A stretch of 35,347 nucleotides of DNA from Clostridia bacterium (GTDB lineage: Bacteria > Bacillota > Clostridia > Oscillospirales > CAG-272), in the NCBI GenBank assembly GCA_017461635.1, contig JAFTXK010000081.1, positions 1 to 35,347 of the forward strand, in the 5' to 3' direction. Below, piece after piece: positions 1 to 35,347 of the stretch. The notes under the pieces are model-generated. The model was given only the letters and a program-made list of their open reading frames with translations, was not told where the DNA came from and made no database searches. A program made the translations under genes and the position numbers. Position 1 is the first letter of the stretch. Each line of letters begins with the position of its first letter.

Positions 1-719
1 GAATTCAGTTCATTTGCAATAGGCAAGGCATGAACGGCATCATCTGTCTCTGCAATGCTCATTCCCTCGGCAATTGCTTTTATCTCTTCAACAGTTATAC
101 CATAGCCGACTATTCCACGCACGACCATTTCTTCCTCGGCGAAGAGAACGTAAATATCCTTATCGTAAACAGAAAGATCATTTGAGATCAGCAGATAAGC
201 TTCATTATCGCCCGCCATGAATTTTTCGGCAGAATCTATGTCTTTGATTATAGCATTGAGATCGCTTCGGCGCAGATCATAGCCGTTAAAAGTTATAGCG
301 CGGTTGTTGACAGAACCGCCATACTTGTGCGAAGCTGTCATATCCTCACTCAGATCCTCGGGCATGTAGGCAAATTCAAGCCTAACGCTTATCTCGCCCG
401 CTTCCTCATTGGAATTCCATGCGCGAAGAGGAGCTTCGGTATCCTTGTTTTCCTCAGGAAGTACCGCATTTATCCTCACCTCATCATCCTTCTGCATCAT
501 CGTAAATGTTATAAATTTTGATGCCGCCAAGGCACTGACGCTGAGAACGGTAATGATTGCCGCGGCAATAAGGATCTTAAAGCCCGTTTTTGGACTAAAG
601 CTGCTGTTGCTCCTTCCTGCGGTCATGCCCTGCTCATAGCAAGCAGATTTTATCCTCGCCTTGGCTTCATCACTCAGATTAATATGTTTGATAGCTGATC
701 TTATCGGATTATTTTTCAA
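1..719 (-). CDS. DUF4179-like membrane protein, probable anti-sigma factor (partial, C-terminus off window)
   Basis: The translation starts with a short, basic, probably cytoplasmic segment of about 45 residues. One hydrophobic segment follows (FKILIAAAIITVLSVSALAA, about residues 48-67), then an acidic, presumably extracellular domain that runs off the window start without a stop. The topology and position directly after an ECF sigma gene fit the anti-sigma/DUF4179 type of protein that holds the sigma factor at the membrane. The sigma stop TGA lies at 727-725. A GTG at 728 would overlap it but sits directly against the GGAG. The TTG at 719 has the same GGAG eight bases upstream and is the better start. 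Either way translation is coupled to the sigma gene. Function is inferred from context; the domain name is from memory of the family. Confidence 0.7.
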   Translation of the reverse strand, partial: MKNNPIRSAIKHINLSDEAKARIKSACYEQGMTAGRSNSSFSPKTGFKILIAAAIITVLSVSALAASKFITFTMMQKDDEVRINAVLPEENKDTEAPLRAWNSNEEAGEISVRLEFAYMPEDLSEDMTASHKYGGSVNNRAITFNGYDLRRSDLNAIIKDIDSAEKFMAGDNEAYLLISNDLSVYDKDIYVLFAEEEMVVRGIVGYGITVEEIKAIAEGMSIAETDDAVHALPIANELN

Positions 720-724
720 TATTT

Positions 725-1189
725 TCACTCCTTTTTATAGATTTTCATAAAGAGTTCACGTCCTTTTTTGACGCGCATTTTTACTGCCGACTCGCTTCTG
801 CCGATGATGCCGGCAATCGTTTTGTAGTCTTGCCCCTCGGCAAAATGAAGTATCATTACTTCGCTGTACTTTTCCGGAAGAAGTAACAGCGTTCTTATGA
901 CCTCGCCGCCGTCACTGCCTTCATCTGCATAGATCCCTGTAATGGTATCGATATCCTCGGCGGCATGAGCTCGGTTGCACCTGCAGATATCCCGACAGCG
1001 GTTGATGGCTACACGAATGAGCCAAGCCTTTCGGTGCTCCTCGGAATCAAATTTCGGATGCTTTTTCATATATCTGAGATAGGTGTCCTGAACAGCGTCC
1101 TCAGCATCGGCTTCATTTGCCAGTCTTATAAGACAGATCCGGTATAGCATGTCACCATATTCGTCCACAATAAATTCGACATCATCCAT
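725..1189 (-). CDS. ECF-type RNA polymerase sigma-70 factor
   Basis: A 154-residue protein of typical ECF length. Region 2 occupies the N-terminal half (DMLYRICLIRLANEADAEDAVQDTYLRY, given here only as the recognisable DAEDAVQDTYLR core, then the W-L-IRVAINRCRD segment). Region 4 follows (LLLLPEKYSEVMILHF, then YKTIAGIIGRSESAVKMRVKKGRE, a helix-turn-helix). It would direct RNA polymerase to a small regulon, often including its own promoter. The ATG at 1189 has a strong GGAGG about eight bases upstream. The next gene overlaps or abuts its stop and is probably the anti-sigma partner. The signal sensed cannot be read from the sequence. Confidence 0.93.
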   Translation of the reverse strand: MDDVEFIVDEYGDMLYRICLIRLANEADAEDAVQDTYLRYMKKHPKFDSEEHRKAWLIRVAINRCRDICRCNRAHAAEDIDTITGIYADEGSDGGEVIRTLLLLPEKYSEVMILHFAEGQDYKTIAGIIGRSESAVKMRVKKGRELFMKIYKKE

Positions 1190-1211
1190 TCCCTTCCACC
1201 TCCTTTCACTT

Positions 1212-1241
1212 ATAATACGTTTTTATAGCGCAAAAAGTCAA
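1212..1241 (-). promoter_or_regulatory. SigA-type promoter of the ECF sigma operon
   Basis: On the minus strand TTGACT (1241-1236) and TATTAT (1217-1212) are separated by 18 bases, just upstream of the sigma factor's ribosome binding site. This is a housekeeping-type promoter. I see no obvious second, AAC-type ECF promoter, so autoregulation is not shown. Confidence 0.65.
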
Positions 1242-1261
1242 TTTTTTTGAAAAATTCACCT

Positions 1262-1290
1262 AAAAAAGCCACACTATCTGTGCGGCTTTT
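1262..1290 (-). terminator. Intrinsic terminator after the DnaQ-fold gene
   Basis: Minus-strand stem AGCCGCACA / TGTGGCT with a loop of five bases and one bulge, followed by six T residues. It begins four bases after the stop of the gene at 1294-2196 and separates it from the sigma operon. Confidence 0.75.
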
Positions 1291-1293
1291 AGT

Positions 1294-2196
1294 TTAAAAG
1301 AAGAACCATTTTTTCTTTGGCTTTTCTATTTTATCTATAGAGTAATCGATATCGTTTTTGACCCTTTCAATGTCCTTTATGGACATTCGGCTGTAGAGCC
1401 CTCGCTCAAAATCACGGCGGAAGCCGTATAGCTCTCCTTTGAGGTCATCCTCAAACCTGCCGATATAAAGCTCATATTTGATAAGCGGCAGAAGTGCGGA
1501 GCAACGCATTACAGGATCTGAAAAATCCTTCCCATAAAGCTCGCTAAGTGCTCCTCTCATAGCCTTCACATTCTTTTTGTGCTTCAAGCGGCGAACAGAA
1601 GAGTTGAAATTATCACTTGCCTCGGAATATATATTATCCACCGTCCATTTAGCTCTGAAGGTATCTACAGCCTTATCATAACAGCCGAAGATCAATCTGC
1701 AATCCAATAGAGCTCCCGTGCTTCCTTCGATATTTACACCAAGGAAATCGCAAATACTTTTCAATCTGTAGTTTTTCGGCTCGGCAGGATAGCATTTTTC
1801 GGCGAAATTATAAAGATCAATATAATCATTCTCTATTTCTGCGCCAATTGACCTTTTCATTTCGGCACAAAGTGTCTTAAGCGCAAATTTTTCAAGATAA
1901 TGCCCAACCAAAATATCATCGCCGAAAAAGTTAAGTATATCATGTGCGACCTCGGAGAAGCTCGGCGCGTTTGCCACCATTTCATCGGTAATTCCATTTA
2001 TGAGCGTGACATTGGTGGGAATATTCTTGCGCGGCTTTATGTATGTGCGAAAGCTATCGACGATCTGCCGTTCTCTCACTCGCAAAGCGGCAAAATCGAT
2101 TATTTCGGCATTCTCAAGCCCTGTTGTTTCGATATCAAAAACAACATAATCATCAATATCCGCATCATATCTGAGTCCTTGAAATTCGTTATTCAT
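1294..2196 (-). CDS. DnaQ-fold (RNase H-like) 3'-5' exonuclease family protein with eroded active-site motifs
   Basis: The first 185 residues have the layout of a DEDDh exonuclease of the DnaQ/PolC-epsilon type. Motif Exo I, DIETTG, is intact (D21, E23), and the conserved NGITDEM segment is at 67-73. Exo II, normally GHNxxFD, reads GHYLEKFA (98-105), so the catalytic aspartate is absent. Exo III, normally HxAxxD, reads TGALLD (160-165), so the histidine is missing although D165 remains. The C-terminal 110 residues are basic and helical, ending in KKKWFFF, and match no domain I recognise. The ATG at 2196 has AAGGA seven bases upstream. It lies between the lysS terminator and its own terminator, so it may be transcribed alone or by readthrough. 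It may be an inactive, nucleic-acid-binding relative. Confidence 0.8.
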   Translation of the reverse strand: MNNEFQGLRYDADIDDYVVFDIETTGLENAEIIDFAALRVRERQIVDSFRTYIKPRKNIPTNVTLINGITDEMVANAPSFSEVAHDILNFFGDDILVGHYLEKFALKTLCAEMKRSIGAEIENDYIDLYNFAEKCYPAEPKNYRLKSICDFLGVNIEGSTGALLDCRLIFGCYDKAVDTFRAKWTVDNIYSEASDNFNSSVRRLKHKKNVKAMRGALSELYGKDFSDPVMRCSALLPLIKYELYIGRFEDDLKGELYGFRRDFERGLYSRMSIKDIERVKNDIDYSIDKIEKPKKKWFFF

Positions 2197-2209
2197 TTCC
2201 GCTTCCTTG

Positions 2210-2237
2210 AGGAAAAGAGGGCTGAAACAGCCCTCTT
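2210..2237 (-). terminator. Hairpin terminator or attenuator after lysS
   Basis: Perfect 10-bp stem AAGAGGGCTG / CAGCCCTCTT with a three-base loop, nine bases after the lysS stop. Only TTTTCC follows on the minus strand, so termination may be partial. The next gene starts within about 20 bases and shows no clear promoter of its own. Confidence 0.65.
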
Positions 2238-2246
2238 AATATTTTA

Positions 2247-3767
2247 TCACTTATTCTCAGGCTTCATTGTGGGGAACAGCAGGACATCTCTGATGGATGC
2301 GCTGTCTGTAAGAAGCATTACGAGACGGTCAATACCAAAGCCCAGACCGCCTGTGGGGGGCATACCGTATTCAAGAGCAGTGACATAATCATAGTCAACC
2401 TCTGCATTGCAGTTCGGCTCCTCTGCCTTCTTTGCGGCAACCTGACGCTCGAAGCGTTCCTTCTGATCAATGGGGTCGTTAAGCTCACTGAATGCGTTAC
2501 CGAATTCTGTTGCGTTAATGAAGTATTCAAAACGCTCGGTGAATGCGGGATCATTGGGCTTTCTCTTAGCCAGAGGTGAGTTCTCAACGGGATAATCATA
2601 GATAAATGTAGGCTGAATGAGGTTTTCTTCAACAAATGCATCAAAGAATTCAACAAGAACAGTACCCTTCGTAGCATTTTCGGGAACTTCAACGTGCATT
2701 TTCTTTGCACAAGCCCTTGCATCCTCATCGGTAGCCCAGTCATTATAATCACAGCCGCTGTACTTCTTTACAGCCTCAACCATAGTCATTCTTTCCCAAT
2801 GACCCATGTCGATCTCCTTGCCCTGATAGGTAATTACCTTAGAGCCCGTGATCTTTTCTGCAAGCATGGTATTCAGCTCTTCAACAAGATCCATCATACC
2901 CTTATAGTCGGTGAACGCCTGATAAAGCTCAATAGTAGTAAATTCGGGGTTATGCTTGGGATCCATACCCTCATTTCTGAAGATACGTCCAACCTCGTAA
3001 ACTCTATGCATACCGCCTACGATAAGTCTCTTAAGATAAAGCTCTGTCTCAATGCGCAGATACATAGGCATATCAAGGGTATTATGATGTGTTATAAAGG
3101 GTCTTGCGGATGCTCCTATCTCAAGGGGAACAAGGATAGGCGTATCGACCTCAAGGAAGCCCTTGGAATCAAGATAATTTCTGATCTCCTTAAGGATCAT
3201 TGAACGCTTGATAAATGTATCCTTAACATCGGGATTAACGATAAGATCAACATATCTCTGTCTATATCTCGTTTCCTGATCCTTAAGACCATGGAACTTT
3301 TCGGGGAGAGGAAGCAGAGACTTTGAAAGAAGCTCGATCTCCTTAACATGAACCGAGATCTCGCCGCGTCTCGTTCTGAAAACAAATCCGCTGATACCGA
3401 CGATATCACCGATATCCCACTTCTTGAAGCCTTCAAACGCTTCTTCGCCGATCTCATCTATGCGGACATAGCACTGGATCCTGCCCTTTTCATCTGCAAC
3501 ATCGATGAAATTAGCCTTACCCATATCGCGGCGGCTCATAAGTCTGCCCGCGATCTTTACGTCCTTATTCTCCAGCTCCTCAAAATTCTCGCGGATCTGG
3601 GTAGTATATGTGTCAAAATCAAACTTGACCTTTTCATAGGGGTTTGCGCCCTGTGCGCAGAGATCCGCAAGCTTTTCACGGCGAATACGGAGTATATCAC
3701 TCAGCTCATCTGCTGTGATCTCGGGCTCTGCCTCTTCTATATTCTGAATATTCTTCTCTTCTGCCAT
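2247..3767 (-). CDS. lysS: Lysyl-tRNA synthetase, class II
   Basis: Charges tRNA-Lys with lysine in the cytoplasm. The 506-residue length is normal for the bacterial enzyme. The N-terminal OB-fold anticodon-binding domain is visible at about residues 60-160 (KIAGRLMSRRDMGKANFIDV). The class II catalytic core follows: motif 2 is RIFRNEGMDPKHNPEFT near residues 262-275, and motif 3 is GFGIDRLVMLL near residue 478. A short acidic N-terminal extension precedes the OB fold. AAAGGA lies about ten bases before the ATG. The gene follows greA with a 30-base gap, a pairing common in Firmicutes, and is the last housekeeping gene before a hairpin terminator. Confidence 0.98.
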   Translation of the reverse strand: MAEEKNIQNIEEAEPEITADELSDILRIRREKLADLCAQGANPYEKVKFDFDTYTTQIRENFEELENKDVKIAGRLMSRRDMGKANFIDVADEKGRIQCYVRIDEIGEEAFEGFKKWDIGDIVGISGFVFRTRRGEISVHVKEIELLSKSLLPLPEKFHGLKDQETRYRQRYVDLIVNPDVKDTFIKRSMILKEIRNYLDSKGFLEVDTPILVPLEIGASARPFITHHNTLDMPMYLRIETELYLKRLIVGGMHRVYEVGRIFRNEGMDPKHNPEFTTIELYQAFTDYKGMMDLVEELNTMLAEKITGSKVITYQGKEIDMGHWERMTMVEAVKKYSGCDYNDWATDEDARACAKKMHVEVPENATKGTVLVEFFDAFVEENLIQPTFIYDYPVENSPLAKRKPNDPAFTERFEYFINATEFGNAFSELNDPIDQKERFERQVAAKKAEEPNCNAEVDYDYVTALEYGMPPTGGLGFGIDRLVMLLTDSASIRDVLLFPTMKPENK

Positions 3768-3797
3768 TTTAATAATGTCCTTTCGGAATGTTTTATA

Positions 3798-4292
3798 TTA
3801 CTTATCGTTCTTAGCTCTCGAAACCTCGAGAACTTCAAGATGAATAGTGCCGCTCGGCACATCAAAGCTTACCGAATCGCCTGCTCTTGCACCAATAAGA
3901 GCCTTGCCTACGGGAGACTGATCGGAGATAAGTCCCTGCATGGGAGCAACCTGGTTGGGAGCAACGATGCTGTATTCTTTTTCTGTATTTGTCTCTTTAA
4001 CAAGAACCTTAACAAGAGAACCCATGCTGACAACTCCCGCATCGATCGTTGCTTCGTCAACAACCACCGCATTTGCGATCATTTCCTCCAGCTCCTTGAT
4101 CCTCGCTTCGATCTGAGCCTGTTCATTTCTTGCCGCATCATATTCAGCATTCTCTGAAAGGTCTCCGAAGGAACGCGCTACCGCGATCGCCTCAAGGTTT
4201 TCCTGTCTTTTTGTATTTTTAAGGTAACTGAGCTCATCTGTCAGCTCCTTAAGACCGTCCTGTGTATAAAGCATCTGCTTTCCTTTTGCCAT
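3798..4292 (-). CDS. greA: Transcription elongation factor GreA
   Basis: GreA enters the RNA polymerase secondary channel and stimulates cleavage of backtracked transcripts. The 164 residues show an N-terminal antiparallel coiled coil (1-75), with the acidic tip loop GDLSENAEYD at 43-52 that supplies the metal-coordinating acids. A C-terminal FKBP-like domain follows, with the family motif SPVGKALIGARAGD. AAAGGAG stands nine bases before the ATG. The gene sits between the S41 protease and lysS with short gaps and is probably co-transcribed with both. Confidence 0.97.
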   Translation of the reverse strand: MAKGKQMLYTQDGLKELTDELSYLKNTKRQENLEAIAVARSFGDLSENAEYDAARNEQAQIEARIKELEEMIANAVVVDEATIDAGVVSMGSLVKVLVKETNTEKEYSIVAPNQVAPMQGLISDQSPVGKALIGARAGDSVSFDVPSGTIHLEVLEVSRAKNDK

Positions 4293-4313
4293 GACATTTA
4301 TCTCCTTTGGTGT

Positions 4314-5594
4314 TTAATTGGTTTCGTTTAAATATTGGATCGCCCTCTGAAGCTGAGTATCATCAGCATCCGAGATCTTATAAAGATTTACATTTTTGAA
4401 TTCCTCAGCCATCTCTATCTTGATATCGGGAACAATACCTATTCCGTCATATCCCTCGGAGAAGGGAGGAAAATACATCTTGGTCGTCATCTTGATTCCG
4501 CCGCCGTCGGGAAGGCTGTAGATAGTCTGAACGCTTCCCTTTCCAAAGGTCGTCGTTCCGACAATGACTGCTTTTTCATAATCCATAAGAGTACTTGTAA
4601 AGAGTTCTGCAGCACTGGCAGAGCTTCCATTACAGAGAACCGCCATGGGAGCATTGAATTCCTCTCCTCCGGATTTTATTATACTCTCATTGCCGGCCTT
4701 ATCCTTCATTCTGATTATCGGACCTTCGGGAACGAGAAAATCAAGGATCTCACAGATAGCACCGAGATCTCCGCCCGGATTATTTCGAACATCGAAAATA
4801 AATTTCGTTGCGCCCTGCGCCATAAGAGAATCAAGTGCCTCGAAAAACTGAGTTGGAGTTATCTTATCAAACTCACTGATCCTGATAATTCCTATTGTTT
4901 TATCGGCATCATAGATATGAGAGGTTACAGTTTGAATAGTCACCTGGCGGCGTTCAATTGAGAAATCGATAGTTTCTTCATAGTTATCGCCTCTGACAGC
5001 AGTAAATTCGCAAAGAGTTCCTGCAAGTCCCTGAAGCTTAGCCACAGCCGGGGTATATCCGAGCTCAGCAACATCCTGTGCTTCCTCTCCAATGCCAACC
5101 GTGATAATAAGATCTCCCGGAAGAACTCCTGCTTCAAGCGCGGGAGAATCGGGCATAACATTTATCACTTCTATGGCATTATAATCCGCATTGAAAATTA
5201 TATTAATACCGATGCCCTGCATCTCGCCGTTGCTTTCCTGTGTGAAAAGCGCATATTCCTCGGCAGTATAATATTCGGCATAGCGGTCACCGGTGCCGTA
5301 TGCAAAGCCGTCAAGCATGCCGTTAAGCACCGCTTCGGTATCAAGATCATAATAGGAATAAAGATTGAACATCGATTCCAGCGTTGCGACCTTTTCATTA
5401 TAAAAACCAGAATCCGAATTATTCAGAAGAGGATTTTTCGGTGCTTCATCACCGCTGACGGTATCCTCGGCATAAGCTTCTGCAAGCCTTGCTCTATAAG
5501 TATCCGTCAGAATGGTATAGGTTGACATAAATACCACTAATGCAACTGCGATAACACAGAATAATAGGGTAATTACCGATATTTTCTTATTCAA
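4314..5594 (-). CDS. S41-family C-terminal processing peptidase (CtpA/CtpB type), membrane-anchored
   Basis: One N-terminal signal-anchor (about residues 5-27) places the rest outside the cell. A PDZ domain spans roughly 115-190 (MQGIGINI..., PALEAGVLPGDLI), followed by the tail-specific protease domain with DVRNNPGGDLG. The catalytic serine lies in NGSSASAAE and the general-base lysine in TFGKGSVQT, so it should be active. Such proteases trim C-termini of secreted or membrane proteins, including cell wall hydrolase regulators. The start is TTG at 5594, with GGAGG five bases upstream. It is 20 bases downstream of the EnvC-like gene, and this ftsEX-M23-S41 order recurs in Clostridia. That suggests, without proving, a role in wall hydrolase control. 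Confidence 0.93.
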   Translation of the reverse strand: MNKKISVITLLFCVIAVALVVFMSTYTILTDTYRARLAEAYAEDTVSGDEAPKNPLLNNSDSGFYNEKVATLESMFNLYSYYDLDTEAVLNGMLDGFAYGTGDRYAEYYTAEEYALFTQESNGEMQGIGINIIFNADYNAIEVINVMPDSPALEAGVLPGDLIITVGIGEEAQDVAELGYTPAVAKLQGLAGTLCEFTAVRGDNYEETIDFSIERRQVTIQTVTSHIYDADKTIGIIRISEFDKITPTQFFEALDSLMAQGATKFIFDVRNNPGGDLGAICEILDFLVPEGPIIRMKDKAGNESIIKSGGEEFNAPMAVLCNGSSASAAELFTSTLMDYEKAVIVGTTTFGKGSVQTIYSLPDGGGIKMTTKMYFPPFSEGYDGIGIVPDIKIEMAEEFKNVNLYKISDADDTQLQRAIQYLNETN

Positions 5595-5614
5595 AACGAC
5601 CTCCGCAAAATCTA

Positions 5615-6808
5615 TCAGGGTTTAACAACATAATCGAGAGGATTCTTTGCCGTACCGTTAATTCTCACCTCAAAATGCAGATGATTTCCATATGAATGTC
5701 CCGTCGTACCCACAAAAGCGATAACATCGCCCTGCTTTACAACATCTCCAACCTTGCAATTGAGCTTATTAGCATGAGCATAAAGAGTAGATTTTCCGCC
5801 TCCGTGGTCAATGACTACATAATTACCATAGCTGTAATGGAAGGTTGCTGTAACGACCTTTCCGCTGTTAGATGCGTAAATATTTGTATTCTTCGTTGCG
5901 GGAATATCTATACCGCGGTGGAATTCTCTTACACCGTTAAGGGTTCTGTATCCGTACGGAGAGCTTATGCTCTTCCAGTTTAGCGGAAGAGGCCAGTTAA
6001 ATTCACCGCCTACATATTGGCTGTTTTCCTTAGCCTGCAGCTCGCGGAGATATTTTTCAAGCTCTTTATCAAGCTCTGCCTCTGCCGCAGCATAGCTGTT
6101 ATATGTGGATGTATATGCGCTGATATTACTTGAAAGCGTAATCAGATAATTCTCGTTTTCCTCCTGAAGAGCCTCAAGCTCCTTCTGTCTATCCTCAAGC
6201 TCGCTTTGATATGTCACCTGAGATTCTCTTGAGCTTTCAAGAGCCGCTTTTGCATCCTCAAGATCGATCTTGCTTTGTCTGAAGCTGTCAAGAAGCTTTG
6301 AACAATAGTCCATAAGCGATGTTACCTGCTCAATGCGCACGAGAAAATCATAAAAATCCTCTGCACCCAGCACCATTTCCACATAGCTTGCATCTCCCTC
6401 TTCATAGGTAAGACGCATGATCTGCTTGAAATTATCATACTGCTTATCAATATTATCAGAGGTTGTTTCTATCTCGGTCTCCTTTTCGAGGATCTTATTA
6501 TCAAGCTCAGTGATAAGAGCATTGATAGTTGTGATCTCCTCTTCGGTAAGGTTCACCTGCTCATCAATATAGGATTTATATTGAATTGCCTCGGCGCGGT
6601 TGCTTTTTGCCGCGTTGATCTTAGCAAGAACATCTTTTTTCTGTTGCTGAATGGCTTTGATCTTAGCCTCCATAGCTGATACCGTTGCATCCGTCGCCGC
6701 ATGGACAGTATTCGAACGGAGAAGGAATTCGCCCGCGCCCAAGAAGCAAAGCAGTGCTGCCAAAACGAACGATATAATTCTTCTCTTTAAAATCTTTGCC
6801 GATCTCAT
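5615..6808 (-). CDS. EnvC-like murein hydrolase activator or M23 (LytM) peptidase
   Basis: A 397-residue exported protein. It has a hydrophobic signal segment (about residues 12-37), a long coiled coil (about 40-270) and a C-terminal M23/LytM domain (about 295-397). The zinc ligands are present: HRGID gives H and D, and HLHFEV gives the last histidine. The domain is therefore probably a working endopeptidase, unlike degenerate E. coli EnvC. It lies directly downstream of ftsEX, whose ATPase cycle is known in other bacteria to drive coiled-coil partners that open or activate septal hydrolases. AAAGGAG stands about 11 bases before the ATG. Confidence 0.93.
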   Translation of the reverse strand: MRSAKILKRRIISFVLAALLCFLGAGEFLLRSNTVHAATDATVSAMEAKIKAIQQQKKDVLAKINAAKSNRAEAIQYKSYIDEQVNLTEEEITTINALITELDNKILEKETEIETTSDNIDKQYDNFKQIMRLTYEEGDASYVEMVLGAEDFYDFLVRIEQVTSLMDYCSKLLDSFRQSKIDLEDAKAALESSRESQVTYQSELEDRQKELEALQEENENYLITLSSNISAYTSTYNSYAAAEAELDKELEKYLRELQAKENSQYVGGEFNWPLPLNWKSISSPYGYRTLNGVREFHRGIDIPATKNTNIYASNSGKVVTATFHYSYGNYVVIDHGGGKSTLYAHANKLNCKVGDVVKQGDVIAFVGTTGHSYGNHLHFEVRINGTAKNPLDYVVKP

Positions 6809-6836
6809 ATGCGTTTAAGCTCCTTTCCGCAAAAAA

Positions 6837-7772
6837 TTATGCCTGAAGATTTTTATGAAGTGAAATACAGCTTCCTATAACACCGGTCAGAATACCCACC
6901 GCAAGGAAAGCGAGGGCTACTATACCGCCTATATCTCCAAAGGAAGCCAGCTCTATCATCTGAATATCGGTTGCCACCATCTTTTCGAGACTGTAATAAA
7001 TATACCACTGGAAAAGATAAGCGATAACACTGGAAAAAATACCGATGATAGTGCCCTCAATGATATAAGGTACAACTATGAACCAATCCGAGGCTCCTAT
7101 GTATTTCATAACACGTATCTCTTCCATATGCGAATTGACCGCCAGCTTGATGGTATTGATAATAATAAATACACTGACGATGAAAAGAACGATAAGGAAT
7201 CCGATAAAGATAACAGAGATACCGTTCTTGAAGCTTTCAAGAGATGTGGCAAGATCAAGACGGTTATTAACCTTTCTTACCCCTTCGATCTGACGGAGAT
7301 TATAGTCAAGAGTTGTAACCTTGGAATTATCCTTATATTTGATTCTGAAGCTATCGGAAAGAGGATTATCGCCGCTCTCCTTCATCTCATCGAAAACGTC
7401 CTCAAAGCCCGCATAATCAGCCTTCATCGATTCAAGTCCGTCATCCTTTGAAATAAACTCCACCGACTCAACATTATCAAGAACTCTGATCTTCTGACCG
7501 ATATATTGGACCTCATCGTCAGGCAGATCATAATCAACAAAAACAACTATCTCGTTGAGCGAAACCAATTTTTCCATATTGACATTGATATTTACAACGA
7601 GAAGCGAAAAACATCCGAGCAAAACAAGACAGCTCGCAAGCACGAGGATAGACGCCACCGATATAACTCTGTCGCGCCAAAGATTTTTAAATGCCTCCGC
7701 AATGAACATAAACGGATTATAGCTCTTCTTCATTTTAGGGGGCTGCTTTTGCATTTTCGGTATATGATTCAT
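6837..7772 (-). CDS. ftsX: Cell division protein FtsX
   Basis: Permease-like half of the FtsEX complex, which couples cytoplasmic ATP hydrolysis to peptidoglycan hydrolysis outside. The 311 residues hold a short cytoplasmic N-terminus, TM1 near 40-63 and a large extracellular loop (about 64-180). Three further membrane segments follow near 187-210, 236-258 and 280-303, the normal four-TM FtsX plan. The start ATG overlaps the ftsE stop in an ATGA arrangement, and its GGGAGG lies inside the last ftsE codons, so the two are translationally coupled. The EnvC-like partner follows 28 bases later. Confidence 0.97.
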   Translation of the reverse strand: MNHIPKMQKQPPKMKKSYNPFMFIAEAFKNLWRDRVISVASILVLASCLVLLGCFSLLVVNINVNMEKLVSLNEIVVFVDYDLPDDEVQYIGQKIRVLDNVESVEFISKDDGLESMKADYAGFEDVFDEMKESGDNPLSDSFRIKYKDNSKVTTLDYNLRQIEGVRKVNNRLDLATSLESFKNGISVIFIGFLIVLFIVSVFIIINTIKLAVNSHMEEIRVMKYIGASDWFIVVPYIIEGTIIGIFSSVIAYLFQWYIYYSLEKMVATDIQMIELASFGDIGGIVALAFLAVGILTGVIGSCISLHKNLQA

Positions 7773-8452
7773 TCAAACATACCTCCCACTCTGTCACTTG
7801 TGACCTTTCCGTGGTCAAGGCGGATAACTCTATGCTGATATGTATTTACGAGGTTTTCCGAATGGGTAACCACAACAACGGTCTTGCCGAACTTCTGATT
7901 TATCCAGATAAGAAGCTCCATGATCTCCGCTGCCATCTGAGGGTCGATATTACCCGTAGGCTCATCGGCAACGATGATCTCAGGACTGTTAGCCAGAGCT
8001 CTCGCGATTGCAACTCTCTGCTGTTCGCCTCCGGAAAGCTCCTCGGGAATATTTTTTGCTTTATCGATAAGCCCCATGGATTTAAGGATAGCGGGAACTC
8101 TTCTTGCAATTAATGCTTTCGGCGTTCCTACTACCTGCATGGCAAACGCCACGTTCTCATAAACAGTTTTTTTAGGAAAAAGCTTAAAATCCTGGAAGAC
8201 CACACCAAGACTTCTGCGGTATTTCGGAACCTTAAATTTAGGAAGCTTTTTAAGATTATAATTATTGACAATGATAGAACCCGAGGTCGGCACCATTTCG
8301 CGGAGAAGAAGCTTGGTCATGGTTGTCTTACCCGCTCCGGAATGTCCGACAATAAATACGAATTCACCGTCATCGATCTTAAAGCTAACATCATCGAGAG
8401 CTATATGATTATTTCTTTTATAAATACTTTTGACATTCTTGAATTCAATCAT
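7769..8452 (-). CDS. ftsE: Cell division ATP-binding protein FtsE
   Basis: ABC-type ATPase of the FtsEX complex at the division site. From the start at 8452 it is 227 residues, the usual length. Walker A GHSGAGKT is at 36-43, the signature is LSGGEQQRVAIARAL, and Walker B is IIVADEPTGNID, followed by the H-loop VVVTHS. I chose the ATG that begins MIEFKNV because family alignment starts there. Upstream codons in the same frame fall in a hairpin-rich leader. AAGGA is about 13 bases upstream, which is rather far. No clear promoter is visible between it and the broken regulator upstream. Confidence 0.96.
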   Translation of the reverse strand: MIEFKNVKSIYKRNNHIALDDVSFKIDDGEFVFIVGHSGAGKTTMTKLLLREMVPTSGSIIVNNYNLKKLPKFKVPKYRRSLGVVFQDFKLFPKKTVYENVAFAMQVVGTPKALIARRVPAILKSMGLIDKAKNIPEELSGGEQQRVAIARALANSPEIIVADEPTGNIDPQMAAEIMELLIWINQKFGKTVVVVTHSENLVNTYQHRVIRLDHGKVTSDRVGGMFE

Positions 8453-8474
8453 TATAACGTATAAATCCTTTCCT

Positions 8475-8517
8475 TTGTTCCGATGCAGGAACAAAATTTT
8501 GCCATCTGCGGGCAAAA
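8475..8517 (-). promoter_or_regulatory. Two tandem hairpins in the ftsE leader
   Basis: Minus strand: stem TTTTGCC / GGCAAAA (8517-8497) with a seven-base loop and a following ATTTTG tract, then stem TTTGTTCC / GGAACAAA (8495-8474) with a six-base loop. The second ends just before the ftsE ribosome binding site. The first could be a weak terminator and the second a leader structure; a regulatory role is only inferred. Confidence 0.4.
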
Positions 8518-8581
8518 AACGAGGAACGCGTATGCGTATCCACGGTCAAGCACCGCCATGAACGCATACAATGCGTTCCTC
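8514..8581 (-). terminator. Intrinsic terminator after the PucR-type regulator
   Basis: Minus-strand GAGGAACGC...TATGCGT pairs with ACGCATA...GCGTTCCTC, making about 16 bp with one bulge. A small inner stem CGGT / ACCG lies in the loop. The stem is followed by G and six T residues, and begins 43 bases after the regulator stop. Confidence 0.7.
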
Positions 8582-8624
8582 ATAATGATGTTTCACATTG
8601 TTACTGCCACTATGAAAGTATTGG

Positions 8625-9709
8625 TCAGAGTTTAGCGGGCTTGGAACTGAGATACTTCTTGACCATAAGAGCAACCTTGAAGGTGATCGCATGCTCGAAT
8701 TCACGAAGATCGAGACCTGTGAGCTTGCGGATCTTTTCGAGACGGTATACGAGAGTATTTCTGTGAACAAAAAGCTTTCTCGATGTCTCGGAAACATTGA
8801 GGTTATTCTCAAAGAACGCCTGAATTGTCTGGAGAGTTTCTCTGTCAAGGGATTCAAATCCGCCTTTTTTGAAAACCTCCTGAAGGAACATCTCGCAAAG
8901 TGTTGTGGGAAGCTGATAGATGAGACGTCCGATTCCGAGATTTTCATAGCTGACTATATTCTTTTCTGTTTCAAAGACCTTTCCGACCTCAAGGGCTACC
9001 TGAGCCTCTTTATAAGCCTTTGCAAGATCCTTGATATTATCTACCATGGTTGAAATACCGATGGAGACCTTAGCATAGAACTCTGTTGAAAGAGTATCTG
9101 CGATATTTGTAGCGATCTTTTCGATCTCCTTTGTATCGGTGCCGGGCTTCATATCCTTAACCAGAACTATATCATGCTCGCCGACGCTGATAACATAATC
9201 CTTTGTCTTATCGGGGAACATATTCTGAAGCATCTCAAAGGGCATGATATCGGTCTTGCCGTCAAATTTGATAAGGAATACAAGTCTGCTTTCATCCGTA
9301 TTGAAATGAAGCTCCTTGCTCTTGATATAAATATCACTTGGAAGAATGTTATCGAGAATTATGTTTTGATAAAAGAACCCTTATCATACTTTTCGTCATA
9401 GAGGTTCTTAATGTTTCCGAGGGAAATGGAAAGCAGCTTGGAAATTCTGTCAGCCATCTTATCCTCGCCCTCAACAAAAACCACATATTCAGCCTTTGCT
9501 CCGGATGCAACCGGTCTGTATGTATAACCGCCAACCGAAGCGATCTCTGCAGAATAGACCATTTCCTCACGGACGCCCTGCATTACCTCACCGATCTTTA
9601 CCAGTTCCGAGCAAGCAATGATAACATTATTCTCATCGATAACGCCGATAACTCGGTCGATGGCATCCTTCATCTGATGGATAACGCTTTGAAACAATCT
9701 GTTAGACAT
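8625..9709 (-). pseudogene. PucR/CdaR-type transcriptional regulator, interrupted by a one-base frame change
   Basis: Two adjacent frames together make one regulator of about 361 residues. The N-terminal piece (9709-9359) begins MSNRLFQSVIHQM and ends at TAA 9361-9359. The C-terminal piece continues in another frame from about 9366 to 8625 and carries the GGDEF-like middle region and the PucR C-terminal helix-turn-helix (NVSETSRKLFVHRNTLVYRLEKI). Reading across the join, FIK then NIILDNILPSDIY is restored if one A is added to the AAAA run at 9364-9367. A sequencing error, a real mutation or recoding could explain this; no canonical slippery heptamer is present. The ATG at 9709 has GGGAG eight bases upstream. 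Relatives sense sugar diacids, purines or other metabolites. Confidence 0.8.
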
Positions 9710-9763
9710 AATTTTCTCTCCCAATTCTTATCACTCGATTTGATTTTGGTACTTATTACCTAT

Positions 9764-9792
9764 ATTATACACCTATTATTGTTAAATTTCAA
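9764..9792 (-). promoter_or_regulatory. SigA-type promoter of the PucR-type regulator, overlapped by an inverted repeat
   Basis: Minus-strand TTGAAA (9792-9787) and TATAAT (9769-9764) with a 17-base spacer. A perfect 7-bp inverted repeat AAATTTC / GAAATTT at 9784-9809 covers the -35 and could be an operator for autoregulation; that is inference. Confidence 0.75.
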
Positions 9793-9818
9793 CAGATTTT
9801 TTGAAATTTTTTAGTATA

Positions 9819-10568
9819 TTACATCATTTTTACCGTATTTACGATGGTAAATACAAGATAACACGCAAAAAGCACGATAAGCGAGTAGAACGCCATATCC
9901 GCAAAGAAAAAGCTGAGAACTGCTCCCGCAATAAGAATCGCCGCGGAAACAATAAAGGGATAAGCCTTAAAGGTACCGTCTGTGATCTTAAGCTTAGCTT
10001 TGCCGAGCTTGATCTCAACGGGCTTCTTCTTATCTCCGATAACGAGCAGAACAGCTGCGATGCTGACAATGACAGCAAGAATAGCAGCAATGATATGCTC
10101 GGGACGGGTAGAAGAATGGATCATCATAAGAATTCCCGCGCCTACAGCGGCGTAAAGCGAGAAAACGAAAAATTCACGGTTAAAGAGATAATAAACGAAA
10201 TAAAGAGCCGCTGTAACTACGATATAAGCAATAGAGCTCTTGGAGCTGATTCTTCCGTATAGAGCAAAAATAGAAGTAAGCCAAAGAACTAAAGAAAGAA
10301 GATATCCACTGGAGAACACCTTGTTTTTCTCATCCTTGCCGCGCTTACGGCAAACCGCAAAAAATATTATTGCCGGAATACAGAGAACCGCAAAAACTAT
10401 TGCGATAACAGGTGCAACATTAAGAAGGAAGCTGTTATAATCCTCTGCCGTGCCGGTAAAATATGTAATGCTGAATATAACCGCTATCAGTGCCGCCAGC
10501 ACCACCAGCATCCTGTAATAAAGTACTTCAGATCTTTGAATTTTAGTGTCTTTTGCTTTCTTAGCCAT
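9819..10568 (-). CDS. Hypothetical polytopic membrane protein
   Basis: About 249 residues, with roughly seven hydrophobic segments separated by short basic loops (KKAKDTKIQRSE at the start, CRKRGKDEKNK after the second segment, GDKKKPVEIKLGKAKLK before the last two). I recognise no catalytic or transport motif, so no function is given. Of two nearby ATGs I chose 10568 because GGAG lies seven bases upstream of it, whereas the ATG at 10574 is only one base from that GGAG. It starts 17 bases after the rsmE stop and is probably in the same transcript. Its stop is followed by the regulator's promoter with no clear terminator. Confidence 0.75.
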   Translation of the reverse strand: MAKKAKDTKIQRSEVLYYRMLVVLAALIAVIFSITYFTGTAEDYNSFLLNVAPVIAIVFAVLCIPAIIFFAVCRKRGKDEKNKVFSSGYLLSLVLWLTSIFALYGRISSKSSIAYIVVTAALYFVYYLFNREFFVFSLYAAVGAGILMMIHSSTRPEHIIAAILAVIVSIAAVLLVIGDKKKPVEIKLGKAKLKITDGTFKAYPFIVSAAILIAGAVLSFFFADMAFYSLIVLFACYLVFTIVNTVKMM

Positions 10569-10585
10569 AACCATACTCCATTTTC

Positions 10586-11350
10586 TTACAGTTCAAACTC
10601 ATAAACAAGGCAAGCGAGCACGAATCCCGCCACCGTTTCGGATCGAAGTATCCTTCCTCCAAGCCCTGCCATGAGCATACCGTTTTCCTTAGCAAATTTT
10701 GCTTCCTCGGACGAGAACCCGCCCTCGGAGCCTATAACCACAGAAATCTCGGGTTTATTTCCCTTTTCTATGCCGATTTTTCCCTTCCAAGCACGAATAA
10801 GCTCTCCGAGCGGCACAGTTCCCTCTCCTTCGTAGCAGAAGATAGGCATATCAGCCTTCGAAGCCTCTATTATCGCGGTTTTGAAATCTGACGTTGGCAA
10901 TATCTCGGGAATTATCCCTCTGCCGCATTGCTTTGCGGCTTCGAGAGCGATACGCCTTCTGCGCTCCAGCTTTCTGTCAGCAGAATCCGTTTTTTCCTTG
11001 GCAATGCAGAATTCGCTCTCAAAGGTCATGAGCGAAGCCGCACCGCATTCGGTGGATTTCTGTATGACGGTATCAAGCTTATCGCCCTTGGGCAATGCCT
11101 GATATATCCTTGCCGCAAAAGGCGGCTCGGTAGTGAGCGCATGCGCATCCTTTATTTCGCAATGAACGCAATCGTTATCAAAAGAAGTCAGAGCACAGTC
11201 ATATTCCATCGTCTCTCCGTCGCAGACGGTAATACAGTCGCCTACAGCCATGCGAAGCGAACGGGAAATATGTCTTGCATCCTCGCCGCCGATGGTGACA
11301 GAGCGCTTTTCTTGATCGATGCTTTCCTTAGGAACGAAAAATCTTGGCAT
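10586..11350 (-). CDS. rsmE: 16S rRNA (uracil(1498)-N3)-methyltransferase RsmE
   Basis: SPOUT-class enzyme that methylates U1498 of 16S rRNA using S-adenosylmethionine. At 254 residues it matches the family. The N-terminus MPRFFVP...EDARHISRSLRM is the PUA-like part. The knotted C-terminal domain ends in VVIGSEGGFSSEEAKFA and LGGRILRSETVAGF, the cofactor-binding knot. The start at 11350 is set by the family N-terminus and by GGAG six bases upstream. Frame continuation further upstream overlaps the promoter. prmA, a frequent upstream partner, is not next to it here. Confidence 0.95.
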   Translation of the reverse strand: MPRFFVPKESIDQEKRSVTIGGEDARHISRSLRMAVGDCITVCDGETMEYDCALTSFDNDCVHCEIKDAHALTTEPPFAARIYQALPKGDKLDTVIQKSTECGAASLMTFESEFCIAKEKTDSADRKLERRRRIALEAAKQCGRGIIPEILPTSDFKTAIIEASKADMPIFCYEGEGTVPLGELIRAWKGKIGIEKGNKPEISVVIGSEGGFSSEEAKFAKENGMLMAGLGGRILRSETVAGFVLACLVYEFEL

Positions 11351-11428
11351 AAAAATCTCCGATTTGAGATATCGCGTCATTTTTCCCAAAATGCGCAAAA
11401 TACCCCTATATATACTTATGCGTAGTAT

Positions 11429-11457
11429 ATTATACACCATCCGAAGCGATTTGTCAA
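11429..11457 (-). promoter_or_regulatory. Perfect consensus SigA promoter for rsmE
   Basis: TTGACA (11457-11452), 17-base spacer, TATAAT (11434-11429) on the minus strand, about 80 bases before the rsmE start. The rest of 11458-11608 is AT-rich and holds nothing I can assign. Confidence 0.85.
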
Positions 11458-11608
11458 AGGTTTTTTAATCATTTTTCCAAAAATATTTGCCAAAATATAA
11501 AAAAATCGCGGTTTTATGCCCTTTTAAACTATTTATTTCCACAAAACACTTGGGAATTTTGGACAAAAAACGATTTTTCCTTTTGTGAAAAATAATTCAA
11601 GCAATTAT

Positions 11609-11645
11609 ATATAAAACCGCCGCCCGGGTTTCGAGCGGCGGCTGG
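11609..11645 (-). terminator. Intrinsic terminator of the sugar catabolic operon
   Basis: Minus-strand stem CCGCCGC (11641-11635) pairs with GCGGCGG (11623-11617), followed by TTTTATAT, shortly after the stop at 11661. It is the strongest GC-rich stem in the window. Confidence 0.85.
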
Positions 11646-11660
11646 TTTTTATGTAAAAAA

Positions 11661-12830
11661 TTATTTACCCGAGTTGTAAGATCCCGATGTATCGGCAACA
11701 ACGCTTTTAACATTAGTCTTACGTCTTGAGGTTGCAACTCTCTTCATAAGCTCTTCCTTATAAAGATCTGCATCGATGGGAAGCTCGATAGGCTTGCCGA
11801 GCCAAGAGGAAAGATGCATTGCATTGGAAAGTGTCAGCCCATTAATACCCTCTCTGCCGTCTGCAACAAGCTCTGTACCGTTCAGAATGGCGTTTGTAAA
11901 TGCACGGAGAACGCCGTCATGCTGAGGATTCTCGCCGTCTGTCTCAACTTCGATCTCCTCAACCTTGGGAGAACCGAAGGGAGAGGTATTTGTCTTGGTG
12001 AATTCGGGCTCCATAACATCAAGCTTATAAAGCTTAAGAGTATTGCCGTCGCAAACCAGCTTACCGCCGTCCATGGTGATCTCAAAATGGTTCGTACCGG
12101 GAGCGTCACCTGTAGAAGTGATGAATGTACCTGTTGCTCCGTTTGCATACTCAACATATGCGGTAACATCGTCTTCAACCTCGATATCATGCCACTTGCC
12201 GAGGTGCAGATTTGCGCTTACCTTTACAGGCATGCCGCAGATCCACTGCCAGAGGTCAAGGTTATGGGGGCACTGGTTAAGAAGAACTCCGCCGCCTTCA
12301 CCGCTCCATGTTGCGCGCCATGCGCCGCTATCATAATAGCACTGAGAACGATACCAGTTTGTGATGATCCAGTTTGTTCTGCGGATAGCACCGAGCTCGC
12401 CGCTTGAAACCAGCTCCTTCATCTTTCTGTAAACGCAGTTGGTTCTCTGATTGAACATCATAGCGAACTTAAGCTCGGGATGCTTATCAGCCTCTGCGAT
12501 CATCTCCTCAACAGCCTTTGTATAAACACCTGCGGGCTTCTCGCACATAACATGAAGACCATGCTTCAGACCCTCAATTGAAAGACCGGGATGGTCATAG
12601 TGAGGAACAGCAACGAGAACCGCGTCGATAAGTCCGGATTCCATCATCTTAACGCCGTCATCAAAGCACTCAACCTCGGGAGCTATATTTTTTGCAGCCT
12701 CAAGTCTTTCGGGATTGATATCTGCAACAGCAGTTACAATCATACCGGGAATATTGCCGTTCTTTACTCTTTCAAGATGTCCGGTACCCATGTTACCCAC
12801 ACCGATAATACCAAGTCTTACGATTTCCAT
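11661..12830 (-). CDS. Gfo/Idh/MocA-family NAD(P)-dependent oxidoreductase
   Basis: A 389-residue cytoplasmic dehydrogenase. The Rossmann motif is at the N-terminus (RLGIIGVGNMGTGH) and the family's EKP motif is in HVMCEKPAGV. The C-terminal alpha/beta domain includes GEGGGVLLNQCPHNLDLWQW, whose D and H fit the substrate-binding and catalytic region. The family oxidises or reduces sugars, inositols and sugar acids; the substrate cannot be named. GGAGG lies nine bases before the ATG. It is the last of three genes spaced 18 bases apart, with a TIM-barrel epimerase and an SDR dehydrogenase, so a sugar-acid or polyol pathway is likely. Confidence 0.92.
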   Translation of the reverse strand: MEIVRLGIIGVGNMGTGHLERVKNGNIPGMIVTAVADINPERLEAAKNIAPEVECFDDGVKMMESGLIDAVLVAVPHYDHPGLSIEGLKHGLHVMCEKPAGVYTKAVEEMIAEADKHPELKFAMMFNQRTNCVYRKMKELVSSGELGAIRRTNWIITNWYRSQCYYDSGAWRATWSGEGGGVLLNQCPHNLDLWQWICGMPVKVSANLHLGKWHDIEVEDDVTAYVEYANGATGTFITSTGDAPGTNHFEITMDGGKLVCDGNTLKLYKLDVMEPEFTKTNTSPFGSPKVEEIEVETDGENPQHDGVLRAFTNAILNGTELVADGREGINGLTLSNAMHLSSWLGKPIELPIDADLYKEELMKRVATSRRKTNVKSVVADTSGSYNSGK

Positions 12831-12848
12831 ATTTATTATCCTCCAAAA

Positions 12849-13694
12849 TTAGATTTTATTAATTATTTCCTTAAGTGAAACAACAGCGCAGTCGAAAGCC
12901 TCATCATTTGAATCGAAGGAATAAAGCTTTCCTACCTCGCTCTTTTCATCACCCTCAAGACCGCTGAGACCAACGAAATCCGAAAGATGAGGCTCAAGCG
13001 TGAGTACATCGCTTGCAAGTCCGTTATATTCTGGCAGGATCTTATCGAGACAGCCTATACCCTTACCTGCGGGAACGACCATACCGCCCTCAACGCAATC
13101 CTTGATGTGGAAATAGTATACATATTTCTTAAGCAGCTTCCAAGCCTCCATGGTATCCTGACCGCTCTGAATGAAGTTTGCGGGGTCAAAGACGGCCTTC
13201 AGTTCGGGAAGAGCAGCCTGTATCTCGTCGCAACGGGATGCGATATCGCCATATATACCCTTTTCGTTCTCATGACAGAGAATAACACCGCTTCCCTTCG
13301 CCATCTCAATATACTTTGAAAGGCGGTAAAGAACCTCGTCACGGTATTCGGGCTTGCCCTCTGTACCGAAGAAGCTGAAGAGCCTTATACACTTTGCTTC
13401 CATAATAGTTGCCGTTTCAAGAACTCTCTTGAACTGCTCACTCTCAAAAGTGAAATCGTCATGGATATCCGTCTTACCTACGGGAGAGCCTATGGACCAT
13501 ACCGAAAGTCCTGCGGCAGAAAGCTTGTTCTTAACTTCCTTTGCCTTTGCGGAATCTATCTTTGCTACGTTTTCTCCGTCAACGCCTCTTACCTCAAGCA
13601 TGGAAACACCATTGCGCACCATTGCCTTTATCTGTTCGTCAACAAGAGGGCTTGCCTCATCGGCAAAAGCCGCAAGTCTGAAATTGTTAGCCAT
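12849..13694 (-). CDS. Sugar phosphate isomerase/epimerase (AP endonuclease 2-type TIM barrel)
   Basis: A 281-residue TIM-barrel protein of the xylose isomerase-like family. The probable metal ligands occur in order: E in LCHENEKG, D in AVFDPANF, H in YYFHIKD and E in TLEPHL. The family includes inosose, tagatose and hydroxypyruvate isomerases or epimerases; I cannot choose among them. The start MANNFRLAAF has AAGGA eight to nine bases upstream. Its place between an SDR and a Gfo/Idh dehydrogenase suggests it interconverts a keto-sugar intermediate in the same pathway. Confidence 0.88.
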   Translation of the reverse strand: MANNFRLAAFADEASPLVDEQIKAMVRNGVSMLEVRGVDGENVAKIDSAKAKEVKNKLSAAGLSVWSIGSPVGKTDIHDDFTFESEQFKRVLETATIMEAKCIRLFSFFGTEGKPEYRDEVLYRLSKYIEMAKGSGVILCHENEKGIYGDIASRCDEIQAALPELKAVFDPANFIQSGQDTMEAWKLLKKYVYYFHIKDCVEGGMVVPAGKGIGCLDKILPEYNGLASDVLTLEPHLSDFVGLSGLEGDEKSEVGKLYSFDSNDEAFDCAVVSLKEIINKI

Positions 13695-13712
13695 ATTATT
13701 TTCCTTTCTTAA

Positions 13713-14537
13713 TTAGACACCCGAATATGCCGAGAAGCCGCCGTCAACGGGAATAACTATACCCGTTACGAAGCTTGACGCCTCGGAATCTGTGAGATAT
13801 TTAAGTGTTCCGAGAAGCTCCTCGGGCTTGCCAAAGCGACCCATAGGGGTAGCCGCAAGGATCTTACCTGTTCTGGGAGTAGGCGTACCGTCCTCATTAA
13901 AGAGAAGCGCCTGATTCTGTTTTGTAACAAAGAATCCGGGAGCGATAGCATTTACTCTTATACCCGTATTTGCAAAGTGAACTGCCAGCCACTGAGTAAA
14001 GTTAGAAACTCCTGCCTTAGCCGCGCTGTATGCCGGGATCTTTGTAAGAGGAGTATAAGCATTCATCGAAGAAACATTGATGATGCTGCAGCCCTCTCTG
14101 CCGATCATGTCAGCGGCAAAAACCTGTGTGGGAATAAGAGTTCCCATAAGATTGAGGCTGAATACGAAATTAAAGCCTTCTTTATCAAGATTGAAGAAGG
14201 TCTTGATATCGTCTCTTGTCTCATCGCCCTCCTCGAAATATTCATGAGCAGTGGTAGCTCTGGGATTGTTTCCGCCCGCACCGTTTATAAGAACATCACA
14301 CTTGCCAAGGTCAGAAAGGACCTTCTGATGAACCTCTTCGAGAGCATCCTTTTCAAGAACATTTGCGGCATAAGCAAACGCCTTTCCGCCACTCTTGCGG
14401 ATATCTTCGGCAACAGCCTCCGCAGCCTCACCGTTAAGATCAAGAAGAGCAACGCCATAGCCGTTTCTCGCCATCTCTGCGGCAAAAGCGGAGCAAAGAA
14501 CGCCGCCTGCACCGGTTACAACACATACTTTTGACAT
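13713..14537 (-). CDS. Short-chain dehydrogenase/reductase, resembling D-mannonate (fructuronate) oxidoreductases
   Basis: A 274-residue classical SDR. Its cofactor motif is VTGAGGVLCSAFA, NAG appears as NGAGG, the catalytic serine is in INVSSMN and the YxxxK pair in YSAAK. The segment NNPRATTAHEYFEEGDE and the C-terminal GFFVTKQNQALLF resemble the SDR-type fructuronate reductases of Firmicutes, so a uronate or related sugar acid is a reasonable guess. I chose the ATG at 14537 because GGAGG lies seven bases upstream and the cofactor motif follows at once. First gene of a three-gene operon, divergent from an AraC regulator. Confidence 0.88.
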   Translation of the reverse strand: MSKVCVVTGAGGVLCSAFAAEMARNGYGVALLDLNGEAAEAVAEDIRKSGGKAFAYAANVLEKDALEEVHQKVLSDLGKCDVLINGAGGNNPRATTAHEYFEEGDETRDDIKTFFNLDKEGFNFVFSLNLMGTLIPTQVFAADMIGREGCSIINVSSMNAYTPLTKIPAYSAAKAGVSNFTQWLAVHFANTGIRVNAIAPGFFVTKQNQALLFNEDGTPTPRTGKILAATPMGRFGKPEELLGTLKYLTDSEASSFVTGIVIPVDGGFSAYSGV

Positions 14538-14585
14538 AATTAAACCTCCGTGCCGTTTTTTCGGCAAATTAAAATTACCACTTAT

Positions 14586-14617
14586 ATTATACAACTCTTT
14601 TTAAACAATAAAATTGT
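14586..14617 (-). promoter_or_regulatory. Promoter of the SDR operon with operator-like inverted repeat
   Basis: Minus-strand TATAAT at 14591-14586. At 17 bases spacing the -35 would be ATTTTA, far from consensus. A perfect inverted repeat ACAAT-AAA-ATTGT (14605-14617) covers that -35. A good -10 with a poor -35 under a palindrome is the usual picture of an activated promoter; the divergent AraC protein is the obvious candidate. Confidence 0.6.
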
Positions 14618-14635
14618 ATATATCCACAAAAAATA

Positions 14636-14664
14636 TTGCATATTTAAAACAAATGTGGTATAAT
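14636..14664 (+). promoter_or_regulatory. Promoter of the araC-type regulator
   Basis: TTGCAT (14636-14641), 17-base spacer, TATAAT (14659-14664) on the plus strand, about 50 bases before the ATG. It is back-to-back with the SDR operon promoter. Confidence 0.75.
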
Positions 14665-14719
14665 TAAGAAAAAGGTGTATAATATTAGCGTACATAAACA
14701 TAAATGGCAGGTAAAAAAC

Positions 14720-15565
14720 ATGACCATCTACAAAAAAGGGGATCTTTATCTCCATCATTCCATCGATGAAAAGCCTAAGGATTCAGATTTTCTGACCCAT
14801 GCGCATAGATGCTGTGAGCTTTTCTATTTCATCTCGGGAAACGGCTTCTATACCGTTGAGGGTACCGATTATCCTCTTACACCGGGATGCGTGCTCATCA
14901 TGCGTTACGGCGAGGTTCACAAGCTCCATATCAGTCCCGATACCGCATACGAGCGCATTACTTTCCATTTTCCGCTTTCGATGGTCGAGGATAACCCATG
15001 GTGCTCTCATCTTGCAAAGCTCTATACCGAAAGGCCAATCGGAAAGGGCAACCTTTTCTGCGGCAATGCTGATTCGGTATCCTTTATAGACACCTGCATG
15101 CGCCGCATGTGCCGAGAGAATGTCGCAAGCGAAGAGGAACGCCTGGCACTTATGTTCTCCAATCTGACAGCCGTTCTCAGCGAGCTCCGCAATATTGAAA
15201 ACGGAAATTCAAACGACCTTAATATAACGATCTCGGTTGAAGATGCAACCAACGAGATAGTGGGAAGCGTCATTACATATATAAATGCGCATCTCACAGA
15301 GGACTGGACTCTCGACACACTCGAACAGGAATTCTTCTTCAGCAAATCATATATCAACCGAGCTTTCAAGCAGTCAACGGGCTCTTCGGTATGGGACTAT
15401 GTTGTTCTGAAGCGTCTTCTTGTTGCCCGGAATCTTCTCCGCGAGGGCAAGAACGCTACCGTTGCGGCGGCAGAATGCGGCTTTCGAGATTATTCGTCCT
15501 TCTACCGCCAGTATAAGCGGCGTTTCGGTATTTCTCCCATTGACGACCGCAGAAATCCCCAATAA
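14720..15565 (+). CDS. AraC-family transcriptional regulator
   Basis: 281 residues with an N-terminal cupin-type sensing domain (HAHRCCELFYFISG, YPLTPGCVLIMRYGEVHKLH) and a C-terminal pair of helix-turn-helix motifs (WTLDTLEQEFFFSKSYINRAFK and ATVAAAECGFRDYSSFYRQYKR, ending RFGISP). The domain plan is that of sugar-responsive activators. The start is set at the ATG before TIYKKGD, where the cupin begins. Only a weak AGG precedes it, and a GTG at 14675 overlaps the promoter region. It is divergent from the SDR operon and probably activates it. The next gene follows 12 bases after the stop. Confidence 0.92.
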   Translation: MTIYKKGDLYLHHSIDEKPKDSDFLTHAHRCCELFYFISGNGFYTVEGTDYPLTPGCVLIMRYGEVHKLHISPDTAYERITFHFPLSMVEDNPWCSHLAKLYTERPIGKGNLFCGNADSVSFIDTCMRRMCRENVASEEERLALMFSNLTAVLSELRNIENGNSNDLNITISVEDATNEIVGSVITYINAHLTEDWTLDTLEQEFFFSKSYINRAFKQSTGSSVWDYVVLKRLLVARNLLREGKNATVAAAECGFRDYSSFYRQYKRRFGISPIDDRRNPQ

Positions 15566-15577
15566 GGAGGTCTTTTC

Positions 15578-17221
15578 ATGAACAAAACAGCAAAAAAGCT
15601 TATCCTTTCCGCAGTGCTTCTTCTCTTAGGCGGCGGTATTTCCTATTATGTCACCCTGCCGCCATTGAATCCGAGAAGCACTGAATTCTGGACATTCCTC
15701 ACATGGCTTCTTCTCCTTGCTCTCCTTCCATTTGCTTTGACCGATAAAAGCAAGGTGATAAAGAATAATTCAAAGGGAAAGGGATTTTATGTGAATCTCG
15801 ATTTTAAGTCACTCAACCTTTGGATAGTATGCGCCATTGTTCTTCCTCTTATTATCATCTTTGTCGGAAATCTCTCCTCCGCAACGATCTTCAGAGCTAA
15901 GGATTATGCTTCTCTGATCGAGGTTGAAGAAGCTGTATTTGAAGAGGATATGCCTCAGACAAATGATGTGACGAACATCGCGCTGATGGACACAAATTCC
16001 GCAATAATAATCGGTAACAGAGCCCTCGGTTCACTTTCCGAAGTAGTTTCGCAGTATCAGTCAAGCGGTATCTATTCTCAGATAAATTTCGAAGGCTCAC
16101 CTAAAAAGGTCAGTTCGCTCGAATATGCAGATTTCTTCAAATGGCTTGGCAACCGCGGCAGCGGAATTCCCGGTTATATCATGGTCGATCCCGTTTATAA
16201 CACCTCTGAATACATAAAGCTTGAAAAGCCTATTCACTATACCGACAGCGGTTATTTCAGCGACGACCTTATGAGAAAGCTCCGCTTCTCATACCCCACA
16301 AAGATATTCGGAACTCTCAGCTTTGAGATCGACGAGAACGGAGATCCCTATTATATCGTTTCATGTCTCACACCTCGAATAGGGCTTTTCGGCGCGCTTG
16401 ACGTAAGCGAAGTGATCATCTTTGATCCCTGTGACGGTTCCTCTGAAATTTATGATGTTGCAGAAACGCCCTCGTGGATAGATATCGTCTATCACGGAAG
16501 TCTTGCAACGCAAAAATACAACTGGCAGGGCATGCTTTCGGGAGGCTACTTGAACAGCGTTATCGGAAATGTTGGCTGTAAGATGACCACAGACGATTTC
16601 GGCTACATAGTTCGCGGCGATGATGTATGGTATTTCACAGGTGTTACGTCGGTAGCGGCAGACGAGAGCAATATCGGATTTATCCTTTCCAATGCACGTA
16701 CAGGTGAATATAAATTCTATCCCGTTGTAGGTGCTGAGGAATACAGTGCAATGACTGCCGCAGAGGGCGAAGTCCAGGAAAAGGGCTATGTTGCCTCCTT
16801 CCCTTCCCTCATAAATGTTGCGGGCGAAGCGACCTACATCATGGTTCTCAAAGACAGCGGCGGACTTGTTAAGCTATATGCACTTGTAAACGTTGAACAG
16901 TACAGTATTGTAGCAACAGGTGAAACGCAGTCCGAGGTAATGGCGAGTTACAAAAAGCTTCTTCGGGAGAACGGAATTTCGGGAGGAGCATCGGCATTTG
17001 GCGAAGAGGTATCTTTCACAGTCTCCGAGGTTCGCATAGTTGAGCTTTCGGGTGAACCTATCATTTATCTTCTCACCGAGGATGGGACAGTATACAAGGG
17101 CAACATAGCCATCGACGAAGGTCCTATCCGCATCCGAGAAGGAGACAGCATTAAAGTTATCGCAACCGAATCCTCTACCGAGGATATCTTCAATATCGAA
17201 GAATGGGAGCTTTTGGATTGA
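15578..17221 (+). CDS. Unrecognised membrane-anchored protein with a large C-terminal domain
   Basis: 547 residues. Three hydrophobic segments lie near the N-terminus (about 8-28, 36-55 and 83-104), and a predicted soluble domain of about 440 residues follows. The soluble part is acidic and rich in beta-type segments, with repeated FxxxxxxGxPxYI-like phrases (for example DENGDPYYIVSCLTPRIG and NVAGEATYIMVLKD). I see no catalytic motif and cannot name a family. The ATG has AAGGAGG about eight bases upstream. It follows the AraC gene by 12 bases and ends in a 44-bp palindrome, so the two probably share a transcript. The single frame and good codon use make it a real gene. Confidence 0.85.
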   Translation: MNKTAKKLILSAVLLLLGGGISYYVTLPPLNPRSTEFWTFLTWLLLLALLPFALTDKSKVIKNNSKGKGFYVNLDFKSLNLWIVCAIVLPLIIIFVGNLSSATIFRAKDYASLIEVEEAVFEEDMPQTNDVTNIALMDTNSAIIIGNRALGSLSEVVSQYQSSGIYSQINFEGSPKKVSSLEYADFFKWLGNRGSGIPGYIMVDPVYNTSEYIKLEKPIHYTDSGYFSDDLMRKLRFSYPTKIFGTLSFEIDENGDPYYIVSCLTPRIGLFGALDVSEVIIFDPCDGSSEIYDVAETPSWIDIVYHGSLATQKYNWQGMLSGGYLNSVIGNVGCKMTTDDFGYIVRGDDVWYFTGVTSVAADESNIGFILSNARTGEYKFYPVVGAEEYSAMTAAEGEVQEKGYVASFPSLINVAGEATYIMVLKDSGGLVKLYALVNVEQYSIVATGETQSEVMASYKKLLRENGISGGASAFGEEVSFTVSEVRIVELSGEPIIYLLTEDGTVYKGNIAIDEGPIRIREGDSIKVIATESSTEDIFNIEEWELLD

Positions 17222-17228
17222 TCCACAA

Positions 17229-17272
17229 TAATATGAAAACGGATGGCAGATCTGCCATCCGTTTTCATATTA
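17229..17272. terminator. Bidirectional terminator: 44-bp perfect palindrome between convergent genes
   Basis: Every base from 17229 to 17250 pairs with 17272 to 17251 with no loop bases in the DNA. The centre is GGCAGATCTGCC, flanked by GAAAACGGAT / ATCCGTTTTC. It lies between the stops of the convergent genes and includes the topB stop codon TAA (17272-17270). Base-paired A and T runs at the outer stem would serve both directions. Confidence 0.85.
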
Positions 17273-19429
17273 AAATTCGAATTCGGCTTTTCCTTCTTTA
17301 AGAACAAGGAAAGCATCAAAGCTCTTTCCTGATTTTTTTGAGATAAAACCTTTGATTTTTGAGGTCTTGCCCTCTGCAAGCAATCTCTGAACATTCGAAA
17401 CCGAGACAGCTCTGCCGCAGATATAGCAGTTCACTCCGAAATTACAGCCATTTTCCTTATAGTTTCTGCAGGAATACCTTTTCTTATATCTAACGACATC
17501 GCCGCCGCAAAGCGGACATTTACCCACAACGTCACCGAAAAATCCGGTATCGGTATCAAGCTCTATGGGCTGTTCACTGCGCTCAAAATAGCCCTTTATC
17601 TCGTTCTCCGCAAGAGCAACGCTGTCCTCAACCGTCATATTGCCTCTGAAGACCTTTTTAAGCGCCTTTCCGATCTCGCTGGTCTTGTATTTATCCATGT
17701 TTATGCTCATCTGCCCCAGAGATTCAATAAGGAATTCACCATCGGGAAGAATATAATAAACATCCTTTTTAAGCTCAATATATTTGCTGTTTCGGGCATT
17801 ATCGATAATGCCCGTTCTTGTTGCCTCTGTTCCGAGCTCAAGACCTTCAAATATTGCCTTATAGTCCTCTTCGTCCGAAGCACTTACATCGGCATCATCT
17901 TTATTTTCCTCTGCGTTTTTAGCCTTCAGCTTATCCTCTGTAAAAGGATTCTTCAAATAGTTATTCAGAGTTTCGATGGTATAATGCCTCGGTGGTGAGG
18001 TTTCCTTTTCGGCAGGCTTAAAATTGATATTGACCTTATCGCCCTTCGCCAGCTTCGGCAGTATCTTATCCTTCTTTTCGCTGTCGTCATATTTAGTCCA
18101 GCCCTTTTCGAGAACAACAGTTCCCTTCAAGGTGAACTCCTCAAGCCCGCCGACACTGATGGTTATCTCGGTCTTATCAACAACGCAATCCTCTGCACAG
18201 AAAACTGCCGCAAACCGTTTAAATACAGTTGAATAGACCGTGTATTCACGTTCCGAAAGTCTGTTTTTATCGGGTATCTTATAGGTCGGAGTTATAGCTG
18301 AGTGGGATTCGATCTTGGAATCGTCAAATATCGTCTTTTTATCCTTAAAGGTCATCGGATAGCCGAGCTTTTTACATCCATCTATTATCTTTTTTATCTT
18401 GTCCTTTTCGGCAGTTGCCAGATATTCCGAATTTGTACGGGGATAGGTCAGATAACCTTCCTCATAGAGCTTCTGTACTATCTCAAGGCTCTCCGCCATG
18501 GACATTTTATATTTCTTACCCAGCACATTCTGAAGCTTTGAAAGCGAATAAAGCTTACCGGGATCAAGAGTAGCCTTTTTGCGCTTGACCGAAGTCACTA
18601 TAGCTTCCTGCGCATTCAGTTTAGCGCAAGCCCGCTCGGCGGTATTCAGCTTGTCGCCGTCAAATTTATGCTTACTTGTAAGCTCGACTACCTCGCCGTT
18701 TGTCTCTTCCGCGCTTACAAGGGCATAATACTTGCCCGGAACAAAATTTCTGATCTCCATATCGCGGTCATATATGGCGCGGACTATGGGAACAATAACC
18801 CGTCCGACACGAAGAAGAGTACCCGTTTTCAATGTAGCATACCTTGTCAGATTAACTCCGTAAAGCCAGTCTATGTATGTTCTGGCATAGCCCTCTGAAG
18901 CAAGATTGTCATATTCGTTTTCATCCTTCAGTTCATCAAGTGCCGCGCGAACCGTCTCGGGGGTCTGATCGGGAAGCCAAAGCCTTGCAAGTCTTTTTCC
19001 GCATCCCGCCGCGAAGGGATCGCCGCCATTGTCCTCAAAAGCTTTTTTTATACAGAGGCGAACTATTATTTCTCCTTCCCTATCCGCGTCGCCTGCGTTG
19101 ATTATCGTGTCGATATCATCTCGGCGGCAAAGCGTTTTTATTATCTCAAACTGCCGCAGAACTCCGCTGTCAACCTTTTTGTCGGGTCCCTTTCGAAGCT
19201 CGTAATCAAAGCTTTCGGGGAAGCATGGCAGATTCTCCATCGACCATCTTCCGCTTCCGTCAGGCGATGGATTATAATGCTCGATATCTGCAAGAGAAAA
19301 AAGGTGGCCGAAAGCCCACGTTACTATATATTCCTTTCCTCCAATAAAACCGTTACCCTTTGCTGTCTCGCCGATGGCTGAGGCGATATTTCTCGCAAGG
19401 CTCGGTTTTTCGGCAATAATGAGTTTCAT
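17270..19429 (-). CDS. topB: DNA topoisomerase III
   Basis: Type IA topoisomerase, about 719 residues. The Toprim domain starts at once (MKLIIAEKPSLARNIA), with the acidic DADREGE at 114-120. The catalytic tyrosine lies in LTYPRTNSEYL near residue 325. After residue about 635 a zinc-ribbon-like tail holds CPLCGGD, a Cys pair in YSCRNYKENGC and CYICGR. A TopA homologue is also expected in the genome, so this is the decatenating type III enzyme. The start at 19429 fits the family N-terminus, with AAGGA six bases upstream. It lies 55 bases after the lipid kinase gene, with a hairpin in between. No conjugative genes are near, so it looks chromosomal. Confidence 0.94.
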   Translation of the reverse strand: MKLIIAEKPSLARNIASAIGETAKGNGFIGGKEYIVTWAFGHLFSLADIEHYNPSPDGSGRWSMENLPCFPESFDYELRKGPDKKVDSGVLRQFEIIKTLCRRDDIDTIINAGDADREGEIIVRLCIKKAFEDNGGDPFAAGCGKRLARLWLPDQTPETVRAALDELKDENEYDNLASEGYARTYIDWLYGVNLTRYATLKTGTLLRVGRVIVPIVRAIYDRDMEIRNFVPGKYYALVSAEETNGEVVELTSKHKFDGDKLNTAERACAKLNAQEAIVTSVKRKKATLDPGKLYSLSKLQNVLGKKYKMSMAESLEIVQKLYEEGYLTYPRTNSEYLATAEKDKIKKIIDGCKKLGYPMTFKDKKTIFDDSKIESHSAITPTYKIPDKNRLSEREYTVYSTVFKRFAAVFCAEDCVVDKTEITISVGGLEEFTLKGTVVLEKGWTKYDDSEKKDKILPKLAKGDKVNINFKPAEKETSPPRHYTIETLNNYLKNPFTEDKLKAKNAEENKDDADVSASDEEDYKAIFEGLELGTEATRTGIIDNARNSKYIELKKDVYYILPDGEFLIESLGQMSINMDKYKTSEIGKALKKVFRGNMTVEDSVALAENEIKGYFERSEQPIELDTDTGFFGDVVGKCPLCGGDVVRYKKRYSCRNYKENGCNFGVNCYICGRAVSVSNVQRLLAEGKTSKIKGFISKKSGKSFDAFLVLKEGKAEFEF

Positions 19430-19449
19430 ATTCCGTCCTTTTATAGCTA

Positions 19450-19479
19450 AGGGGCTGTGCGGTGCACCGAACAACCCCT
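19450..19479 (-). promoter_or_regulatory. Hairpin between the lipid kinase gene and topB
   Basis: On minus-strand RNA AGGGGUUGU pairs with ACAGCCCCU (nine pairs, one U-G), enclosing a second self-complementary CGGTGCACCG. It has no following T run, so it is not a classical terminator. It lies about ten bases before the topB ribosome binding site and could be a stabilising or attenuating structure. Confidence 0.4.
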
Positions 19480-19484
19480 GCATT

Positions 19485-20372
19485 TTATTTTATTATAGTA
19501 AGCCTCTGTTTCAGATTCTTAATTGTAAAACTGCCGCTTCCGTCGGCATATTCGCCGTCAACCGTCCAAGGAAGCTTTTCCTCGGTGGTAATTTTTATCT
19601 CGGAGGCATTGAAATAATCTATCGACTTATTGTTCTTATATTCCGAAGTCATAAGCGAAAGAATAATATCATTCAGGTGATTGATATTCTTAGGATTTTT
19701 GATCAGTATAACCTCAAAAAGTCCGTCGCTCATATCCACCAGTTCTTTTTTCAGCTTAACTATACCGCCCACCGATGTGGAATTTGCGATACCGCCGAAA
19801 ATATAATCTCCTTCATAAAGCTTGCCGTCAGCTTCAGCTTTGATATGGGCAGGCTTAATGGTGCTGAGATCCTTAATGCCTTCAAGAATATAGGCAATAT
19901 GTCCGATGGCGTTCTTCGTTGTCTGCGGAGTGCTGTAGGAAGCCGATGTAAAAGCTCCGAAGGACGCAATATAGGTAAAGCAAACATCCTTAAAGGAACC
20001 GATATCCAGCCTAACGGGAGTACCCACGGCAATATTCTTTGCCGCCTGTTTAATATTTAGCGAAAGCCCGATGCTGCCGGCAAAATCATTTGTACTTCCT
20101 GCCGGAATATAGCCGACAGGAGTTTCCGCACCGCATCTTACCAAGCCCCTGACGACCTCATTGAGAGTTCCGTCTCCTCCAACGCAAACAATAAGATCAT
20201 AATTCATATGCTCATTTTCAGCGATCTCAGTACCGTGTCCTCTTCTTGCAGTGAGCTTAACATGTACGTCAAATTCATGGTCGCAGAATACCTTAACGAT
20301 GTCAAAAAGAGCGTTTTTTGATTTCATCTTACCCGCAACGGGGTTTATGATAAGCAAAAGCTTTTTACCCAT
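19485..20372 (-). CDS. YegS/DagK-family diacylglycerol or lipid kinase
   Basis: 295 residues, the usual length of the family. The N-terminus LLLIINPVAGK and the nucleotide-binding GGDGTLNEVVRGL motif near residue 65 are diagnostic. GYIPAGSTNDFAGSIGL and the C-terminal PWTVDGEYAD complete the DAGK_cat domain and its accessory fold. The enzyme phosphorylates diacylglycerol, recycling it into phospholipid synthesis at the membrane in Gram-positive relatives. It has its own promoter just upstream and GGAG before the ATG, and is followed by topB. Confidence 0.93.
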   Translation of the reverse strand: MGKKLLLIINPVAGKMKSKNALFDIVKVFCDHEFDVHVKLTARRGHGTEIAENEHMNYDLIVCVGGDGTLNEVVRGLVRCGAETPVGYIPAGSTNDFAGSIGLSLNIKQAAKNIAVGTPVRLDIGSFKDVCFTYIASFGAFTSASYSTPQTTKNAIGHIAYILEGIKDLSTIKPAHIKAEADGKLYEGDYIFGGIANSTSVGGIVKLKKELVDMSDGLFEVILIKNPKNINHLNDIILSLMTSEYKNNKSIDYFNASEIKITTEEKLPWTVDGEYADGSGSFTIKNLKQRLTIIK

Positions 20373-20407
20373 TTCGATCTCCGTACTAACAAAACTTTAA
20401 CATATAT

Positions 20408-20436
20408 ATTTTAACCCCAAAACGCTTTTTTGTCAA
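20408..20436 (-). promoter_or_regulatory. SigA promoter of the lipid kinase gene
   Basis: TTGACA (20436-20431), 17-base spacer, TAAAAT (20413-20408) on the minus strand, about 35 bases before the kinase start. The remaining 20437-20487, after ldh, shows no convincing terminator. Confidence 0.8.
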
Positions 20437-20487
20437 CCGTATTTACACAATATCCCTTCTAATTTCAGCTAACCGTCACAATAGAGG

Positions 20488-21447
20488 TCAGATAAGCCCC
20501 TCATTTTCAAGTTCCCTTATTATTGACGAAAGCTTTTTCTCGGATTCCTTCAGATAATTTTGCTCGCTTTCGTTCAGCTTGATCTCAATGACCTTCTTGA
20601 TTCCGTCTCTGCCGACAATACTGGGCATCGACATGCAAAGATTATTTATACCGTATTCACCGTCAAGGTAGGTTGAAACAGGCATGATGGTTCTCTCATC
20701 GCGCAGAATTGCTGTGCAGATCCTTTTTACAGCCTGTGCAACCGCATAGTAGGTCGCTCCCTTTGCCTCTATGATATGATATGCGCTGTTTTTCACCTCA
20801 TCATAAATACCGTGAAGGCTTTCGATAGTACCGCAGGAGGTCGATTCGGCACAATAGGTATCAAGATCGATACCCGAAATATTTGCACTGCTCCAAACAG
20901 CCAGCTCACTGTCGCCATGCTCACCGATAATGAAGGAATGTACATTTCTCGCATCAACGCCGAGACGCTGACCGATAAGGTATTTGAGACGCGCAGTATC
21001 AAGCACCGTACCCGAGCCTATAACTCTGCTTGAAGGGAATCCCGAAACCTTCCAGGTAACATGGGTCAGAATGTCAACGGGATTGGTTACAACCAAAAGA
21101 ATTCCGTCACGGTTATATTTCACGATATTATCCACAATGCTGTGGAATATTTTTACGTTCGTCTTAACAAGATCTGTGCGCGTCTGACCGGGCTTCTGGT
21201 TTGCTCCTGCCGTGATTATGACTATAGCCGCGTCCGAAAGATCGCTGTAATCCCCTGCATAAACCTTTACAGGAGAGAGAAAAGGCAGACCGTGAACAAG
21301 ATCCATCGCCTCGCCCTCAGCCTTTTTGCGGTCGATATCGATCAGAACGATCTCGGAAAAAAGCTCGCTCTGAATAAGTGTATAAGCCGTTGTCGCTCCG
21401 ACAAAGCCGCATCCGATTATGGCACATTTCTGAACATTTATACTCAT
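20488..21447 (-). CDS. ldh: L-lactate dehydrogenase
   Basis: Cytoplasmic NAD-dependent enzyme interconverting pyruvate and lactate, which regenerates NAD in fermentation. The 319 residues show the Rossmann motif GCGFVG (12-17) and the active-site loop ANQKPGQTR (82-90). The active-site GEHGDSE, with the catalytic histidine, is at 175-181. Gln84 in the specificity loop, where malate dehydrogenases have Arg, supports lactate rather than malate. AGGAG lies about 11 bases before the ATG. It is 49 bases downstream of a hypothetical gene; a separate promoter is not obvious. Confidence 0.96.
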   Translation of the reverse strand: MSINVQKCAIIGCGFVGATTAYTLIQSELFSEIVLIDIDRKKAEGEAMDLVHGLPFLSPVKVYAGDYSDLSDAAIVIITAGANQKPGQTRTDLVKTNVKIFHSIVDNIVKYNRDGILLVVTNPVDILTHVTWKVSGFPSSRVIGSGTVLDTARLKYLIGQRLGVDARNVHSFIIGEHGDSELAVWSSANISGIDLDTYCAESTSCGTIESLHGIYDEVKNSAYHIIEAKGATYYAVAQAVKRICTAILRDERTIMPVSTYLDGEYGINNLCMSMPSIVGRDGIKKVIEIKLNESEQNYLKESEKKLSSIIRELENEGLI

Positions 21448-21496
21448 ATTTTTTACAACTCCTTTTTTAATATTATTCTCAATAATGTCTGATTTA

Positions 21497-22192
21497 TTAC
21501 TTTGTCTTATAATTTGTTATAAAGAACAGATTACATTTTCTCGCCGCAGAAATATTCATATTTTCGCCCTTATTCTTTGCATCAAGGGCAAGACTGAGAT
21601 CGGATAGATATCTTCCGAGGATCACTTCATTATAAGCAACCTTTTCCGAAAGCTCGGCTGATTTCCTTGATATATCATCTATCCTTGCAGAGAGCGAATC
21701 AAAAAGCTTACGAGCCTCATGCAAGCTTTTTACTTCATTGATTTTCGCAATATCCATTGCGATCTCGCAAAGACTAATATTCCTATCTATAGTTATGGAT
21801 TCTTCAAAGAGCTTTTCAAAGCATGAGATATTGATAAATCCGAACCGTTTATTATTTTCATATTTATCTATGGTATGGATGAAGGAATAATAAGTGCGCA
21901 TTTTTTTATTAGCTTCTGCCTCACCGATGCTTTTCCAAATGCTATGGCTGAAAAGAGTTTCGTTATATCTATTTACAAGAGCAGTGATCCTCTCTCCATA
22001 TCGGCAAAATTCTTTTTTCCATTCTTCGGCATTTTTCTCAGCCCAAGCCGCCTTTTCGGCATAATTCTTAACGGAAATGCACAAATCCGAAATTCGATGT
22101 TCCGGATCATCAATACACTTTTTAATATATTTTCTTCCCCAATCATCTATTCTCGCCAAAAGTCCGTTTTCTTCAAGATATTTATCTATCAT
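21497..22192 (-). CDS. Hypothetical helical, coiled-coil-like protein
   Basis: About 231 residues, charged and almost wholly helical (for example KNYAEKAAWAEKNAEEWKKEF and ISRKSAELSEKVAYNEVILGR), with no signal peptide or membrane segment. I recognise no family. The ATG at 22192 has GGAGG four to five bases upstream; an ATG at 22210 precedes that site and lies in the terminator stem. It begins 17 bases after the terminator that closes ylxM-ffh-rpsP-khpA, so its own transcription is unexplained. Readthrough or a promoter inside khpA is needed. Confidence 0.72.
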   Translation of the reverse strand: MIDKYLEENGLLARIDDWGRKYIKKCIDDPEHRISDLCISVKNYAEKAAWAEKNAEEWKKEFCRYGERITALVNRYNETLFSHSIWKSIGEAEANKKMRTYYSFIHTIDKYENNKRFGFINISCFEKLFEESITIDRNISLCEIAMDIAKINEVKSLHEARKLFDSLSARIDDISRKSAELSEKVAYNEVILGRYLSDLSLALDAKNKGENMNISAARKCNLFFITNYKTK

Positions 22193-22208
22193 ATACCCTC
22201 CGATAAGC

Positions 22209-22237
22209 AAAAAAGGACGGTGAAAACCGCCCTTTTT
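22209..22237 (-). terminator. Intrinsic terminator after khpA
   Basis: Minus-strand AAAAAGGGCGG pairs with CCGTCCTTTTT (one G-T) around a six-base loop, with six T residues at the end. It starts about 15 bases after the khpA stop. Confidence 0.85.
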
Positions 22238-22251
22238 CGTCTGTTTGATTC

Positions 22252-22488
22252 TTATCGAATTTCAACATTTACCTTCTTGCTCACAGTACCTGCCGCGGCC
22301 TTCATAACGGTTCTGATCGCCTTAGCGATTCTGCCGTGTCTGCCGATAACAAGTCCCATGTCGCCTTCGGCGACGCTGAGAGTAAGGGTAACGGTATCGT
22401 CGTCCTCGACCTCGGAAACTGTTACTTCCTCGGGATTATCAACGATAGCACGGGCGATGCCGTATAATACTTCCTTAAGATCCAGCAT
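22252..22488 (-). CDS. khpA: KH-domain RNA-binding protein KhpA (YlqC)
   Basis: A 78-residue single KH domain with the GxxG RNA-binding loop in IGRHGRIAKAIRTVMK. In Firmicutes KhpA pairs with KhpB (Jag/EloR) and influences RNA stability and cell elongation. It sits 17 bases after rpsP, the normal place for ylqC, and GGAG precedes its ATG by about six to seven bases. It ends at a terminator, so rimM and trmD, usual next genes, are absent here. Confidence 0.95.
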   Translation of the reverse strand: MLDLKEVLYGIARAIVDNPEEVTVSEVEDDDTVTLTLSVAEGDMGLVIGRHGRIAKAIRTVMKAAAGTVSKKVNVEIR

Positions 22489-22505
22489 TTTTTTCTCCGT
22501 TCAAA

Positions 22506-22751
22506 TTATTCGGTGATGCCGGACTTCTTCAGGAGTGCCTTTACGGTATCTGTGGGCTGTGCGCCGTTGGAGATCCACTTCTTAGCCTTCTCGCCGTCGA
22601 TCTTGATCTCTGCGGGATTGGTAAGGGGATTGTAGTAACCGATCTCCTCAATGAAGCGTCCATCGCGTGGGAAACGGCTGTCTGCAACGACAACGCGGTA
22701 GAAAGGAGCCTTCTTTGCGCCCATTCTTCTAAGTCTGATTTTAACTGCCAT
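22506..22751 (-). CDS. rpsP: 30S ribosomal protein S16
   Basis: 81 residues, full length. The N-terminus [26 protein letters not shown] and the later [10 protein letters not shown] are S16 hallmarks. It is a small-subunit assembly protein binding 16S rRNA. GGAGG lies about ten bases before the ATG. It is 56 bases downstream of ffh and 17 bases upstream of khpA in the conserved order. Confidence 0.98.
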
Positions 22752-22807
22752 GATTTTTGTCCTCCAAAAATATTAATGATAAAAAATTTTATATAAAAAT
22801 CCGTAAA

Positions 22808-24148
22808 TCAGAACGGAATTTTCATCTTGCCGAGCTTGCCCATCTTCTTCGGGTTCATGCCCGAGAGCTGCTTCATCATCTTTCTGATCTGCTCAAACTG
22901 ACGGAGAAGCTTATTGACATCCTCAACTGTCGTACCGCTGCCTGCCGCAATTCTCTTTTTGCGGTTTGCATTGATTATCTCGGGCTTTTCCCTCTCCTGC
23001 TTTGTCATCGACTTGATGATAGCCTCTGTTCTTGCCATAAGCTTTTCATCAATCTTAGCATCCTGCATCTGGGAGGGCTTTATGCCGGGGATCATACCCA
23101 TTATCTGCTCCATAGAGCCCATTTTTTTGATCTGGGCAAACTGATCGAGATAATCATCAAGTGTAAAGGTCTGCTTGCGGATCTTTTCCTCAAGCTCTGC
23201 CGCCTTCTTCTCGTCATAAGCCTGTTCTGCCTTCTCAATAAGAGAGAGAACATCGCCCATTCCGAGGATTCTGGAAGCCATTCTGTCGGGATAAAAAGGC
23301 TCGATGGTATCGAGCTTTTCGCCCGTGCCAACAAACTTGATGGGCTTGCCCGTAACATGTCTTACGGAAAGAGCCGCACCGCCTCGGGTGTCGCCATCCA
23401 GCTTTGTGAGGATAACGCCTGTGATATCAAGAAGCTCATCGAATGTGGAAGCCACATTAACCGCGTCCTGACCGATCATAGCGTCGATGGTGAGAAGTAT
23501 TTCCGTAGGATTAACTTCAGCCTTGATAGACTTCAGCTCATTCATCAACTCCTCATCTATATGAAGCCGTCCTGCCGTATCCACAAAGACCATATCATAG
23601 CCCTTGCTCTCGGCATATTTCAGACCTTCTTTAGCAATTTTAACGGGAGATTCCTTATCTCCGAGGGCAAATACAGGAATGTCAAGAGCCTCACCCACTA
23701 TCTGAAGCTGCTTGATAGCCGCCGGACGGTAAACATCGCAGGCGACCAGAAGCGGATGCTTGCCCTGCTTCTTATAAAGACCTGCCAGCTTACCTGCATG
23801 GGTTGTTTTACCGGCGCCCTGGAGACCGACCATCATAACCACTGTGGGAGGCTTTGAAGCAATGGTCAGCTTACTCTGAGTACCGCCCATGAGGTTTGTC
23901 AACTCTTCGTTTACGATCTTGACTATCTGCTGTGCGGGAACGAGACTTTCAAGCACATCCGAGCCGACAGCTCTTTCCGAAACTGTATTTATGAATTCAC
24001 GGACGACCTTGAAGTTAACGTCGGCTTCAAGCAGTGCGAGCTTTATCTCGCGCATGCCTGCCTTAACATCGGCTTCTGTGAGTTTACCCTTATTCCTGAA
24101 TTTTTTGAATGCGTTTGTAAGTTTATCGCTCAAACTCTGAAAAGGCAT
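22808..24148 (-). CDS. ffh: Signal recognition particle protein Ffh (SRP54)
   Basis: GTPase subunit of SRP, which binds signal sequences and 4.5S/6S RNA and delivers ribosomes to FtsY at the membrane. 446 residues. The N domain starts MPFQSLSDKL. The G domain has GLQGAGKTTHAGKLA, VDTAGRLHID and TKLDGDTRGG. The methionine-rich M domain carries GMIPGI...MQ and the RNA-binding SGTTVEDVNKLLRQF, and ends in MNPKKMGKLGKMKIPF. The start at 24148 is set by the family N-terminus and AAGGA about eight bases upstream. It lies 23 bases after ylxM. Confidence 0.98.
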   Translation of the reverse strand: MPFQSLSDKLTNAFKKFRNKGKLTEADVKAGMREIKLALLEADVNFKVVREFINTVSERAVGSDVLESLVPAQQIVKIVNEELTNLMGGTQSKLTIASKPPTVVMMVGLQGAGKTTHAGKLAGLYKKQGKHPLLVACDVYRPAAIKQLQIVGEALDIPVFALGDKESPVKIAKEGLKYAESKGYDMVFVDTAGRLHIDEELMNELKSIKAEVNPTEILLTIDAMIGQDAVNVASTFDELLDITGVILTKLDGDTRGGAALSVRHVTGKPIKFVGTGEKLDTIEPFYPDRMASRILGMGDVLSLIEKAEQAYDEKKAAELEEKIRKQTFTLDDYLDQFAQIKKMGSMEQIMGMIPGIKPSQMQDAKIDEKLMARTEAIIKSMTKQEREKPEIINANRKKRIAAGSGTTVEDVNKLLRQFEQIRKMMKQLSGMNPKKMGKLGKMKIPF

Positions 24149-24171
24149 ACCGTGTTTCCTTTCTAAAATAA

Positions 24172-24501
24172 TTAACCGAGATCCGCCGCGATCGATTGAA
24201 GCTCCTCGCAAAGCTCATCCGAGCCGAGAGAAGCCGCCAAAGCCTTTGCTCTCTCAATGCGCCTTTGCGCCGAATCGAATTTTTCGGCAAGATGAAGCTT
24301 TTCCTCAAGGAAAGTAAGCTCCTCCTCGGCTTTTTTGATGATATCTCTTACTCCCTGCCGTGAAATTTCAAGTTCTGCTGCGATCTCTGAAAGTGAAAGA
24401 TCATCATTATAATAATATCCGAGCACTTCCCTTTTTCTTTCCGACAAAACCTCGCCGTAAAAATCGAGAAGATAGCCCATACTCAAATTCTTTTCAAACA
24501 T
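24172..24501 (-). CDS. ylxM: YlxM-type helix-turn-helix protein (UPF0122)
   Basis: About 109 residues with a sigma-region-4-like helix-turn-helix: SERKREVLGYYYNDDLSLSEIAAELEISRQGVRDIIKKAEE. YlxM is encoded beside ffh across Firmicutes and in streptococci is reported to modulate SRP function. The start at 24501 (MFEKNLSMGYLLDFYG) matches the usual N-terminus and has GGGG seven bases upstream. It is first in the ylxM-ffh-rpsP-khpA transcript and follows a consensus promoter. Confidence 0.93.
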   Translation of the reverse strand: MFEKNLSMGYLLDFYGEVLSERKREVLGYYYNDDLSLSEIAAELEISRQGVRDIIKKAEEELTFLEEKLHLAEKFDSAQRRIERAKALAASLGSDELCEELQSIAADLG

Positions 24502-24521
24502 TTCATAACCCCGTTTTTCGG

Positions 24522-24563
24522 TGTAAAGCAAAATGCTTTACATATTATAAACCATGTAAAGCA
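24522..24563. promoter_or_regulatory. Three copies of the nonamer TGTAAAGCA over the ylxM-ffh promoter
   Basis: TGTAAAGCA occurs at 24522-24530 and 24555-24563 on the plus strand and inverted at 24534-24542. The first pair forms a palindrome with a three-base spacer at the likely transcription start. The second pair brackets the -10. Exact repetition in these positions looks like an operator, or an RNA hairpin in the leader; the binding factor is unknown. Confidence 0.6.
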
Positions 24564-24572
24564 CTTTGTCAA
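24544..24572 (-). promoter_or_regulatory. Perfect consensus SigA promoter of ylxM-ffh-rpsP-khpA
   Basis: TTGACA (24572-24567), 17-base spacer, TATAAT (24549-24544) on the minus strand. The transcript would start near 24537, inside the nonamer palindrome. Confidence 0.88.
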
Positions 24573-24591
24573 GAGTTTTTTCAAAATTATT

Positions 24592-25923
24592 TTAAATTTT
24601 CTTCGGAAGCCAATTTCCGAATTTAAAGATCATTGCCGAGTATACCGTTTCAATTATCCACGAGATCACCCATCCCATGTAAACACCCGTCATGCCTAAA
24701 TAATGAGCAAGCACCGTCGTTGCGATAACTCTTGATGCCGCACCGATAATCGTAGATGCCAGCAAATGCTTTGTAGCCTTAACACCTCGGAACAGCGCAT
24801 GGAAGATATTACAGAACATCTGGAAAAAGCAAAACGGCAGGAAATAGCGGGTAAATATCACCGCATATTCTATAGCGATACTTTCGGCGCCTTCCTCAAA
24901 AAACAGCGAGCAAGCAAATTCAGGGAAGATAACAAGAAGGATAAGTACAGGCGCAACAAAACACACACCTTGAATTACTGTGATACCAACTCCCTTTTTG
25001 ATCTCGCAGGTTTTCCCTGCGCCAACGCATTGCGCGCTGTAATTGGCAAGGATCTTTGCGGAATTCTGATAGATGGCTGCACAGGTGTTATATACTCTGC
25101 CCGAAACAGAATATCCCGCTGTTGCCGCTTTACCCAGTCCGTTTATTATAGGCGAAATAAGAGTACCGGCAAAATACATTGCCATCTGCTGTGTCATATT
25201 CGGCAGTGCAAAGGCAAGAGATGATGAGATATGCGAAAAGCTGAATTTAAATCTCTCGCCGCCGAGTCCCATCTTGCGGAATATAGCCCTGATCCTTATA
25301 ATATAGGCAATATCAACAGCGAGGGCGGCAAGAACCGAAGCCAGCGCAAGTCCTTCTGTACCCATACCGAGCAATGCCACGAAGATGAGATTTCCCGAAA
25401 CATTCAGAACTGCAGAAATTATGGATACAATAAAAGGAAAAGTACTTTCCCCAAATGCATTCATAAGATGCATTCCGAAAACATTTGAAATTATAAAAAA
25501 CAGACCGATGATATATACCGAAAAATATGCAAAGGTATCATTATATATACTTTTATCAACCTTCAAAAGCGAAAAGATCACCTCATGAAATCCGATAAAA
25601 AGAGCAGCAAGCACCGCGGCAAAGGAGGCGAAAACCATGATGGTCGATATAACCGCGTTTTTTATTTTATTAAAATCCCCTGCCCCGAAAAGCTGCGCTA
25701 TATAAACCGAAAAGCCTACGCTGTAGCCCCAAAAGATAGATGAAACCATAGTAATAAAATCTGCGGTTGCACCGATGGCGGCGAGACCATCCTCACCCAG
25801 AATTTTCCCTGCAATAACTGTGTCAATGGTATTATATGCCTGTGCCAAAATCCCCGAAAGCACCAAGGGTATTGCAAAGGTAATAAATGTTTTTACAGTA
25901 TTTCCTCTCGTCAGATCTCTCAT
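24592..25923 (-). CDS. MATE-family multidrug/cation antiporter
   Basis: A 443-residue inner membrane exporter with about 12 hydrophobic segments in two similar halves. The N-terminus MRDLTRGNTVKTFITFAIPLVLSG and the segment QAYNTIDTVIAGKILGEDGLAAIGA are typical of MATE transporters. Drive by Na+ or H+ is known for the family; the substrate is unknown. It is divergent from a DeoR-type regulator, whose promoter overlaps its own, so control by that regulator is likely. No terminator is evident before the ylxM promoter that follows. Confidence 0.93.
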   Translation of the reverse strand: MRDLTRGNTVKTFITFAIPLVLSGILAQAYNTIDTVIAGKILGEDGLAAIGATADFITMVSSIFWGYSVGFSVYIAQLFGAGDFNKIKNAVISTIMVFASFAAVLAALFIGFHEVIFSLLKVDKSIYNDTFAYFSVYIIGLFFIISNVFGMHLMNAFGESTFPFIVSIISAVLNVSGNLIFVALLGMGTEGLALASVLAALAVDIAYIIRIRAIFRKMGLGGERFKFSFSHISSSLAFALPNMTQQMAMYFAGTLISPIINGLGKAATAGYSVSGRVYNTCAAIYQNSAKILANYSAQCVGAGKTCEIKKGVGITVIQGVCFVAPVLILLVIFPEFACSLFFEEGAESIAIEYAVIFTRYFLPFCFFQMFCNIFHALFRGVKATKHLLASTIIGAASRVIATTVLAHYLGMTGVYMGWVISWIIETVYSAMIFKFGNWLPKKI

Positions 25924-25935
25924 GCCGCACCTCTA

Positions 25936-25989
25936 TTGACAAATCATAATTTTATGATATAATTATATCAAATTCTCAAAAAATATCAA
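25936..25989. promoter_or_regulatory. Overlapping divergent promoters of the MATE and DeoR genes
   Basis: Plus strand (DeoR): TTGACA 25936-25941, 16-base spacer, TATAAT 25958-25963. Minus strand (MATE): TTGATA 25989-25984, 16-base spacer, TATAAT 25967-25962. Both -10 boxes lie in one palindrome GATATAATTATATC (25956-25969), and a second palindrome TCATAATTTTATGA (25944-25957) fills the DeoR promoter spacer. The two promoters cannot be occupied together, and the palindromes are good operator candidates. Confidence 0.75.
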
Positions 25990-26048
25990 TAGAGGTCAGC
26001 AAAATAGCTTATTTCTCAAAAATTATCATATAAAAGGAGTTGATTTTG

Positions 26049-26795
26049 ATGTATCAAAACGAAAGACTTGACGAAATTCTCAAAATTATCACAAGATATA
26101 AGTATGTTACGGTTAAGTTTTTGACCGATGAACTGCATTACAGCACCGCGACAATCAATCGAGATCTTAATATTCTTGCCGAGCAAAAGCTGATAACCCG
26201 TCATTACGGCGGTGCTGAGCTGGCGGACAATAAAGGTGTTCCCCTCCGCTTCAGACATCACAAAATGCGCGCGGCAAAAAACAAGCTTGGTAAAGCGGCC
26301 GCCGAGCTCATTGGGGACGGCGACACGGTATTCATAGACGCAACGACCACAACGCAATGCATAGCGCAATACATAACCGACAAAAAGGATATCACCGTTA
26401 TCAGCAATAATATGGCACTGATAGCGTATCTCAGCGAATACGGTGTCCGTTGCATCTGTCTCGGCGGAGCTGTATATGAAGCACCGAGTATGCTTTGCAA
26501 TATGGATACAATTGAAATGGCGTCAAAATACAGAGCGGACAAGCATTTTTTCACTTCAGGCGGAGTAACGGCTGACGGCAGAATAATCGGCGGAGAGGCG
26601 TATGCACTTCTCCGCAATGCCATGACGGACAATTCAGAAAAATCATATTTTCTCGTAGACCACGCAAAATATGAAAAGCCTCTCGGAATACGCACATGGT
26701 GCACCATCGGCGATATCTCTGCCGTAATCAGCGACTTCGATTTCCCGGAAGAAACGAAAGAAAAATATAAAAGCACTGAATTTATAACTGTATAA
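26049..26795 (+). CDS. DeoR/GlpR-family transcriptional regulator
   Basis: 248 residues. The N-terminal winged helix-turn-helix (MYQNERLDEILKII, then VKFLTDELHYSTATINRDLNIL and ITRHYGGAEL) is diagnostic. The C-terminal DeoRC sensor carries GDTVFIDATTTTQCIAQYI and VISNNMALIAYLS, the usual phosphosugar-binding region. I took the ATG at 26049, nine bases after GGAG; TTG codons at 26040 and 26046 are alternatives. It probably represses or activates the divergent MATE gene and its own promoter, an unusual pairing since DeoR proteins mostly control sugar operons. Confidence 0.92.
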   Translation: MYQNERLDEILKIITRYKYVTVKFLTDELHYSTATINRDLNILAEQKLITRHYGGAELADNKGVPLRFRHHKMRAAKNKLGKAAAELIGDGDTVFIDATTTTQCIAQYITDKKDITVISNNMALIAYLSEYGVRCICLGGAVYEAPSMLCNMDTIEMASKYRADKHFFTSGGVTADGRIIGGEAYALLRNAMTDNSEKSYFLVDHAKYEKPLGIRTWCTIGDISAVISDFDFPEETKEKYKSTEFITV

Positions 26796-26863
26796 AAAAA
26801 TGAATCAGCTTACAAAAACAAACTACAAATAAGAATTTGTCGGGGAATAAGTAACAAATAAAT

Positions 26864-27005
26864 CATGAGATCCTTCGCCAAGGCTCAGGATGACAGTACT
26901 GTGCTGTTCGCAATTTCCCTACATAAAACTACTGTTGATTTAATGGTAGAAAACCAAGTTAACGATCCCCATTTGTCATCCTGAGCCTTGGCGAAGGATC
27001 TCATG
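26864..27005. repeat. MITE-like element: 32-bp perfect inverted repeat with 78-base interior
   Basis: The arm at 26864-26895 is the exact reverse complement of 26974-27005; it begins CATGAGATCC and ends GGATGACA. Outside it a further 10-bp inverted pair, AAGAATTTGT (26831-26840) and ACAAATTCTT (27026-27035), may mark a larger element. The interior has no ORF. Each arm contains CCTT-CGCC-AAGG. No target duplication is clear. It occupies most of the 300-base gap between the convergent DeoR and copA genes. Similar TCAGGATGAC-type sequences are, as I recall, dispersed repeats in other bacteria. Confidence 0.75.
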
Positions 27006-27060
27006 GGAGATAAACTAACTATTAAACAAATTCTTGTTTTACTCATAAATAAACGATATC

Positions 27061-27088
27061 AAAAGCGGTCTCGCACAGCGAGACCGCT
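27061..27088. terminator. Terminator hairpin between DeoR and copA genes
   Basis: Perfect 11-bp stem AGCGGTCTCGC (27064-27074) / GCGAGACCGCT (27078-27088) with a three-base loop, 10 bases after the copA stop. TTTT follows on the minus strand and ATTTTATTTT on the plus strand side, so it may act both ways. Confidence 0.8.
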
Positions 27089-27098
27089 CCATTTTATT

Positions 27099-27299
27099 TT
27101 AAATAACTTTATACCCCTCGGCTTCAATTGCCTTTTTCAGAGTTTCCTCCGAAACATCGCCGCTGAGAGTGACTGTAACTGTCTTTTTCTCATGGCTGGC
27201 AACTGCACTCTCAACGCCTTCCATAGCTTCGAGAGCCTTTTTTACATGAGCCTCGCAGTGGGGGCACATCATTCCTTCAACATTAAGTGTCTTTTCCAT
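27099..27299 (-). CDS. Possible internally initiated CopZ-like copper chaperone (66 aa) within copA
   Basis: Inside copA, in the same frame, GGAGG (27315-27311) precedes an ATG at 27299 by 11 bases. The 66 residues from there make a complete free-standing HMA domain with the MCPHC copper-binding motif. Bacteria usually make CopZ from a separate gene, and E. coli makes one from copA by recoding. Internal initiation here would give both the fused pump and a soluble chaperone. This could also be only the scar of an old copA-copZ fusion. Confidence 0.4.
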   Translation of the reverse strand: MEKTLNVEGMMCPHCEAHVKKALEAMEGVESAVASHEKKTVTVTLSGDVSEETLKKAIEAEGYKVI

Positions 27300-29594
27300 A
27301 ACCTTATTTTCCTCCAAAACTATATTTTTTTGCTTCGCGCGGAATTTCTTCGCGTCGTAAATTTTAAACAGATTCAATCGCAGTGCGTTTGTAACAACGC
27401 AGAAGCTGGAAAGGCTCATTGCCGCCGTTCCGAACATGGGATCAAGCTCGAGCCCGAAAGGAATGAAAAGCCCTGCCGCCAGCGGTATTCCAACAGCGTT
27501 ATAAATAAACGCCCAGAACAGATTCTGATGAATATTACGAAGAGTTGCACGACTGAGACGCAGTGCTGCAGGAAGATCGCGCAGTCTGCTCTTAACAAGA
27601 ACCACATCCGCCGCGTCGATGGCAACATCTGTTCCCGCACCGATGGCAATACCAACATCCGCTCTTGTCAGTGCCGGTGCGTCATTTATTCCATCGCCGA
27701 CCATGACCACCTTGCCCTGCTCCGAATATCTGCGTACTACCTCTTCCTTCCCTCCGGGAAGCACACCTGCAATAACTTCATCAGCGCCTGCCATTCTACC
27801 AACAGCCTTGGCTGTGCGTTCATTATCGCCCGTCAGCATAACAACATGCATGCCCATGGCTTTAAGCTCGCTTATAGCTTCGGCACTGTCCTCTCTGACC
27901 GTGTCAGCAACTGCTATTATACCTGCGAGCTTATCCGCGAGTGTGAAGAACATAGGCGTTTTTCCCTGCTCGGAAAGCTCGTCCGCTTTTTTGCGCATTT
28001 CAGGCGAAATTTCAGCCTTTTCAGAGATATATTTCAGATTACCGCCGCAGATCTCATCCCCTTCGAGGCGAGCATAAAGCCCGCTTCCCGTAACGGTCAT
28101 AAAATCCGCAACTTCCACTGTGGCAATTGCCTTCTCGTTCGCCTTCTCCACAACCGCATTGCCGAGCGGATGCTCGCTTCTTGCCTCAAGAGAAGCCGCA
28201 AGAGAAAGAAGAGTGTTTTCATCAAATCCATCCGAGGGAATAATATCGGTAACAGCAGGTTTTCCGCTGGTCACAGTTCCTGTCTTATCAAGAATGGCTA
28301 TTCTTGATCTGCCCGTCTCTTCAAGCGAAACCGCAGTCTTAAACAGAATACCGTTCCTCGCTCCTACGCCGCTTCCTACCATGATAGCAACAGGCGTTGC
28401 AAGTCCGAGCGCGCAAGGACAACTGATAACCAGCACAGAGATCGCTCTTGCCAGCGCAAAGCCGAAATCTTTGCCGATGATAAGCCAAACCGCCGCAGTA
28501 AATACGGCAATTATAATGACCGCAGGAACAAATATGCCCGAAACCTTGTCAGCAACCTTTGCTATAGGTGCCTTCGTTGCCGCCGCGTCACTGACAGTCT
28601 TTATTATCTGAGAGAGAGTTGTGTCCTCGCCGACCCTTGTGGCTCTGCATTTGAGATATCCCGAATTATTTATAGTGCCGCTTGAAACGGTACTTCCCTC
28701 GGTCTTATCAACAGGTATACTTTCGCCCGTAAGCGCCGCTTCGTTCACTGCGCTGACGCCCTCGATAACAACACCGTCAATAGGAATAGCATCGCCGGGA
28801 TAAACAGCAAAAATATCGCCTATCATCACCTGCTCGGCAGGAATTTCGTTTTCTTCTCCTCCGCGAATGACCTTCGCCGTTTTCGGAGCAAGTTTCATAA
28901 GGCTTTCAAGGGCCGCTGTGGTCTTTCCCTTTGAACGGGCTTCAAGCATTTTTCCCACAGTTATAAGGGTCAGGATCATCGCCGCAGACTCAAAATACAG
29001 CCCGTGCACCATATGAAGAGCCCCCATAGCATCACCTTCAAGCATTTTAACGCTCATTGGGAAAAGCTGATATGTGCTATATACAAATGCCGCCGAAGAA
29101 CCGAGCGCAACAAGAGTATACATATTGGGTGCGCGCCTTGCAAGAGCGGTAAATCCGCTGATAAAGAATCGCTGATTTATCACCATTACGGCGATAGTCA
29201 AAAGGAGCTGAACAATCCCCTGCGCCATGGCGTTTTCGGAAAAATACTTTGGCAAAGGAAAGCCCCACATGGCATGCCCCATTGAAAAATACATAAGAAC
29301 GATAAGCAAAATAACAGAGCTGATAAGTCTGCCTATAAGCCTTGGCGTTTCCCTATCCTCAAGAGACGTAACCGAAGCACTTTCGTTCTTTTTCTCACCT
29401 TTAAGCGAAGCTCCGTATCCCGCGTTTTCTACCGCTTTTATTATATCCTCGGGAGCAGCAGTGCCGCTTACGCCCATTGAATTTGTCAGTAGACTTACCG
29501 CACAGTTCTCTACTCCGTCAAGTGCTGAAACCGCCTTTTCAACTCTTGCACTGCAAGCAGCACAGCTCATTCCCGTTACATTAAACTGTTTCAT
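27099..29594 (-). CDS. copA: Copper-exporting P1B-type ATPase with N- and C-terminal metal-binding domains
   Basis: An 831-residue membrane pump exporting Cu+. The N-terminal HMA domain has GMSCAACS, and eight membrane segments follow. The metal site is SCPCALGLATP, the phosphorylation site is LDKTGTVTSGKP, and the hinge is VGDGINDAPALTRADVG. The late segments carry FIYNAVG and the MSLSS Cu+-site motif. Unusually, the C-terminus adds a second HMA domain (last 66 residues, MEKTLNVEGMMCPHCEAH) like a CopZ chaperone. GGAGG lies in the coding sequence before that domain's methionine. The gene start has GGAGG five bases before ATG. No CsoR or CopY gene is adjacent. Confidence 0.95.
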   Translation of the reverse strand: MKQFNVTGMSCAACSARVEKAVSALDGVENCAVSLLTNSMGVSGTAAPEDIIKAVENAGYGASLKGEKKNESASVTSLEDRETPRLIGRLISSVILLIVLMYFSMGHAMWGFPLPKYFSENAMAQGIVQLLLTIAVMVINQRFFISGFTALARRAPNMYTLVALGSSAAFVYSTYQLFPMSVKMLEGDAMGALHMVHGLYFESAAMILTLITVGKMLEARSKGKTTAALESLMKLAPKTAKVIRGGEENEIPAEQVMIGDIFAVYPGDAIPIDGVVIEGVSAVNEAALTGESIPVDKTEGSTVSSGTINNSGYLKCRATRVGEDTTLSQIIKTVSDAAATKAPIAKVADKVSGIFVPAVIIIAVFTAAVWLIIGKDFGFALARAISVLVISCPCALGLATPVAIMVGSGVGARNGILFKTAVSLEETGRSRIAILDKTGTVTSGKPAVTDIIPSDGFDENTLLSLAASLEARSEHPLGNAVVEKANEKAIATVEVADFMTVTGSGLYARLEGDEICGGNLKYISEKAEISPEMRKKADELSEQGKTPMFFTLADKLAGIIAVADTVREDSAEAISELKAMGMHVVMLTGDNERTAKAVGRMAGADEVIAGVLPGGKEEVVRRYSEQGKVVMVGDGINDAPALTRADVGIAIGAGTDVAIDAADVVLVKSRLRDLPAALRLSRATLRNIHQNLFWAFIYNAVGIPLAAGLFIPFGLELDPMFGTAAMSLSSFCVVTNALRLNLFKIYDAKKFRAKQKNIVLEENKVMEKTLNVEGMMCPHCEAHVKKALEAMEGVESAVASHEKKTVTVTLSGDVSEETLKKAIEAEGYKVI

Positions 29595-29624
29595 TTATAC
29601 CTCCAAAAAGGATCTGTCTTAATT

Positions 29625-29654
29625 ATTATACCTCATATAACAGCAAAATGTCAA
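29625..29654 (-). promoter_or_regulatory. SigA promoter of copA
   Basis: TTGACA (29654-29649), 18-base spacer, TATAAT (29630-29625) on the minus strand, about 30 bases before the copA start. I see no clear CsoR or CopY operator. Confidence 0.78.
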
Positions 29655-29690
29655 GGAATAAAACTTTTCAGATAAAATATCTCAAAGGCA

Positions 29691-29719
29691 TTGACAAAAT
29701 CCTCTTAATGTGGTAAAAT
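29691..29719 (+). promoter_or_regulatory. SigA promoter of mntP
   Basis: TTGACA (29691-29696), 17-base spacer, TAAAAT (29714-29719) on the plus strand. A transcript would start near 29726, giving a leader of nearly 200 bases. Confidence 0.82.
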
Positions 29720-29732
29720 ACAGAAGTTATAT

Positions 29733-29890
29733 TTCCGTGAGGGAGTAGCGAGCGCATCTTTTGCGTAGCAAGTCAACATACTGACCGCGTGGTCTGGCTT
29801 GCTTTAAATTGCGAGACTCATGTATAGTAGCCAAAGCTGTACATGTAGGTCTATTTCTTCGGACACAGCATAAGGCTGTGCCGTTTTTTT
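29733..29890 (+). promoter_or_regulatory. yybP-ykoY-type manganese riboswitch with terminator
   Basis: The mntP leader carries GGGAGTAGCG (29741-29750), AGTCAACATACTGACC with GGTCTGGCTTGC, and GCGAGAC near 29811. These are the landmarks of the yybP-ykoY aptamer, which binds Mn2+. CGTGAG (29736-29741) can pair with CTCATG (29818-29823) to close P1. At 29860-29883 CGG-A-CACAGC pairs with GCTGTGCCG, followed by seven T residues, forming the terminator of the expression platform. Mn2+ binding would favour readthrough into mntP, as known for this class. Identification is from remembered consensus. Confidence 0.85.
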
Positions 29891-29922
29891 ATGGAATTAT
29901 AAAATTGAGAGGTGTATTTTTT

Positions 29923-30513
29923 ATGAATCTTTCCCCAATGTTTTTCGTAAACAGCATTGCCTTCGGCGCAGGACTTGCCATGGACGCTTTTTCGGTATCC
30001 CTTGCAAACGGTCTCGGAGAACCGAAAATGAAGATCAAAAAAATGTGCGGTATCGCGGGAATGTTCGCATTCTTTCAGGCGCTTATGCCCCTTATCGGCT
30101 GGATATGCGTCCATACTATTGTTGAGCATTTCAATTCCTTTCAAAAGTTCATTCCCCCGATCGCACTTGTGCTTCTTCTCTATATAGGCGGAAAGATGCT
30201 CCTCGAAGGGATCAGATCGGGAAAGGAAGAAGAAAGCGAATCAAAATCGCTCACCTTCTGCGCTCTTGTTCTTCAGGGGATCGCAACATCGATCGATGCG
30301 CTCTCTGTAGGCTTCAGCATCGCAAATTACGGTTTTGCTGAGGCTTTGATTTCGGCTATCATCATTTCTGCCGTGACCTTCGTTATCTGCATGGGCGGTA
30401 TCGTTATCGGCAAAAAATTCGGAACTCATCTTGCAGGCAAAGCGTCGATCCTCGGCGGAGTTATCCTCATCGCCATCGGAATTCAGATCTTTGTCAGCGG
30501 ACTTATGGGATAA
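29923..30513 (+). CDS. mntP: Manganese efflux pump MntP
   Basis: A 196-residue membrane protein of the MntP (DUF204/YebN) family, with six hydrophobic segments in two halves. Each half has the conserved acid motif: GLAMDAFSVSLANG near residue 18 and GIATSIDALSVGFSIANYG near 120. It exports excess Mn2+. The ATG beginning MNLSPMFF follows the riboswitch terminator, with GAGAGG about ten bases upstream. Codons further upstream in frame run through the aptamer and are rejected. The riboswitch supports the metal assignment. Confidence 0.96.
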   Translation: MNLSPMFFVNSIAFGAGLAMDAFSVSLANGLGEPKMKIKKMCGIAGMFAFFQALMPLIGWICVHTIVEHFNSFQKFIPPIALVLLLYIGGKMLLEGIRSGKEEESESKSLTFCALVLQGIATSIDALSVGFSIANYGFAEALISAIIISAVTFVICMGGIVIGKKFGTHLAGKASILGGVILIAIGIQIFVSGLMG

Positions 30514-30515
30514 AT

Positions 30516-30550
30516 AAATTGCGTGTATCAGTGCGATACACGCAATTTTT
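30516..30550. terminator. Bidirectional terminator between mntP and dxs
   Basis: Perfect 14-bp stem AAATTGCGTGTATC (30516-30529) / GATACACGCAATTT (30535-30548) with a five-base loop and a T run on the plus strand. It lies between convergent stops at 30513 and 30550. Confidence 0.85.
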
Positions 30551-32439
30551 TATCTACATTCCTTAATTATATATTCAGCTGAAACGCCTGCGGTTTCGAA
30601 GATCGTTTCTTCCTTTTCCGGAATTGCAAAATTATCATCAAGGGCAAGAAGCTTATAAACAAATCCTTCAAGCATTCCTCTTCTCGTCATTTCGTCGGAA
30701 AGCATCATGCCCATTCCGCCGGCTCGTATCTCTTCTTCAAGGAAGAGAACAAGACCTCCTTCTTTCGGCATGTAAGATCTTAGATTATCGGCAGCTTCAC
30801 CATACGGTTTCAGCTTTTCAAGAAGCACTATACCGCATTTTTTGCCTTCCTTATCAAGCTCCGCTTTAGCCTTAAGTGCTTCTGCGGCAATCCTGCCGTA
30901 GGTTACTATCAGAATATCCGGCTTCTCTTCCGCTTTGATATCCGAGCGAACACCAAGCTTACCAATCCCGATATCCGAATAAAATGCTTTAACGATCTCA
31001 GAATTTTCTCTGCCCGAAGCATATCTGATTGCCGCAGGCTTTCCGCTCGAAACAGCTTCTTCCAGAGCCATTTCAAGGACATTGGCAGTAACAGGTGCAT
31101 AGATGGTCATTCCCGGTACTTCAGATAAAAAAGCAACATCAAAAATTCCGTGATGTGTTGCACCGTCTGCACCGTTAAGACCTGCACGATCGATGCAAAG
31201 CGTAACAGGAAGCTCCTGCAAAGCGATATCATGAATGATATTATCATATCCTCTCTGAAGGAACGTGGAATATATCGCCGCAACAGGCTTCATTCCCTCG
31301 GCGGCAAGTCCTGCCGCGAATGTCAGCGCATGGGGCTCGGCAATACCGACATCAAAAAATCTATCGGGATGCTTATCCTTAAAGGTGCAAAGTCCTGTAC
31401 CGTCACACATTGCGGCGGTTATGGCGCAAATGCTTTTATCCTTCTCCGCCATCTCAGTAAGCTTTCTGCCAAATACCTCGGAAAATGTTAAGCTTCCCGA
31501 TGCGGTCTTTCCCGAACACGCCATAGAATGATAACCACTGGGGTCGGCTTCAGCCGGCGCAAAGCCCTTACCCTTTTGAGTTTTGATATGAATTACAACA
31601 TTTTCTCCCTGTTCCTTAGCATTATAGAGCGCAGATTCGATCTGTGAATAATCGTTCCCATCAATGGGACCTATGTAATAAAGCCCCATATCCTCGAAAT
31701 AATTGCTCTTATACATAGCGTTTTTGACAGCCTTCTTAACAAGGATGAAGAAGCTTGAAAGTGCCTTTCCGATGACCGGAATACGGGAAAGAAAACGTCT
31801 GGTAAGCCGCTTTGTTTTGATATAACCTCTTGTTGTGCGAAGCCTTGAAAGATTCTCGGCAAAATGTCCGATATTTTTCGATATCGACATTTCATTTTCA
31901 TTGAGAATAATTATCAGACGCAAACGGGGATCGCAATTATTGAGAGCCTCGTGTATCATACCGCCTGTAAAAGCACCGTCGCCTACAACGGCAATGGTGA
32001 AGCGGTCTTTTTCCCCCTTCAGCCTGTCGGCTTGAGCAATGCCTATCGCCGCAGAAAGAGAGGTACTGCTGTGACCTGTTCCAAAGCAATCATGCTCGCT
32101 TTCGGCTCTTTTTTCAAAGCCGCTGAGACCGCCCGGCTTGCGCAAATCAGAAAAAGCGTCCTTTCTGCCCGTGATCATCTTATGAACATAGCTCTGATGC
32201 CCTACATCAAAGATTATATGATCCTTCGGTGTGCTGAAAACACGGTGAAGAGCCAGGGAAAGCTCAACAACACCGAGATTCGAAGCAAGATGACCGCCTG
32301 TTCTCGAAACATTTTCGATCAGAAATTCTCTGACCTCAGCCGCAAGAGCTTCCATATCCTCTTCTTTAACCTTTTTCAGATCATCGGGTGAGTTTATTCG
32401 GTTTAAAATTTTATATTTTTCGATTGAGTTTTCAGGCAT
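30550..32439 (-). CDS. dxs: 1-deoxy-D-xylulose-5-phosphate synthase
   Basis: Thiamine diphosphate enzyme that condenses pyruvate and glyceraldehyde 3-phosphate in the first step of the MEP isoprenoid pathway. 629 residues. It has HLASNLGVVELSLALHRVF, the DVGHQSYVHK segment, the TPP motif GDGAFTGGMIHEALNN and the transketolase-like domain with DVGIAEPHA. The Pyr-domain segment IDRAGLNGADGATHHG is present. Isoprenoids feed undecaprenyl lipid carriers, which suits its place after murJ and a glycosyltransferase gene. AAGGG lies about ten bases before the ATG, overlapping the end of the upstream gene, six bases away. Confidence 0.97.
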   Translation of the reverse strand: MPENSIEKYKILNRINSPDDLKKVKEEDMEALAAEVREFLIENVSRTGGHLASNLGVVELSLALHRVFSTPKDHIIFDVGHQSYVHKMITGRKDAFSDLRKPGGLSGFEKRAESEHDCFGTGHSSTSLSAAIGIAQADRLKGEKDRFTIAVVGDGAFTGGMIHEALNNCDPRLRLIIILNENEMSISKNIGHFAENLSRLRTTRGYIKTKRLTRRFLSRIPVIGKALSSFFILVKKAVKNAMYKSNYFEDMGLYYIGPIDGNDYSQIESALYNAKEQGENVVIHIKTQKGKGFAPAEADPSGYHSMACSGKTASGSLTFSEVFGRKLTEMAEKDKSICAITAAMCDGTGLCTFKDKHPDRFFDVGIAEPHALTFAAGLAAEGMKPVAAIYSTFLQRGYDNIIHDIALQELPVTLCIDRAGLNGADGATHHGIFDVAFLSEVPGMTIYAPVTANVLEMALEEAVSSGKPAAIRYASGRENSEIVKAFYSDIGIGKLGVRSDIKAEEKPDILIVTYGRIAAEALKAKAELDKEGKKCGIVLLEKLKPYGEAADNLRSYMPKEGGLVLFLEEEIRAGGMGMMLSDEMTRRGMLEGFVYKLLALDDNFAIPEKEETIFETAGVSAEYIIKECR

Positions 32440-32445
32440 TTGCCG

Positions 32446-33573
32446 TCATCCCTTCGTTTTGCATTTTTTGCCGTATTCGGCTCTGTAAAGCTCTTCGAGC
32501 TGTTTTGTCATGACCTCAGCCGTAAATTTGTTATCAAAAATTTCTTTTGCCTTTTCGCTCATTTTATTTTTGAGAGCTTCGTTTTCAAAAAGAGTTATCA
32601 TTGCTGTCGCCAGCATTTCGCTGTTTTCTCTCTCAAAGACGAGACCGCTTACGCCATCCTCTATCATTGCGGTGTTTCCCTCACAATCTGAAACCAGCGC
32701 AGGCAGACCGAGGCTCATTCCCTCGGAAAGCGCAAGACAGGTGGTCTCGGAACGAGAACAGTTCACATTTACGTCAGCAATGTTCATATAAGGCGCAACA
32801 TCACGGCAAAAGCCTGTGAAAATAACCTTATCATCAACCTTAAGGTCAGCCGCGAGAGCTTTTAGGCTCTCTTCAAGGCTTCCCTTTCCCACTATAAGAA
32901 AACGCATATCGGGATGAACCTTTGCCGCCTCTGCCGCCGCCTCAATAAAGGTTTTGTGATCCTTCACCTCTTCAAGACGCGCAACTATAGTAAACACGAA
33001 ATTATCTTCTTTAAGCCCCAGTGAATCACAAAGGCTCTTTTTCTCATCCTCGGATATTCGTCTCATGGGCTCGGAGCCATTGAGGATCACCGAAATTTTT
33101 TCGCGCTTCGTTCCCTGAATGGCAAGTATCTCAGCGGCGGCTTCTGCCGTTGCTATAACTCTGTCGGAATAATGGTTATTAAGCGTACCGAGCAATTGCT
33201 TTATCGGGAAAATCGTCTTATATTTCGGAGGCATTACAGCGCAGTGATGGGTCTGAAATACAAGAGGTACGCGGCATTTTTTCGCCGCAATTCTCGCCGA
33301 AAAGGATGAATGAGTGTGAACTATATCGGGCCTTTCGCTTTTGAATATCTCGGTAAGCTCCTTTGTTGCTTCTTTTTCATAAGAAGTATCTCTGCCGTAT
33401 TTCATACCGATGGCCTCATAACCGAGTGCTTCCACTCTCGGGATAAGCTCCGCGTCTCTTGGCAGAACCACCTTTATCTCAAATTCCGAGCGGTCAAAAT
33501 GCCGAAGACAGTTCAGCAGGAGCATACCTGCGCCGCCGATATTCGTATCACTCAAAACATGCAGGATCTTCAC
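32446..33573 (-). CDS. GT4-family glycosyltransferase
   Basis: 375 residues with the two-Rossmann GT-B fold. The N-terminus MKILHVLSDTNIGGAGM carries the acceptor-side glycine motif. The C-terminal half has FTIVARLEEVKDHKTFIEA and the donor-binding motif SETTCLALSEGMSLGLPALVSD, with the paired glutamates. GT4 enzymes are retaining and use nucleotide sugars for cell-surface glycans or glycolipids; the product is unknown. The start is GTG at 33573, with AGGAG eight bases upstream inside the last murJ codons. One base separates it from the murJ stop, so coupling is likely. Confidence 0.93.
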   Translation of the reverse strand: MKILHVLSDTNIGGAGMLLLNCLRHFDRSEFEIKVVLPRDAELIPRVEALGYEAIGMKYGRDTSYEKEATKELTEIFKSERPDIVHTHSSFSARIAAKKCRVPLVFQTHHCAVMPPKYKTIFPIKQLLGTLNNHYSDRVIATAEAAAEILAIQGTKREKISVILNGSEPMRRISEDEKKSLCDSLGLKEDNFVFTIVARLEEVKDHKTFIEAAAEAAKVHPDMRFLIVGKGSLEESLKALAADLKVDDKVIFTGFCRDVAPYMNIADVNVNCSRSETTCLALSEGMSLGLPALVSDCEGNTAMIEDGVSGLVFERENSEMLATAMITLFENEALKNKMSEKAKEIFDNKFTAEVMTKQLEELYRAEYGKKCKTKG

Positions 33574-33574
33574 G

Positions 33575-35116
33575 TCAGTTTCTCCTTTTGATTCTCAGAA
33601 TTTTGCAGATTATATCACGGGTCATTCTCTCGCCGAGAAGGAAACAAATAAGGAAATATATTACAGCACCGATAAGGACATTTATCGCAAGTCCAATAAT
33701 ACCGCTAAGATATAAGGATAAATACCAAACTGCCGTACCCATTGCAAGAGACGCGATAAGCATTGCAAGGATACTGAGAAGATCGCGACATGAAAGCAGC
33801 TTATCTCCCGAGCGATACCTGAGGTATGCATTGAGAAATGCATTTATCATCACCGCAATGGCAGATGAAAGCGCAATTCCCGCAATACCCATTTTGTCGG
33901 CAAGAACCACGACAAAGGCAAAATTAAAGGCTATAGAAACAAGTGCCGTTATCATCGGAGGAAGAGTTTTCTGCTCGGCAAAAAACTTCTTTGTACAAAC
34001 CTCATTCAGTGCATAAAAAGGCATGCCCAAAGCAAAAAAGCGAAGTGCTTCGGCGGTCATAACAACATCATCGGCATTGAACTCATTTCTCTGATATATC
34101 ACCGAAATGATAGGCTCTGAGAGCGCAAAAATACCTACTGTGATAGGCAGGATTATCAGCATTAGAGACTTGATGGAAGTCCTTGTAAGCTTTTCGCCCT
34201 CTTCTCTATCGCCGCTCGCCTGTGCCTTTGAGAAATAAGGAAACAGCAGATTGGTTGCAACGAAGGTGAAGACACCTACTATTATAAGATAAAGCCTGTT
34301 TGCATATCCCATTGCGGAAATTCCGCCCTCTATAGAGGAAGCAAATCTGGTATTTATCAGATTGCAGAAGGGCTGAACCCATGAACTTACAAGAATCGGC
34401 AGAGCCATTGCAAAGGCTTTTTTTATATATGGAGATCTCAGATCGAGCTTAAGCGAAAATCTGAAGCCTTTTTTCAGAACCGCGGGAAGCTGAATAAGAG
34501 CCTGTGCGCCCCAGCCAATAAGCATTGCAAAGGAAAGTCCCCAAATACCGAATCTATCGTTGAAAAAAATGAAATACAGCACCATGATCAGGTTTGAGAC
34601 AAGACTGATCACTGCCGGAAGAAGAAAATTTCCAAAGGACTGCAGAAGCCCGACAAAGGAAAAGGCAAGTCCCGTAAAAATTATCATCGGAAACATTATT
34701 CTCGAAAGTGATGATGCAAGTCCAGATGTAGATTCGGAAATATCGGGAGCAAGCCAGCCCACAAGAGTCTCCGAAAAAGCAACACCTATAATAGTTATAA
34801 GCGTTGTAAGAAGCAGTATTACATTGACATAGCTACCGGCAAAATCAAGGGCGTCCTTTTTGCTCTTTTTAATGAGTATTTCATTAAAAACGGGGATAAA
34901 TGACGCAGTAATAACACCGCCGATAACAAAATCAAAGATAATCAGAGGCAGTCTGCTTGCCGTATCATAAGCCACTGCCTCGGGAGAAGTTCCGTAAGCT
35001 GCGGCAAGGAAAATATCGCGCACCATGCCCAGTATTTTTGCCGAAAGGGTTATGATAACCATAAGCAGAGCAGTCTTTACGATCCGTCTGCTCTTTTTCT
35101 CCTCGGTATCCATCAT
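33575..35116 (-). CDS. murJ: Lipid II flippase MurJ (MviN)
   Basis: A 513-residue MOP-superfamily membrane protein with about 14 hydrophobic segments. The N-terminus KTALLMVIITLSAKILGMVRDIFLAAAYG and the segment PVFNEIL near residue 75 are typical of MurJ. It moves lipid II across the membrane for peptidoglycan synthesis. GGGGG precedes two adjacent ATGs; the second (35113) has the better spacing and may be the true start. First gene of a murJ-GT4-dxs operon with its own promoter. Confidence 0.93.
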   Translation of the reverse strand: MMDTEEKKSRRIVKTALLMVIITLSAKILGMVRDIFLAAAYGTSPEAVAYDTASRLPLIIFDFVIGGVITASFIPVFNEILIKKSKKDALDFAGSYVNVILLLTTLITIIGVAFSETLVGWLAPDISESTSGLASSLSRIMFPMIIFTGLAFSFVGLLQSFGNFLLPAVISLVSNLIMVLYFIFFNDRFGIWGLSFAMLIGWGAQALIQLPAVLKKGFRFSLKLDLRSPYIKKAFAMALPILVSSWVQPFCNLINTRFASSIEGGISAMGYANRLYLIIVGVFTFVATNLLFPYFSKAQASGDREEGEKLTRTSIKSLMLIILPITVGIFALSEPIISVIYQRNEFNADDVVMTAEALRFFALGMPFYALNEVCTKKFFAEQKTLPPMITALVSIAFNFAFVVVLADKMGIAGIALSSAIAVMINAFLNAYLRYRSGDKLLSCRDLLSILAMLIASLAMGTAVWYLSLYLSGIIGLAINVLIGAVIYFLICFLLGERMTRDIICKILRIKRRN

Positions 35117-35147
35117 ATCCCCCTTTCAAAAATAGTTATACATATTT

Positions 35148-35176
35148 ATTATATCACAAGAAAAGCGCAATGTAAA
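35148..35176 (-). promoter_or_regulatory. Promoter of the murJ operon, with a TGTAAAGCA copy over the -35
   Basis: TTTACA (35176-35171), 17-base spacer, TATAAT (35153-35148) on the minus strand. The -35 lies inside TGTAAAGCA (35171-35179, plus strand), the same nonamer found three times at the ylxM-ffh promoter. Confidence 0.75.
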
Positions 35177-35203
35177 GCAATTTGAGAAAATAACATCAAA
35201 AAA

Positions 35204-35347
35204 GGCTGTAGTGTTACAATAGATGTGAGACTAAAAATAAAAAAAGAATAGAAAAAGTGATTGAGTTCTGTTAAAATAGAATTACCCCTAACTCACATCA
35301 ACAGAAAGGACTCAATCACTTCATGAAACATTATACCACAAACAAAC
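35204..35347 (+). mobile_element. Possible left end of an insertion sequence (cut by window end)
   Basis: From GGCTGTAGTGTTACAATAG (35204-35222) the sequence becomes A-rich and unlike its surroundings. It carries nested inverted repeats: GATGTGAG (35222-35229) with CTCACATC (35292-35299), and a 12-bp pair AAGTGATTGAGT (35255-35266) with ACTCAATCACTT (35310-35321). The last arm overlaps the AAAGGA ribosome binding site of an ORF starting at 35323. Such a hairpin hiding a start site is typical of transposase genes. The other end is outside the window, so this is inference. Confidence 0.45.
35323..35347 (+). CDS. First codons of an ORF, possibly a transposase (partial)
   Basis: ATG at 35323 opens a frame reading MKHYTTNK to the window end. 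AAAGGA lies about 12 bases upstream. Too short to identify by itself; the transposase idea rests on the structured leader before it. Confidence 0.4.

Follow-up and report, generated by a model that had tools for sequence, protein, structure and literature searches.

A conserved palindrome over the ylxM-ffh promoter as a proposed operator for the sigma region 4-like protein YlxM

The ylxM-ffh promoter and the copies of the nonamer

The window, which is the whole stretch of 35,347 nucleotides that was analysed (Clostridia bacterium, contig JAFTXK010000081.1), carries the ylxM and ffh genes on its minus strand behind a promoter that is joined to a perfect inverted repeat (Table 1). Read in the direction of ylxM, the minus strand consists of TTGACA, 17 bp, TATAAT, one base and TGTAAAG CATTTTG CTTTACA, followed by the ylxM start at 24501. 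The inverted repeat was noticed through the nonamer TGTAAAGCA, exact copies of which lie at 24522-24530 (+), 24534-24542 (-), 24555-24563 (+), 35171-35179 (+) and 5733-5741 (-), and the first two of these copies together make up both arms of a 21-bp palindrome (24522-24542). The first-pass annotation had correctly described three copies at the ylxM-ffh promoter, the second of them inverted, and a fourth over the -35 of murJ; the fifth copy, absent from that annotation, lies inside an M23 peptidase ORF (5615-6808). Five copies in the window compare with 0.31 expected, and this number was reached in none of 100 shuffles.

Table 1. Positions of the promoter elements, repeat copies and genes at the ylxM-ffh locus
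Feature	Position	Strand	Basis
Proposed YlxM box: conserved palindromic operator TGTAAAG CATTTTG CTTTACA, spacer 7	24522..24542		Sequence, conservation
Left half-site TGTAAAG, one base past the -10	24536..24542	-	Sequence
Right half-site CTTTACA, like a -35 hexamer (TTGACA) with a preceding C	24522..24528	-	Sequence
ylxM promoter, -35 hexamer TTGACA, 17-bp spacer to the -10	24567..24572	-	Sequence
ylxM promoter, -10 hexamer TATAAT	24544..24549	-	Sequence
Third nonamer copy, a lone half-site between -35 and -10; lineage-specific and possibly accessory	24555..24563	+	Sequence
ylxM, UPF0122 protein with sigma region 4-like HTH; proposed operator reader	24172..24501	-	Pfam, predicted fold
ffh (SRP54 GTPase), presumably the operon's second gene; coordinates of the longest ORF	22808..24211	-	Pfam SRP54 domains

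The signal is the palindrome at ylxM and not the bare nonamer, which is unremarkable and near background across the genome. The window's own genome (2.13 Mb) holds 32 copies of the nonamer against 9 of the reversed pattern, with about 19 expected from the scaled shuffle rate of the window, and all 8 of the copies that were inspected lie inside ORFs of at least 235 codons. L010, the second genome of the window's genus, lacks the third copy at the promoter (24555), and an extra half-site similar to this copy is present in one further locus (L053).

The copy at murJ had led to the proposal of a shared operator that links protein targeting to cell wall synthesis. It is true that the exact nonamer stands before both ylxM and murJ, and that the murJ copy is kept in a second genome of the genus. 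The murJ promoter of the window, however, consists of TTTACA (35171-35176), 17 bp and TATAAT (35148-35153), so that the nonamer copy covers its -35. A murJ hit at 1e-40 was obtained in 29 of the 59 family genomes, and only 2 of these have the nonamer upstream of murJ, both from the window's genus and both with TTTACA as the murJ -35. The palindrome was found upstream of murJ in 0 of the same 29 genomes (the best matches have 4 to 7 mismatches). The murJ copy is merely the -35 hexamer, and the shared operator, refuted at the level of conservation, retains a negligible probability. Further along, at 35220-35347 of the window, two inverted copies of a gtgattgagt... word lie just before an open frame starting ATGAAACATTATACCAC; judged by eye, this could be the border of an insertion sequence.

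Conservation and placement of the palindrome

The region upstream of ylxM was compared in 50 genomes of the window's family and, across the rest of the phylum, in 88 genomes that represent 73 families. These 88 were drawn from the 277 genomes with ylxM by choosing among the best-scoring hits listed, in most cases with a single genome for each family. Two loci, one without a ylxM target (L139) and one duplicate (L143), were excluded from these 138. The site was defined as TGTnAAG-N7/8-CTTnACA, with base 4 of each half free and at most one mismatch, within the 300 bases before ylxM. It is present in 48/50 loci of the family and in 85/88 loci of the other families, compared with 0.2% of upstream regions randomised under a first-order Markov model. 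The exceptions are L037 and L048 inside the family and L059, L061 and L063 outside it; L059 and L061 (2 of the 88) have ylxM and no site. The spacer measures 7 in 48/50 family sites and 8 in 83/85 sites from elsewhere (at most 3 mismatches). Similarly, in a set of 80 loci from named Bacillaceae and relatives, which excludes B. subtilis itself, every locus has the site no more than 60 bp from the ylxM start, with one mismatch or none, as exemplified by CGTAAAGGGATTTGACTTAACA in Bacillus spizizenii. Conservation thus strongly supports the operator over the ylxM-ffh promoter that the first-pass annotation had suggested, since the upstream regions of relatives keep the site rather than lack it.

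The position of the palindrome relative to the promoter is constrained as well. A promoter was predicted in 49 family loci; the left half-site lies 0 to +1 after the -10 in 41 of them, and in 37 it has the offset seen in the window. With at most one mismatch allowed, the site is found solely at the start site in 44/50 family loci and 55/88 others, both at the start site and on the -35 in 2 and 19, and on the -35 alone in 1 and 8, respectively; neither placement applies in 2 family loci and 5 others, and the promoter is unrecognisable in one each. When the site is placed on the -35, its right half CTTGACA contains the -35 hexamer itself and TGTnAAG lies 8 bp before the -35. This arrangement (at most one mismatch in TGTnAAG) occurs in 23/83 non-family promoters, 9 of them exact, compared with 4/83 for a gap of 7 and no more than 2 for any other gap from 0 to 29. 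Where both placements are present, the centres of the two sites are 50-53 bp apart in 14/21 pairs. In the named Bacillaceae an upstream site accompanies the first in 64/80 loci, with TTGACA as the right half in each.

The likeness of the half-sites to promoter elements raises the question of whether they are merely extra -35 boxes of overlapping or divergent promoters. Both TTTACA and TTGACA are -35-like, and a site elsewhere in the window's own genome resembles back-to-back promoters. The -35-embedded sites could partly be back-to-back -35 boxes of divergent promoters, an arrangement that does not explain their preferred gap. Against such an origin for the half-sites in general stand the fixed spacing of 7 or 8 bp, the invariance of the TGT/ACA ends and of the outer C/G, the occurrence of one site per genome, at ylxM, and the placement at the start site, with a ylxM leader in the window that on inspection has no -10 at 17 bp. 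Taken together, these features make extra -35 boxes an extremely improbable explanation. The resembling site (L363, G000:C25:3153) reads TGTCAAG-N7-CTTGACA and looks like the back-to-back -35 boxes of divergent promoters, one of which leads, by eye, into a stretch like a riboswitch leader.

A hairpin formed by the 5' end of the ylxM transcript, which had been offered as the alternative to an operator, could affect stability or translation or bind a protein, and the window sequence is able to form one, as is any perfect palindrome. The pattern of variation argues against it. Among 124 start-site sites, pair 4 is non-pairing in 35 and the other six pairs in 0 to 6 each, and these 124 sites give no sign that hairpin pairs are preserved through compensatory substitution: pair 4 varies unpaired and the others are nearly invariant. 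Transcription usually begins about 7 nt past the -10, and in most family members the expected start falls within the left arm, which leaves the transcript without part of that arm. In addition, the -35-embedded sites are not transcribed from the ylxM promoter, the folding of the window leader is unremarkable when compared with shuffles (z -1.67 and -0.39), and Rfam has no match in the window. The RNA hairpin is disfavoured by the non-pairing changes together with the sites lying outside the transcript, and appears very unlikely.

Association of the site with ylxM and its recognition helix

The palindrome overlaps the promoter of ylxM itself and, within the genomes of the window's family, is nearly restricted to this gene. 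In the family, the exact form TGTAAAGN7CTTTACA occurs at 38 distinct places in 36/59 genomes, and 36 of these places are within about 110 bp of a ylxM match; the reversed exact pattern is found in 3/59 genomes. The other two places adjoin copies of the ylxM promoter in a single genome (G011), one of them at a contig end. They were considered as a second target and, as far as seen, are not one: the site at the contig end is identical to the ylxM site, and the other stands beside a second ylxM promoter and start. This second copy (L139, G011:C74, 1089-1109) comprises a promoter, the operator and the first codons with no obvious intact ylxM, and is possibly a partial duplication. The window's own genome has the exact palindrome once, at ylxM, and a single additional match to the looser form (G000:C25).

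Across 299 genomes of the phylum, a loose N8 site is found anywhere in 202, and the reversed pattern in 36 (hand count). The degenerate N8 site occurs in 198/277 genomes with ylxM, compared with 4/22 without it (Fisher p 1e-6). Furthermore, 16 genomes without ylxM have an ffh hit, 15 of them show DNA upstream of ffh, and the site was found in 0/15 of these upstream regions, which come from 8 families, with 8 of the 15 from one family. Excluded from this comparison were six family genomes in which ylxM gave no hit; five of them have no ffh hit at 1e-60 and the sixth no sequence upstream of ffh. The absence of the site before ffh in ylxM-less genomes indicates that the site accompanies ylxM and not ffh. 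Repeats of similar appearance were also met with in two genomes: five exact TGTAAAG-N8-CTTTACA palindromes, each inside an ORF, are present in G328 (L164, L276-L279, from the same order), and 11 places of TGTGAAGTTGATGCCTTGACA type in G041, a member of the family, represent a dispersed identical palindrome that is apparently a repeat unrelated to ylxM.

The product of ylxM is the likely reader of the site. YlxM matches Pfam UPF0122 (PF04297) with 80.2 bits (cut-off 22.7) and Sigma70_r4 with 43.3 bits (cut-off 24.1), and its gene lies directly before ffh in the window and in 58/59 loci that are long enough to tell (79 are too short). The predicted model of YlxM has a mean pLDDT of 92, and its best fold matches, with Z 12.9 and 12.1 and a large rmsd along the long helix, are the two UPF0122 proteins of solved structure. 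The next matches are mostly sigma region 4 structures, including 1ku7, 2h27 and 6jhe on -35 DNA, with Z 8-10 over 52-67 residues, values that are not rare among helical folds. An alignment of the HTH with that of the genome's own SigA needs no gaps (ISRQGVRDI and ITRERIRQI, respectively) and equates R48, Q49 and R52 of YlxM with R584, E585 and R588 of sigma70. The same genome has two adjacent RpoD-like sigma70 genes, both with a complete region 4 (L282/L283, G000:C20). According to a review (PMC2613000), the sigma70 substitutions E585Q and R588H relax recognition at -33, and R584 contacts -31.

One residue of the recognition helix varies in association with a base of the half-site. Q49 is present in 47/50 family and 87/88 non-family YlxM proteins, R48 is conserved, and so is the half-site base that matches -31. 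Residue 52 is R in 45/50 proteins of the family and Y, H or F in 86/88 others. In the presence of R52, base 4 of the half-site, the equivalent of -33, is T in 89/90 family half-sites, and with Y, H or F it is T, A or G. When one genome per genus is counted in the family, with start-site sites only, R52 goes with TT in 44 cases and with non-TT in 1, and other residues with TT in 0 and with non-TT in 4; an earlier table, in which any best site was counted, gave 41, 3, 1 and 3, again for one genome per genus (p 0.004). One locus whose contig ends inside the promoter (L031) was excluded, and the single R52 counter-example, L308/L058, has R52 with a C.

A further search was aimed at sites of the family in which a half has a base other than T at position 4. 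It matched 47/315 genomes, of which 40 were inspected, and yielded 12 sites at ylxM, 8 of them new and all 8 with a residue other than R at position 52. The new sites come from three genera, and two of these (g54 and g55) were already known to be without R52, so that only g26 is independent; the right half-site is degraded in its locus L333. Approximately five changes can be placed on the tree, which is poorly resolved, and the sign test is not significant. The covariation of residue 52 with base 4 is accordingly a strong association with weak phylogenetic proof and few independent changes. R52 and the change of spacer from N8 to N7 are both characteristic of the window's family and possibly go back to one event.

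These results also bear on the possibility that some other transcription factor recognises the palindrome and controls SRP levels, with YlxM merely encoded by a neighbouring gene. The published role of YlxM (PMC8546722) lies with the SRP, which is compatible with such a factor. Three observations speak against it: all 15 of the ffh upstream regions from genomes without ylxM lack the site, the exact palindrome of the family adjoins ylxM at 36/38 places, unlike what would be seen for a global regulator, and a residue of the YlxM recognition helix varies with the half-site base. A different reader is therefore unlikely.

Proposed regulation and related systems

Comparison of the sequences suggests, with a probability of about 0.78, that the palindrome is an operator in double-stranded DNA which is read by YlxM and through which YlxM represses its own ylxM-ffh promoter. 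A YlxM dimer, presumed here, would place one sigma region 4-like recognition helix on each -35-like half-site CTTnACA, and YlxM bound over the start site, or over the -35 in other lineages, would keep RNA polymerase off the promoter. Three parts of this proposal are inferred: binding of the site by YlxM, a repressive effect of that binding, and a role in adjusting the quantity of SRP protein.

The genomes of Bacilli offer a lead to a wider regulon. TGnnAAG-N8-CTTTACA is found directly upstream of rpsP in 70/80 Bacillaceae loci, 43 of which are exact and the rest of which have TGACAAG; the interval contains unlike matches in 3/80 loci and none in 7/80. The inverted repeat (TGTTAAG/TGACAAG-N8-CTTTACA) lies about 1.7 kb after the ylxM start (L149-L152, L206, L195-L274), and its right half CTTTACA is the putative -35 of the rpsP promoter, P2. 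In B. subtilis, mapped transcription starts include P1, ahead of ylxM, and P2, immediately upstream of rpsP (PMC10100781). In addition, a genome with no ylxM site (G302; L275, G302:C36) has inverted repeats at 1683 and 3632, over the -35 of the rpsP and rplS promoters. The rpsP repeat is a possible second target of YlxM.

A more tentative extension, with the odds somewhat against it, is that YlxM serves as a feedback sensor of the SRP built from a sigma-factor domain, which in Bacilli would also hold the promoter of rpsP and perhaps that of rplS. The YlxM of S. mutans is described in PMC8546722 as an accessory protein to the SRP which binds both Ffh and scRNA, so free YlxM might report the supply of SRP. 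If Ffh and SRP RNA were plentiful and occupied, free YlxM would accumulate and shut the ylxM-ffh promoter from the start site or the -35; if SRP were short, YlxM would be tied up in the SRP and the promoter would open. In Bacilli, control of rpsP by YlxM would couple the supply of SRP to ribosome assembly.

A search of the open-access literature returned no account of an operator for YlxM or of autoregulation of ffh in Firmicutes, although earlier knowledge is possible, and no description of how the level of Ffh, which is essential, is set in Gram-positives or of the target of the YlxM HTH; PMC3616900 makes no mention of ylxM, ffh or signal recognition. The new element would be a phylum-wide operator of the autorepressor type that is read by a sigma region 4 domain on -35-like half-sites. 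An operator of this breadth offers a concrete and cheap test both of the control of Ffh levels and of the target of the YlxM HTH. If the proposal is true, the same DNA code would naturally be read by the polymerase and by its own competitor, and a free sigma region 4 domain would act as a repressor on -35-like half-sites, in some cases on the -35 hexamer proper, under a residue-to-base rule that matches the suppressor genetics of sigma70.

Three known systems are closest to the proposed one. The UPF0122 proteins S. mutans YlxM, 1xsv (S. aureus) and 1s7o (S. pyogenes) belong to the same family (PF04297), the two structures having been retrieved through both sequence and fold comparison, and are encoded by the first gene before ffh; the role given to the S. 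mutans protein in PMC8546722 differs in being that of an SRP accessory that binds Ffh and scRNA rather than that of an operator reader. Sigma-70 region 4 on the -35 (1ku7, 2h27, 6jhe) shares the HTH fold and a recognition helix that aligns without gaps, CTTnACA resembles the -35, and the residue-to-base relations at -33 and -31 may be those described for sigma70 in PMC2613000. In contrast to sigma-70 region 4, YlxM is a free small protein without core-binding regions, its sites form an inverted pair, and it has Q in place of E585.

Small HTH autorepressors characteristically act on a palindrome that overlaps the promoter of the repressor's own gene. Among those that act on inverted repeats, ArdK on IR3 DNA (7bcb) was returned as a fold hit. 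YlxM would differ from this class in belonging with a housekeeping SRP gene, in its phylum-wide occurrence and in half-sites that copy the -35 box.
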